In this document: positions 1 to 39,363 of the stretch, piece after piece | Layout of the letters: every line of letters starts with the position of its first letter | How positions within the stretch are numbered: position 1 is the first letter of the stretch | IMG/VR virus record: IMGVR_UViG_3300032224_001132 | Coordinates: 1-39,363 of that record | Direction: 5' to 3' (one strand) | Source of the DNA: a virus | Length of the DNA stretch: 39,363 bases | Translations under genes and position numbers: made by a program | The notes under the pieces: generated by a model | Told to the model about the DNA's origin: nothing | The model's database searches: none | Seen by the model: the letters and a program-made list of their open reading frames with translations, nothing else

Positions 1-1
1 A

Positions 2-169
2 CATTGGACAGGGCGTTACTCAGACGCACTATCCGCAGTTAATACTTTTAACAGTTTTGAGGATTGGGGATTTGCTGATGAATATGCTACAGTTAATCTT
101 TCTGAACCTAGTGGCAAAATGCATACTAAGTTATTTTATCGTGAAGGACGAAAGGTAGTATTTAAATAA
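2..169 (+). CDS. C-terminal fragment of an unrecognised protein (5' partial)
   Basis: The frame is open from the first bases of the window and ends at TAA 167-169, giving a 55-residue tail that starts HWTGRYSDAL and ends GRKVVFK. The tail is aromatic and charged, with no motif I recognise. The last base of the stop codon is the first base of the next ATG, so the two genes are translationally coupled. The start lies outside the window. Confidence 0.6.
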   Translation, partial: HWTGRYSDALSAVNTFNSFEDWGFADEYATVNLSEPSGKMHTKLFYREGRKVVFK

Positions 170-456
170 TGGGAAGCGTAACAGCGATTGGACTTGCAGA
201 GTCAGAGTTAGATTTAGAAAAACAATTAGCATATCACTTACAGGGTAATCACTATCCACCCGTACCACTAATCATGGTTAAGCCATGCATTGAAGCAATA
301 GATGCAGCCTATGATGAGGACTTTGATAGATATATTGCTATGCCTGAAGGCGTATTCTATAAGGGCATGAGCCACGCACCTGCATGGGCAGTAATTGAAC
401 AACACCACCTATCATGGTTCATTGACCCAGTAGATGAATATCAAGATGAGGAATAA
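169..456 (+). CDS. Conserved-looking small phage protein, function unknown
   Basis: 95 residues, acidic at the C-terminus (DPVDEYQDEE). The ATG overlaps the preceding stop (TAATG), which fixes the start. No transmembrane segment, cysteine cluster or catalytic motif is visible. A central proline-rich stretch (HYPPVPLIMVKPC) is followed by a helical acidic part. Organisation as a tight operon with the flanking genes suggests an early phage gene; I cannot assign a role. Confidence 0.7.
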   Translation: MGSVTAIGLAESELDLEKQLAYHLQGNHYPPVPLIMVKPCIEAIDAAYDEDFDRYIAMPEGVFYKGMSHAPAWAVIEQHHLSWFIDPVDEYQDEE

Positions 457-457
457 A

Positions 458-700
458 ATGCCTGCTACAATAAATGCTATGGAATTAATACACGCTGATG
501 ATCTAAAACCAGACCAATTAATGATTAATGATTTAATTGCGGTTGAAGATGGCATCGTTGAAGTTAAAACTATTACTTCAGATGCAACAGGCGATAAATA
601 TTTTATTGATTGCCAAAATGAATTTGGTGAAATTGAAACAGTTGAATTTAATTTTGATTCACAAATAAAACTTTTTGTTTTTATAGAACGTGAAGTGTAA
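458..700 (+). CDS. Small acidic beta-rich phage protein, function unknown
   Basis: 80 residues from ATG 458, preceded by a good ribosome site (GATGAGG) that lies in the end of the upstream gene. An in-frame ATG at 434 exists but sits inside the previous gene without a ribosome site, so 458 is preferred. The sequence alternates hydrophobic and acidic residues (VEVKTI, FIDCQNE, VEFNFD), suggesting a small beta fold such as an SH3-like barrel. The gene is followed by a GC-rich segment and then a new promoter, so it probably ends this transcription unit. Confidence 0.7.
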   Translation: MPATINAMELIHADDLKPDQLMINDLIAVEDGIVEVKTITSDATGDKYFIDCQNEFGEIETVEFNFDSQIKLFVFIEREV

Positions 701-745
701 AAAGGGCCCGAGGCGATTTGTCTCAAATGTCCGTTTTACGTTGTG

Positions 746-774
746 TTGACATTTTTTCCTAAGTCTGATAGGAT
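746..774 (+). promoter_or_regulatory. Sigma70-type promoter for the 781 gene (leaderless)
   Basis: TTGACA at 746-751, 17-bp spacer, TAGGAT at 769-774. The -10 box ends 6 nt before ATG 781, so transcription should begin at or next to the start codon and give a leaderless mRNA. Confidence 0.75.
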
Positions 775-780
775 TAAGTT

Positions 781-936
781 ATGAAAAAGACTTCAGAGGA
801 ATTACGCAGACTAATGGAACTTCGCCGTTCTAATGCTGCCTCTGCTGTCCCTTCAAAGAAAAAATATGACAGAAAGAAATGTCAGTCCCAAATGCTAGAC
901 TTAAAGAAAACAAAGGAGACCCCCTATGAAGTTTGA
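781..936 (+). CDS. Small basic protein, function unknown
   Basis: 51 residues, Lys/Arg-rich (ELRRLMELRRSN, KKKYDRKKC, DLKKTKE). The start is fixed by the promoter whose -10 box lies 6 nt upstream, so the gene appears leaderless. The basic helical N-terminus could bind nucleic acid, but this is inference from composition only. The end overlaps the next gene by 11 nt. Confidence 0.6.
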   Translation: MKKTSEELRRLMELRRSNAASAVPSKKKYDRKKCQSQMLDLKKTKETPYEV

Positions 937-1105
937 AAATGATGAAGCGCTAGATGAATTCTATTCTACAGTGTGTCCTAATTGCAATGAAAATGAATGC
1001 GATGAGTTTATGCCAATGTGTGAGCATTGTTGGCTAAATGAATTAGCAAATTCCGTTACCAATGAAGACATTGCTCTAGAAATGAGTTTAGGTCTTGACT
1101 ACTAA
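926..1105 (+). CDS. Small acidic zinc-finger-like protein
   Basis: 59 residues from ATG 926, with a strong ribosome site AAAGGAGA about 8 nt upstream inside the preceding gene. Five cysteines cluster as CPNC (17-20), Cys25 and CEHC (32-35), which suggests one zinc site. The rest is acidic. The 3' end overlaps the start of the Gp88-like gene. A zinc-stabilised adaptor is plausible; the function is unknown. Confidence 0.65.
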   Translation: MKFENDEALDEFYSTVCPNCNENECDEFMPMCEHCWLNELANSVTNEDIALEMSLGLDY

Positions 1106-1835
1106 TACACTTACACTTAAATTAAAACGATCTAATGATAGAAAGGTGGCTAACCTTGTCACAAAAAATGGAAAGCAAGCCTCTATCGCTAACACTTTTG
1201 GATTACCTGCAGGCAAGGCTTTCTCCTGTCCTGGTGCCACTAGCGTCTGCGAAAGTGTATGCTATGCAGGAAAACTCGAAAAACTCTTCAAAGGTGTAAA
1301 GGCTAACCTATTACACAATTGGGATTTACTTAAAGACGCTGATCAAGACACTATGGTGTCTCTGTTATCTGCAATGATAGATGAGTTTATTGCTGATTGT
1401 AATAAGAAAGACGCCCCTAAGTTATTCCGTATCCACTGGGACGGTGACTTCTTTAATGATACCTATACCAATGCCTGGAAGACTGTCATCCTTAACAATA
1501 CTGATATTCAATTCTGGGTATACACTCGTGTAAAGTCTGCTGCTCTTATCCTTAAAGATATTGACAACCTGTCTCTTTACTTTAGCACTGATAGTGAGAA
1601 TGTAAAGATTGGTGTTGACCTTAAAATAAACTCTGGTGTACGCCTTGCATACCTTGCTAAGAATTTTGCTATTGGTCAAGCAGACATGAAAGAAATGATT
1701 GGTAAGCCTGGCGCTAAGTGTCCTGAAAACTTAAAAGCAATTCCGCTTATCTCAACTAATGGAAGCGCTTGCGTTTCTTGCGGATTGTGTGTATACTCTA
1801 AAGCAGACATAGTTTTTTCTGCAACAAAGAAATGA
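1095..1835 (+). CDS. Gp88-like cysteine-rich phage protein
   Basis: 246 residues, TTG start at 1095 overlapping the previous gene by 11 nt. The N-terminal motif GLPAGKAFSCPGATSVC, with cysteines at 45, 52 and 56 followed by YAGK, is the signature I associate with the 'Gene product 88' family (PF17338) of actinobacteriophages and plasmids. A second cysteine cluster near the C-terminus (AKCPENL then CVSCGLC) completes a set that could bind an Fe-S cluster or zinc. The middle contains HWDGDFF and FWVYTR, resembling radical-SAM-like barrel segments described for this family. The catalytic activity is unknown. Family assignment is fairly secure; metal content is inference. Confidence 0.75.
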   Translation: MTTNTLTLKLKRSNDRKVANLVTKNGKQASIANTFGLPAGKAFSCPGATSVCESVCYAGKLEKLFKGVKANLLHNWDLLKDADQDTMVSLLSAMIDEFIADCNKKDAPKLFRIHWDGDFFNDTYTNAWKTVILNNTDIQFWVYTRVKSAALILKDIDNLSLYFSTDSENVKIGVDLKINSGVRLAYLAKNFAIGQADMKEMIGKPGAKCPENLKAIPLISTNGSACVSCGLCVYSKADIVFSATKK

Positions 1836-1841
1836 GTTAAC

Positions 1842-1901
1842 ATGCCTGCATGGTTCTGGATACTAATAACATTTATTATTTGTTATTCAATTTTTAATTA
1901 G
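1842..1901 (+). CDS. Possible 19-residue single-span membrane peptide
   Basis: ATG 1842 to TAG 1901 encodes MPAWFWILITFIICYSIFN, almost entirely one hydrophobic segment. It lies just after the Gp88-like stop and before a hairpin. A weak AGTTAA lies where the ribosome site should be. Such mini membrane peptides occur in phages, but the length makes chance possible. Confidence 0.3.
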   Translation: MPAWFWILITFIICYSIFN

Positions 1902-1903
1902 AT

Positions 1904-1937
1904 CCCCCGCACAATTGGGGCCCCGAGGATTTTTTTT
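1904..1937 (+). terminator. Hairpin followed by T-run after the Gp88-like gene
   Basis: CCCC (1905-1908) can pair with GGGG (1917-1920) around an 8-nt loop. A GGCCCC segment and then eight T at 1930-1937 follow. The T-run is separated from the hairpin, so this is a probable rather than a certain intrinsic terminator. A similar GGCC-CGAGG-T-rich motif recurs near 3770 and 8314. Confidence 0.45.
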
Positions 1938-2011
1938 GATTTGTCAAGTTACGACACGCTGTTAAGATGTGATTAAGGACACACCCAAAAACCTCCCCCA
2001 AATTGGTATTT

Positions 2012-2039
2012 TTGACATTTTTAGTGTAGAATTAAACTA
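2012..2039 (+). promoter_or_regulatory. Promoter for the 2065 gene
   Basis: TTGACA at 2012-2017; the best -10 candidate is TAAACT at 2034-2039 (16-bp spacer). The leader then carries GAAAGGAAA ahead of ATG 2065. Upstream at 1941-1968 there is a TTGTCA and an ACGACACG motif shared with the region before the DUF932 gene. Confidence 0.55.
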
Positions 2040-2064
2040 TAACCCAAACGAAAGGAAAACCCCA

Positions 2065-2235
2065 ATGACACTAGGCGGATACACTTATCAACTAGGTGAT
2101 TTATTCACTACTAGTAAGACAGGCGTTACAGGCAGAATTGTAAAGTTCTCACCTATAAATGCTAAACTAACTAGAGTTTCATTACAACTAGCAAATGGCT
2201 CACGCCGTTTGGCTATGGTAAGCACAACAAAGTAA
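2065..2235 (+). CDS. Small beta-rich protein, first of a tandem paralogue pair
   Basis: 56 residues from ATG 2065, chosen over an upstream GTG because GAAAGGAAAA lies 7 nt before it and because the protein then aligns end to end with its neighbour (2338 gene). Shared pattern: Y-x-x-GDL-[FY]-T-[TS], then K-x-x-VTG-x-I and R-[VI]-x-L. The short strand-rich sequence suggests an SH3/KOW-like barrel. Function unknown. Confidence 0.75.
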   Translation: MTLGGYTYQLGDLFTTSKTGVTGRIVKFSPINAKLTRVSLQLANGSRRLAMVSTTK

Positions 2236-2250
2236 TCTCACATAGTGAGA
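2236..2250. repeat. Perfect 6-bp inverted repeat between stop codon and next promoter
   Basis: TCTCAC-ATA-GTGAGA begins immediately after the stop of the 2065 gene and ends 16 nt before TTGACA of the next promoter. No T-run follows. It may be a short transcript-end hairpin or a dimeric operator. Confidence 0.5.
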
Positions 2251-2266
2251 AATGTTAGAAATGGAT

Positions 2267-2296
2267 TTGACATTTCTGACCTAAAAATGTTATACT
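2267..2296 (+). promoter_or_regulatory. Promoter for the 2338 gene
   Basis: TTGACA 2267-2272, 18-bp spacer, TATACT 2291-2296. About 40 nt of leader with AGAAAAGGAAA precedes ATG 2338. Confidence 0.75.
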
Positions 2297-2337
2297 TAAA
2301 TAACAAGCAACAAACCCCTAACAGAAAAGGAAACACA

Positions 2338-2505
2338 ATGTCAGTAAATACAAACACATACAAGGTAGGCGACCTTTACACTTCACAGAAGTCAAAGGTT
2401 ACAGGAACAATCCAAGAAATCACACCTAACAAAGACGGACAATCAGTTCGTATCAAGTTAGATGTAGATGGAAAAGTTCGCTACACAACTTGGACAGCCA
2501 AGTAA
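2338..2505 (+). CDS. Small beta-rich protein, second of a tandem paralogue pair
   Basis: 55 residues from ATG 2338 with AAAAGGAAA 6 nt upstream. It aligns with the product of the preceding gene along its whole length (Y-K-V-GDLYTS, K-VTG-T-I, R-I-K-L). Having its own promoter allows separate regulation of the two copies. Fold looks like a small beta barrel; the role is unknown. Confidence 0.75.
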   Translation: MSVNTNTYKVGDLYTSQKSKVTGTIQEITPNKDGQSVRIKLDVDGKVRYTTWTAK

Positions 2506-2533
2506 AATAAAATAACGAAACAGGGGCAGTTTA

Positions 2534-2587
2534 GGAGAGTATCTAGCCCAATGTCGTAAGTAAGAACTCTCCCCCCTTATGGGGAGA
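2534..2587 (+). other. Overlapping, mutually exclusive hairpins
   Basis: GGAGAGT (2534-2540) is complementary to ACTCTCC (2566-2572). TCTCCCC (2568-2574) is complementary to GGGGAGA (2581-2587). The two helices share bases 2568-2572 and cannot form together, the layout of an attenuator. The second helix lacks a T-run. It lies between the 2338 gene and the -10 box (TATACT, 2604-2609) of the next gene, so it would be a 3' trailer element or a small RNA. Confidence 0.4.
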
Positions 2588-2641
2588 TGTCAGACCCACC
2601 CCCTATACTATAAATAACCCAAACAGAAAAGAGAAACACAA

Positions 2642-3064
2642 ATGGCAAGAGGAAAAGCAATCTCAGTAAAGATACCAACACAGCGAGTTATTGACGCACT
2701 CACACAAACACTAGCCAAGTTAGAACTTGACTACACATCACAAGAAGCAAATGAAGCAAAGTATGAAAAAGCAAGAGAAGCGTGGAAAAAGCAAATTGGT
2801 GAGTGGGCTATTGCCAACTTCTCAAAGGCTGAGAACCTTCGCACAAACTATCGCTCTTGGAACAACACTCTCAATGTTGATTTTGACATCATCACAAAGG
2901 AAGGCAACTTCCCTGCTGAACCTGAAAAGGATTTTGAGCAAATCCATCTCCACAGTTATCGTGAGCAGAAAGAGGAAATCTCTAACGCTATTCGTATGCT
3001 AAAGATGACAGATGAGGAAACAGTTTCCACATCAACTTATCAAGCGGTTGCTCGTTATCTCTAA
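2642..3064 (+). CDS. Helical phage protein of unknown function
   Basis: 140 residues, ATG 2642, with GAAAAGAGAAA before it and TATACT 33 nt upstream. Residues 15-60 are Lys/Glu-rich and strongly helical, and the C-terminal third (YREQKEEISNAIRMLKMTDEETVSTSTYQAVARYL split over the end) is also helical. No catalytic motif seen. It is a single-gene transcription unit with its own promoter and a 3' hairpin, like the genes on either side. Confidence 0.75.
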   Translation: MARGKAISVKIPTQRVIDALTQTLAKLELDYTSQEANEAKYEKAREAWKKQIGEWAIANFSKAENLRTNYRSWNNTLNVDFDIITKEGNFPAEPEKDFEQIHLHSYREQKEEISNAIRMLKMTDEETVSTSTYQAVARYL

Positions 3065-3074
3065 ATGAGGTTGG

Positions 3075-3094
3075 GTGGGGTGTAAAAGCCCCAC
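3075..3094 (+). terminator. GC-rich hairpin after the 2642 gene
   Basis: GTGGGG (3075-3080) pairs perfectly with CCCCAC (3089-3094) over an 8-nt loop, 11 nt after the stop. There is no T-run, so it may be a 3'-stabilising hairpin or a factor-assisted terminator. The next 110 bases are GC-richer than the surroundings and contain no gene I can support. Confidence 0.45.
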
Positions 3095-3209
3095 TCCAAT
3101 TCGCCAGGCTGATTAGGGCGATCATAGAAATACTATAGAGCAAGGCTCCTGCAGGCCTAAAGAAGCAGACATCCTGAGCACGATCCAAAAAGGCTCCCCG
3201 CAAGGGTCC

Positions 3210-3239
3210 TTGACAAATGTCAGTGGCCACGAGTACAAT
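3210..3239 (+). promoter_or_regulatory. Promoter for the 3272 gene
   Basis: TTGACA 3210-3215, 18-bp spacer, TACAAT 3234-3239. A 25-30 nt leader with AGAAAGAGG precedes ATG 3272. Confidence 0.75.
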
Positions 3240-3271
3240 TAATATAAACAAACAAACAGAAAGAGGCCCCC

Positions 3272-3703
3272 ATGGACCAAGAAACATATGCACCAATCAT
3301 AACAGTACAAAATGAAACACAGGAATTCCTTCGTGATTCGCTAGCAAAAGCAACGTTGCGGATTACCAGTTTAGAAGAGCACATTCAGAAAGTAACTCAG
3401 CGCTCATATGCTGATTCTGCAGACCGTAACCGTATGGTTGAGGGCATGCAAGAATGGACCTTAGAAGCAGTTGAAGACGGTTCTATTACAGAATCACAAG
3501 CAGAAGAAATTGCTGAGATTATGGGCTTTGAATTAACAAAAGAATTCGAAGTTGAAGTTACAGTTCTTTATTCAGTGACAGTCAATGCACGTAATGAAGA
3601 AGCAGCAACTAATGCAATTCATGATATTGATTTTGATACAGTGCAATACAATGATGAAAATATTTCATGGTTGTCATCCTCAATTGATAGAGTGGATATT
3701 TAG
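3272..3703 (+). CDS. Two-part phage protein: coiled-coil N-terminus, DpnD/PcfM-like beta C-terminus
   Basis: 143 residues. Residues 15-80 are helical and charged (coiled-coil-like). The C-terminal part (about 88-143) is FEVEVTVLYSVTVNARNEEAA followed by an acidic stretch, resembling the strand-strand-helix pattern of small DpnD/PcfM-like phage proteins. The 7120 gene carries a similar module (YTVTATRETYYEFEIEAEDELAAED). Single-gene unit with its own promoter. Function unknown. Confidence 0.7.
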   Translation: MDQETYAPIITVQNETQEFLRDSLAKATLRITSLEEHIQKVTQRSYADSADRNRMVEGMQEWTLEAVEDGSITESQAEEIAEIMGFELTKEFEVEVTVLYSVTVNARNEEAATNAIHDIDFDTVQYNDENISWLSSSIDRVDI

Positions 3704-3720
3704 TAGGGGGCTACTAAACT

Positions 3721-3750
3721 AATTCCTGAGCAAGAATTTAAACTGCTCAC
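3721..3750 (+). other. Conserved 3' hairpin, copy A
   Basis: GAGCA (3728-3732) pairs with TGCTC (3744-3748). The loop is an AT-rich AGAATTTAAAC. Almost the same element recurs at 4956-4986 after the DUF932 gene with compensating changes in the stem, indicating a functional RNA hairpin. It lies 17 nt after the preceding stop codon. Confidence 0.5.
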
Positions 3751-3867
3751 TTTAAAATCCCCAAAAATTTCCTCGGCCCATTTTTCTGATCTTGTCAAGC
3801 GACACGCCGTGTGATTTACGACACGTTTAAGAAATGTCCGAATTGTCCCATGTTTAACTATCCCGAT

Positions 3868-3896
3868 TTGCATTTGTCAGCCCGTCCTGTTATACT
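3868..3896 (+). promoter_or_regulatory. Promoter for the DUF932 gene
   Basis: TTGCAT 3868-3873, 17-bp spacer, TATACT 3891-3896, then a leader with AGAAAGAAGGAAA before ATG 3928. The 70 bases upstream carry TTGTCAAG and an ACGACACG motif also present at 1951-1958. Confidence 0.65.
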
Positions 3897-3927
3897 TAAA
3901 ATAACAACAACAGAAAGAAGGAAACTC

Positions 3928-4950
3928 ATGGCACATGACCTAGAAACACAAAACGGAGTTGCATCTTTTGCATCATTCCGTGAGCCTGCATGGCATGGAT
4001 TGGGTACCGTCTTCACAGAAGAAAAAACAACAGTTGAAATGCTGGAAGCAGCAAATCTCAATGGTTGGAATGTTCGTCTTGAAGATTTGGAAACCCCAAC
4101 ACACTTAACAAGCGACAAGGCATACCAATATGTTTTGCGTACTAACCCAACAGACAAAACACAAACAGACATTTTAGGTGTTGTTGGTGAGCGCTACCAT
4201 GTATTACAGAATGAAGATTTATTTTCATTTGGTGATAACATTCTTGACGGTGGCGGACGCTGGGAGACTGCTGGTTCAATCAAGGGTGGGCGTGTAGTAT
4301 TTGGCGCTCTTGCTCTTGAGCGTGAAACAGTTCTTGACCCAAATGGTGTTGCGGATAAGGTAAAAACTTATTTGCTCATTAACACATCACATGACGGTTC
4401 TATTGCGATTCAAGCAAGCATCACACCTGTTCGTGTTGTGTGCGCTAATACTCTTAACCTTGCATTAGGTGGAGTTGGTCGTAAGAAGAATAAAGGCATC
4501 AAGCAATCTTTCAAGATTCGCCACACACAAACCGCTAATGGTAAAGTGCAAATTGCTCGTGAGACTTTAGGTCTTGCTAATTCTTACATGGACGAATTCG
4601 ATAAAATGGCTAAGGCTATGATTGAGAAGGAAGTTTCTGCTAAGGAATTTAACGACATCATTCTTGCTGCATACGCTAAGCCTGAAAAGGACGCTAAGGG
4701 TGCTTTCAAGAAATGGGAAAATAAAGTTGATACAATCAACGATATTTACACAGGCGAATTTAACGGCATGATTGCTGGTAATGCTTGGGGTGCGTTCAAT
4801 GCACTAACTGAGCGCCTTGATTGGTACCGTTCTGCTCGTGGTGGTTCTAACGAATCCATTCTTGCATCAGCATCAGGATTTGACCCTGCAATTAACGCAG
4901 AGAAAAATCGTTTGCTAAAAGTTGTGCAGAATGTAATGTCTCTCGCATAA
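3928..4950 (+). CDS. DUF932 phage/plasmid-like protein
   Basis: 340 residues from ATG 3928 (AGAAGGAAA 5 nt upstream; the longer frame from 3811 would read through the promoter). The N-terminal REPAWHGLGTVF, the GVVGERYHVLQNEDLFSF segment, the RVVFGALAL segment and TPVRVVCANTLNLAL are the landmarks of DUF932 (PF06067), found widely in phages and plasmids. The C-terminal third is helical with NAWGAFNALTERLDWYRSAR. The biochemical role of this family is not established. It has its own promoter and a 3' hairpin, implying strong independent expression, and it is the largest gene in this early arm. Confidence 0.9.
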   Translation: MAHDLETQNGVASFASFREPAWHGLGTVFTEEKTTVEMLEAANLNGWNVRLEDLETPTHLTSDKAYQYVLRTNPTDKTQTDILGVVGERYHVLQNEDLFSFGDNILDGGGRWETAGSIKGGRVVFGALALERETVLDPNGVADKVKTYLLINTSHDGSIAIQASITPVRVVCANTLNLALGGVGRKKNKGIKQSFKIRHTQTANGKVQIARETLGLANSYMDEFDKMAKAMIEKEVSAKEFNDIILAAYAKPEKDAKGAFKKWENKVDTINDIYTGEFNGMIAGNAWGAFNALTERLDWYRSARGGSNESILASASGFDPAINAEKNRLLKVVQNVMSLA

Positions 4951-4955
4951 TAAAA

Positions 4956-4986
4956 AATTCCTAGGCATGAATTAAAACTGCCTCAC
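4956..4986 (+). other. Conserved 3' hairpin, copy B
   Basis: AGGCA (4963-4967) pairs with TGCCT (4979-4983) around a TGAATTAAAAC loop. Flanks (AATTCCT and CAC) and loop match copy A at 3721-3750, while the stem bases differ in a compensated way. It sits between the DUF932 stop and tRNA-Asp. Confidence 0.5.
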
Positions 4987-5060
4987 GATTCCATAGATCA
5001 ATTGGTTAGATCGCTACCCTGTCACGGTAGAGGTTGCGGGTTCAAGTCCCGTTGGAATCG
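4987..5060 (+). tRNA. tRNA-Asp (GTC)
   Basis: Cloverleaf with acceptor GATTCCA/TGGAATC, anticodon stem CTACC/GGTAG with anticodon GTC at 5021-5023, T arm GCGGG-TTCAAGT-CCCGT and discriminator G. CCA is not encoded. It follows the DUF932 gene by 36 bases on the same strand and is probably processed from that transcript. Confidence 0.95.
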
Positions 5061-5155
5061 CAATTAATAAATATACATCGCAATGCATAAAAATTTGGCT
5101 CGGGATTAGTGATGTATATCACATGACATTTCTTGCTTTTTTTGATTACGAAGGC

Positions 5156-5184
5156 TTGACATTTTCCCCAAACCATGCGATAAT
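5156..5184 (+). promoter_or_regulatory. Promoter for the 5191 operon (leaderless)
   Basis: TTGACA 5156-5161, 17-bp spacer, GATAAT 5179-5184, then 6 nt to ATG 5191. A GATTACGAAG motif (5144-5153) abuts the -35 box. Confidence 0.8.
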
Positions 5185-5190
5185 TAATAT

Positions 5191-5409
5191 ATGACCCAAC
5201 AAGTTGCAATATATGAAATGAACTACTCCTGTTCTCCTGGTGGCGTTGACTGCTGGGAAGCAACCATTCAAGGTTATGGGACTAGCACTACTGCCTCTGA
5301 CTTTAAGACTGCTGGAGAAGCCCTTAACTGGGTACTTGACAGGCACCCTGACGAAATGTTAGAATTAGTAGTAACCTCACTACCCGCCTATGAAAAGGAA
5401 TATGCATGA
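5191..5409 (+). CDS. Small phage protein, function unknown
   Basis: 72 residues. The start is set by a promoter whose -10 box ends 6 nt before it. It is first in a chain of overlapping genes running to 6137. It reads as a strand-helix fold (ATIQGYGTSTTASDFKTAGEALNWVLDRHPDE), similar in layout to small single-domain phage regulators, but I recognise no family. Confidence 0.7.
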   Translation: MTQQVAIYEMNYSCSPGGVDCWEATIQGYGTSTTASDFKTAGEALNWVLDRHPDEMLELVVTSLPAYEKEYA

Positions 5410-5564
5410 CCCAAACAAATAATAAAACGGTAGCCAAACTGGTAGAACAAATATACGAAGATAACTACTCACACCTTGACTTCATGGATAACATGAATGG
5501 TGGAGACTGCGATTGCAACATCTGTTGCGCCCTTGAACTAATTATAAAGTATTGGGGAGAATAA
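5406..5564 (+). CDS. Small acidic cysteine-containing protein
   Basis: 52 residues; ATG overlaps the previous stop codon by 4 nt (ATGA). Cysteines cluster as C-D-C-N-I-C-C at 35-41, perhaps a metal site. The end overlaps the next start (TAATG). The tight coupling and 17 or more codons on either side without stops support it. Function unknown. Confidence 0.6.
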   Translation: MTQTNNKTVAKLVEQIYEDNYSHLDFMDNMNGGDCDCNICCALELIIKYWGE

Positions 5565-5713
5565 TGCTAGGCTATGAACTATCTGATTTAAATATGATGA
5601 TTGCTAGTGTAAATATTGCTTCCAAACAATTAAACAATTCAGGTATTGCCAAAGGTCTAGATGAAGTATCTAGTTTCTTGCAAGGATTATGGGCAGAAGG
5701 GTACTTTGACTAA
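5564..5713 (+). CDS. Small helical protein, function unknown
   Basis: 49 residues, coupled by 1-nt overlaps (TAATG) at both ends and preceded by GGGGAG. The composition suggests one or two helices (SDLNMMIASVNIASKQLN, LDEVSSFLQGLW). No family recognised. Confidence 0.6.
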   Translation: MLGYELSDLNMMIASVNIASKQLNNSGIAKGLDEVSSFLQGLWAEGYFD

Positions 5714-5919
5714 TGAAAGTTAGAATCAGCCTTGAACAAACAATAGATCTAGAAGATGCTATGTCTAATGATATAGGGTTCGAACTCTATGGTCCCCCTG
5801 ATATGAGCAATGATGATAAGATAGATTATCTAATGGCTCGCTTTGCTGAGGACATAGACACTATGGTTAAATATGATGAGGTCTTAGGTAACATCTCAAT
5901 AGAATACATAGAGGAATAA
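5713..5919 (+). CDS. Small acidic phage protein, function unknown
   Basis: 68 residues, acidic, coupled by TAATG at both ends. The layout MKVRISLEQTIDL... then FAEDIDTMVKYDE... suggests strand-helix-strand. The short beta N-terminus resembles that of the DpnD/PcfM-like genes nearby but is not clearly homologous. Confidence 0.65.
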   Translation: MKVRISLEQTIDLEDAMSNDIGFELYGPPDMSNDDKIDYLMARFAEDIDTMVKYDEVLGNISIEYIEE

Positions 5920-6137
5920 TGGATAACTGGATTAAGTATGATTATCTTTGCAATGATTGTGATGCCCTTATGGAGATCACTACTCTAGTTGATATTAAGG
6001 ACTGGAGAGGGTGGTGCTCTTGTGGATCCCCTAATTTAATTAACATTGGCTGGATTGATGTTTCCCGCCATGAAGAGCCTGTGACGAACATCACACCTCA
6101 ACGACTTGTCAAAATCAACACCAACCCCTATAATTAA
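5919..6137 (+). CDS. Small zinc-ribbon protein
   Basis: 72 residues with CNDC (11-14) and C-S-C-G-S-P (33-37), a zinc-ribbon arrangement. It begins inside the previous stop codon (TAATG). The C-terminal part carries the promoter of the next gene (6106-6134) within its coding sequence. Likely a small nucleic-acid- or protein-binding module, inferred from the cysteine pattern only. Confidence 0.65.
   Translation: MDNWIKYDYLCNDCDALMEITTLVDIKDWRGWCSCGSPNLINIGWIDVSRHEEPVTNITPQRLVKINTNPYN
6106..6134 (+). promoter_or_regulatory. Intragenic promoter for the 6141 operon (leaderless)
   Basis: TTGTCA 6106-6111, 17-bp spacer, perfect TATAAT 6129-6134, 6 nt, then ATG 6141. The promoter is embedded in the last codons of the upstream gene. 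Confidence 0.8.
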
Positions 6138-6140
6138 TAT

Positions 6141-6299
6141 ATGGACCTAAATACATTCAGAGAATATATCAGACTAAATGCCATATCCCTTGAACAGGAT
6201 TTGGAAAACGAGGACGGTGCTGATAGCATTGTTCCTTACCTAGAAGGCGCTATCCATGTGTCTAAGCACTACTTGGAGGTACTCAATGAATCCAACTGA
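6141..6299 (+). CDS. Small helical protein, function unknown
   Basis: 52 residues beginning MDLNTFREYIRL, predicted leaderless because TATAAT ends 6 nt before the ATG. Acidic and helical. It overlaps the next gene by 14 nt, whose ribosome site (TTGGAGG) lies inside it. No family recognised. Confidence 0.65.
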   Translation: MDLNTFREYIRLNAISLEQDLENEDGADSIVPYLEGAIHVSKHYLEVLNESN

Positions 6300-6570
6300 C
6301 CTTGACCCATACTTAATGAAACAAGTAGAAATGGGTATGGACGGAGCAGACATTCTGCACGGACACCTAAAGACACTCATGCTTGAAGCAGAACAAATAC
6401 TTGACCGCTGTATTGAGGTTGAGGATGAATCAGGTGAGGCTATGGATTCTATGGCTCGTACAGAGGCCACTGGGTACATAGACGCTCTTGCTGAGGTATA
6501 TGCTTTAACTTATGCCATTGCCTTTGCCAAGGAAGATGTTAAGAACCGTAGGGAGATTCTTGGTGGATAA
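6286..6570 (+). CDS. Helical acidic phage protein, function unknown
   Basis: 94 residues from ATG 6286 with GGAGG 7 nt upstream (an earlier in-frame ATG at 6256 has no ribosome site). Almost all helix (two long amphipathic stretches), net acidic. The organisation, with 8-14-nt overlaps on each side, indicates coupled translation. Function unknown. Confidence 0.65.
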   Translation: MNPTDLDPYLMKQVEMGMDGADILHGHLKTLMLEAEQILDRCIEVEDESGEAMDSMARTEATGYIDALAEVYALTYAIAFAKEDVKNRREILGG

Positions 6571-7003
6571 GTTTGTTGAGATAGACTTTGATGAGTGGTG
6601 TGAAACCTACAAGCCAATCAAGAATCATATAGATACAAATGCCTCCTTTGACGGAGAAATGTTTGAGACATATGGTGATGAGGTGGAGTTTGTAAAGCAG
6701 CAGGACCCTGCCTATATCTGGATGTATGGAGACGGAGACGACGGTGGTTCCTATATATGGAATGGCTGGCACTTTGTTAATCGCATTGGTTATTTTATTA
6801 CTGCGGTTCCTTGTCCCCCTGATACCACGATGCAAATCAGAGTAAGCCATAACTGGTTCTACTGTGAGAACTGCCAAGCAGAATTCGAAGACCCTGATAA
6901 TACTATCAGAGATGCCTTCGATGAGCACGATTTGGAAAAATGCCCCAATTGTGCTACACTTAAAGAAATGACCCTAGTAGGACTGGAAACCAAAAATGCC
7001 TGA
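6563..7003 (+). CDS. Acidic phage protein with C-terminal zinc ribbon
   Basis: 146 residues if GTG 6563 is used; GGGAG lies 8 nt upstream and the gene overlaps the previous one by 8 nt. The first 80 residues are acidic and aromatic (DFDEWCETY, YIWMYGDGDDGGSYIWNGWHFVN). The C-terminal third contains CENC and CPNC about 30 residues apart, a zinc ribbon. TTG 6560 is an equally possible start. Function unknown. Confidence 0.65.
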   Translation: MDKFVEIDFDEWCETYKPIKNHIDTNASFDGEMFETYGDEVEFVKQQDPAYIWMYGDGDDGGSYIWNGWHFVNRIGYFITAVPCPPDTTMQIRVSHNWFYCENCQAEFEDPDNTIRDAFDEHDLEKCPNCATLKEMTLVGLETKNA

Positions 7004-7127
7004 ACTAAGTGATAGTTGGAAAGATGATGATGTTATAAAAGTCTACACCTGCCAATCGTGTGGACACAAATCCTTAACAATACCAACAGTCTGCCCTGAC
7101 TGTGGAAAGGAAGTTGACAATGCCTAA
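6996..7127 (+). CDS. Small zinc-ribbon protein
   Basis: 43 residues with CQSCGHKS and CPDCGKE, a compact zinc ribbon occupying residues 19-38. It overlaps the upstream gene by 8 nt and the downstream gene by 8 nt. The form matches the short rubredoxin-like ribbons common in phages. Probably a binding module; partner unknown. Confidence 0.65.
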   Translation: MPELSDSWKDDDVIKVYTCQSCGHKSLTIPTVCPDCGKEVDNA

Positions 7128-7308
7128 GTATACTGTAACTGCAACACGAGAGACTTACTATGAATTTGAGATTGAAGCAGAGGATGAATTGGCTGCTGAA
7201 GATCAAGTAAGACAATTAGAAATCGAAGGGGACATTGAAACATATGCCTATGACTGGTATCCTTTAGAGATAGAATCCGTTGAAGAAGAAGAAGAGGAAG
7301 AGGTATAA
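7120..7308 (+). CDS. DpnD/PcfM-like small phage protein
   Basis: 62 residues from ATG 7120, preceded by AAGGAAG. The N-terminal half reads YTVTATRETYYEFEIEAEDE and then a helix, the strand-rich pattern of DpnD/PcfM-like proteins (PF14207). It ends with a run of glutamates. A similar module forms the C-terminus of the 3272 product. Function unknown. Confidence 0.65.
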   Translation: MPKYTVTATRETYYEFEIEAEDELAAEDQVRQLEIEGDIETYAYDWYPLEIESVEEEEEEEV

Positions 7309-7310
7309 CC

Positions 7311-7670
7311 ATGGGAGCACGTACTAACTTTACTATCGTAACTACTGAAGACCCAAATCAGAATATTAATCTATACTCACACTGGGGTGGGGACAGCGGA
7401 GTCATGGACCTGGCGCTAGCCCTAAAGAAGGCAATGCCACGTATGGGTGACACATCCTACTTTGTTCGCATTCTTATCAATGCGCTGCAGGACGACCATG
7501 ACAGTGAAACAGGTTATGGCCTATACGTAGGAGAAGTCAACCATGAGGAATCCTATGAGTACAAAGAAGTCAACCTCACTAACAATACTGTTACTGTTGG
7601 GGACCTTACTAGGCCTATTGATAAATTTATTTCTTATCACCTTGATGAGGTTTTGGCTGGGCACCAATAG
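7311..7670 (+). CDS. Conserved actinophage-type protein, function unknown
   Basis: 119 residues, start 3 nt after the previous stop. MGARTNFTIVTTED followed by INLYSHWGGDSG and a ...ALKKAMPRMGDTSYFVRILINAL... segment is a layout I recall from many actinobacteriophage proteins of unknown role (ART-N, LYSHWGG, PR-x-x-D, RI). Mixed alpha/beta. A clear terminator follows, so this is the last gene of the 6141 operon. Confidence 0.75.
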   Translation: MGARTNFTIVTTEDPNQNINLYSHWGGDSGVMDLALALKKAMPRMGDTSYFVRILINALQDDHDSETGYGLYVGEVNHEESYEYKEVNLTNNTVTVGDLTRPIDKFISYHLDEVLAGHQ

Positions 7671-7694
7671 GGAATGGGTCCCCTTTTGGGATAT

Positions 7695-7740
7695 AGGGTG
7701 GAGCGTAGGTTCTGAGGCTTGCGCTCCCCCTTACTTTTTG
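7695..7740 (+). terminator. Intrinsic terminator of the 6141-7670 operon
   Basis: GGAGCG (7700-7705) pairs with CGCTCC (7722-7727), extended outward by AGGG with CCTT, then TACTTTTT. The -35 box of the next promoter lies in the descending arm. Confidence 0.75.
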
Positions 7741-7747
7741 GTATAAT
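7719..7747 (+). promoter_or_regulatory. Promoter for the 7768 gene overlapping a terminator
   Basis: TTGCGC 7719-7724, 17-bp spacer, perfect TATAAT 7742-7747; AGAGAGGAG then precedes ATG 7768. The -35 and spacer coincide with the terminator stem and T-run. Confidence 0.65.
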
Positions 7748-7767
7748 GAATAGAGAGGAGTTTGCCC

Positions 7768-8004
7768 ATGACATTTAGTGTCAGAAAAACACAAAGCAAT
7801 AAAGAAACACGAAAAGCAGAAGCATTGGCAAAACTTCTAACTGAGGATTTTTCTATTGACCTAGAACGAGTTGGTTATTATTTAGTTAGGAATATGCCCA
7901 CGATTGTATTTCACAGATTAGATGTCCTTTCCTTGTCAGCAATGGAAGAGTATGATAAACTTATGGAAGAGATGAAAACAGGAGGTAAACCACCATGGCG
8001 TTAA
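7768..8004 (+). CDS. Small helical phage protein, function unknown
   Basis: 78 residues. ATG 7768 is chosen over a TTG two codons earlier because AGAGGAG lies 7 nt before it. Basic N-terminus (VRKTQSNKETRKAEALAKLL), then hydrophobic and helical. The stop overlaps the next gene by 10 nt. No family recognised. Confidence 0.65.
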   Translation: MTFSVRKTQSNKETRKAEALAKLLTEDFSIDLERVGYYLVRNMPTIVFHRLDVLSLSAMEEYDKLMEEMKTGGKPPWR

Positions 8005-8303
8005 ATTTAGCGGATAAGTCAGGAATAATGGCTGAACTATGGATGAACTATAGAGATGACAAAAACTTCTCAGACTTTTTTGGATACAACGATATTGGGT
8101 TGCCAATCTCATATTACTTGGCTGAGGGTTTGATCACAGAACTTTCGCCATTAGGTGAGCAGTACATCATGGAGTCATGTGATATGTTCTTAGCAATGAT
8201 TGATGTAACTGAGGATGAGGTTGATGGTTTGATTGATATCAATCTAGATGCAGTTATGCAGTTATCCACAGACAAGAAGGAACAACCTAAACCTGAACTA
8301 TAG
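7995..8303 (+). CDS. Acidic phage protein, function unknown
   Basis: 102 residues with AGGAGG 9 nt before ATG 7995. Acidic and helical. The C-terminal tail (TDKKEQPKPEL) is probably disordered. A perfect DnaA-box sequence, TTATCCACA (8262-8270), lies inside the coding region, at the edge of the candidate origin. Function unknown. Confidence 0.7.
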   Translation: MALNLADKSGIMAELWMNYRDDKNFSDFFGYNDIGLPISYYLAEGLITELSPLGEQYIMESCDMFLAMIDVTEDEVDGLIDINLDAVMQLSTDKKEQPKPEL

Positions 8304-8335
8304 GTTGGGGCTGGCCGAGGATTCTTTGTCAAACC

Positions 8336-8461
8336 TCAAACCTTTATATCCACAGAATAAGATTACGAAGAGAGATTTCTTTTCCCCAATCATGGCATAT
8401 CATCAAACCTTCATATTGTCAAATTAAGATTACGAAGAACAAATTCTTTTCCCCAATCATG
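8336..8461 (+). repeat. Two direct repeats of 67-bp period, with a third partial copy after them
   Basis: Unit 1 starts near 8336 and unit 2 near 8403. Each holds, at the same spacing, TCAAACCTT(T/C)ATAT, GATTACGAAG (8361 and 8428) and an identical TTCTTTTCCCCAATCATG (8377 and 8444). A truncated unit starting CCAAACCTTTATAT at 8462 leads straight into the promoter of the 8500 gene. This is iteron-like, or a set of operators. Confidence 0.75.
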
Positions 8462-8487
8462 CCAAACCTTTATATCTAAAACCATGT

Positions 8488-8493
8488 TATACT
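8488..8493 (+). promoter_or_regulatory. -10 box of the 8500 gene (leaderless)
   Basis: TATACT 8488-8493 is followed by 6 nt and ATG 8500. There is no good -35; an AAACCTTTATAT repeat occupies that position, suggesting activator-dependent transcription. Confidence 0.65.
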
Positions 8494-8499
8494 TTATCT

Positions 8500-8754
8500 A
8501 TGAGTCCAAGACATCACTTTGCAGATTATATGCAAAAAGATCCTAAAGGATACCAAGCATTTAGTGATTCTATGTGGAATGGTTTTGTATCTGTTACTAA
8601 GACTATTGGGTTAGGTAGGTTCTTTTCTTTTACCCCCGCCCATTCCGTGATTGATAATCCTATTAGTGACGGCGAAGCCGTGGGCGCAGCCCTTGGAGAG
8701 ATCTACTTAGAAGCCCAGTCAGAAAATGGCGGGGGATTCAGACCAGGCTTCTAG
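8500..8754 (+). CDS. Small phage protein next to the candidate origin, function unknown
   Basis: 84 residues, predicted leaderless. The sequence is mixed, with glycine and proline in the C-terminal half (SENGGGFRPGF). No zinc site, membrane segment or DNA-binding motif is evident. It is embedded between repeat arrays and the AT-rich gap, so a link to replication or its control is possible but unproven. Confidence 0.6.
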   Translation: MSPRHHFADYMQKDPKGYQAFSDSMWNGFVSVTKTIGLGRFFSFTPAHSVIDNPISDGEAVGAALGEIYLEAQSENGGGFRPGF

Positions 8755-8898
8755 TAATACTATAGCAATAAACACCCTTATAAATTATCAAACCTTTTCT
8801 CCTGGTTTTTAAATATTTATCAAACCTTTATATATTTTTATTACGAAATTCGAATAATTTTCCCTGATTTTGGGGATTTTTTTCTGCATGAAATGGGC

Positions 8899-8927
8899 TT
8901 GACAAACCATTGTTTATCCGATATAAT
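8899..8927 (+). promoter_or_regulatory. Promoter in the non-coding region (first)
   Basis: TTGACA 8899-8904, 17-bp spacer, TATAAT 8922-8927: a consensus promoter with no gene downstream for 300 bases. Confidence 0.7.
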
Positions 8928-8950
8928 GCCCAAACCATGCATATGAAGGT

Positions 8951-8979
8951 TTGACAAATAGGGTTTGATATGCTAAAAT
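8951..8979 (+). promoter_or_regulatory. Promoter in the non-coding region (second)
   Basis: TTGACA 8951-8956, 17-bp spacer, TAAAAT 8974-8979, 52 bp after the first. The transcript would cross the DnaA boxes, as expected of a primer or regulatory RNA. Confidence 0.6.
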
Positions 8980-9125
8980 GCGGGCTATTAAGGTTTGAAG
9001 GTTTGGGGATGTGAAGGTTTTGCGCCAAAGATTACGACGGCCCCTTTAAACCCGCTCTATCCTCCACTACTCTCCACAATGCTCCACTTCTACTCTGTCT
9101 AATAATATAATCAGTAAGATCTATC

Positions 9126-9179
9126 TGTGGATAAACCTGTGGATAAGTAACATTTCTAAGCATTCAAACCTGTGGATAA
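9126..9179 (-). other. Cluster of three perfect DnaA boxes
   Basis: TGTGGATAA occurs at 9126-9134, 9138-9146 and 9171-9179, all in the same orientation (complement of the consensus TTATCCACA). Spacing between the first two is 12 bp. Confidence 0.7.
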
Positions 9180-9215
9180 CCTATAAAACCAGGGTATATA
9201 AAGATTACGATACAC

Positions 9216-9244
9216 TGGACATTTCCCCATATCTGTGCTATGAT
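9216..9244 (+). promoter_or_regulatory. Promoter for the 9251 operon (leaderless)
   Basis: TGGACA 9216-9221, 17-bp spacer, TATGAT 9239-9244, then 6 nt to ATG 9251. A GATTACGA motif (9203-9210) lies just upstream, as at 5144. Confidence 0.7.
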
Positions 9245-9250
9245 TTATAT

Positions 9251-9385
9251 ATGAAACTAAACCATGGGACAATGTCGGGCAACTATGCTATTGGCGTATA
9301 CATCCATAACTGGGGACATCCTATAAAAAATGACTGGGAAATCGGTTTGCAGTTCTTTAAGTGGTATGTCGGACTAAGTCTCTGA
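9251..9385 (+). CDS. Small aromatic protein, function unknown
   Basis: 44 residues (MKLNHGTMSGNYAIGVYIHN start, WYVGLSL end), predicted leaderless. The sequence is rich in aromatic residues and looks like a short beta hairpin protein. It heads a chain of five tightly packed mini-genes up to 9973. Function unknown. Confidence 0.55.
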   Translation: MKLNHGTMSGNYAIGVYIHNWGHPIKNDWEIGLQFFKWYVGLSL

Positions 9386-9386
9386 T

Positions 9387-9545
9387 ATGAATACTATGAA
9401 AGTAAAAGTTGAGATCAATCCTGCTACTGGCCAATGGAGATATTACGATGCTGTCATACAACAATACTCATCAGAAGAATGGCCAACCAGGAAGAAAGCC
9501 TTTGCTATGTCAAACCAATATTATGATGTGATGTATAAATCATGA
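9387..9545 (+). CDS. Small basic protein, function unknown
   Basis: 52 residues starting 1 nt after the previous stop. The opening MNTMKVKVEINPATGQWRYY suggests two strands followed by a helix. The end overlaps the next start (ATGA). No family recognised. Confidence 0.55.
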   Translation: MNTMKVKVEINPATGQWRYYDAVIQQYSSEEWPTRKKAFAMSNQYYDVMYKS

Positions 9546-9655
9546 CATGTACAAAATATGGATGTAACTATGAATTAGACCTTGATGGTCAAGTAACCTG
9601 TACCGTATGTGGGGCTATGGATGATGACATGACAAACCCTGATGTGGTAGAATAG
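9542..9655 (+). CDS. Mini zinc-ribbon protein
   Basis: 37 residues with cysteines at 3, 8, 20 and 23, the last two as CTVC, enough for one zinc site. ATGA overlap with the preceding gene. One of several mini zinc-ribbon genes in this arm. Confidence 0.55.
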   Translation: MTCTKYGCNYELDLDGQVTCTVCGAMDDDMTNPDVVE

Positions 9656-9659
9656 ACTT

Positions 9660-9845
9660 ATGGAAATAATTATAATATTAATCACATGGTATGCCACAAA
9701 GGTATTTTACACAAAACGGCTTACCCTTCAAACAACATACAACGATCCTGAGATGGCACATGCCACTTGTTCAAAATGTTCTCAAACCATATATACTCAT
9801 ATAAGTAACTTACGAAATCCATTTTATTGTTTGACGTGTAAGTAA
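9660..9845 (+). CDS. Membrane-anchored zinc-ribbon protein
   Basis: 61 residues. Residues 1-15 (MEIIIILITWYATKV) form a hydrophobic anchor; residues 37-60 carry CSKC and CLTC, a zinc ribbon. The combination of N-terminal anchor and cytoplasmic or exposed ribbon is unusual for so short a protein. It is coupled to the next gene by TAATG. Confidence 0.6.
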   Translation: MEIIIILITWYATKVFYTKRLTLQTTYNDPEMAHATCSKCSQTIYTHISNLRNPFYCLTCK

Positions 9846-9973
9846 TGCCTATTGTCCTATGCTATGACTGTGGTGCTTCCTTTGATGTCCCATATGACAC
9901 TCCAAGCCCTACAAGAGCCTGTCCTAAATGCCTAGAGAAGATGTGGGAGACTCAAACCTCCTTTGAAGAGTAG
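9845..9973 (+). CDS. Mini zinc-ribbon protein
   Basis: 42 residues: CYDCGASF at the N-terminus and CPKCLEK twenty residues later, the FmdB/zinc-ribbon style. It starts in the previous stop codon. Last gene of the 9251 operon before a new promoter. Confidence 0.6.
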   Translation: MPIVLCYDCGASFDVPYDTPSPTRACPKCLEKMWETQTSFEE

Positions 9974-10004
9974 TGTATTACTACTAGGGGTAATGGGTCC
10001 TTTC

Positions 10005-10033
10005 TTGACTTCCCCCGCAAAACCGACTATACT
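10005..10033 (+). promoter_or_regulatory. Promoter for the 10040 operon (leaderless)
   Basis: TTGACT 10005-10010, 17-bp spacer, TATACT 10028-10033, then 6 nt to ATG 10040. Confidence 0.75.
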
Positions 10034-10039
10034 TGATAT

Positions 10040-10156
10040 ATGAACTGTCCAATATGTAATTTATCTAAAGAGTCTGACTGGTTTTGGAATGCTCATCAAA
10101 CCATGAGTGATGGAAAGATATGGTGTGTCAATGCTAAAAGACCTTCAGATACCTGA
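10040..10156 (+). CDS. Mini cysteine-containing protein
   Basis: 38 residues opening MNCPICNLSKES, with a third cysteine at 29; resembles half of a zinc finger (the partner ligands could be His19 and Cys29). Leaderless by promoter position. The 3' end overlaps the next frame by 26 nt. Confidence 0.5.
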   Translation: MNCPICNLSKESDWFWNAHQTMSDGKIWCVNAKRPSDT

Positions 10157-10340
10157 TCCCTTTCAAACCTTTGTAGCCAACAAATATGCCAATGCCAAAG
10201 GCTATGTCCATGACTGGTTTACTGGTGAATGGTCTTATAGTTGTTCTACCTGTAAGGAAGATCTTTCTGGTCCATCCCGCAAAATATTAACAAAGATTAG
10301 ATTATTCCATACAAGAAATGAGTGTACAGGTGGCTACTGA
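10131..10340 (+). CDS. Small protein with possible zinc site, function unknown
   Basis: 69 residues from ATG 10131 (an upstream in-frame ATG at 10107 lies deeper in the previous gene). It contains YSCSTCKEDL around the middle and a further cysteine near the end, with HTRNEC, so a C2-H-C zinc site is possible. Start uncertain. Function unknown. Confidence 0.5.
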   Translation: MLKDLQIPDPFQTFVANKYANAKGYVHDWFTGEWSYSCSTCKEDLSGPSRKILTKIRLFHTRNECTGGY

Positions 10341-10356
10341 ACCAAAGATTACGAAG

Positions 10357-10446
10357 ATGGATTGGCGTTCCCTAGGCTACTGGCCTGTGTGGAAAGATGG
10401 AAAGAAAGTATGGGTGCCACAGGATGTCTCTGAAAATAGTGATTGA
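10357..10446 (+). CDS. Possible 29-residue tryptophan-rich peptide
   Basis: MDWRSLGYWPVWKDGKKVWV then PQDVSENSD. Immediately preceded by the GATTACGAAG motif (10347-10356), which also supplies an AAG-rich ribosome site. Four tryptophans in 29 residues are distinctive. It overlaps the next gene by 23 nt. Short, so chance cannot be excluded. Confidence 0.35.
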   Translation: MDWRSLGYWPVWKDGKKVWVPQDVSENSD

Positions 10447-10627
10447 GGAATATACTCCTCCTAAGATAGCCAAGAATGCAAAGAAGAAGTTCTTCCTTCC
10501 CCCAATTCCTTGGCAATGGACTCTATACAATGGGTCAAAGGTTTTATCTTTTGGGTATTGCCATACAGAAGAAGATGCAGAGATTAAGGCCAATTCTGCT
10601 CTACGTGATTTTAATGGCTATAGGTAG
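10424..10627 (+). CDS. Small basic protein, function unknown
   Basis: 67 residues from ATG 10424; an upstream in-frame ATG at 10397 is possible. Lysine-rich segment PPKIAKNAKKKFFLPPIP, then a WTLYNGSKVLSFGYC strand pair and a helix (TEEDAEIKANSAL). No family recognised. Two hairpins follow the stop. Confidence 0.5.
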   Translation: MSLKIVIEEYTPPKIAKNAKKKFFLPPIPWQWTLYNGSKVLSFGYCHTEEDAEIKANSALRDFNGYR

Positions 10628-10644
10628 GTAATCTAACCAATATT

Positions 10645-10684
10645 GCTACGGAGTAGCATAGGAAGGTTTATAACTCCTATTTTG
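10645..10684 (+). terminator. Double hairpin terminator before the monooxygenase gene
   Basis: GCTAC-GGA-GTAGC (10645-10657) is followed directly by ATAGGA (10658-10663) paired with TCCTAT (10675-10680) and a short T-run. Confidence 0.5.
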
Positions 10685-10702
10685 CGCCGAACTTTAATGC
10701 TG

Positions 10703-10708
10703 TATAAT
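10703..10708 (+). promoter_or_regulatory. -10 box for the luciferase-like gene
   Basis: TATAAT 10703-10708, 7 nt before ATG 10716; the -35 position is poor. Leaderless or nearly so. Confidence 0.55.
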
Positions 10709-10715
10709 AAAACAT

Positions 10716-11522
10716 ATGGCTATAAAATTTCATTGGATGCACCGTAATGGTTGGGAAAATAATAAGTACGACCTGATTGAGATGGCTAAATTTTTGGACG
10801 AACAAGGCGTTATATCCGTTTTGTTACCTTACGGACCTGAAGGATTAGACTATCTTCTGCATGTTCCAGGTATGCTTAACAATACAAATAAACTTAGATT
10901 TTTAATGGCTATTCCAGCCTACGCTGCAAGCCCAGAATATGTTGCAAAAACATTCAGAACTATGATTCAATTCAATGGGCACAGGCTTGATCTTAATTTG
11001 GTTGCTGGCAACTATGATGAAGATAGGGCAAAGTTAATAATGTCGGACTATCCAGGAGATATATCCCACATAGATAGTCACGAAAAAAGAGTTGCACTTA
11101 CAGGTTTGTGGATTGAGAAATTTAATAAAATAATGAGTAATGGGCCATGGAGTGTAGACTATGTTTCATACGTTGTTGGGGGATCAGATAAGACGATTGA
11201 AATAGCAAATAACCATACAGACTATCTAATCATAAACCACTCTATGCTAACTGAAGAGTCTATGTCTAGGTTAGTAAACACCAAACCCATGCTCAGTATA
11301 GACCCTTTGATATTAGATGGTCCAGAAGATGAAGTAAAGTATAACGAATACTTTTATCAAAAGAAAACCCATCATTCTATCAAGGGTACATATCAAGAAG
11401 TGTTAGATCAAATTAGGGTAATATCAGATAAATTTAAGATCTACGACTTTATTGTTCATACGGATCAAACAGATTTAACTAAGATTTTTCAATTGATGAA
11501 AGAGTTATCTAGTCAAGAGTAA
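10716..11522 (+). CDS. Luciferase-like flavin monooxygenase
   Basis: 268 residues. Segments VISVLLPYGPEGLDYLLH (33-50), LRFLMAIPAYAASPEYVAKTFRTM (about 79-102) and GHRLDLNLVAGNYDED (108-123) follow the bacterial luciferase-like family (PF00296), closest in style to the SsuD alkanesulfonate monooxygenases, where the equivalent reads L-x-A-P-x-x-SP-x-x-A-A then GR-x-x-x-N-x-V-x-G. The later TIEIANNHTDYLIINHS fits the TIM-barrel strand that contacts flavin. The enzyme would use FMNH2 or F420H2 and oxygen; the substrate is unknown. At 268 residues it is shorter than SsuD (about 380). It is a single-gene unit with its own promoter and no flavin reductase beside it. Family moderately secure; reaction inferred. 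Confidence 0.8.
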   Translation: MAIKFHWMHRNGWENNKYDLIEMAKFLDEQGVISVLLPYGPEGLDYLLHVPGMLNNTNKLRFLMAIPAYAASPEYVAKTFRTMIQFNGHRLDLNLVAGNYDEDRAKLIMSDYPGDISHIDSHEKRVALTGLWIEKFNKIMSNGPWSVDYVSYVVGGSDKTIEIANNHTDYLIINHSMLTEESMSRLVNTKPMLSIDPLILDGPEDEVKYNEYFYQKKTHHSIKGTYQEVLDQIRVISDKFKIYDFIVHTDQTDLTKIFQLMKELSSQE

Positions 11523-11531
11523 CAATATACC

Positions 11532-11552
11532 TGTGGATAACTGTGTTATAAT
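11532..11552 (+). promoter_or_regulatory. -10 box with a DnaA box in the spacer (leaderless 11559 gene)
   Basis: TATAAT 11547-11552, 6 nt before ATG 11559. TGTGGATAA, a perfect DnaA box, occupies 11532-11540, between the -35 and -10 positions. The -35 itself is poor. Confidence 0.6.
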
Positions 11553-11558
11553 GAGAAT

Positions 11559-11699
11559 ATGATTGAATCTAGATCCACTGAAAAATGTCACTACTGCAAT
11601 CAGCCAGCAGAGTACAACGACCTTGTGGGAAACAAGGAAGATGGCTTTTTTGTATCTGGAGTCTGTAAGAAACATATAAAGCAGTATGGCCTATCATGA
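11559..11699 (+). CDS. Small zinc-finger-like protein
   Basis: 46 residues. CHYCNQ (10-15) and a later CKKHIKQYG form a C2-C-H zinc site like those of DUF7455-type phage proteins. Leaderless by promoter position, with a DnaA box in the promoter. Overlaps the next gene by 4 nt. Confidence 0.6.
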   Translation: MIESRSTEKCHYCNQPAEYNDLVGNKEDGFFVSGVCKKHIKQYGLS

Positions 11700-11869
11700 T
11701 AGATGTAAGAGGAATTCCTGCAGCAGCCTGTCCATTATGTGGCTCAAAACTATTAAGAATTACTGCAGAGTTTGATGAGAATTATGAGATTGTTAGATAC
11801 CTGCTTAATGATGCTCAATGCTTTGAGTGTAAATCTATGATTACAGCCCCTACTCCGATAGATCTCTAA
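11696..11869 (+). CDS. Small zinc-ribbon protein
   Basis: 57 residues with CPLCGSK (12-18) and CFECKSM (42-48) 27 residues apart, a zinc ribbon. It starts in the preceding stop codon (ATGA). Its 3' end overlaps the oppositely directed GIY-YIG-like gene by 20 nt. Confidence 0.65.
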   Translation: MIDVRGIPAAACPLCGSKLLRITAEFDENYEIVRYLLNDAQCFECKSMITAPTPIDL

Positions 11870-12188
11870 TAGTTTCTTCTATCTGTCTTTCTATTATTTT
11901 TTTAACAACCCTTGATGATATAAGTTTTGAATCAAAACACTCTGTATATCCGTTCTGGGGTACATCTTCTTTGTTTAAATATTGTTCTGGCATCTTAGAT
12001 CTCAAGGTTCTTAGAACTTTACCCTCAATCATTTTTGCCACCCTTCTTGTTGGCAATATCCAATAGTACATAAGTATCCAACCTTTACGTCTATGAGTTG
12101 CATATCTTTCATTGGATATATTTGCAATGCCTATCTTAAAAGCCCTGAGTGCTGGGCTATATATGAGATATAGGATAGTTCTTTCCAT
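11850..12188 (-). CDS. GIY-YIG / T5orf172-like protein
   Basis: 112 residues. The N-terminus ILYLIYSPALRAFKIGIA followed by ERYATHRRKGW and IEGKVLRTLR, and a later YTECF, matches the T5orf172 branch of the GIY-YIG superfamily (strand-strand with a K-I-G core, then R, H and E residues in the helices). Members are nuclease or DNA-binding domains in phages. The canonical GIY and YIG triplets are degenerate (LYL and KIG), so activity is uncertain. It is the only minus-strand gene in the first 15 kb, convergent with its upstream neighbour and divergent from the next, with its own leaderless promoter (TATAAT, 12195-12200 on the complement). Confidence 0.65.
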   Translation of the reverse strand: MERTILYLIYSPALRAFKIGIANISNERYATHRRKGWILMYYWILPTRRVAKMIEGKVLRTLRSKMPEQYLNKEDVPQNGYTECFDSKLISSRVVKKIIERQIEETIRDLSE

Positions 12189-12194
12189 AATTAT

Positions 12195-12219
12195 ATTATA
12201 CTCCCAGATGTGGTATGAT
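12195..12219. promoter_or_regulatory. Divergent leaderless promoter pair
   Basis: On the minus strand TATAAT (12195-12200) ends 6 nt before the ATG at 12188. On the plus strand TATGAT (12214-12219) ends 6 nt before ATG 12226. The two -10 boxes are 13 bp apart, so the polymerase footprints must compete. Confidence 0.65.
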
Positions 12220-12225
12220 TGATAT

Positions 12226-12384
12226 ATGAAAAAATCAAATATTAAAGTCTCTCAATCAAAAATGCGTAGAAGTATGAAAAACAAAAAACGCCTTAAAGAT
12301 AAGGTTGTTTTATCTAAGTTTGAACGTAAACAAATTGCTTTGAGGGAGTCCATTATGAACACGTATGGTCTCCATAATGCATAG
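12226..12384 (+). CDS. Small, very basic protein
   Basis: 52 residues, 16 of them Lys or Arg (MKKSNIKVSQSKMRRSMKNK start). Leaderless. The composition suggests nucleic-acid or ribosome binding, but no family is recognised. Its last 20 bases overlap the next gene in another frame. Confidence 0.55.
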   Translation: MKKSNIKVSQSKMRRSMKNKKRLKDKVVLSKFERKQIALRESIMNTYGLHNA

Positions 12385-12931
12385 AGTCGTACTTCATACA
12401 TTCCAAAGAACTGGAAGAAACTTTGTACTAAATGCCATACATCAAGTTGCTGAGATATGGATCGACTCTAGTCAATCAATTGATAATATCAACTATGAAG
12501 AATATAATAATATTATTACGATTGTTAGAAATCCAGTAGATTGCATAACTTCTTTATCTCTAATGTCATCAAAGTTTAACCCAGGTGCTTCAATTAAAAA
12601 CAATGTTGATGCCTCATCAAGAGCCTGGATTAATTTTCATAAAAAAGCCAACATGGCTAATAGTATTTTTTTAAATTTTAAAGAGTTAGAGGATGATGGA
12701 GAATCTTTTATTAAAAAGATATTATCTTTAGTGAAAATTGAACAAACTAAAAATTATAAAGACATTGACTTTGATTCTTTATTGGATCAATATGAAAAAA
12801 ATCATAAAACTGGTTTTACTGTGACTGAAAAAAATAATCCAGACTACGCTGAAGCATTAGAGTACACACGTAGTCTAGATTTAAGTGAACATATGGAAAT
12901 ATACAATAGTTTAATTAACAGGTGCATATAA
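12365..12931 (+). CDS. Sulfotransferase-like P-loop protein
   Basis: 188 residues from ATG 12365 (or 184 from ATG 12377). Near the N-terminus HTFQRTGRNFVLNAI is the 5'-phosphosulfate-binding loop pattern of sulfotransferases (T-x-x-R-[ST]-G-x-x-x-[LV]); about 35 residues later IITIVRNPVDCITSL is the 3'-phosphate motif (V-R-N-P-x-D-x-x-x-S). A C-terminal HKTGFTV could be the usual G-x-x-G-x-W-like end. The enzyme would transfer sulfate from PAPS to a hydroxyl or amine. At under 190 residues it is shorter than typical 250-300-residue members. A second similar gene lies at 15642 on the other strand. Family likely, substrate unknown. Confidence 0.7.
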   Translation: MVSIMHRVVLHTFQRTGRNFVLNAIHQVAEIWIDSSQSIDNINYEEYNNIITIVRNPVDCITSLSLMSSKFNPGASIKNNVDASSRAWINFHKKANMANSIFLNFKELEDDGESFIKKILSLVKIEQTKNYKDIDFDSLLDQYEKNHKTGFTVTEKNNPDYAEALEYTRSLDLSEHMEIYNSLINRCI

Positions 12932-13158
12932 TGTGGTCATGGGTTCTTGCTATTATAGGTGTGACAGGTATATATTTCGTTGGTCGCAAGACTATCTGGG
13001 GATGGTTTGTATTATTATTCAATGAATGTTTGTGGATGGTTTATGCTATAACTACCCGCCAATATGGCTTTATATTTGCTTCCCTTGCATATGCAGCAAC
13101 ATACATTAAATCATATATACACTGGTCTAAAGAACCAGTCAATAAGATACATCTATGA
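12931..13158 (+). CDS. Small integral membrane protein (PnuC-like layout)
   Basis: 75 residues from ATG 12931 (TAATG overlap with the sulfotransferase-like gene). Three hydrophobic segments: about 2-18, 24-41 and 45-60. The central segment reads LLFNECLWMVYAITT-x-Q-YGF, resembling a repeat unit of PnuC-type nicotinamide riboside transporters, but the protein is too short to be a full carrier. Could be a small membrane accessory protein. Confidence 0.6.
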   Translation: MWSWVLAIIGVTGIYFVGRKTIWGWFVLLFNECLWMVYAITTRQYGFIFASLAYAATYIKSYIHWSKEPVNKIHL

Positions 13159-13313
13159 GCCTAGAAAAAAATATCAAGGCTGTTCTATTTGAACTTGGCA
13201 AAGAGATTAAGTTTCACCAATTAGATTCAGAGAACATGATTATTGAAATAGACTATGATAAATACACAGCAGAATTAATGGATGTCTTTAAGGATTATTT
13301 AGAAAATAAATAA
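13155..13313 (+). CDS. Small alpha/beta protein, function unknown
   Basis: 52 residues (start MSLEKNIKAVLFELGKEIKF), acidic C-terminus. ATGA overlap with the upstream gene; its stop codon abuts the first base of tRNA-Glu. No family recognised. Confidence 0.6.
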   Translation: MSLEKNIKAVLFELGKEIKFHQLDSENMIIEIDYDKYTAELMDVFKDYLENK

Positions 13314-13385
13314 GGCCCTATCGTCTATCGGTTAGGACAACGCCCTTTCACGGCGTAAAGACGGGTTCGATTCCCGTTGGGGCTA
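13314..13385 (+). tRNA. tRNA-Glu (TTC)
   Basis: Acceptor GGCCCTA/TGGGGCT, D arm with GGTTAGGAC, anticodon stem ACGCC/GGCGT with loop CTTTCAC (anticodon TTC, 13347-13349), T arm ACGGG-TTCGATT-CCCGT, discriminator A. Starts on the base after the previous stop codon. Confidence 0.95.
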
Positions 13386-13387
13386 CA

Positions 13388-13416
13388 TTGACAAACCTTT
13401 GTTGTAGGAGTATACT
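13388..13416 (+). promoter_or_regulatory. Promoter for the 13444-15224 operon
   Basis: TTGACA 13388-13393, 17-bp spacer, TATACT 13411-13416, starting 3 nt after tRNA-Glu. The leader holds AGGAGG at 13432-13437, 6-7 nt before ATG 13444. Confidence 0.8.
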
Positions 13417-13443
13417 TATTATATACGGACAAGGAGGATAGTT

Positions 13444-13539
13444 ATGCTACATGCTTTATGGTTAATCCCAGCATTTTTTACTGGGTGGATTGTTTGTTAC
13501 ATTCAAATGACATACGGAGTTGATCAGGGTGATGAATAA
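13444..13539 (+). CDS. Small single-span membrane protein
   Basis: 31 residues with one hydrophobic segment (ALWLIPAFFTGWIVCYIQM) and an acidic tail. It has the strongest Shine-Dalgarno sequence of this arm (AAGGAGGA), which makes it a convincing gene despite its size. Function unknown. Confidence 0.65.
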   Translation: MLHALWLIPAFFTGWIVCYIQMTYGVDQGDE

Positions 13540-13669
13540 AGAAATTCGTATTAAACGTTTTTGGGTACATATTGGTTTTAACCTAAAAGGTTTTGGCCTT
13601 GGGTTTAGAATTGATAAGTACAATGCCAATATTGATTTCCTATGGTTCTGGATTGGAATTGAATACTAA
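13532..13669 (+). CDS. Small aromatic-rich protein, function unknown
   Basis: 45 residues, overlapping the preceding gene by 8 nt and the next by 1 nt. The sequence is rich in Phe, Trp and Ile (KRFWVHIGFNL, FLWFWIGIEY) with alternating strands, likely a membrane-associated or beta hairpin protein. Confidence 0.55.
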   Translation: MNKEIRIKRFWVHIGFNLKGFGLGFRIDKYNANIDFLWFWIGIEY

Positions 13670-13773
13670 TGTCAAGAATGATTATTTGCCCTACCTGTAA
13701 AAAGGAATGGGATCTTCGTTGGGGGGTTTTTGGACACGATAGTTTGGCTAGACATATGAAGGAGCACAAGTGA
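13669..13773 (+). CDS. Mini C2H2 zinc-finger-like protein
   Basis: 34 residues: CPTCKKEW then, 19 residues later, HMKEH, the C-x2-C / H-x3-H spacing of a C2H2 zinc finger, with a Leu between (SLARHMKEH). Bacterial and phage C2H2 fingers of this kind bind nucleic acid in the Ros/MucR type, but the identity here is inferred from the pattern. TAATG coupling upstream, GTGA overlap downstream. Confidence 0.65.
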   Translation: MSRMIICPTCKKEWDLRWGVFGHDSLARHMKEHK

Positions 13774-14012
13774 CAACAGAAATGAATAAAGCAAAATTTG
13801 CTGCATATTGGGCTTTAGAGGTTGCCAATGCACCAGATGAAGCATCTCTGCAGTTGTTTGACATGTTTGAAACCTTACTACGAAAAGAAATTGCAACAGA
13901 GGTAAGTGGGCTATTAGTTAAGTATGCTCCTGATCCATCTAAAGTTATTGTTGCTAATGAGATTATTAAATCTGCAATTGAAATTATTAAAGGGGATGAA
14001 GACTCTTACTAA
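13770..14012 (+). CDS. Helical phage protein, function unknown
   Basis: 80 residues, GTG start overlapping the previous stop (GTGA) and with GGAG 10 nt upstream. Entirely helical, acidic. Coupled by TAATG to the DUF6065-like gene. No family recognised. Confidence 0.65.
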   Translation: MTTEMNKAKFAAYWALEVANAPDEASLQLFDMFETLLRKEIATEVSGLLVKYAPDPSKVIVANEIIKSAIEIIKGDEDSY

Positions 14013-14830
14013 TGGCTAACTATATCAATGATGGAATACATAATGTTCCTGATAATACAATTGCAATTATGGGATATCAATCAGATAAAACCTATAACGT
14101 AATTCGTGATATGCGTGGCTCTAAATCTAGAGATGGCTTTCCAAAAACTGCAACAGCCTGCTTGCCAATGAGCATTGCAAATCAAACAGGGTTTTCCATT
14201 GTTAGCCTTTCGGACTTTACAATGCGCTGGGATGGTGGTCATGAGCCTTCTAGCGTGTCTATAACGTGTGATGATAAGGTTGTTGAGGGATTCTATGGAC
14301 ATGGGGAGGATCATGTCTATGGCAACGCCAAGCAAATGATTGCCCCATTCTACTCTGGAATGATTTCTATTAAGCATGATTTCTTTCTTAGAACACCTCC
14401 TGGGGTAAATCTTTTTGTTACACAGGTGCCAAATAACTTTATTCCAGCAACAGTTCCAGTATCCGCAATGATTGAAACTGATAATGCTGTTAGAGATTGG
14501 GTATTTAATCTTAAGATTACTGTTCCTAATATAGATATACATATTAAGAAGGGTGATCCACTTATTGGATTAATTCCTATCCCTCGATTTTTTGCAGATT
14601 CCTTTGAATTAAAAAGTGCTTACGATATTTTTGAAAATGAGACATTGAGAAAAACATTTGAAGAAGCATTGAGCACAAGTTTGGAAATAAAAGGATTAAT
14701 AGATGATGCTGGAGATCCTCTCTCAAAAGAAATTCAAGGGGGCTTTACTGGTCTTTATGCTTTAGGAAAAACTGTTAGTGGTTTTGATTTTTATAAGCAT
14801 CAAAAAACAATTGGGAATTCAAATGGCTGA
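14012..14830 (+). CDS. DUF6065-like protein
   Basis: 272 residues. ACLPMSIANQTGFSIVSLSDF (about 49-69) then RWDGG, a VEGFYGHGEDHV segment, a RTPPGVNLFVTQVPN segment and AMIETDN, ending in KKGDPLIGLIPIPR, match the layout of DUF6065 as I know it. Two proteins on the other strand (33334 and 34101) share the C-[LM]-P-x-x-D-x-x-T-x-G-[YF] and (P/A)-x-G-x-x-[LI] landmarks and the G-x-P-[LI]-x-x-[IV]-x-P ending, so the phage carries at least three relatives. The function of the family is unknown. Its position in a different transcription unit from the cassette copies is notable. Confidence 0.7.
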   Translation: MANYINDGIHNVPDNTIAIMGYQSDKTYNVIRDMRGSKSRDGFPKTATACLPMSIANQTGFSIVSLSDFTMRWDGGHEPSSVSITCDDKVVEGFYGHGEDHVYGNAKQMIAPFYSGMISIKHDFFLRTPPGVNLFVTQVPNNFIPATVPVSAMIETDNAVRDWVFNLKITVPNIDIHIKKGDPLIGLIPIPRFFADSFELKSAYDIFENETLRKTFEEALSTSLEIKGLIDDAGDPLSKEIQGGFTGLYALGKTVSGFDFYKHQKTIGNSNG

Positions 14831-15008
14831 TCCAGATGTAACAGAAATTAAAGCAAAGCAGAATATTGTAAATATGAGGTGGATTGCTTATGGAGTTCTA
14901 GATGGCAATAGAAATATTATGACAAGTGTGACAACTGAAACTGCACAAGAAGCAGTAGATGATTTAATTAATTTTGCAAGAAGATTAAAGCAAGACGAGC
15001 AACAGTAG
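14823..15008 (+). CDS. Small beta-helix protein whose 3' end overlaps tRNA-Met
   Basis: 61 residues from ATG 14823 (8-nt overlap with the upstream gene). The layout NMRWIAYGVLDGNRNIMTSVTTETAQEAVDDL suggests two strands and a long helix. The last three codons lie inside tRNA-Met (14999 onward), so processing of the tRNA cuts the mRNA near its stop. Confidence 0.6.
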   Translation: MADPDVTEIKAKQNIVNMRWIAYGVLDGNRNIMTSVTTETAQEAVDDLINFARRLKQDEQQ

Positions 15009-15072
15009 CCAAGTTGGTTAAGGCCCCGAACTCATAATTCGGTTATCGTAGGTTCGAGTCCTACCTGTTGTA
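14999..15072 (+). tRNA. tRNA-Met (CAT)
   Basis: Acceptor GCAACAG/CTGTTGT, anticodon stem CCGAA/TTCGG with loop CTCATAA (anticodon CAT at 15033-15035), T arm GTAGG-TTCGAGT-CCTAC, discriminator A. The first 10 bases overlap the upstream coding sequence. An Ile (lysidine-modified CAT) identity cannot be excluded. Confidence 0.9.
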
Positions 15073-15076
15073 CTAG

Positions 15077-15150
15077 GCGAGTGTTGCATAATGGTAGTGC
15101 ACCATCCTTCCAAGTTGGTTGTGCCAGTTCGATTCTGGTCACTCGCTCCA
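15077..15150 (+). tRNA. tRNA-Gly (TCC), CCA encoded
   Basis: Acceptor GCGAGTG/CACTCGC, loop CTTCCAA with anticodon TCC, T arm GCCAG-TTCGATT-CTGGT, discriminator T then encoded CCA (15148-15150). The anticodon stem CCATC/GTTGG has one T-T mismatch. Confidence 0.85.
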
Positions 15151-15151
15151 G

Positions 15152-15224
15152 ACCTCTGTAGTTCAGTGGAAAGAACGTTGGACTTCTAAGCCAAGCGTCG
15201 CAGGTTCGATTCCTGCCAGGGGTA
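15152..15224 (+). tRNA. tRNA-Arg (TCT)
   Basis: Acceptor ACCTCTG/CAGGGGT, anticodon loop CTTCTAA (TCT), T arm GCAGG-TTCGATT-CCTGC, discriminator A. The stem base pair closing the anticodon loop is A-G. Reads AGA codons, frequent in AT-rich genes. Confidence 0.9.
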
Positions 15225-15639
15225 CTTCTATAAGAAGAACATATGCGTGTGATAGAAACACTGACCTATCTAAATTTTTATTTGATGTATAGAATACCTG
15301 ATTTGTTTGAGGAAGATAAATAATATATTGATCAAAATCAATAGTAAAATCATTTAAGTAATCTGTCTTAACTAACAGCATTTTTTTTATTTGATTAGGA
15401 TGTATCTTTAGTTTAGTCGAGTCTTCAATTTTGCCAAGTATTTCTTCTAAACCTTCTAAAACAAAATTAGAAAATTTTATCTTTGGCATTTCTTCTTTGC
15501 TATATGAGTATGGATTGATTAATTCTTTATTGATATTTAAGATTGTTGTAGAAAACCTATCAGTTATGCTTTCATAATACTGCTGTAAAATAAAAAAAAA
15601 TTTTTCATGATCCTGAAAAGCATCATTAAAACCATGCAT
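15163..15639 (-). CDS. Unrecognised protein whose 3' end runs into tRNA-Arg antisense
   Basis: 158 codons from ATG (complement) 15639. Residues 1 to about 137 are lysine-, phenylalanine- and asparagine-rich and look like genuine coding; the last 20 or so codons, including AGIEPATLG, are the antisense of tRNA-Arg. The natural C-terminus may have been lost, so the gene may be truncated. The start is 2 nt after the sulfotransferase-like stop. I recognise no family. Confidence 0.55.
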   Translation of the reverse strand: MHGFNDAFQDHEKFFFILQQYYESITDRFSTTILNINKELINPYSYSKEEMPKIKFSNFVLEGLEEILGKIEDSTKLKIHPNQIKKMLLVKTDYLNDFTIDFDQYIIYLPQTNQVFYTSNKNLDRSVFLSHAYVLLIEVPLAGIEPATLGLEVQRSFH

Positions 15640-15641
15640 GT

Positions 15642-16274
15642 TTAAACTTTTTCAAGCAAAGAAGTATATAGGGCAAAGATTTCTTTATACTCATCAGTTG
15701 AATGAATATAGGATACAACCATGTCGTAGTGATCTTGGTTTATTGGGTCATCAACATAACCACGCTCAACAACTGCATTATTAAAATCTCTTTTATGTTT
15801 ACTTCCAGAAACATCTAGTATTTTATTTATGGTTTCAATTGGATCATTTTTCATTTGATCAGTAGAAAAAACTTTTATGTTTTTATTAAGAAGAGCACAC
15901 TTCATATATGATTTATAAACCATCATCTGATGATTAATAAACTTAATATCTTTTTCAGAAAGTTCTAGTTCTTCTTTAATATTTTCTTTTTCTATTACTT
16001 CACTGCCATAAATAATTTGACCAGTTTTGCCAGTAAACCAACCACAAACATTGATTGCAATATTTTCTGCTGGCTCCATAATGACAGTACACAAAGTTAC
16101 ATCTTCTCCATAATTACCTAATAAGATAACTGGCTCTTTCTTCCATATGATCCACTCACTGCCTTCTGCAAGTTCATTCATGTTTTCAGTTCTATCTTCT
16201 CTAATTGTTGAAGCAAGTAAAGAATAAAATTGTTCTACGCCAGCATGGGGGTATGCATTAATTAGTATTTTCAT
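15642..16274 (-). CDS. P-loop sulfotransferase-like protein
   Basis: 210 residues from ATG (complement) 16274, overlapping the preceding small gene by 17 nt. The opening MKILINAYPHAGVEQFYSLL fits the N-terminal strand and loop of the sulfotransferase P-loop, and CTVIMEPAENIAINVCG resembles the 3'-phosphate-binding strand and helix (R/E-P-x-[DE]-x-x-x-S). Ends in a helical C-terminus. The match is weaker than in the 12365 product (no clear R-[ST]-G), so the catalytic claim is tentative. It lies upstream of an unknown gene and downstream of Dps. Confidence 0.5.
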   Translation of the reverse strand: MKILINAYPHAGVEQFYSLLASTIREDRTENMNELAEGSEWIIWKKEPVILLGNYGEDVTLCTVIMEPAENIAINVCGWFTGKTGQIIYGSEVIEKENIKEELELSEKDIKFINHQMMVYKSYMKCALLNKNIKVFSTDQMKNDPIETINKILDVSGSKHKRDFNNAVVERGYVDDPINQDHYDMVVSYIHSTDEYKEIFALYTSLLEKV

Positions 16275-16401
16275 TTTTCTTCTTGTGCTTAGGGTTGTAG
16301 TCATCAAGGATTGCTTTAATAGTTCCGTCTTTTCTTAGACGAACAATTTTTCCATCTTTGATTTGTGTGGGATTGAAGGCTGTTGATTTTCTTTTTGGCA
16401 T
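16258..16401 (-). CDS. Small basic protein, function unknown
   Basis: 47 residues, highly Lys/Arg-rich (MPKRKSTAFNPTQIKDGKIV opening, C-terminal PKHKKKNENTN). The start codon overlaps the Dps stop (TAATG on the complement). The middle GKIVRLRKDGTIKAILDD reads as a beta hairpin. Confidence 0.6.
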   Translation of the reverse strand: MPKRKSTAFNPTQIKDGKIVRLRKDGTIKAILDDYNPKHKKKNENTN

Positions 16402-16850
16402 TAGTCTGTTCCAACACTTTTAATAGATACAGTCAACATCCAGTGCCATCTTTGATGCATGTCCATACGCTCTGCAAAGAAATTTGCAAGAGCATGCTGT
16501 TTATTTGCTGTAGCCATATCGCAAGCATCTACTAACTTAGCAAGAACCATATCGTTGGCCATGAGTAGGTCTGCTGCCATCATCATGGGATCAGAAGTTA
16601 CATCTGGTTCTCCAACTTCATTTAATTCAATAAAACGTGAAAGTTTAAATGGAGCATAAGTATCTAGTTTGCGAAGCCACTCTGCATATGTATCTGTTGC
16701 ACCATCGTAGTCAGTGTAGATATTTTCAAAAAGTTCATGATATTGAACAAAGTCATCTCCTTCTACATTCCAGTGATATCCGTGTGCTTTTAACTTGAGA
16801 GTGATATTATCTGCAAGCAGCACTTTTAGTAGTGATATTAAGTTTTCCAC
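16401..16850 (-). CDS. dps: Dps-like ferritin
   Basis: 149 residues. The di-iron ferroxidase ligands of Dps line up by spacing with the E. coli set: His26 and His38 in GYHWNVEGDDFVQYHELFE, Glu42 (Asp in E. coli), Asp53 and Glu57 in DGATDTYAE. Dps oligomers oxidise Fe(II) with peroxide, store iron and can bind DNA. Length fits the minimal four-helix bundle without the long N-terminal DNA-binding tail (only about 10 residues precede helix A). It follows the 381-residue protein gene by 4 nt, so the two are probably one operon. Protection of phage DNA or host against oxidative stress is inference. Confidence 0.9.
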   Translation of the reverse strand: MENLISLLKVLLADNITLKLKAHGYHWNVEGDDFVQYHELFENIYTDYDGATDTYAEWLRKLDTYAPFKLSRFIELNEVGEPDVTSDPMMMAADLLMANDMVLAKLVDACDMATANKQHALANFFAERMDMHQRWHWMLTVSIKSVGTD

Positions 16851-16854
16851 CTTA

Positions 16855-18000
16855 TTATTTTACCACACGAAATGGCGAATCTGCAAAAAGTGCTTTATCT
16901 TTTTCTCTATTAACAATACCTTTAGACCAAGAGAATCCCGCATCTCCACCCCAGGCCAACCACATTATATATCCGTTAGATGGATTTGCTGAGTTGCCCC
17001 AGTCTTTACCTTGCTTATCTACTTCATGACGTGAGAAGTATGAATACATTCTTTTAACAGTACTAAGAGATAGCGACTCTCCTCTTGCTAACTGACCTGC
17101 ACGTGTCCATCCTACAGATGTTCCAGCACCATTAGCCTTGCCATCTTCTTTAAATTTAATTGCTTTGCGAGCAGCAGATCTTGCTCCTGATGGTGGTGAG
17201 TATCCATCAGCCTTTGATACTGAGTCTGTATCATATTCTACTGTGTCATCGTCTTCAAAAAGATCATCTGCTTTTGCTGCAGGAACACAATTTGGAACTG
17301 GCTTACCGTCTGCTCCTGGCTTCATGCCACGCTGTACGTATCCATCCCAGCAAGGTGCTTGTTTATTTACATTACCACAGCAATCAGATTTCATTTCTTC
17401 AGATTGACATTGAGGACATTCTTCACATGTTACATTTAATTCTTTACACATTGGACAGCCACAGCCTTCGTATGCTTTACCAATTGATGAGTCGTACATT
17501 GCCATAGCAACTTCTGAACTAACTTCTACTTCTAATGCAAGTGGCTCTATTTTAGTAACCATCTTTGATTCTGATCCAATTAAATACTCTGACTCTTCCC
17601 ATAAACCATCCTCTTCATCAAGTTCTAAAATACGAATTAGGATTACTGGATTTTCTGTTGAAGCCTCTATTGAGTAATCAGATGTTGCAATTCCAAAGAT
17701 ACCTTCTGTCATAACATATTGGACAATTCCAACATAAATTTCATCATCACATACAGTAATAACAAAATCACCCTCGGCAACCATATCTTTTAAGAATGCT
17801 GATGAGTCTATAGACTTATTGGCACGATATTTCTTTTTCTTTTTCTTTGCTGGCTTCATACCTTGTGGTTTCTTGATTCCTACTCCTGAGCCTTGATATG
17901 GTGTTGGAGATCCTATAGTAGATCCAACAGCATTAGATGTTGAAGATGAGGATGAACCACCGTCCTCTTTAATAAAAATATTGCCATCTAAATGTTTCAT
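16855..18000 (-). CDS. Probable virion-associated protein with conserved C-terminal module
   Basis: 381 residues in four parts: a Ser/Gly-rich linker (10-50) with a lysine patch KKKKKK; a beta domain (70-170); a cysteine-rich zinc-like section (about 180-225: C-G-C-P-M-C, C-E-E-C-P-Q-C, D-C-C); and a C-terminal module beginning GYSPPSGARSAARKAI, continuing VGWTRAGQLARGESLSLSTVKRMYSYFSRHE and ending WGGDAGFSWSKG. The C-terminal module is recurrent in phage structural and protease-associated proteins. The ATG is leaderless (see 18007-18012 promoter). Capsid-maturation or prohead role is possible but not shown. Confidence 0.65.
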   Translation of the reverse strand: MKHLDGNIFIKEDGGSSSSSTSNAVGSTIGSPTPYQGSGVGIKKPQGMKPAKKKKKKYRANKSIDSSAFLKDMVAEGDFVITVCDDEIYVGIVQYVMTEGIFGIATSDYSIEASTENPVILIRILELDEEDGLWEESEYLIGSESKMVTKIEPLALEVEVSSEVAMAMYDSSIGKAYEGCGCPMCKELNVTCEECPQCQSEEMKSDCCGNVNKQAPCWDGYVQRGMKPGADGKPVPNCVPAAKADDLFEDDDTVEYDTDSVSKADGYSPPSGARSAARKAIKFKEDGKANGAGTSVGWTRAGQLARGESLSLSTVKRMYSYFSRHEVDKQGKDWGNSANPSNGYIMWLAWGGDAGFSWSKGIVNREKDKALFADSPFRVVK

Positions 18001-18029
18001 TTATCAATTGTACCACAATATGGTATAAT
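18001..18029. promoter_or_regulatory. Divergent promoters between the 381-residue gene and hsp20
   Basis: Plus strand: TTATCA (18001-18006), 17-bp spacer, TATAAT (18024-18029). Minus strand: TACAAT (complement of 18007-18012), 6 nt before the ATG at 18000. The boxes overlap the same 30 bases. The hsp20 mRNA leader then contains TGCCC/GGGCA hairpin (18039-18055) and an AAAGGGG ribosome site. Confidence 0.7.
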
Positions 18030-18086
18030 TAATAAGTCTGCCCAAACGGGGGGCAAATTAACTTATTCGCTTGAAAGGGGAATAAT

Positions 18087-18491
18087 ATGGTAAAAACAGC
18101 GCTGGATCTATTTAATGATCCTTTTTTCAATACCTTCTCAAATCTTCAGAAGGTAACAACAACAACAAACTATCCACCTTACAATCAAATCAAATTAAAT
18201 GATAAAGAGTATATTCTTTCATTTGCTTTGGCTGGGTTCTCTAAGGATGATGTTTCAGTATCGCTAGATAATCGCAAACTTACAATTAAGGGCGAGAAGC
18301 AGGATGCTGAATTGCCAGAGGGTGCGGAGTATCTACACAAGGGAATTGCTGCTCGCAAGTTCACAGATATCTTTACTCTTCCTGAGTTTGTAGAAGTTGT
18401 GGGGGCTGAGTTCAAGGACGGTATCCTAGATATTAAACTTGAAAAGCAGATTCCAGAAGATAAACTACCAAAATCAATAACTATTTTGTAG
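18087..18491 (+). CDS. hsp20: Hsp20 / small heat-shock protein
   Basis: 134 residues. An alpha-crystallin domain runs from about 40 to the C-terminus: EYILSFALAGFSKDDVSVSLDNRKLTIKGEKQ, then a loop and FTLPEFVEVVGAEFKDGILDIKLEK, the strand order of IbpA-like sHSPs. It ends in a short tail with KSITIL, the I-x-I/V type motif. sHSPs bind unfolded proteins and oligomerise; phage versions are known from T4-like cyanophages. It has a proper promoter, a leader hairpin and an SD, unlike the leaderless genes around it, and the next gene (CDGSH) follows after a candidate structured RNA. Confidence 0.9.
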   Translation: MVKTALDLFNDPFFNTFSNLQKVTTTTNYPPYNQIKLNDKEYILSFALAGFSKDDVSVSLDNRKLTIKGEKQDAELPEGAEYLHKGIAARKFTDIFTLPEFVEVVGAEFKDGILDIKLEKQIPEDKLPKSITIL

Positions 18492-18625
18492 TATAATTGA
18501 TTTATTCCGTGATCGGTTGGTCCGCAAGGATTTTCTAAACGGATGGTCGATGAAAAGACAGTCAGCAGGATGAAACCCGTGGCTGATAGACCTGAGCAGT
18601 CGTCTATAAACTGCTCATTTACTAC
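18492..18625 (+). ncRNA. Candidate structured RNA between hsp20 and the CDGSH gene
   Basis: A -10 box TATAAT (18492-18497) is followed by three helices: ATCG/CGAT (18512/18548) enclosing TCCG/CGGA (18521/18540); GTCAGC/GCTGAT (18561/18582); GAGCAGT/ACTGCTC (18594/18610, perfect 7 bp with a 9-nt loop). No ORF fits the interval. It could be an independent small RNA or the leader of the CDGSH gene. No family recognised. Confidence 0.45.
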
Positions 18626-18637
18626 CAATGGAGATAA

Positions 18638-18856
18638 ATGATTAAAGTTAATAACTACGTACAGGTAATTGGCATTGAAGAATATGATTTACAGCCAGCA
18701 AAAGTTTTGAAGATACTTGAAGATTCATACGAACTTGAGATGAGAGATAATACAATTAAGGTTTTCCCTGCTGCTAACGTCAAAGAAAAGAAAAACTGTG
18801 TCTGTGGTCAATCAGCAAGAGGTCCCTGGTGTGATGGCTCACACTCTAGGCATTAA
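18638..18856 (+). CDS. CDGSH iron-sulfur protein with N-terminal SH3-like part
   Basis: 72 residues with GGAGA before ATG 18638. The C-terminus reads C54-V-C56-G-Q-S-A-R-G-P-W-C65-D-G-S-H69, an exact match to the CDGSH signature C-x-C-x2-S-x3-P-x-C-D-G-S-H, whose three Cys and one His bind a 2Fe-2S cluster. Residues 1-50 are a beta-rich domain with an SH3/PRC-like pattern. CDGSH proteins transfer or sense iron-sulfur and redox state. Encoded in a phage this is unusual. The N-terminal partner is my inference. It overlaps the convergent methyltransferase gene by 11 nt. Confidence 0.85.
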   Translation: MIKVNNYVQVIGIEEYDLQPAKVLKILEDSYELEMRDNTIKVFPAANVKEKKNCVCGQSARGPWCDGSHSRH

Positions 18857-19589
18857 TTTCAGAATCAAAAATTCTAGATATATAAATATTTTGTAGACTC
18901 TCTGTTCCAAACGAAAAGAATCTAACTTTCCACTCTTTGTTGACTTCTAAGAATGCGGTAACTGCTTGCATGACTTCATAAGGATTAAGTGGATCATCTG
19001 GGGCAGTTGAAAAATCATCAATTCCAATAATTCCATAAGGTTTTACTATTTGAGAAGCATATAGTAGTTCATTGTATACATTATGAAAAGAGTGATCAGA
19101 GTCTAAATATATAAAGTCAAATTTATCAACAATGTTTGATGGTATATATTCTGGTAACAGTATTTCAGATTTTCCTTTTCTAACTTCAACTTCTGGATTA
19201 TTTTTAAATCTTTCACAAACAAAAGAGTAATTTTTATTGGCGTCATATCTATTTTCTGAGTTTGGCATCATATCTGGATTATCAAAAGTATCTATTAATA
19301 CTAACTTACTAAGTTTAAGACCATCAACAAGATCCTGGGCGTAGTCTCCAGCAGCAGTGCCAACTTCCATAATACGTAAATCTTTATTCATTCCAGCAAG
19401 TATATCTATTATTGAGTGACGATTTGGTAAAATTTTTGCTTTTGATACTTGCTCTTCACTAATTTCTAGTATGTTATATGGGGATACTGCAGGCATACCT
19501 ATCTTATTGCACTGACATAAATGTTGTTTTATTTCTTCTGGTGGGTCTAGTCTCCATACATCCCCCACTTTTTTAGCATTATGCTTCAT
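18846..19589 (-). CDS. Class I SAM methyltransferase (Methyltransf_24-like)
   Basis: 247 residues from ATG (complement) 19589, preceded by a TATTAT box (leaderless); an earlier in-frame ATG (19628) would run through the divergent promoter. ILAGMNKDLRIMEVGTAAGDYAQ (about 64-86) carries the motif I E-V-G-x-x-x-G, then KLVLIDTF and FDFIYLDSDHSFHNVYNEL (DxDHSY-type motif) and PYGIIGIDDFST, the pattern of Methyltransf_24 / cephalosporin-hydroxylase-like methyltransferases. Adds methyl groups, usually to sugars or peptides. It stands divergent from the oxygenase operon. Substrate unknown. Confidence 0.8.
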   Translation of the reverse strand: MKHNAKKVGDVWRLDPPEEIKQHLCQCNKIGMPAVSPYNILEISEEQVSKAKILPNRHSIIDILAGMNKDLRIMEVGTAAGDYAQDLVDGLKLSKLVLIDTFDNPDMMPNSENRYDANKNYSFVCERFKNNPEVEVRKGKSEILLPEYIPSNIVDKFDFIYLDSDHSFHNVYNELLYASQIVKPYGIIGIDDFSTAPDDPLNPYEVMQAVTAFLEVNKEWKVRFFSFGTESLQNIYISRIFDSEINA

Positions 19590-19622
19590 ACTATATATAA
19601 TACCATATGCTATAATTATTAC
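19590..19622. promoter_or_regulatory. Divergent leaderless promoters of the methyltransferase and oxygenase genes
   Basis: Plus: TATAAT (19611-19616) 6 nt before ATG 19623. Minus: TATTAT (complement of about 19597-19602) about 7 nt before ATG 19589. The starts of the two genes are 33 bp apart. Confidence 0.6.
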
Positions 19623-20297
19623 ATGCATCCTTTGACCCCTTCCTGGTATAAACCAAGACCAGAATTAAAAAAGATAGATAATATTTCTTTAATTATAGGT
19701 ATTGATACTAACAATATTAAAGTGATTGAAAATTGGATATCTGATGAAGATTGCCAAAGGGCGATGGAGATTATTTCAAAGACTGCCGTCAATCACTCAG
19801 CAACACACTCCTATCCAATTCATAATGCTGAGGGATATAAAGGTGAGACAAAAGAAGAAAGATTATTTGCAGAAGAGTTTGGGAAAAAGATGGTTGCTCT
19901 TGGTGAAGAACTTTATGGTCTACCATTGTTAAGAGATCAAAGGTTTTTGTATGTAGTTCATCCAACTGGAACATACATTGATCCTCATACAGACATTCTA
20001 GATATTACTGATCCCGACTACGAAGGTGATACATATGAGTCACAGCGTGAGAGATTCCCCTATCTTTGGAGTGGTCACTTGTCAATCCTTGCCTACTTAA
20101 ATGATGAATATGAGGGTGGAGAGTTGTATTTTCCAGAACATGATTTTGGAGTTAGACCTAAAAAAGGTATGATAATCTTTTTCCCAGGGAATTTACACTA
20201 CGTTCATGGTGTTGCGCCAGTAACAAGTGGTACAAGATATACACTTTCCCAATGGTCAAAGTTTAAAGATTTTATTGCAAAGCCAGAACATGCCTAG
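19623..20297 (+). CDS. Fe(II)/2-oxoglutarate dioxygenase (prolyl-hydroxylase type)
   Basis: 224 residues. The catalytic triad is His122 and Asp124 (IDPHTDI), His195 (VHGV) and the 2-oxoglutarate-binding Arg205 (SGTRYTL), with the connecting LAYLNDEYEGGELYF and PKKGMIIFFPG strands of the double-stranded beta helix. The family (2OG-FeII_Oxy_3) hydroxylates proline or other residues with 2-oxoglutarate, oxygen and iron. First gene of an operon with a methyltransferase (8-nt overlap), an SGNH-like protein and a second oxygenase. Confidence 0.9.
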   Translation: MHPLTPSWYKPRPELKKIDNISLIIGIDTNNIKVIENWISDEDCQRAMEIISKTAVNHSATHSYPIHNAEGYKGETKEERLFAEEFGKKMVALGEELYGLPLLRDQRFLYVVHPTGTYIDPHTDILDITDPDYEGDTYESQRERFPYLWSGHLSILAYLNDEYEGGELYFPEHDFGVRPKKGMIIFFPGNLHYVHGVAPVTSGTRYTLSQWSKFKDFIAKPEHA

Positions 20298-20997
20298 AAA
20301 ACCAATTCATCCTTTAGGCCAAGATGAGTTTAAATTATTTTCTTCTGATGAAATAGAAGATTCTGAAAAAATAAGTCAAGAACAACTAAATGGTGCAAAA
20401 CTTTTTACCTCTAGGGAAGAGTATGCAAAGAATTTTAAGCAGGGTATTAGATATTTAGAGGTTGGCGTTGCCTGGGGCTACTCTGTTAAAATGTTTCTTG
20501 ATGCAACTAATGCAGTATCTGCAGATCTTGTTGATTGGTTTAATCAAGACCTAAGATGTTGGTCATGGAGAAAATTTGGCGCATGCCAATGTTCTGGAAT
20601 GAAACATGAACTACTGTATACCCCAGATAAACATCAAGAATATATAATTAACAAGTTTGCAGACTATCCAAATGTGGCAACCTACAAGGGTGATTCAAAA
20701 GAAGTGCTCCCTAAATTAATAGATGCTAAAAAAGAGTATGACCTTATTTATATAGACATAACTAATTATAGGTTTACAACAAGAGATGCTATTAGAAATG
20801 CATCAAAGATGATACCTGTTGGCGGAGTCATTGGAATGAATGATTACCTTATTTATGATGGGATAATTGAAGAAGAACCGTATGGAACATTTCAAACTGT
20901 AAATGAATTTTTACAGTATAATAAAAACTGGGTTGTTGATGCTATTGCTTTACACAATTTAGGATTTTATGATATATACATTAGGAGGATTGCATGA
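20290..20997 (+). CDS. Class I SAM methyltransferase (second copy)
   Basis: 235 residues from ATG 20290, overlapping the oxygenase stop by 8 nt. RYLEVGVAWGYSVKMF (motif I, E-V-G-x-x-x-G) and EYDLIYIDITNY and VGGVIGMNDY repeat the Methyltransf_24 layout of the gene at 18846. An aromatic region DWFNQDLRCWSWRKFGACQC with clustered cysteines is inserted in the middle. Substrate unknown. The pairing with an oxygenase suggests sequential hydroxylation then methylation. Confidence 0.8.
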   Translation: MPRKPIHPLGQDEFKLFSSDEIEDSEKISQEQLNGAKLFTSREEYAKNFKQGIRYLEVGVAWGYSVKMFLDATNAVSADLVDWFNQDLRCWSWRKFGACQCSGMKHELLYTPDKHQEYIINKFADYPNVATYKGDSKEVLPKLIDAKKEYDLIYIDITNYRFTTRDAIRNASKMIPVGGVIGMNDYLIYDGIIEEEPYGTFQTVNEFLQYNKNWVVDAIALHNLGFYDIYIRRIA

Positions 20998-21923
20998 GCA
21001 CAATGAAAGATTTTGACCATTTTAATTTTATACCTGAAAAAATTAGGGATAGCACAGCGACTTGGGACTTGTTTTGGGATGAGTTTGATATAACTTGGGC
21101 ACAAAGCGAAGAATACTCTAAAACAAAACACTTTACAGTTAATCCAGCAGAATCACAACAGGCTTTTGGCACGTTGGATGATGGAGAAGTTACATATGAT
21201 TACAATAGTGATTGGTTTAGGTGTGATGAGTTTACCACTGAACACCCTGAAAAATATCATATTGTATTTGCAGGATGTTCTGAAACAGAAGGTGTTGGAT
21301 CACCGCTTGAAACTGCTTGGGCAAAAATTGTACATACAAAACTAAAAGAAAAGTTTGATGTTGGTGGTTACTATAACCTTGGAAAATCTGGACAAGGTTG
21401 GCACAAAGTTATATCGTCCTTTCTAGTATATATTAAAAAATATGGCAAGCCAACTCATTTCTTTGTGTTATTGCCAAACGTAGCAAGAGATTATGTTTGG
21501 AGTGATGAGCGTCAAACTTGGAACTATCAGCAAAGACTTCCCTTTACTTCAAATAAAAAACATTTACCAGAAGAGATGGTTGATCAGGTAACCACTCTGG
21601 ATCAATACAGAGATGCTTTTGTTCACTTTAGTCTTGCGTGGAAACTATTTGAAGCATTTTGTAATGCAAGCAACATTAAATTAATATGCTCTAGTTGGAA
21701 CTACGAAGAAACTTGGAATCTTAAATTTCATAACCATATGCCTAGTTATTTCCCATTAGATAAACCAGATTTTGAGGATTACGCAAAACAAAAAAGACCT
21801 GATGGAAAATTTAAAGACAAAGATCTAAGAAGAAGAGATAATCATTCTGGAGTCTTATATCATGAATGGTGGGCAGACTCGTTTATGCAGCAGATACTGG
21901 AAAGAGGTTTATTTGATGATTAA
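20994..21923 (+). CDS. SGNH/GDSL-hydrolase-like protein
   Basis: 309 residues, ATG overlapping the previous stop codon (ATGA). IVFAGCSETEGVGSPLETAW (about 89-108) is the block I G-x-S-x-x-x-G, GYYNLGKSGQGWHKV (block II Gly), FVLLPNVARDY (block III N) and, near the C-terminus, RRRDNHSGVLYHEWWAD (D-x-H, block V). The Ser-Asp-His triad of SGNH esterases is therefore present. These enzymes remove or move acyl or acetyl groups, often on polysaccharides. Aromatic-rich. Substrate unknown; identity moderately secure. Confidence 0.7.
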   Translation: MSTMKDFDHFNFIPEKIRDSTATWDLFWDEFDITWAQSEEYSKTKHFTVNPAESQQAFGTLDDGEVTYDYNSDWFRCDEFTTEHPEKYHIVFAGCSETEGVGSPLETAWAKIVHTKLKEKFDVGGYYNLGKSGQGWHKVISSFLVYIKKYGKPTHFFVLLPNVARDYVWSDERQTWNYQQRLPFTSNKKHLPEEMVDQVTTLDQYRDAFVHFSLAWKLFEAFCNASNIKLICSSWNYEETWNLKFHNHMPSYFPLDKPDFEDYAKQKRPDGKFKDKDLRRRDNHSGVLYHEWWADSFMQQILERGLFDD

Positions 21924-21999
21924 GAAGATACTATTTTGGTACCGCTTTAGGAAAATAAACAAAAAACTAAAGAAAAATCCACAAAAATTCATATACTAG
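21916..21999 (+). CDS. Possible 27-residue basic peptide
   Basis: MIKKILFWYRFRKINKKLKK and a short tail, overlapping the SGNH-like stop by 8 nt. It is an amphipathic, strongly cationic helix with an aromatic patch. Positional support only. Confidence 0.35.
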   Translation: MIKKILFWYRFRKINKKLKKNPQKFIY

Positions 22000-22045
22000 A
22001 GATATGATATAATTGTTTACAGTTTAACCTTATAAGGGGGATCAA

Positions 22046-22702
22046 ATGGATAAAGATAAGTTAGCAAATAAACTTGCTGGTAAGTCTGTAAGTAGACGTG
22101 GCAATGAGTTTACGTTTAAGGAACTTGCACCAGGAATTCATGTGTATGGAAACATCTGGCCTGAGTCAATGGAGTTTATGAAGAAATTAGAAGATACTCA
22201 TCAGTTTGATCGTGAAGATTATTATGATGAAGAGATTGGTAAGAAGGCAAGTACTTGCTGGGTATACCATAACGAAGATATGGCTGATGCTTTTGAAGAG
22301 GTTGTTGATTCATATTTATTTATGTGGGATCTTGGTCCACTGACAAGAGAAGCATTTAGAATTACTAAGTTTGAAGACAATGAATTTTTCTCAGTTCATC
22401 CTGACGACTCATATGGAACACCAAGAACTGCATCGTTTGTTTATTATCCAAATGATAACTACGAAGGCGGAGAGTTGGAGTTTGTTCACTTTGGGCTAAA
22501 ATATAAGCCAAAGGCTGGAGAACTTCTATGTTTCCCATCTGGATATTCATATCAACACAAGATTCATAAGAAGACTGGTGGAGATACAAGATATACTGTT
22601 GTATTCTTTGCTTGTGAAATCTCACAAAAAGAACGAGATGCAAGAATGGAAACATTAGACTTTCCTTATCAGCCTAAACTAGAATACATCTTAAGAAAAT
22701 AA
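22046..22702 (+). CDS. Fe(II)/2-oxoglutarate dioxygenase (prolyl-hydroxylase type)
   Basis: 218 residues, with AAGGGGG 6 nt before the ATG and a likely TATAAT about 35 nt upstream. Iron ligands His118 and Asp120 (FFSVHPDDS), His171 (YQHKIH) and Arg182 (GDTRYTV). Strands ASFVYYPNDNYEGGELEF and PKAGELLCFPSGY complete the fold. It is the last gene of the plus-strand block and ends at a strong bidirectional terminator. A separate ribosome site and promoter indicate independent expression. Confidence 0.9.
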   Translation: MDKDKLANKLAGKSVSRRGNEFTFKELAPGIHVYGNIWPESMEFMKKLEDTHQFDREDYYDEEIGKKASTCWVYHNEDMADAFEEVVDSYLFMWDLGPLTREAFRITKFEDNEFFSVHPDDSYGTPRTASFVYYPNDNYEGGELEFVHFGLKYKPKAGELLCFPSGYSYQHKIHKKTGGDTRYTVVFFACEISQKERDARMETLDFPYQPKLEYILRK

Positions 22703-22712
22703 AAATTAAATA

Positions 22713-22746
22713 AAAAAGGGGGCCTTGATTGGCCCCCTTTCTTTTT
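22713..22746. terminator. Bidirectional intrinsic terminator
   Basis: GGGGGCC (22718-22724) and GGCCCCC (22731-22737) form a 7-bp stem over TTGATT, with A-runs on one side and T-runs on the other. It separates the plus-strand oxygenase from the minus-strand holin-like gene. Confidence 0.9.
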
Positions 22747-22752
22747 GCCAAT

Positions 22753-23022
22753 TTACTTCTTTGCTGCTGGCTTCTTCTTTGCAGGAGCCTTCTTTACGGT
22801 GGCCTTCTTAACTGCAGTATCAACTACTGCTGCATCTGGAAGACGTCCAAACGCTGTGTCGTTAGGATTGATTGCACGGATTGCTACGGGCGCTAACGCA
22901 GCCAATAGAGAGTATGCAAGTGTCTTAAGATCTGTCACACCTGACATATAAAGTGCAAGACCTGCACCAAGTACTGATCTTCCGTATGACGCTAGTAGTG
23001 CTTTGATTTGTTCGTTATTCAT
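22753..23022 (-). CDS. Holin-like small membrane protein with basic tail
   Basis: 89 residues with AGGAGGA before the ATG. Two hydrophobic segments (about 11-28 and 35-52) separated by a short turn, then NPNDTAFGRLPDAAV and a C-terminal tail of Lys/Ala/Pro (KKAPAKKKPAAKK). Small size, two membrane segments and a charged C-terminus are typical of phage holins, and similar proteins are known in actinophages, but no lysis cassette proof exists because the endolysin is 6.5 kb away. Start is secure from the ribosome site. Confidence 0.65.
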   Translation of the reverse strand: MNNEQIKALLASYGRSVLGAGLALYMSGVTDLKTLAYSLLAALAPVAIRAINPNDTAFGRLPDAAVVDTAVKKATVKKAPAKKKPAAKK

Positions 23023-23032
23023 ATTATTCCTC

Positions 23033-23191
23033 CTAGGATATAATTTGTGTTAGTGTAGTAAAACCAATCCAGAGGCCAATAATTCCTGCGACTCCCGCAA
23101 AAACTGGTGGTGCTGGTACTGGTAATTTGAATGCAGCAAACACGATTCCGCATCCAAAACCTGTTAGTATTGATAGAAAAACTTCTTTCAT
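23033..23191 (-). CDS. XapX-domain membrane protein
   Basis: 52 residues from ATG (complement) 23191 with AAAGGG upstream. The pattern F-x-CG-x-x-x-A-x-x-L-PVPAPP-x-x-x-G-x-x-G-x-x-G-x-x-x-G is the XapX (DUF1427, PF07235) signature: two short membrane segments around a conserved L-P-x-P-A-P-P turn. Role unknown, possibly a partner of the neighbouring holin-like protein. Overlaps the next gene by 4 nt (ATGA). Confidence 0.8.
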   Translation of the reverse strand: MKEVFLSILTGFGCGIVFAAFKLPVPAPPVFAGVAGIIGLWIGFTTLTQIIS

Positions 23192-23352
23192 CGATAACCC
23201 TTTTCTGATAACTCTAGATAATGTTCTGAACACACATCGACTATTCTTGTCTCTGTGCCGTATACTTTTTCTGCTTCAAGTTTGCAATCAATTACCTGGC
23301 AAGAATAAAATGCATCATATGCCAGATCTTCATGTGACTTAAACTTTATCAT
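23188..23352 (-). CDS. Small cytoplasmic protein between two membrane proteins
   Basis: 54 residues (MIKFKSHEDLAYDAFYSCQV start, ELSEKGYR end), coupled by 4-nt overlaps on both sides. Three cysteines (18, 24, 42) and a mixed helix/strand pattern. No family recognised. Confidence 0.6.
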   Translation of the reverse strand: MIKFKSHEDLAYDAFYSCQVIDCKLEAEKVYGTETRIVDVCSEHYLELSEKGYR

Positions 23353-23783
23353 TCCTCAATTTTACCATAGTCATCTGGTATGAACTTGATTAATTCTTTA
23401 TACGCAAGGCTTATATCTCTCATAGCAGGGTGAAGAGGTGTCTCCATGACGCTACTGTATTCATCAAAATACTCTACGTGGCCACCGACTCTTTGCTTGA
23501 AATTCCAGATACCAGCCTGTACATTTTCAATATAGGCGTATGCCCAGTTTCTAGAGTCTGCAACAAACTTTAAAAATCCATCATCTTCTTTTGGTTCTGG
23601 ATCTTTCTTTTCTTTTAATTCTTTAACTTCATTTTCAATTCTAATAGTATAATCAAGAACCTCTTGTTTAATTTTAGTTTCAAGTTTCTTAAGACTATGT
23701 CTCATTCTAATATTATCTATAACAACACCAAAAAATAATATTACAAAAACAAAGAAACCTATAAAGTTTAGTATGTTTGACAT
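23349..23783 (-). CDS. Membrane-anchored protein with coiled coil
   Basis: 144 residues. Residues 5-23 form a single hydrophobic segment (LNFIGFFVFVILFFGVVI), then a charged coiled coil (about 27-65, with KKLETKIKQEVL and ELKEKKDPEPKEDD), then a C-terminal domain rich in aromatic residues. The anchor-plus-coil layout resembles a spanin-like inner-membrane component or a phage lysis or envelope protein, but no lipobox or RZ signature is seen. ATGA overlaps on both sides. Confidence 0.6.
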   Translation of the reverse strand: MSNILNFIGFFVFVILFFGVVIDNIRMRHSLKKLETKIKQEVLDYTIRIENEVKELKEKKDPEPKEDDGFLKFVADSRNWAYAYIENVQAGIWNFKQRVGGHVEYFDEYSSVMETPLHPAMRDISLAYKELIKFIPDDYGKIEE

Positions 23784-24014
23784 TTACTTTCCACCGTCTC
23801 TAACTAAAAGAACAATTGCTCCATTTTCTTCAAGTGCTTGTTTAACTTTTAACATATACTGAAAAGCCTCAATCTTATCATCATGATAAAGATTAAGAAA
23901 ATCTTTTTCACTTGCCTTTACTGTAAGAAAGTGTTCGTTATCAATGATTTGTAGCCTAAAATTTTTAGGTGGGGTAATTGATCTAAAAGCCTTCTGCATA
24001 TCATTTGTATACAT
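23784..24014 (-). CDS. Small alpha/beta protein, function unknown
   Basis: 76 residues from ATG (complement) 24014, 1 nt after the WhiB stop; longer frames start inside whiB. Mixed helix/strand (FRLQIIDNEHFLTVKASEKDFL; ALEENGAIVLLVRDGGK). No family recognised. The start is chosen so as not to overlap whiB. Confidence 0.6.
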   Translation of the reverse strand: MYTNDMQKAFRSITPPKNFRLQIIDNEHFLTVKASEKDFLNLYHDDKIEAFQYMLKVKQALEENGAIVLLVRDGGK

Positions 24015-24015
24015 C

Positions 24016-24297
24016 TTAGTCGTTTGTAAGATACTGCCATGTATCTCCCCATTGCAACTTAGTTTTATGGCGATTGAATTCTTTTGATATCTTTCCGTCT
24101 TCAAGGTATATGCCACCCCAAACGCCGTACTCTTTACCAGTAATACCAATAGCAAAACATTCTTTCTTTACAGGACACTCTGAACAGAGTTTGTCAATTG
24201 CAAGTCTTAACTCTGGTTGGTCCTCATACTTTTCAAAAAATATGTTTGTGTCATAATCCAAACATAAGGCTTCATCTTTCCACAAATGCTTATTCAA
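24016..24297 (-). CDS. whiB: WhiB-family transcription factor
   Basis: 93 residues. The four cluster-binding cysteines are at 12, 38, 41 and 47 (ALC-LDYD, LCSECPVKKEC), followed by GVWGG and a basic tail (KISKEFNRHKTK). WhiB-like proteins hold a 4Fe-4S cluster and regulate transcription with the sigma factor in actinobacteria; phage versions such as WhiBTM4 act on host septation genes. This is the main sign that the host is an actinobacterium. Overlaps neither neighbour. Its DNA-binding targets cannot be read from this window. Confidence 0.95.
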   Translation of the reverse strand: MNKHLWKDEALCLDYDTNIFFEKYEDQPELRLAIDKLCSECPVKKECFAIGITGKEYGVWGGIYLEDGKISKEFNRHKTKLQWGDTWQYLTND

Positions 24298-24298
24298 T

Positions 24299-24508
24299 TT
24301 ATCCTACAAACTTGGAGGGTATATCCCAACCATTCCTTGTTGGACTAAATCTGCGAGCCATATACCAAGATCCATCCTTGAACAGCCCATATTGTGATGT
24401 ACGTGCCTTGTCTGTTTTGTATGAGTTGACTACTGTCCAGCCATCCCATGACAAAGAGTTGTTTGATGCCACGATTGTTTCCATGTCTTTTAATTCTGTT
24501 ACGATCAT
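24299..24508 (-). CDS. Small protein downstream of a SLOG gene, function unknown
   Basis: 69 residues, one base from the WhiB start. TrpTrp-rich (WDGWTVVNSYKTD, YGLFKDGSWYMARRF), reading as a four-stranded antiparallel sheet. Basic. No family recognised. Confidence 0.6.
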   Translation of the reverse strand: MIVTELKDMETIVASNNSLSWDGWTVVNSYKTDKARTSQYGLFKDGSWYMARRFSPTRNGWDIPSKFVG

Positions 24509-24518
24509 TTTATACCCC

Positions 24519-24875
24519 TTAGTATTGGAAAATTCCTACTTCAATTTGGTTTTGTTCTGCTTGGTATACCAGTTTAGATTTTTGCTCATTGGGATTACTT
24601 AAGAAAACAAAGTAATCAATTCCAGCAACATACATCTTTTCATCAATCTCACTTGGTGGAACCATATGATATTTAATTTTTTTGCCTCTTGCCTTCATTC
24701 CTCTTTCAGACAAGTTCACAAACTCTGACACCATGGCATTGATATTGCCTGGCCCTGCACTGTAGAGATCGAATGTCTTATCGTCTTGTTTAAGGTTTGA
24801 CATGGCTACAGCCATGGCTCTAAGAAAAACGTTGTAGTCTGAAAAACTACTTGTCCCCTGTACTCCCACTATCAT
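24519..24875 (-). CDS. SLOG (DprA/LOG-like) nucleotide-binding protein
   Basis: 118 residues. MIVGVQGTSSFSDYNVFLRAM opens like the SLOG superfamily (YspA/DUF2493 type): G-x-x-G/S-x-F-x-D-x-x-x. The pattern continues with a strand (FDLYSAGPGNINAMVSEF, the G-G-A-x-G-x-D-like loop, where the phage has A-G-P-G-N-I-N) and HMVPPSEIDEK. SLOG domains bind nucleotides or nucleotide-derived ligands. Overlaps the upstream gene by 29 nt. Moderately secure. Confidence 0.65.
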   Translation of the reverse strand: MIVGVQGTSSFSDYNVFLRAMAVAMSNLKQDDKTFDLYSAGPGNINAMVSEFVNLSERGMKARGKKIKYHMVPPSEIDEKMYVAGIDYFVFLSNPNEQKSKLVYQAEQNQIEVGIFQY

Positions 24876-25269
24876 GACTTTTCCCGTCTCTTAGTTTATC
24901 CATTATAAACAGCATCTTATCTAATTGTACCTTATCCATATGTATGGTGTCAACTATACGTGCAGTCGATCCATTAACATTCCTACCCTCTAAATCAGCA
25001 ACAAAGAATGAGTTGTCTTTGATCCAGTAGGCCTGTCCATCAACGATGATTACCTTGATGTTTGTTTTTGCTTCTAACTCCATTGACTGGGACTTCCTGG
25101 GTGCCTTTAAAACCTCTTGTGGGGGCAATACAGGCGATACTATAGAGTGTATGTGGCTCTGACTATACCTAACCACTAATCTATCATTGCTAAAACTATT
25201 TAATGATATTATTTTTGTAGTAAAAAATACAAGGGCAAATGTTATCACAGAGCCAAGAAAATATTCCAT
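24847..25269 (-). CDS. Actinophage membrane-anchored protein, function unknown
   Basis: 140 residues with one N-terminal hydrophobic segment (about 5-22, GSVITFALVFFTTKII), a polar linker, a beta pair (KVIIVDGQAYWIKDNSFFVADLEG) and a conserved-looking C-terminal region ARIVDTIHMDKVQLDKMLFIMDKL. I have seen similar C-termini (V-D-T-x-x-M-D-K-V-Q-L-D-K-M) in other actinophages. The anchor faces outward or inward unknown. Confidence 0.65.
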   Translation of the reverse strand: MEYFLGSVITFALVFFTTKIISLNSFSNDRLVVRYSQSHIHSIVSPVLPPQEVLKAPRKSQSMELEAKTNIKVIIVDGQAYWIKDNSFFVADLEGRNVNGSTARIVDTIHMDKVQLDKMLFIMDKLRDGKSHDSGSTGDK

Positions 25270-25296
25270 TTAACACCCCCTATATGACTAATTATA

Positions 25297-25638
25297 TCAT
25301 TTTTGTTGAAGAACAATTCTTATTATTTCTTTTAAAGTATACTGCTGAGATTTATCTAATTGCATTATTTCTTTTGCATTTAGAGCCTTATCCGTCAATG
25401 TTACCACGGGGTCTTCATCTAGGAAGTTTATCTCAATAAAACCATGCTCCCAAAGGGCCATAGTCTCTGTGGTAAAGTATGTGTATAGATCATTATGTAG
25501 TTCTTCATTAACTGACTTCATCTTACTAGTAAAGTTGTATAGAGGTTCTCCAGTGTCTATATCCATCCCCGCAATTTCAAGTGCGCCAGATAAAATCAGA
25601 TCCTCAATGATTGACTCAATCTGTTCGTCCTCACTCAA
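25297..25638 (-). CDS. Acidic helical phage protein, first of a paralogue pair
   Basis: 113 residues. Residues 1-70 align with the 25635 product (shared I-E-x-L-I-L-x-x-x-A-x-E-I-x-x-x-D-x-x-[ST]-G-E-x-L-Y and KMK-[SE]-V-[NS]-x-E). The extra 40-residue C-terminus (IEINFLDEDPVVTLTDKAL) is absent from the second copy. Coupled by ATGAG overlap with the preceding gene. Function unknown. Confidence 0.65.
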   Translation of the reverse strand: MSEDEQIESIIEDLILSGALEIAGMDIDTGEPLYNFTSKMKSVNEELHNDLYTYFTTETMALWEHGFIEINFLDEDPVVTLTDKALNAKEIMQLDKSQQYTLKEIIRIVLQQK

Positions 25639-25856
25639 CGAAGTCTCCAGGTCATTCTTGTTGGGCCCTGATCTATTAACTGAAACATGTGGTGATTATA
25701 TTGGTCTGTTAACTGTTGAAAAATTTCAGGGCTAACTTCTTTCATTTTATCTTTAATCTTATAGAGCATCTCTCCACTTTGATTATCAATGCTATCAATT
25801 TCAATTGCATCCTGTAGTAGCAGGTGCTCAATTAGCGCTTCCTGTCTTGGATTCAT
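25635..25856 (-). CDS. Acidic helical phage protein, shorter paralogue
   Basis: 73 residues; aligns with the first ~65 residues of the 25297 product and then ends in an unrelated GPTRMTWRLR tail. Likely a tandem duplication followed by loss of the C-terminal part. Start at ATG (complement) 25856. Function unknown. Confidence 0.65.
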   Translation of the reverse strand: MNPRQEALIEHLLLQDAIEIDSIDNQSGEMLYKIKDKMKEVSPEIFQQLTDQYNHHMFQLIDQGPTRMTWRLR

Positions 25857-25858
25857 CT

Positions 25859-26116
25859 TTACTCCTCGTTAATAAAAGATAGAAGTTCTTCTTTTGTTTT
25901 GGCTCCAGTAGTTCTGGATACCTCTTTATTATCTCTAATTAGTACAAATGTTGGTACTGATTTTACATCAAAATCACTTACCATTTCATCTTCAATATCT
26001 GCATCAATTATAAAAAATTTTGCAATAATCTGTTCACGATTTAACTCTTCAACGATTGGTTTAACTTTTTTGCAGGGGTTGCACCAATCTGCTGTAAAGT
26101 ATAAAACACTCTTCAT
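25859..26116 (-). CDS. Thioredoxin
   Basis: 85 residues, ATGA overlap with the HNH gene. FTADWCNPCKKVKP carries the active site W11-C12-N-P-C15 (WCGPC in most thioredoxins, Asn here), and a cis-proline SVPTFVLI. Full thioredoxin fold in minimal size. Dithiol-disulfide exchange in the cytoplasm; could support ribonucleotide reduction or redox enzymes such as the oxygenases and the CDGSH protein nearby, which is inference. Confidence 0.9.
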   Translation of the reverse strand: MKSVLYFTADWCNPCKKVKPIVEELNREQIIAKFFIIDADIEDEMVSDFDVKSVPTFVLIRDNKEVSRTTGAKTKEELLSFINEE

Positions 26117-26766
26117 TTAACTAATACTACACTAAACCTTGTAGTTTTACAAGTCTTTAAGTTTTTAGTAATAAAGTCTTTTTCTATTTTATCTACAGAT
26201 AGATTCCATCTTACTTTAATGGATACCCAGTTAACTAAATATTCACAAGCATATGCTTTATTAGTTGGCATCCACTCTGCAGGATCTTGATCACTCTTAG
26301 ATCTATTAGAACCACCAGTTACTGCAATTAGGTGGCGTGGATCAACCATATCATTAGCATATTGTTGCCTCTTTAATGCATCCCATGCACTTGCTCCTGA
26401 GTCCCAGGCCTCTGCAAGTGGAACCATGTGGTCTACGTCTAAGTCTCCTGCATCAGTTACTTTTACATTGTCATAAATACTTAGCCATTCTCCGCCAATA
26501 AGTTTACATCCACTTTCAATTTTTGGCTTGACAATTGCCTCATCTATAATTACAGATTTGCGTGAGTCGCATCCTATCTGACCTGAACGGCTAATAGTAA
26601 TCCAGTGCTTGAACAGTGTACGCTTGTATCCTGTACGTACTTCATCTGCTACCTTAAGTGTATTTAAGGCTGTTGTTGCATCTTTATAGGATATTGATCC
26701 TGCTGCCTGTGCAGTTCCCCCAAGCATGGCAACACTTATAATTACTGCTGTTAATAATTTACGCAT
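26113..26766 (-). CDS. Secreted DUF1524-type HNH endonuclease
   Basis: 217 residues from ATG (complement) 26766, with GGGGGAGAAA upstream. Residues 1-22 form a signal peptide (MRKLLTAVIISVAMLGGTAQ, then Ala-Ala cleavage). The catalytic core is D-L-D-V-D112-H113-M-V-P-L-A-E-A-W-D-S-G and NDMVDPRHLIAVTGGSNRSKSDQDPAEWMP, the DUF1524/HNH pattern of secreted nucleases and GmrSD-like proteins. A nuclease exported by a phage-infected cell, or carried in the envelope, could degrade extracellular or competing DNA. Cys residues (66, 87 and later) could form a disulfide outside the cell. Confidence 0.85.
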   Translation of the reverse strand: MRKLLTAVIISVAMLGGTAQAAGSISYKDATTALNTLKVADEVRTGYKRTLFKHWITISRSGQIGCDSRKSVIIDEAIVKPKIESGCKLIGGEWLSIYDNVKVTDAGDLDVDHMVPLAEAWDSGASAWDALKRQQYANDMVDPRHLIAVTGGSNRSKSDQDPAEWMPTNKAYACEYLVNWVSIKVRWNLSVDKIEKDFITKNLKTCKTTRFSVVLVK

Positions 26767-26968
26767 TTTTTCTCCCCCATTTAACTTTATTCCACCCACG
26801 CTCATGAAAATAATAAAGTATAGTTTTAGTTAACACTTCAAAGCCTGCAATTGAAGCAGCGGTTATTGCTTTATGTGTTATAAAGTATGACAATACAAAA
26901 GTATCTGCTGTTCCAATTATACGCCATGTAATTGCTTTTAGCGCTGATCTTTGTTTAGTTACGTTCAT
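26759..26968 (-). CDS. DUF2061 membrane protein
   Basis: 69 residues, two membrane segments. S-A-L-K-A-I-T-W-R-I-I-G-T-x-D-T-F-V-L-S-Y-F-I-T-(G/H), then E-V-L-T-K-x-x-L-Y-Y-x-H-E-R-x-W, matches DUF2061 (PF09834). A second copy is at 28993, on the other side of the APS-kinase-like fusion. In bacteria DUF2061 is often found near sulfate-assimilation genes, which fits the neighbourhood but is association only. Confidence 0.85.
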   Translation of the reverse strand: MNVTKQRSALKAITWRIIGTADTFVLSYFITHKAITAASIAGFEVLTKTILYYFHERGWNKVKWGRKNA

Positions 26969-27056
26969 CTACGTCACCACCATACTTGTTAATAAAATAA
27001 ACCATGTACCCAGCAATTATTAGAGAAACGACAATAGCAATAATGTTTTCTAACAT
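26955..27056 (-). CDS. Small membrane peptide (33 residues)
   Basis: From ATG (complement) 27056: one hydrophobic segment (IIAIVVSLIIAGYMVYFI) and an acidic tail NKYGGDVDERN. It starts 1 nt after the oxygenase stop and overlaps the DUF2061 gene by 14 nt. Longer in-frame starts lie within the oxygenase gene. Confidence 0.5.
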   Translation of the reverse strand: MLENIIAIVVSLIIAGYMVYFINKYGGDVDERN

Positions 27057-27057
27057 A

Positions 27058-27711
27058 TTAATCACGACTCCCATGCCAATAGCACCATCCATGAACTTTT
27101 TTAAAGTCTTCTTTAAAGATATCTTGGTATGATCTTTCAATCTTTGCTTTTTCCTCATGATCAATGTTAGGCTCTGGTTCACCAGATGTATAATGGAAAA
27201 ATATCATATCAACATATTGATCATCTGTAAACAGTTGTGGAACTCTCCAGTGAACTTCATATGAAGGTCTAAATACTAACGCAGAGTTATCTGTAAGAGT
27301 AAATACCTTATCTTCAATAACAAGTGGCCACTGTACATTGGACTCTAGTTGATAGTCTACTGTTAGTTTTGCATCTCCTGTATCGTAATGAGGGGCAAGT
27401 CTTGGCTCCCCAGTTTTATTTGAGTACCTAGTAAAAGCAACACCTTCAACTACAAGATCTTTGTTATGATTTTCATTAACATATTTAGTTACCTTGGATA
27501 TTAATTCATGAGGTATTACATCTGCTGCAACAAAAAGAACTCTTCCAGACCATGGTTGATTAAGTAGTTTGTCTAGAGGTCTTCCGTTCTCACGTATTTC
27601 CTCAATTGATATGTCTATTGCTTCAGAACTATTTAAAAATGTATAGATGCTATTTTTTAAAACAACAACATCTTCATCATTAAATAGATCCGAAACAACT
27701 AGACTATCCAT
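27058..27711 (-). CDS. Fe(II)/2-oxoglutarate-dioxygenase-like protein
   Basis: 217 residues from ATG (complement) 27711, 1 nt after the stop of the upstream fusion gene. Ligands His108 and Asp110 (LAPHYDT), His154 (YEVHW) with Arg156 or a nearby Arg, and strands QWPLVIEDKVFTLTDNSALVFRP. More divergent than the other four oxygenases; the usual R-x-x-L/TRY ending is different, so the 2-oxoglutarate Arg is uncertain. Possibly from the phytanoyl-CoA or aspartyl-hydroxylase side of the superfamily. Confidence 0.7.
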   Translation of the reverse strand: MDSLVVSDLFNDEDVVVLKNSIYTFLNSSEAIDISIEEIRENGRPLDKLLNQPWSGRVLFVAADVIPHELISKVTKYVNENHNKDLVVEGVAFTRYSNKTGEPRLAPHYDTGDAKLTVDYQLESNVQWPLVIEDKVFTLTDNSALVFRPSYEVHWRVPQLFTDDQYVDMIFFHYTSGEPEPNIDHEEKAKIERSYQDIFKEDFKKVHGWCYWHGSRD

Positions 27712-27712
27712 A

Positions 27713-28480
27713 TTAAATACCCATCTCTTTTCGCTTCTCTGTTGCAGAGATAGCCTGAATAGATGCATCTAGTTCAATCTGTTCAATCTTATATCCTACA
27801 TCACGACCATAGGAAATGTTTGTAATGTTAGGCATCTTAACAACAAATGCTTCTGGAACATCTTCATGAATATACTTAGTTACATCACTAAAACTTAGTG
27901 GATCTTTTGGCGTCATGCCTTGCGTATGTCGAACTCCAAGAACAACCTGATAGGCTTTCTTTTTTGCTTCCTCGTAAAGTGCTCTATGACCCTCATGCCA
28001 AGGTTGATAACGACCAAGCATAAGAACAGTATCTTCTTTCCAATCTACCATTCCAAACTTACGTACTACGGTAATTGCACGTGTAGCAAGAGCATCAGTA
28101 TGCTCATCGCCAGTTACTTCAATCCTGTGATCGTAGTGTGTAGGGTCTTCCCAAAGTTTGTTGGTGTCTTCAAATCTTCCCTCTTTAATTGTGTCAACCC
28201 AAACTACAACATCTGCGTCACCAAATGCCTTACGAGTTTCTTCTGTAGGACAAACAAAATCCACAAGAACTGGCTTATCTTGAATACCTTCAAGGAGTCG
28301 TGCCAATTCTCCCATGCGACGTGCTTGCTCAATTCTATCTTCTGGGCTAAAGCCAAGGTCCTTATTTAATCCAGCACGGATTTGATCTGCGTTTAAGTGT
28401 ATTGCATTTGTTCTATCTCTTACGGCATCAGCAATTGCTGTTTTACCTGAGCCTGGTAGCCCTAAAAATTGAATTATCAT
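27713..28480 (-). CDS. APS-kinase-like / nucleotidyltransferase fusion
   Basis: 255 residues. N-terminal domain (1-145): Walker A G7-L-P-G-S-G-K-T14, then HLNADQIRAGLNKDLGFSPEDR (29-49) and ARRMGELA, the adenylylsulfate-kinase pattern (D-G/A-D-x-x-R-x-G-L-N-x-D-L-G-F-S-x-E-D-R). C-terminal domain (153-255): LGRYQPWHEGHRALYEEA with H162-E-G-H165 (HxGH of nucleotidylyltransferases), QVVLGVRHTQG, NITNISYGRDVGY and ISATEKR. Possible reaction: PAPS formation by phosphorylating APS, with a nucleotidyl-transfer activity linked to it, or a modified sugar or nucleotide donor. Catalytic identity of the second domain is not certain. Flanked by two DUF2061 genes. Confidence 0.85.
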   Translation of the reverse strand: MIIQFLGLPGSGKTAIADAVRDRTNAIHLNADQIRAGLNKDLGFSPEDRIEQARRMGELARLLEGIQDKPVLVDFVCPTEETRKAFGDADVVVWVDTIKEGRFEDTNKLWEDPTHYDHRIEVTGDEHTDALATRAITVVRKFGMVDWKEDTVLMLGRYQPWHEGHRALYEEAKKKAYQVVLGVRHTQGMTPKDPLSFSDVTKYIHEDVPEAFVVKMPNITNISYGRDVGYKIEQIELDASIQAISATEKRKEMGI

Positions 28481-28701
28481 CGTAATTTCTCTCTCTCATC
28501 TAGAATGCTTATTGCAAACTTCATCATCTTGTCATATCCAACAGCATTGTCCATCACTTTATTGTAGTGGTGCCCACAAAAAAATAGGTCCCCTGCAATA
28601 CCATTAACTTTAACTAAAGCCTCAGAATTACATCTATCACATCGATCATGAGGGGACAGTTGCCATTCTTGCCGAACATCATCTTTAATCATTGTAAACA
28701 T
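28477..28701 (-). CDS. DUF7455-type zinc protein
   Basis: 74 residues from ATG (complement) 28701 (the longer frame from 28740 overlaps the upstream gene's end). R-C-D-R-C-N-S-E-A-L-V-K-V then F-F-C-G-H-H-Y-N-K, a zinc site of two CxxC/CxxH type. I know similar small zinc proteins in actinobacteria and their phages. Overlaps the fusion gene by 4 nt. Role unknown. Confidence 0.75.
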   Translation of the reverse strand: MFTMIKDDVRQEWQLSPHDRCDRCNSEALVKVNGIAGDLFFCGHHYNKVMDNAVGYDKMMKFAISILDEREKLR

Positions 28702-28705
28702 TATA

Positions 28706-28894
28706 CTACCGCTTTCTGTTGTCGGTGGAATAAAATCCACTACCGTTGAATACTGCTCCTATATTAGAGTATACACGTTCTAGAGTAACATTGCAAGTCT
28801 CACAGTTATATCCTGGATCATCTTCTTTAATTGATCGAACTTTTACTACGATGTCGTTGCAACCTGCGGTACATTTATATTCGTACGCTGGCAT
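28706..28894 (-). CDS. FmdB-type zinc-ribbon protein
   Basis: 62 residues. MPAYEYKCTAGC... followed by CETCNVTLERVYS at 31-43; the opening M-P-x-Y-E-Y-K-C, a second cysteine pair and E-R-x-x are the FmdB-family zinc ribbon. Probably a zinc-binding or translation-associated accessory protein; no partner known here. Confidence 0.8.
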   Translation of the reverse strand: MPAYEYKCTAGCNDIVVKVRSIKEDDPGYNCETCNVTLERVYSNIGAVFNGSGFYSTDNRKR

Positions 28895-28993
28895 TTATTT
28901 TTTCTTTAATTGCCAGACAGGAAGATTAATCTTTGTATCTTCTAGTTTATATCCTAAGATAGATACAAACGCTTTGATAAGTTTAATTCTCAT
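28895..28993 (-). CDS. Small basic protein, function unknown
   Basis: 32 residues (MRIKLIKAFVSILGYKLEDT start, PVWQLKKK end). Coupled by abutting or 1-nt-overlapping codons to the FmdB gene and to the DUF2061 gene. Amphipathic, with a lysine-rich tail; could be membrane-associated. Confidence 0.5.
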   Translation of the reverse strand: MRIKLIKAFVSILGYKLEDTKINLPVWQLKKK

Positions 28994-29193
28994 TATTTTA
29001 CCCTCTTTCCAAGTTTTGCCCAAAGTCTTTCATGTATGAAATATCCTAGCGCTTCCCATGCAATATAAATTAATGCACCAAGGCTTGCATATTCCCACTC
29101 TCCAGTAAACAAGTAGATAACTCCTGCAACACCAACAAGGTGAAAGGTTTCCCAACTTGCTGTTTTAAGTAAAGTTCTTTTTGTTGATTCCAT
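28993..29193 (-). CDS. DUF2061 membrane protein (second copy)
   Basis: 66 residues, two membrane segments: K-R-T-L-L-K-T-A-S-W-E-T-F-H-L, ..., E-A-L-G-Y-F-I-H-E-R-L-W. The H-E-R-x-W ending and W-E/R region follow DUF2061. Together with the 26759 gene it brackets the APS-kinase-like fusion. Overlaps the endolysin gene's stop by 1 nt. Confidence 0.8.
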   Translation of the reverse strand: MESTKRTLLKTASWETFHLVGVAGVIYLFTGEWEYASLGALIYIAWEALGYFIHERLWAKLGKRVK

Positions 29194-29741
29194 TACTTAA
29201 CCTTGCTTAACAGCGGTACATCTTCTTCTCCAGCATACACTGGACGACCCCAACCAACAACAGCGTTAATCAACTTTTTCTTGTTGTCTTTTACATAGCC
29301 ACGGGTCTTCTCTACACACATTCCGCCATTACGCTGGTCTCCCTTTGCAGTTCCTGAAGTGTTTCCTTCAATAACTTGGATTGTTCCATCGCCGTTGTTC
29401 TTAATGCAAAGACCAACATGGGAAATTCTGTTTACTCCATCATCTGGAAAATCAAAATAGATCCAGTCTCCTGGAGTTGGATCATCGTTACGAGCATCTG
29501 CCCAACGATTATTTTTCTTAAACCAATCTGATGCTGCAATTGTTGCTGCACTCTTTGGATACTTCTTTGCATCTAGACCTGATGTGAATGCACACCAAGA
29601 AACAAATGACTGACACCAAGGAAGGAAGTTTGCACCTGTCCACGCACCATACTTTGTTTCATTGTCTTTTGGACCTTCGATAGTCCCAACTTCTTTTTTT
29701 GCAACCTCAATGATTGCCTTTAGTGTTCCTTTATCAGCCAT
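29193..29741 (-). CDS. Endolysin (CHAP domain)
   Basis: 182 residues with AGGAGGA before the ATG (complement 29741). Residues 5-25 (LKAIIEVAKKEVGTIEGP) then LPWC43QSFVSWCAF, D-W-I-Y-F-D-F and ISH108VGL and VIEGNTSG form the CHAP papain-like core: nucleophile Cys43, base His108 and a downstream polar residue. CHAP enzymes cut peptidoglycan peptide bonds or the amide bond. No cell-wall-binding domain is visible, and no signal peptide, so release needs a holin (candidates at 22753 and 37970). Confidence 0.9.
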   Translation of the reverse strand: MADKGTLKAIIEVAKKEVGTIEGPKDNETKYGAWTGANFLPWCQSFVSWCAFTSGLDAKKYPKSAATIAASDWFKKNNRWADARNDDPTPGDWIYFDFPDDGVNRISHVGLCIKNNGDGTIQVIEGNTSGTAKGDQRNGGMCVEKTRGYVKDNKKKLINAVVGWGRPVYAGEEDVPLLSKVK

Positions 29742-29779
29742 TTTATTCCTCCTATAGGATATGTATTAATTATACCAGA

Positions 29780-31204
29780 TTAGCGTGTAATTGTAAAGTT
29801 GTATGCTTTTTCCCATGCTTGAATGTCTAGTTCATCATTGAGTAATGGCTGGCCTTTAATATTAAGGCTAGTATTAAGAAGAACTGGCACCCCAGTCTGT
29901 AAGTAAAACTTATTCAAAGTCCTCCACAATCCACGGTGTTGATCTTTATTTACAGTCTGGACCCTTGATGTTCCATCTTTATGTACCACTGATGGTATTT
30001 TATCTGGCTGTAAACATTTAACTGTATACTGCATATACGGAGAATCAAAGTCCATATCAAACCACTTGTCTGCAAACTCCTCCATAACAACTGGAGCAAA
30101 TGGCCTAAAGAGTTCTCTCTGTTTAATTAAGTTAACTTTATCTTTAATATTGGGATCTCTTGGATCTGCAAGTATACTTCTATTTCCTAGTGCTCTTGGA
30201 CCATACTCTGCTCTTCCTGATGCTACTGCTACGATTCCATCTTTTAGTATGCCGTCAATTATTTTGTCAACTGGATATTCCCCGCCTAAGTCGTGACCTA
30301 AGTATGGATCTTTCCATTCAATATGTTTTCCATATAGCGCTGCTGCAGCGCCCAAAGAACTTCCAGCATCTCCTGGGTTGGGCATAATCCAAACATCACC
30401 AAAAATATTCCATAGCAGGGTGTTAGCAGAAGAGTTTAAAGCGCAACCACCCATAAAAACAAGGTTGTCTTTGCCCGTTAGATTGTACGCCATATGCATA
30501 AATTCATTCAGCCTTTGTTGATAAACGAATTGAACTGCAGCAGCAATATCAAACTTATCTTGCTCTGATTCAATCCATCCCCAATCATTAATTCCTTTAT
30601 GAAAGTTATATTTTTGTTGATCATACTTTGGAAAATAATCATCAACTTTTCTATAATATTTTTTCCAATCTCCATATGCAGCCATGCCCATCATAATATA
30701 TTCTTCTTGATTTGGCATTAAACCTATTAGTTGTGTGAAAGCAGAATAGAATAATCCAAAACTAACTGGATAGTTTTGCTTATACTTAAGCCTGATCTTG
30801 TCTCCCTCTCCCACCCAGATTGTTGAGGTATTGTATTCACCAATAGCGTCAAGAACAACTATGACCGCATCATTAAAAGGACTGGTGTAGTACCCTGCAC
30901 AAGCGTGAGAGTAGTGATGCTTAAATGATTTTCTTGGAATATTATCTATATCAAATTTTGGAAGCCAGTCACCTGAACCGCCTCTAAGAAATAGCCTTGA
31001 TCTTTTTAGTAATGGCTTTTCATAGTATGCTACATAATCTGGTTTTCCATACTGCAAAGCATCTTGAATTAAATTATCATTCACATACCAATCATTTTTC
31101 TTTTTGCTATATCGCTCAGCATGTCCTGCAAAAAGAATCTCCCCATCCTTTATTAAGGATACAGATGCATCATGTGATGTTTCATTAACTCCAAGGATTA
31201 TCAT
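29780..31204 (-). CDS. Carbamoyltransferase, NodU/CmcH family
   Basis: 474 residues. N-terminal MIILGVNETSHDASVSLIKDGEI is the NodU/CmcH opening (G-x-[HN]-x-x-H-D-x-S). Later HHYSHACAGYYTSPF (HxxHA metal site), VVLDAIGEYNTSTIW, VFMGGCALNSSAN (G-G-x-x-x-N-x-x-x-N), SGRAEYGPRALGNRSILADPR and the C-terminal RPFAPVV. These enzymes transfer carbamoyl from carbamoyl phosphate via an adenylate to a hydroxyl, e.g. on sugars. At 474 residues it is shorter than the 550-580 typical, the C-terminus ending early after NTSLNIKGQP. First gene of the modification cassette, ATGA overlap with the next gene. Confidence 0.9.
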   Translation of the reverse strand: MIILGVNETSHDASVSLIKDGEILFAGHAERYSKKKNDWYVNDNLIQDALQYGKPDYVAYYEKPLLKRSRLFLRGGSGDWLPKFDIDNIPRKSFKHHYSHACAGYYTSPFNDAVIVVLDAIGEYNTSTIWVGEGDKIRLKYKQNYPVSFGLFYSAFTQLIGLMPNQEEYIMMGMAAYGDWKKYYRKVDDYFPKYDQQKYNFHKGINDWGWIESEQDKFDIAAAVQFVYQQRLNEFMHMAYNLTGKDNLVFMGGCALNSSANTLLWNIFGDVWIMPNPGDAGSSLGAAAALYGKHIEWKDPYLGHDLGGEYPVDKIIDGILKDGIVAVASGRAEYGPRALGNRSILADPRDPNIKDKVNLIKQRELFRPFAPVVMEEFADKWFDMDFDSPYMQYTVKCLQPDKIPSVVHKDGTSRVQTVNKDQHRGLWRTLNKFYLQTGVPVLLNTSLNIKGQPLLNDELDIQAWEKAYNFTITR

Positions 31205-31836
31205 TCTGCTCCAGTAGAGTCTCTTTTTTGTTCCAACGGAACATTGTGATACCAGTTTGGTAGTGCATATCTTGGACCTCTTGTCACGGGATATACTTCA
31301 TGAACATATAAGAAGTTTGATGGGAAGAATAGTACGCTACCTGCTTCAGGTTTAAATTTTAATCCCGAATGTCTAAATTCTATCTCTCCACCTTCGTAAT
31401 CATCATTAAGGTATAGAAGAACAGATAAAACCCTAGTGCTTATTCCTTGATCCTGATGTGCTGGAAGGTGCCCAGTTTTATCATATCTAAGAAGATGCAT
31501 TGTTTTTTCTCTAGACTTAATATTCTTTTCTGCAAATGGATATAACTCTGTTGAGTAGTGCTCAAGAGTTCTATCTAGTGCTCCAAATAATTCATTAGAA
31601 ATAAAAGTTTGCTCATCTAGATAGATATCAGACTTTGAAATGTCCTTTACTTGCGGTATAAATTTTTGCATATTGAATGTAAGCATATTAGCACCATCAC
31701 CATATGTCCATGGGACCCAAGGCTTTACAGAAGTTTTAAATGGTGCTGGTTTGTCTTCTTGATACCTAGCATCAAGTTCTTCAATTTTATTAATTAACTC
31801 TGCTGGATTGTTTACAATATTTTTATAGTAAACCAT
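31201..31836 (-). CDS. Fe(II)/2-oxoglutarate dioxygenase (prolyl-hydroxylase type)
   Basis: 211 residues if ATG (complement) 31836 is used, 17 nt after the stop of the upstream oxygenase gene (the alternative TTG 31866 adds 10). Ligands His127 and Asp129 (PAHQDQG), His179 (YVHEV), Arg189 (GPRYAL); strands LSVLLYLNDDYEGGEIEF and PEAGSVLFFPSNF. The match to the PiuC/P4H-type is clear. Overlaps the carbamoyltransferase gene start by 4 nt. Substrate unknown; likely a glycan or peptide side chain. Confidence 0.9.
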   Translation of the reverse strand: MVYYKNIVNNPAELINKIEELDARYQEDKPAPFKTSVKPWVPWTYGDGANMLTFNMQKFIPQVKDISKSDIYLDEQTFISNELFGALDRTLEHYSTELYPFAEKNIKSREKTMHLLRYDKTGHLPAHQDQGISTRVLSVLLYLNDDYEGGEIEFRHSGLKFKPEAGSVLFFPSNFLYVHEVYPVTRGPRYALPNWYHNVPLEQKRDSTGAE

Positions 31837-31852
31837 TCCAAGATCAAGTATC

Positions 31853-32446
31853 TCATAGTTTAACAAGTGGGTAATCCTTTGCTTTCCATTTGTTAAATCC
31901 AGGATGGAATTCTGGATCAGCATGTGCTGGTAAAGATGTATGCATGTATAGGCCAGTGTATCTGTCTCCTCTGGTTACAGTTGTAATTCCATGGATATAC
32001 TCTGTTCCTGCCCCTGGAAAAAATACAGCAGAATATTGTTTTGGTTGATACTCAAACTCTTGGTTTGGGAAATAAATTTTTCCACCATCATACTCTGACT
32101 CATTATTTAAATACATAATTGTGCTAAACTCAATCCAAGGCTCTGGGCCTTGTGCATCAATGTGTAGGTCTCCCTTTGTTCCAGTTTGCCAGTGTGATCC
32201 GAACGCCTTAAATACGTAGATGTCATTCTTAAAGCCCATGAGTTTTTTATGCATCTGATTTGATTTGTGACCATACTTGATCATGATATCTTGTACCGTT
32301 TTATTGTACGGCAGTGAGGTGCCACCAAACCTTTTGGCGTAATACTTTGGGTACTCATTTACTTCTGATGGATTTAGTTGCTCGTCAATTAATGTCTTAG
32401 CATCTTCTGGTGAGATGAAGTTCTCTATTACTGTTATTCTATGCAT
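31853..32446 (-). CDS. Fe(II)/2-oxoglutarate dioxygenase (second of the cassette)
   Basis: 197 residues with AGGAGGAATA before ATG (complement) 32446. Ligands His95 and Asp97 (DLHIDAQG), His152 (YIHGI), Arg162 (GDRYTGLYM). EFSTIMYLNNESEYDGGKIYFPN gives the core strands. Shorter than the other oxygenases. It precedes the 31201 oxygenase; the two are diverged paralogues in tandem. Confidence 0.9.
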   Translation of the reverse strand: MHRITVIENFISPEDAKTLIDEQLNPSEVNEYPKYYAKRFGGTSLPYNKTVQDIMIKYGHKSNQMHKKLMGFKNDIYVFKAFGSHWQTGTKGDLHIDAQGPEPWIEFSTIMYLNNESEYDGGKIYFPNQEFEYQPKQYSAVFFPGAGTEYIHGITTVTRGDRYTGLYMHTSLPAHADPEFHPGFNKWKAKDYPLVKL

Positions 32447-32471
32447 TATTCCTCCTGTATTAATTATACCA

Positions 32472-33341
32472 TTAGTGAATTGACTTGGTTTTTGCTACAA
32501 ATCTTCTGGCATCAACCTTATTAAAATCTAGTTTATCTGGGTCATAGGCAACATCATTTCCATCAAATGGCAACTTTTTTATTAGTTTAAGATCAATACC
32601 ATGAAATATTTCAAAATCTTCACGGCTTCTTTTCCTTGCCCCAAGAAATAGGAACTTGCTTTTTCCTGTATTTAATAGGTTGACTACCTCATTGTAGTTA
32701 TGGTTTAAGGAGAATGGGGTATATATGTTTCCAATTGTAGGAGACTCTGATATGCTAAAAAATTTTGTAGGACAAGAATAAATATCAAAGTTGGCAGAGA
32801 ACATGTCAAGCGACATAGTTTCTTCTTCTCCATTGTATTTTAGGTAGTCTGGATACTTCATATGGTGATGAAATATTTCTTTTGTAGTAAAAATAAAATC
32901 TCTATCTATATAGTTAGTCAATGTAAAGTCTTCACAGTCTTCTTTTTCTACTCCTATATAAAAAAGATTGCTATTAGAAAGTTTTACAGAATGGTTTCCA
33001 GAAATAAGGATCTGCTTATCTTGCATAAAATCTAATAAGTTTTTATCCCAATCCTTTGTGAGCATTACGGAGTCGCCCAACTGCAAGACATATTCTGCCC
33101 TTGAGTTTCTAATTGCTTGATTTTTAATTGAGCATGGAGATTTTTGAGAATCCCAAAATATGTGAGTATAGTACGTAACTCCAATAGACTTAAATAGTTC
33201 TGTCCTGTCAAGAGGATGTTGATCTGCAACATAGACTGTTATCTTGTTGTCTCCACTGGACATCTCTTTTAGGTTAGTTACTGTCTCTTTTAATTTTTTC
33301 CCTTTATATGAGTAGATAACAACGTCAATGCTTCTACTCAT
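32472..33341 (-). CDS. GT-A glycosyltransferase (GlcNAc-transferase-like)
   Basis: 289 residues from ATG (complement) 33341, which overlaps the end of the 33334 gene by 8 nt. IDVVIYSYKGKKLKETVTNL (N-terminal strand), then SPCSIKNQAIRNSRAEYVLQLGDSVMLTKDWDKNLLDFM, which resembles the UDP-sugar-binding and D-x-[DHS] metal region of the GlcNAc/GT2-like PF11397 family (S-x-x-x-x-x-A-R/N...Y-x-L-Q-[ILG]-D-S-x-x-x-x-x-x-W-D). Inferred to transfer a sugar to a peptide or glycan acceptor. Metal-binding Asp is partly replaced (LGDS), so activity should be treated with care. Confidence 0.75.
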   Translation of the reverse strand: MSRSIDVVIYSYKGKKLKETVTNLKEMSSGDNKITVYVADQHPLDRTELFKSIGVTYYTHIFWDSQKSPCSIKNQAIRNSRAEYVLQLGDSVMLTKDWDKNLLDFMQDKQILISGNHSVKLSNSNLFYIGVEKEDCEDFTLTNYIDRDFIFTTKEIFHHHMKYPDYLKYNGEEETMSLDMFSANFDIYSCPTKFFSISESPTIGNIYTPFSLNHNYNEVVNLLNTGKSKFLFLGARKRSREDFEIFHGIDLKLIKKLPFDGNDVAYDPDKLDFNKVDARRFVAKTKSIH

Positions 33342-34104
33342 TTTCGTTATCAATTTCTATGTCTTTACTATTCTTAGTTCCAAATTTTTTTCTTATCCAT
33401 GCAGTTTCTTTATAATAGCCATACAGCCTTGACCTTCTATTTTCTGCTGCTAACTCATGCCTGTCTAGATCCTCTTCAGTCTCAAGGACTTCGCTCTCCC
33501 AATCTTCACGTTTAAACGGAATAATTTGAAATATAGGAGTACCCTTTGGAATCAAACCTATAAAATCTTTTTGAAGAAAGAATGCGGTGAATACTGGCAA
33601 TCCCCATATATCTGATTCAACAATTCCAGACATAGTGTAGAACGGTAAGTCAAATCTATTCATTGGATGAGTAATTAAAACAGAGTAACCTGGTGGGGTT
33701 TCATAGTACCAGTTCATTCTCCATCCATAATGTATAGGGTGGCAGTTATTTGGTACTGGAAGTTCAATAGTTGGTCTCTTGTCTATCATCATAACTTCGC
33801 CCTTCCAGGATATAATGGGCTTTCCTTTTTCATCTTGATCTACATAGACATCATCTTCAAGAACATACATATAACCACCAGTTAAGGCGTCAAAGAATGG
33901 CATGCACATTTTTGTTGCAACCATTGCGCCATCTGTTCCTATATTATTTTTTACTCCAAGAGTTATGTCATCATTAGATTTATCAAACCTTGCTAAACTT
34001 TTATACCACTCTGGAACAGTGCTCACTCCTGGAACTGGAGCAGTTAGTCTGCCATCATGCCCTGTAAATCCTGGAGTAAACTTTATAGATAAAGGTTTTT
34101 TCAC
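33334..34104 (-). CDS. DUF6065-like protein (cassette copy 1)
   Basis: 256 residues, ATG (complement) 34104, overlapping the next gene by 4 nt. CMPFFDALTGGYMYVLEDDVYVD, ISWKG, then ETPPGYSVLITHPMN, SGIVESD, FFLQKDFIGLIPKGTPIFQIIPFKREDWE. The same landmarks and order appear in the 34101 product. The first product of the series opens with KKPLSIKFTPGFTG and ends in a charged tail. Function unknown; cupin/jelly-roll-like beta fold suspected. Confidence 0.65.
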   Translation of the reverse strand: MKKPLSIKFTPGFTGHDGRLTAPVPGVSTVPEWYKSLARFDKSNDDITLGVKNNIGTDGAMVATKMCMPFFDALTGGYMYVLEDDVYVDQDEKGKPIISWKGEVMMIDKRPTIELPVPNNCHPIHYGWRMNWYYETPPGYSVLITHPMNRFDLPFYTMSGIVESDIWGLPVFTAFFLQKDFIGLIPKGTPIFQIIPFKREDWESEVLETEEDLDRHELAAENRRSRLYGYYKETAWIRKKFGTKNSKDIEIDNENE

Positions 34105-34823
34105 TTAAATTCTTTCTTACTTCTAAACTTTAGTTTATAGGCATTAACAAAATTACTTCTTACATTAAGTCTTTGCTTTGTTATAACAGCGTTTGCTTCT
34201 TTGTTTTCAACAATCTCCATCTCCCAATCTTCACGCTTAACTGGGATCACTTGAACAAGTGGTGTACCTTGTTTGATTACACCCTTAAAATTTTTCCTAA
34301 CAAGGAAAGATAGGTGACCATCACTAATAAACTTATCAGTGTCTACAAATGCGCCCATTGCATAGAATGGAGAGGAATCTTGGTGAACTGGATTCATAAA
34401 GATAGAACTATATCCATCTGCTGTTCCAACAGAATAAAATGGCATAATTCTAAATAGATCTTTATGATAGAGTTCTTTATCTATTGGATAATGAGAATAC
34501 TGAAGAACATCATGCTTTGATATCATATCCACCGCAAATTGCTTTAATGTAATTGGCACGGACCATTCAATTTTTTCTGGGTTTGTTGCATCAATATAAA
34601 TATCACAAGGACATAAAATTAAATATCCAGCAGTCATATAATCAAATACAGGCATACATCTTTTTACTGTAGATGATACATTTCCCATTGGCAAAAACTT
34701 TGCGTCATCAATAGATCCAGGTTGATCCCTATACCATTTTGGTACAAGTCTAGACGCTGGAATTGGCTCAGGAGCAAACGCTTGAGTTTTCTCACTAAAT
34801 GGGTAAAATTTAATTTTGTTCAT
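34101..34823 (-). CDS. DUF6065-like protein (cassette copy 2)
   Basis: 240 residues. CMPVFDYMTAGYLILCPCDIYIDATNPEKIEW, FMNPVHQDSSPFYAMGAFVDTD, FLVRKNFKGVIKQGTPLVQVIPVKREDWEMEI align with the 33334 product. The two are tandem paralogues. The 14012 product on the other strand is a more distant relative. Overlaps the 34810 gene by 14 nt. Function unknown. Confidence 0.65.
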   Translation of the reverse strand: MNKIKFYPFSEKTQAFAPEPIPASRLVPKWYRDQPGSIDDAKFLPMGNVSSTVKRCMPVFDYMTAGYLILCPCDIYIDATNPEKIEWSVPITLKQFAVDMISKHDVLQYSHYPIDKELYHKDLFRIMPFYSVGTADGYSSIFMNPVHQDSSPFYAMGAFVDTDKFISDGHLSFLVRKNFKGVIKQGTPLVQVIPVKREDWEMEIVENKEANAVITKQRLNVRSNFVNAYKLKFRSKKEFK

Positions 34824-35484
34824 AGAAGTCCCTAACTCTCTGTATCATTATATCATCTGCTTCAAAAACTATATCAAACATGGGTTGCTGCCTTTTAATC
34901 TTGCCAAACTTTGGAGAAACCATATGCTTCCCAGTATTCTTAAAACTAAAGTCAATAAAGTGTGGCTCAATGTATACCTCAGTTTTGTCTGTTTTTTTAT
35001 AAAAAGCAGAGGACTCCTGTATAAAAAACGGAGACTCCACGTCAGGTCTTGCATACCTTACCTCAATGTCCTCATCAATAAACCAAGGAACGTAAAACTT
35101 ATAATATCCCAAGAAGCAATCTTCTGGTCTATTGTAGGTGTTTTTTGTTCTATAGTATTGTCTCATCCAAGGTCGATCTAAATTAAAAAACTCCCCGCCC
35201 TTTTTTATTAACAAAAAAAATTCTGCGTGATTCCCTTGTCTTAAGGTAACAGTGTTGTCAACTATAGATATAAGTTCTGGTTTTGGATACAGAGCCTCTA
35301 CGTATTTATTGATTGGCTTTATTACTGAATCAGAGTACTTTCCTTTTAGGACATACTCATACCTAGTCCATTTTTCAGGCAGTCTAGATTTTTTACTGAT
35401 CTCAGAGAATACTGGATCAAATGTTGTGTACCACACGTTGAAGTCATATTTGTCTTCTTCGTGAAGCATAAGTGGTTGTTCCAT
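34810..35484 (-). CDS. Beta-rich protein of unknown function
   Basis: 224 residues, AGGAAG before ATG (complement) 35484. Aromatic-rich (YDFNVWYTTFDPVF, MRQYYRTKNTYNRPEDCFLGYYKFYVPWFIDEDI) and ends in a helix. It is not clearly related to the two preceding genes but lies in the same overlapping operon. It could be another jelly-roll enzyme or a binding protein for the modified product. I recognise no motif. Confidence 0.6.
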   Translation of the reverse strand: MEQPLMLHEEDKYDFNVWYTTFDPVFSEISKKSRLPEKWTRYEYVLKGKYSDSVIKPINKYVEALYPKPELISIVDNTVTLRQGNHAEFFLLIKKGGEFFNLDRPWMRQYYRTKNTYNRPEDCFLGYYKFYVPWFIDEDIEVRYARPDVESPFFIQESSAFYKKTDKTEVYIEPHFIDFSFKNTGKHMVSPKFGKIKRQQPMFDIVFEADDIMIQRVRDFYEQN

Positions 35485-35497
35485 CTTTACTTCCTTG

Positions 35498-35570
35498 CTG
35501 GTCTGGCAGGTTTCGATCCTGCGACATCCGAATTAACAGTTCGGCACTCTACCAACTGAGTTACAGACCA
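35498..35570 (-). tRNA. tRNA-Asn (GTT)
   Basis: On the complement: acceptor TGGTCTG/CAGACCA, anticodon loop CTGTTAA within stem CCGAA/TTCGG (anticodon GTT), T arm GCAGG-ATCGAAA-CCTGC, discriminator G. It lies between the cassette's first gene (13 nt) and the subtilase gene (10 nt), transcribed in the same direction. Confidence 0.9.
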
Positions 35571-35580
35571 TTATACACTA

Positions 35581-36354
35581 TTAAGAAATTGGGTTAACAA
35601 TTCCTTTTGGTGTATTAGCCGTTACCCACATTGATGCTACTGCTGCTGTTGCTGATGATGATGTCTGTGATACAGGACCAAAGGTCGTATTGTATACCCA
35701 CTTGGTACCATCCAAAGATAGTCGAGCAAAGTAATCTGTGTTGGCATCAAATCGTGAAATAGCATTTCCTTTTTCATCAGCATGTGCAACTGCTAAAGTA
35801 TTAGCAATACATCCTGGATAACTGACAGACTTGTTAGTATCATTACCTGCTGCTGCAAATACTGGAATACCATAAGACTCTAAGTCGTTAATCAGTGATC
35901 TAATTACAACATCGTCTGCAAGACGAGCCTTTGGTGTATTGACTGGTCCAAACGGAGTACATTCTAAACTAGTCTTATTAAATGTTAGTGAAATTGAAAC
36001 AGCCTTTACTTTATCTTTATTATTCTTTACCCAATTAAGAGATGAAATAAGTTGGCTTGGATATACATCAGATTGTGCACTTGATGCACAAATTGGAATA
36101 ATACTGATAGAAGGATTTTGCAATTTTGCTACAGCATACATTGCTGTTCCATGATTATACGGATCAGACGCCTTTGCGTTTGCAATTGGTTTTGATTGTG
36201 CACATGCTGCACCTGTAGATGTGATTGGATTCTGTGCAACGCTTGACTGAAAATAAGAATCAATAATTACAAGAGACTTAGTGTCTGCTGCTTGTGATTG
36301 TACTGGTACTACAACTGAAAATAATACTGCTACTAATGCTACGATCTTTTTCAT
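35581..36354 (-). CDS. Secreted subtilase-like (S8) serine protease
   Basis: 257 residues from ATG (complement) 36354, with AAAGGAA 6 nt upstream (an ATG five codons earlier has a poorer site). Residues 1-23 are a signal peptide (KKIVALVAVLFSVVVPVQSQ, Ala cleavage). Catalytic residues: Asp32 (VIIDSYF), His68 (YNHGTAM), oxyanion Asn in FAAAGND, and the Ser region QTSSSATAA (about 230-237). In canonical S8 proteases it is GTS-x-A-x-P; here the Gly and the Pro are missing, so the nucleophile is probably Ser233 or Ser232 and activity may be reduced. Exported protease of a phage-infected cell. Confidence 0.8.
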   Translation of the reverse strand: MKKIVALVAVLFSVVVPVQSQAADTKSLVIIDSYFQSSVAQNPITSTGAACAQSKPIANAKASDPYNHGTAMYAVAKLQNPSISIIPICASSAQSDVYPSQLISSLNWVKNNKDKVKAVSISLTFNKTSLECTPFGPVNTPKARLADDVVIRSLINDLESYGIPVFAAAGNDTNKSVSYPGCIANTLAVAHADEKGNAISRFDANTDYFARLSLDGTKWVYNTTFGPVSQTSSSATAAVASMWVTANTPKGIVNPIS

Positions 36355-36370
36355 TTTATTCCTTTTCATT

Positions 36371-36577
36371 TTAAGATATCATCAATCTGATGACATGCTG
36401 ACAAGGGTCTCCGCCCTCTTCCCATTCTTCTATTTCTTCTTCACCCATATAAGCATAACCGCCATCATGTGTATTGCAATAAGGTGGTGTTACCCAGCCC
36501 CGATCAATACCATTTGAAAGCCATACGCCAAACTCTTGCTCTTCTGGAGATAAATCTTCTTCGTCACTGTAGTTCAT
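36371..36577 (-). CDS. Small acidic zinc-site protein
   Basis: 68 residues: C-N-T-H-D-G-G then D-P-C-Q-H-V-I-R-L, a possible C-H-C-H metal site. Very acidic (EEDLSPEEQEFG, EEEIEEWEEGGD). I recall similar sequences in actinophages (YC-x-T-H, GGDPC-x-H). Function unknown. Confidence 0.65.
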   Translation of the reverse strand: MNYSDEEDLSPEEQEFGVWLSNGIDRGWVTPPYCNTHDGGYAYMGEEEIEEWEEGGDPCQHVIRLMIS

Positions 36578-36592
36578 ATTATAAGTATACCC

Positions 36593-37117
36593 CTACACAC
36601 TGACAATGTCAACTGGCCCCATGCATGATGGGTTAAATTTTATTGCAGCATTTACTGCTTGAAGAACTCTGCTCCTTGCATTTTTTTGTTTATCTGTTGC
36701 ATATAGAACACCGTAAGCATACTCTGCTCCTGAACCCATAGCAAGGTATGGTAATGTATATTTAGATAAAGACATGTCTACAGAACTATGCTCATATATT
36801 TGTCCACGAATTGCAATTATTAATCCAAGGTCTCCTTCTTTTGAAGTGTCCACCCAAAACTCATTATAAAATTCTCTAAGTTCTTTAATAAACTTAGTCT
36901 GCATAAATTTATCGGTATCTCTTATGTTTGGCGTAGAAGGTTTAAAGTTATATCTAATTCTTTCTCCGTCCATCGAACCAGCATAACCAATTAAGTATGG
37001 GCCAATCTTCCAAACTTTTGGGGCATCAAGTGCTAATATAGTTCCATCGTCAGAGGCGCCACGATCTCCAGCCATATAGATCTTTTCTTCATGTCTTACT
37101 ACAGCAATACAAGTCAT
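36593..37117 (-). CDS. HslV/proteasome-beta-like Ntn hydrolase
   Basis: 174 residues from ATG (complement) 37117, overlapping the upstream stop (ATGA). After removal of Met the N-terminus is Thr. In the precursor numbering Thr2, Asp18 (MAGDRGAS) and Lys34 (DAPKVWKIG) correspond to the Thr1, Asp17 and Lys33 of HslV and proteasome beta subunits. The next strands (IGYAGSMDGERI) and the LAMGSGAEYAYGVLYAT turn (G-S-G-x-x-Y-A) match the family, and the 174-residue length is that of HslV. Expected to form a self-assembling chambered peptidase; an ATPase partner (HslU) is not visible in this window. Unusual in a phage. Confidence 0.85.
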   Translation of the reverse strand: MTCIAVVRHEEKIYMAGDRGASDDGTILALDAPKVWKIGPYLIGYAGSMDGERIRYNFKPSTPNIRDTDKFMQTKFIKELREFYNEFWVDTSKEGDLGLIIAIRGQIYEHSSVDMSLSKYTLPYLAMGSGAEYAYGVLYATDKQKNARSRVLQAVNAAIKFNPSCMGPVDIVSV

Positions 37118-37905
37118 TCTGCGTGATAACCTTTCGGATATAGTGTTATTATTATTTTTTGTATTTCGTCTTCTTCTGACCAAAGCCTACTATTAGTATA
37201 CACGAATTCTAGTATCTTGTCAAAGACCCCATCAATATGGACTTCAGTGTCCATGCTAAGATTCATCTGAAAATCTGCTTCCCAATCATTACTAAAATTA
37301 TCTGATAATTCTTTTATTACCTCTTCTAAACCTTTAGATTTTAATATGATGACTGTTGGTTTATTTAATAATCTAATTTCTTCAAATGTTTTTTCTTTAT
37401 TTGATAAATGTTGAAAGTTGCCAGCAAAATAAAATGAATGAACATTTCGCTTTCCATTAACTACTGCACTTATAACTGAGTTGGGGCCAGATAAAACTTG
37501 ATAAGGAATGTTCATCTCTACAAGCATTGACTTGAATTGTGACATTGGTTCAAGAAAAACTGAAGAGCCTTCATCTGAAACAGCAAATATTTTTTTTCTA
37601 TTCTTTACATGCTCAAGTAAAACTTTTTTCATTTCATTAACATGTGATGGATCAGACTCAAGATTATATTGAAGGATAATACCCCTTGGATTAATATTGG
37701 GTCTTTCTTCAACATCAAGATAATTGATAGCATTAATTAATCTAGAGAACTGTCTATGATTTTCTACTAAAATAACATCTGCAGTTTTGATATGCTCAAT
37801 AGCAGATAAACTAATATCTGCTGGATCTCCAATTGGCAAAGCCCCAAAGACTATGCTTTTTCTGAATAAATTTTTTTGTAGCGTGTCTTGAATTTGATAG
37901 CGCAA
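37114..37905 (-). CDS. RsmI-like tetrapyrrole-methylase-family methyltransferase
   Basis: 263 residues, TTG start (complement 37905) preceded by GAGGGG. VFGALPIGDPADISLSAIEHIKTADVILVEN (19-50) and later AVSDEGSSVFLEP and LSGPNSVISAVVNG follow the RsmI/TP-methylase layout (P-I-G-[ND]-x-x-D-[IL]-[ST]-x-R/x-A-L-x-x-L-x-x-A-D-x-I-x-x-E; D-[AE]-G-[TS]). RsmI methylates ribose 2'-O of 16S rRNA C1402. The last codons overlap the HslV-like start, so the two are co-translated. The catalytic assignment is by motif only. Confidence 0.75.
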   Translation of the reverse strand: MRYQIQDTLQKNLFRKSIVFGALPIGDPADISLSAIEHIKTADVILVENHRQFSRLINAINYLDVEERPNINPRGIILQYNLESDPSHVNEMKKVLLEHVKNRKKIFAVSDEGSSVFLEPMSQFKSMLVEMNIPYQVLSGPNSVISAVVNGKRNVHSFYFAGNFQHLSNKEKTFEEIRLLNKPTVIILKSKGLEEVIKELSDNFSNDWEADFQMNLSMDTEVHIDGVFDKILEFVYTNSRLWSEEDEIQKIIITLYPKGYHAE

Positions 37906-37906
37906 G

Positions 37907-37960
37907 AAAAAGCCCCTCTAGATAGATACCTTATAAGTATACCACCCAGAGGGGTTTTTC
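37907..37960. terminator. Bidirectional terminator with a -10-like box in its loop
   Basis: CCCCTCT (37913-37919) pairs with AGAGGGG (37948-37954), flanked by AAAAA and TTTTT. The 28-nt loop contains TATACT on the minus strand. It separates the RsmI-like gene from the membrane-protein gene upstream and also provides the GAGGGG ribosome site. Confidence 0.65.
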
Positions 37961-37969
37961 AATTAATGA

Positions 37970-38257
37970 CTAATTAGCCTTTTTATCTACTGATTTAAAA
38001 GCCTCATTTATCTCTGAAAGAGATAGTTTTCCATCGTCTAAAAAAGCCCTTGCAAGCCTCTCAATAACGCTGGCTACGCCAAGTAGTCCTGCTAAGAATA
38101 CTGCCTGAACCGTATCTATTCCTACTACTGCGCCTGCTCCTAGGACTGATAGTCCTGATGCTGCAAATACCGCAAGAATTCTCATAAGTATATTTGTCAA
38201 TGCCTTCTGTGAATTTTCTTTCTTTGGTGCTTCTACTATTATTTTTTTAGTTGCCAT
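37970..38257 (-). CDS. Holin-like membrane protein with DGKLS tail
   Basis: 95 residues: a Lys-rich N-terminus (MATKKIIVEAPKKENSQK), two hydrophobic segments (about 27-45 and 50-66), and a C-terminal tail ERLARAFLDDGKLSLSEINEAFKSVDKK. This tail repeats the D-G-K-L-S-x-x-E motif of the adjacent large protein. I recall similar actinophage membrane proteins with the ERLARAFLDDGKL ending. Candidate holin or tail-associated membrane protein. Overlaps the next gene by 1 nt. Confidence 0.7.
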   Translation of the reverse strand: MATKKIIVEAPKKENSQKALTNILMRILAVFAASGLSVLGAGAVVGIDTVQAVFLAGLLGVASVIERLARAFLDDGKLSLSEINEAFKSVDKKAN

Positions 38258-38439
38258 TATTTATCATCTCTATTTCTAATCGGATATGTGATTGCCCATG
38301 CAATTAATGTACATATAATTGCATACCCCACTATCGTCTTTGCGGAACCATCAAGGACTACCCAAGCAATAAACATACCTAGGAGTGTCCATAGTTGATC
38401 TATCATATCTTGAATTACTTTCTTAATATAGTTAATCAT
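38257..38439 (-). CDS. Small two-segment membrane protein
   Basis: 60 residues, hydrophobic at 15-31 (LWTLLGMFIAWVVLDG) and 36-53 (IVGYAIICTLIAWAITY). ATG (complement) 38439 overlaps the big repeat gene's stop by 8 nt. Basic ends. Could be a second holin/antiholin or virion membrane protein. Confidence 0.65.
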   Translation of the reverse strand: MINYIKKVIQDMIDQLWTLLGMFIAWVVLDGSAKTIVGYAIICTLIAWAITYPIRNRDDK

Positions 38440-39363
38440 TTTTTCTTCTCCTTATTCCTTTAGAGTCGCCAGAGGCTCCTCCTCCACCTGACCCACCAGA
38501 ATTACTTCCGCCTGAGCGAGAGCCTCCTGTAGATCCTCCAGTGGCTGCGCCTGCTACGGCGCCCACAGCATTCAATGCTGCTCCTGTTGCTACAACTGTA
38601 GCCACAACCATTTTTGTTGCTTCTTCTCTTTCACCTGGAGTCATATCTGCTCCAATACTTCCAAGTGCTGCTAATGCTGCTCCTGGATCATTAAATAATT
38701 CTGCTACAAAGGCTGCTGGGTCTGACACTAACTCAACTTGAACTGCAACTTCTGCTGTAATTACAACGGAATCACCATTTTCAGATGTGCGAACATCTAC
38801 TGGTGTTTGTGGTGGCAAGTCTGCTAATTTAATTCCAGCATCTGCAACCTGTTCCTTAGTAAGATTTTCACCTGGTGCAACTGATTGAATTAGTGCATCA
38901 GCAACAATTTCTTTTTCTGCCTGAGATAATTTGCCGTCTGAATTTGCCAATGCAACAATTGCTGCAACATCTTCTTTTGAAACATTACCATCTGATGCAA
39001 GAGCATCTAACACAGATTGTTGATCTGCTATTGAAATTTTTCCATCTGCTGCTAATGCATTAATTAATTGATTAGTTTCTTTTGCATCAACCTTACCATC
39101 TGCTGCCATAACATCTGCAATATCTGCTAACTCTGTTGAATCTAGTTTGCCATCTGCCAAGGCATCTGTTACGGTATTATTTACTGCTTCTGGTGTGCCT
39201 TGATCTAATGCTGCTTGTTCTGCTTCTATTGCTGCTTGCTCAGCATCTGCTTGTGCCTGTGCATCTGCTTCTGCTTGTGCCTCTGCCTCTGCCTGAGCAG
39301 CCTCTGCGTCTGCTTGTGCCTGTGCATCTGCTTCTGCTTGTGCCTCTGCCTCTGCCTGAGCAG
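38432..39363 (-). CDS. C-terminal part of a large Ala/Gln/Glu-rich repeat protein (3' complete, 5' outside window)
   Basis: The frame is open to the end of the window, giving more than 300 residues. From N to C: an Ala/Gln/Glu/Asp low-complexity segment of 21-residue repeats (63-bp units); five repeats of about 17-18 residues with core D-G-[KN]-[LVI]-[DS]-x-x-[ED] (ADGKLDSTE, ADGKVDAKE, ADGKISIAD, SDGNVSKED, SDGKLSQAE), which resemble EF-hand/dockerin or TerB-like loops; then a strand-rich 60-residue domain (TPVDVRTSENGDSVVITAEV) and a Gly/Ser-rich tail ending KGIRRRKND. Probably a structural or tail-fibre/adhesin protein. Calcium binding is only possible. The N-terminal part is unseen. Confidence 0.65.
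   Translation of the reverse strand, partial: AQAEAEAQAEADAQAQADAEAAQAEAEAQAEADAQAQADAEQAAIEAEQAALDQGTPEAVNNTVTDALADGKLDSTELADIADVMAADGKVDAKETNQLINALAADGKISIADQQSVLDALASDGNVSKEDVAAIVALANSDGKLSQAEKEIVADALIQSVAPGENLTKEQVADAGIKLADLPPQTPVDVRTSENGDSVVITAEVAVQVELVSDPAAFVAELFNDPGAALAALGSIGADMTPGEREEATKMVVATVVATGAALNAVGAVAGAATGGSTGGSRSGGSNSGGSGGGGASGDSKGIRRRKND
39246..39363. repeat. 63-bp tandem repeat (21 codons), coding
   Basis: The segment starting TCTGCTTGTGCCTGTGCATC at 39246 recurs at 39309 and the repeat continues beyond the window edge. On the minus strand it reads Ala-Glu/Gln/Asp alternating residues. Period 63 is a multiple of 3, so the reading frame is kept. Confidence 0.75.

Follow-up and report, generated by a model that had tools for sequence, protein, structure and literature searches.

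The window, a viral DNA stretch of 39,363 nucleotides that was analysed as a whole, contains a gene for a small protein resembling HslV and the proteasome beta subunit, and the start of this gene overlaps the end of a methyltransferase gene. The locus raises the question of what such a peptidase does in a phage, whether it works with a partner ATPase, and whether the methyltransferase belongs to its function. The features concerned are listed in Table 1.

Table 1 Features of the peptidase locus and of the window, with positions counted from the first letter of the window.
Feature	Coordinates	Strand	Remarks
WhiB-like regulator	24016..24297	-	marks the phage as an actinophage
Secreted subtilase-like protein	35581..36369	-	often the next gene downstream; no link to the mechanism
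Acidic 68-aa protein	36371..36577	-	invariant Cys34/His37/Cys59, several Trp; conserved neighbour
Promoter of the acidic ORF, TTGACA-N17-TATACT	36584..36612	-	-35 in the last peptidase codons; 6 nt between -10 and ATG
Proteasome/HslV-like Ntn threonine peptidase, 174 aa	36593..37117	-	Thr2 (nucleophile after Met removal), Asp18, Lys34, GSG 128-130
ATGA overlap of methylase stop and peptidase start	37114..37117	-	4 nt; methylase stop TGA at 37116-37114
Tetrapyrrole-methylase-family (RsmI-like) methyltransferase, 263 aa	37114..37905	-	in about 10 related contigs only
Peptidase promoter, TTGACA-N17-TATACT	37195..37223	-	perfect match; within the 3' end of the methylase gene, some 80 nt ahead of the peptidase ATG
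Ancestral peptidase leader, now before the methylase	37905..37965	-	inverted repeat arms at about 37948-37955 and 37913-37919 around TATACT
Holin-like 95-aa membrane protein	37970..38257	-	usual upstream neighbour

First, the start of the peptidase and its catalytic residues were examined. The N-terminus of the translated frame reads MTCIAVV, and an alternative TTG start would lengthen the protein to 196 aa. Because most relatives without the methylase show a GGAG-type Shine-Dalgarno sequence (GGAGAGGG or similar) at the ATG, the ATG was taken as the right start; the Thr is therefore at position 2, beside the initiator Met. The preliminary description of this DNA had equated Thr2, Asp18 and Lys34 with the Thr1-Asp17-Lys33 set, at HslV length and with a G-S-G-x-x-Y-A motif. 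All of these were indeed found in the translated frame, where the motif is GSGAEYA at residues 128-134. T2, D18 and K34 were invariant in alignments of 9, 13, 28 and 11 diverse sequences, and one alignment of homologues from phages of Vibrio, Aeromonas, Salmonella (T5-like), Psychrobacter, Tunturiibacter, Ochrobactrum and E. coli showed T2, D18, K34, G44, G128 and G130 as invariant columns. The peptidase matched phrog_1040, "peptidase HslV family", with an E value of 1.4e-21 and scored 22.8 bits with the Pfam Proteasome profile, just above the cut-off of 22.4. When a profile of the diverse phage family was compared with the PDB, BPH (beta-proteobacterial proteasome homologue) and HslV were found with E values of 3.4e-14 and 1.5e-13, respectively. 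Since these matches agree with the Ntn fold of the model described below, the identity of the protein as an HslV/proteasome-beta-like hydrolase, as originally proposed, is beyond chance. Furthermore, the median dN/dS of the gene was 0.043 (median dN 0.037, median dS 0.84) in 300 pairs drawn from 57 distinct gene copies. An intact catalytic set under such strong constraint argues for an active enzyme. Judged from its sequence and those of its relatives, the window protein is genuinely a threonine peptidase of the proteasome-like kind; it is probably active and belongs to a distinct clade of actinophage sequences.

An AlphaFold2 model of the peptidase, built on 28 aligned viral sequences, reached a pLDDT of 91 and a pTM of 0.87 and showed the alpha-beta-beta-alpha Ntn fold. 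More than 1100 PDB entries matched the model at E<=0.001, with BPH (5ovs, TM 0.80) and HslV (1m4y, TM 0.77) on top. A fold unlike that of Ntn hydrolases, which would have spoken against the assignment, was thus not seen in the comparison. The viral matches included other phage HslV-like proteins and one protein of Gordonia phage Daredevil. In the model, a helix was observed at residues 68-86, and the chain stops right after the last strand with no C-terminal helix. In their survey of 2021, Fuchs et al. named the phage proteasome homologues PPH and AAH and described a compact group I form (PMC8665760). PPH has about 140 residues and no helix H2, whereas the window protein has 174 residues and the helix at 68-86; it was therefore ruled out to be PPH. 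As modelled, the peptidase is the compact group I form.

Subsequently, the carriers of the peptidase were surveyed. Chambered peptidases had been considered rare in phages. This was wrong, because 154 annotated phage records (E<=0.01) match the family and at least 595 viral contigs carry close relatives; phage homologues had, as mentioned, already been named in 2021, and BPH is reported in a paper on a Citromicrobium phage (PMC8953757). A WhiB gene is an accepted mark of actinophages (PMC6802176) and was present in 17 of the 18 contigs of the window lineage, the window included. The window phage is therefore an actinophage. Another WhiB contig (L129) carries a peptidase of 34% identity in its replication region, and this peptidase falls in the same clade. 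The actinophage sequences formed a clade of their own with 100/96 support, on a long branch apart from the bacterial relatives, which come from Dactylosporangium, Mesorhizobium, Bacillota, Spongiibacter and Chloroflexia. The nearest bacterial relatives fit the range of AAH, but the actinophage clade is separate from them. In the survey, AAH was found in no Actinobacteria-specific phage (PMC8665760). The enzyme itself is of a known kind, and what is new here concerns its phage carrier, its clade, and the conserved control region and acidic protein described below.

On the host side, a full match to the peptidase among 397 Actinomycetota genomes was obtained only for the Dactylosporangium seed. 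The family profile also gave four weak matches in Actinomycetota. These were short N-terminal matches in longer frames, and one of them (G141) falls in the 20S beta gene of the genome itself; none was therefore counted as AAH. Scanning of genome contigs with the peptidase as a host search found no relative, and a scan with the homologue of Vibrio phage phiTY18 gave no match. The Dactylosporangium peptidase (L133:6001-6513) was 54% identical to that of Moorella phage MTATph1 (OR602862), and this identity suggests that AAH may have spread into Actinobacteria by way of phages.

We also looked for an ATPase that could serve as the partner. No HslU had been visible in the window, and the profile search proposed at that time was carried out. 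HslU over the cut-off was found in none of 26 phage records (18 lineage contigs, several of them fragments, and 8 other HslV phages), and among the phages searched the AAA_2 domain was detected only in PBECO4. The actinophage contigs, which comprise several fragments and include five of 109-119 kb, contained no convincing proteasome-type AAA; the matches were short and of the Walker type, one of them, in the contig of L129, being just over the cut-off. The peptidase might instead work with a host ATPase, either HslU or the ATPase of the Pup-proteasome (Mpa/ARC). For the latter, 20S proteasome beta subunits were indeed over the cut-off in 55 of the 120 Actinomycetota genomes sampled. In contrast, only 1 of 297 Actinomycetota genomes had an HslU above the cut-off, which makes the use of host HslU unlikely, and the end of the modelled chain, with no extra helix after the last strand, may also count against a host ATPase. 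We therefore regard this explanation as an unlikely one. Most likely, the peptidase acts by itself or together with some general factor of the host.

The methyltransferase had been described as RsmI-like and as a partner whose presence could mark a takeover of translation. With the Pfam profile PF00590 it scored 50.5 bits (cut-off 27.8), and RsmI is the nearest named subfamily; the assignment to the tetrapyrrole-methylase family thus stands. With the RsmI equivalog TIGR00096, however, it scored 48.2 bits, far under the cut-off of 167.9, and it cannot be called RsmI itself. The 4-nt overlap with the peptidase start was confirmed, and in the window lineage it implies translational coupling, as would be expected if the two proteins were a functional pair. 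Against this, the methylase is adjacent to the peptidase in about 10 contigs, compared with at least 595 that carry the peptidase, and the peptidase has a separate promoter inside the methylase gene. Moreover, the stretch of 61 bases ahead of the methylase can be aligned with the leader directly preceding the peptidase in the other relatives (score 29.5 against L016; shuffled maximum 14.5). On the basis of this alignment, the methylase is best described as a late insertion between the peptidase gene and its ancestral leader in a small sub-lineage, that is, as inserted cargo. A joint takeover of translation is consequently very improbable; the methylase is probably not a partner of the peptidase, and the pairing is incidental.

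The leader and promoter of the peptidase gene were then compared among relatives. With the pattern TTGACA-N17/18-TATACT and one mismatch allowed, a sigma70-type promoter was found in the 110 nt ahead of the gene at 71 of 73 loci, versus 2.6% of random stretches. Ahead of the acidic ORF, a second promoter was present at 67 of 75 loci, and its -35 TTGACA lies within conserved C-terminal codons of the peptidase (L002-L081). With its ATG so close to the -10, the acidic ORF would have a leaderless layout. In most relatives, the upstream promoter lies inside a long inverted repeat whose 3' arm holds the Shine-Dalgarno sequence; the leaders of some relatives are without a strong repeat. In 38 distinct leaders, 86.5% of cells were paired versus 40-52% when the partner was slid, and 7 pairs were changed on both sides. 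The repeat was also considered as a terminator, and this was rejected because it contains the -35/-10 pair and, in the 3' arm, the Shine-Dalgarno sequence. In the T4 genes e and 49, the ribosome-binding site is hidden in read-through transcripts. By analogy, the simplest reading would be that read-through transcripts hide the ribosome-binding site of the peptidase and transcripts from the internal promoter expose it, so that the protein would be made mainly from its own promoter.

A 119-kb relative contained 8 perfect promoters versus 0.25 expected. Most of them were in the small-ORF region, with two at the peptidase/acidic pair, and the structural modules were almost free of them. At 58-74 kb of this relative (L153-L158), a minus-strand run of consensus promoters was observed; in several of them the -10 is followed by an ATG at a distance of about 6-7 nt, as would be expected if many early phage mRNAs were leaderless. 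The type and distribution of the promoters suggest that the peptidase may be expressed early and by the host polymerase.

This result bears on another explanation, in which the peptidase acts late in infection on virion or lysis proteins, which it would process in concert with the tail-fibre, holin and endolysin genes nearby. The position of the gene would suit such a role: in 80 relatives it mostly lies just after a gene for a tail-fibre-like protein and genes for small holin-like membrane proteins, and in most of them a CHAP endolysin gene is located a few kb beyond. However, its own consensus promoter is of the type that is concentrated in the region of small ORFs and seldom seen in structural modules, and homologues elsewhere are located in replication or nucleotide-metabolism regions. 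The processing of virion proteins, which had been suggested initially, is thus disfavoured by the early-type promoter, and late processing as a whole appears somewhat unlikely. The nucleotide-metabolism context was seen in T5-like and Vibrio phages, and the role of the peptidase may therefore differ between phages. In two Vibrio phage homologues (L092:8001-8984 and L093:8001-8867), the Ntn domain is followed by a C-terminal extension of roughly 110-150 aa, and in Aeromonas phage 2L372X the gene next to the homologue is likewise annotated "peptidase HslV family".

Downstream of the peptidase, at a distance of 15 nt, an acidic protein of 60-73 aa was found in about 67 of 80 relatives, with Cys34, His37 and Cys59 invariant. 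It had no match in annotated phages, none over the cut-off in Pfam or NCBIfam, and none in 297 Actinomycetota genomes in a search run without a positive control; its model was poor (pLDDT 68). Because of the missing database match and the poor model, no function is claimed for it. It may be a substrate, an adaptor or an inhibitor of the peptidase. In a more far-reaching proposal, the two genes would form a self-contained early actinophage proteolysis module, in which a peptidase controlled by a promoter within a hairpin is combined with a dedicated acidic Cys/His adaptor or inhibitor that replaces the ATPase and selects host regulators for destruction; we consider this distinctly unlikely. The subtilase-like gene follows in many relatives, and other cargo fills its position in the remainder.

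Taken together, we propose, with a probability of about 0.5, that the window protein is an actinobacteriophage group I (HslV/BPH/AAH-type) N-terminal threonine peptidase that is stand-alone, probably early and ATP-independent. Homology, fold, catalytic residues, purifying selection, the promoter of its own and the lack of an unfoldase in the actinophage contigs searched are directly supported. Removal of Met from a Met-Thr start by methionine aminopeptidase is expected, and the host enzyme would thus remove Met1 and expose Thr1. The subunits would assemble into a ring that encloses a chamber, as those of BPH and HslV do. Made early, as the host-sigma70-type promoter suggests, the peptidase would cleave unfolded or loosely folded polypeptides without an ATPase of its own, or with the help of a chaperone or ATPase from the host; the acidic neighbour would act in one of the three ways named above, and the methylase would be cargo. 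The conserved catalytic residues are compatible also with a non-degradative Ntn activity, such as the ligation carried out by connectase, which shows that proteasome homologues can be ligases (PMC8665760). On this precedent, and given that no unfoldase was found, the protein could be a ligase of peptides or proteins, or some other Ntn enzyme with a specific, non-degradative activity, acting as a monomer or small oligomer. Its closest folds, however, are BPH and HslV, which form double rings (PMC8665760), and the model has no connectase-like helical insertion between strands 3 and 4, so that we find a ligase improbable.

Among the known systems, the stand-alone peptidase proposed here is like AAH in its compact group I subunit, the Thr after Met, the missing C-terminal helix 5 and the missing AAA+ partner, and the bacterial relatives from Dactylosporangium, Mesorhizobium, Bacillota and Chloroflexia also fit the AAH range; the identity is only about 30%, however, and the actinophage clade is separate. 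The proteins of phrog_1040 from phages (T5-like, Vibrio, Aeromonas, PBECO4) belong to the same family by profile and have the same catalytic set, but the identity is 24-33%, some members have C-terminal extensions and the genomic context is different. BPH (5ovs, 5ovu), the best fold match, works without a known unfoldase (PMC8665760), whereas it is 16-22% identical and about 10 residues longer. HslV of HslVU shares the length, the fold and the catalytic triad, but the peptidase scored only 20.8 bits with the HslV equivalog (NCBIfam TIGR03692, cut-off 157.75) and no HslU was found in the window phage. The "ATP-dependent protease subunit HslV" of Dishui Lake phage DSL-LC01 (OQ999401), annotated in the record and absent from the main text of the paper, is likewise a proteasome-like gene in an Actinomycetia phage and adjoins whiB, but it is about 29% identical, has 229 aa and another neighbourhood, and is distant in the tree.

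In the literature consulted, no experimentally established function was found for any member of the phage proteasome-homologue family. The clade described here is abundant in phages of actinobacteria, a group for which the survey of 2021 listed no AAH; its catalytic residues are intact, and the purifying selection on it is strong. With this one small gene, the role of a proteasome relative that has no ATPase could be studied, and the gene is tied to specific regulatory elements and to a candidate partner protein, both of which are testable. Elsewhere in the window, a protein with a GmrSD restriction endonuclease C-terminal domain is encoded at 26113-26805 (-), and a Nol-like carbamoyltransferase at 29780-31204 (-) lies among glycosyltransferase and 2OG-oxygenase genes.
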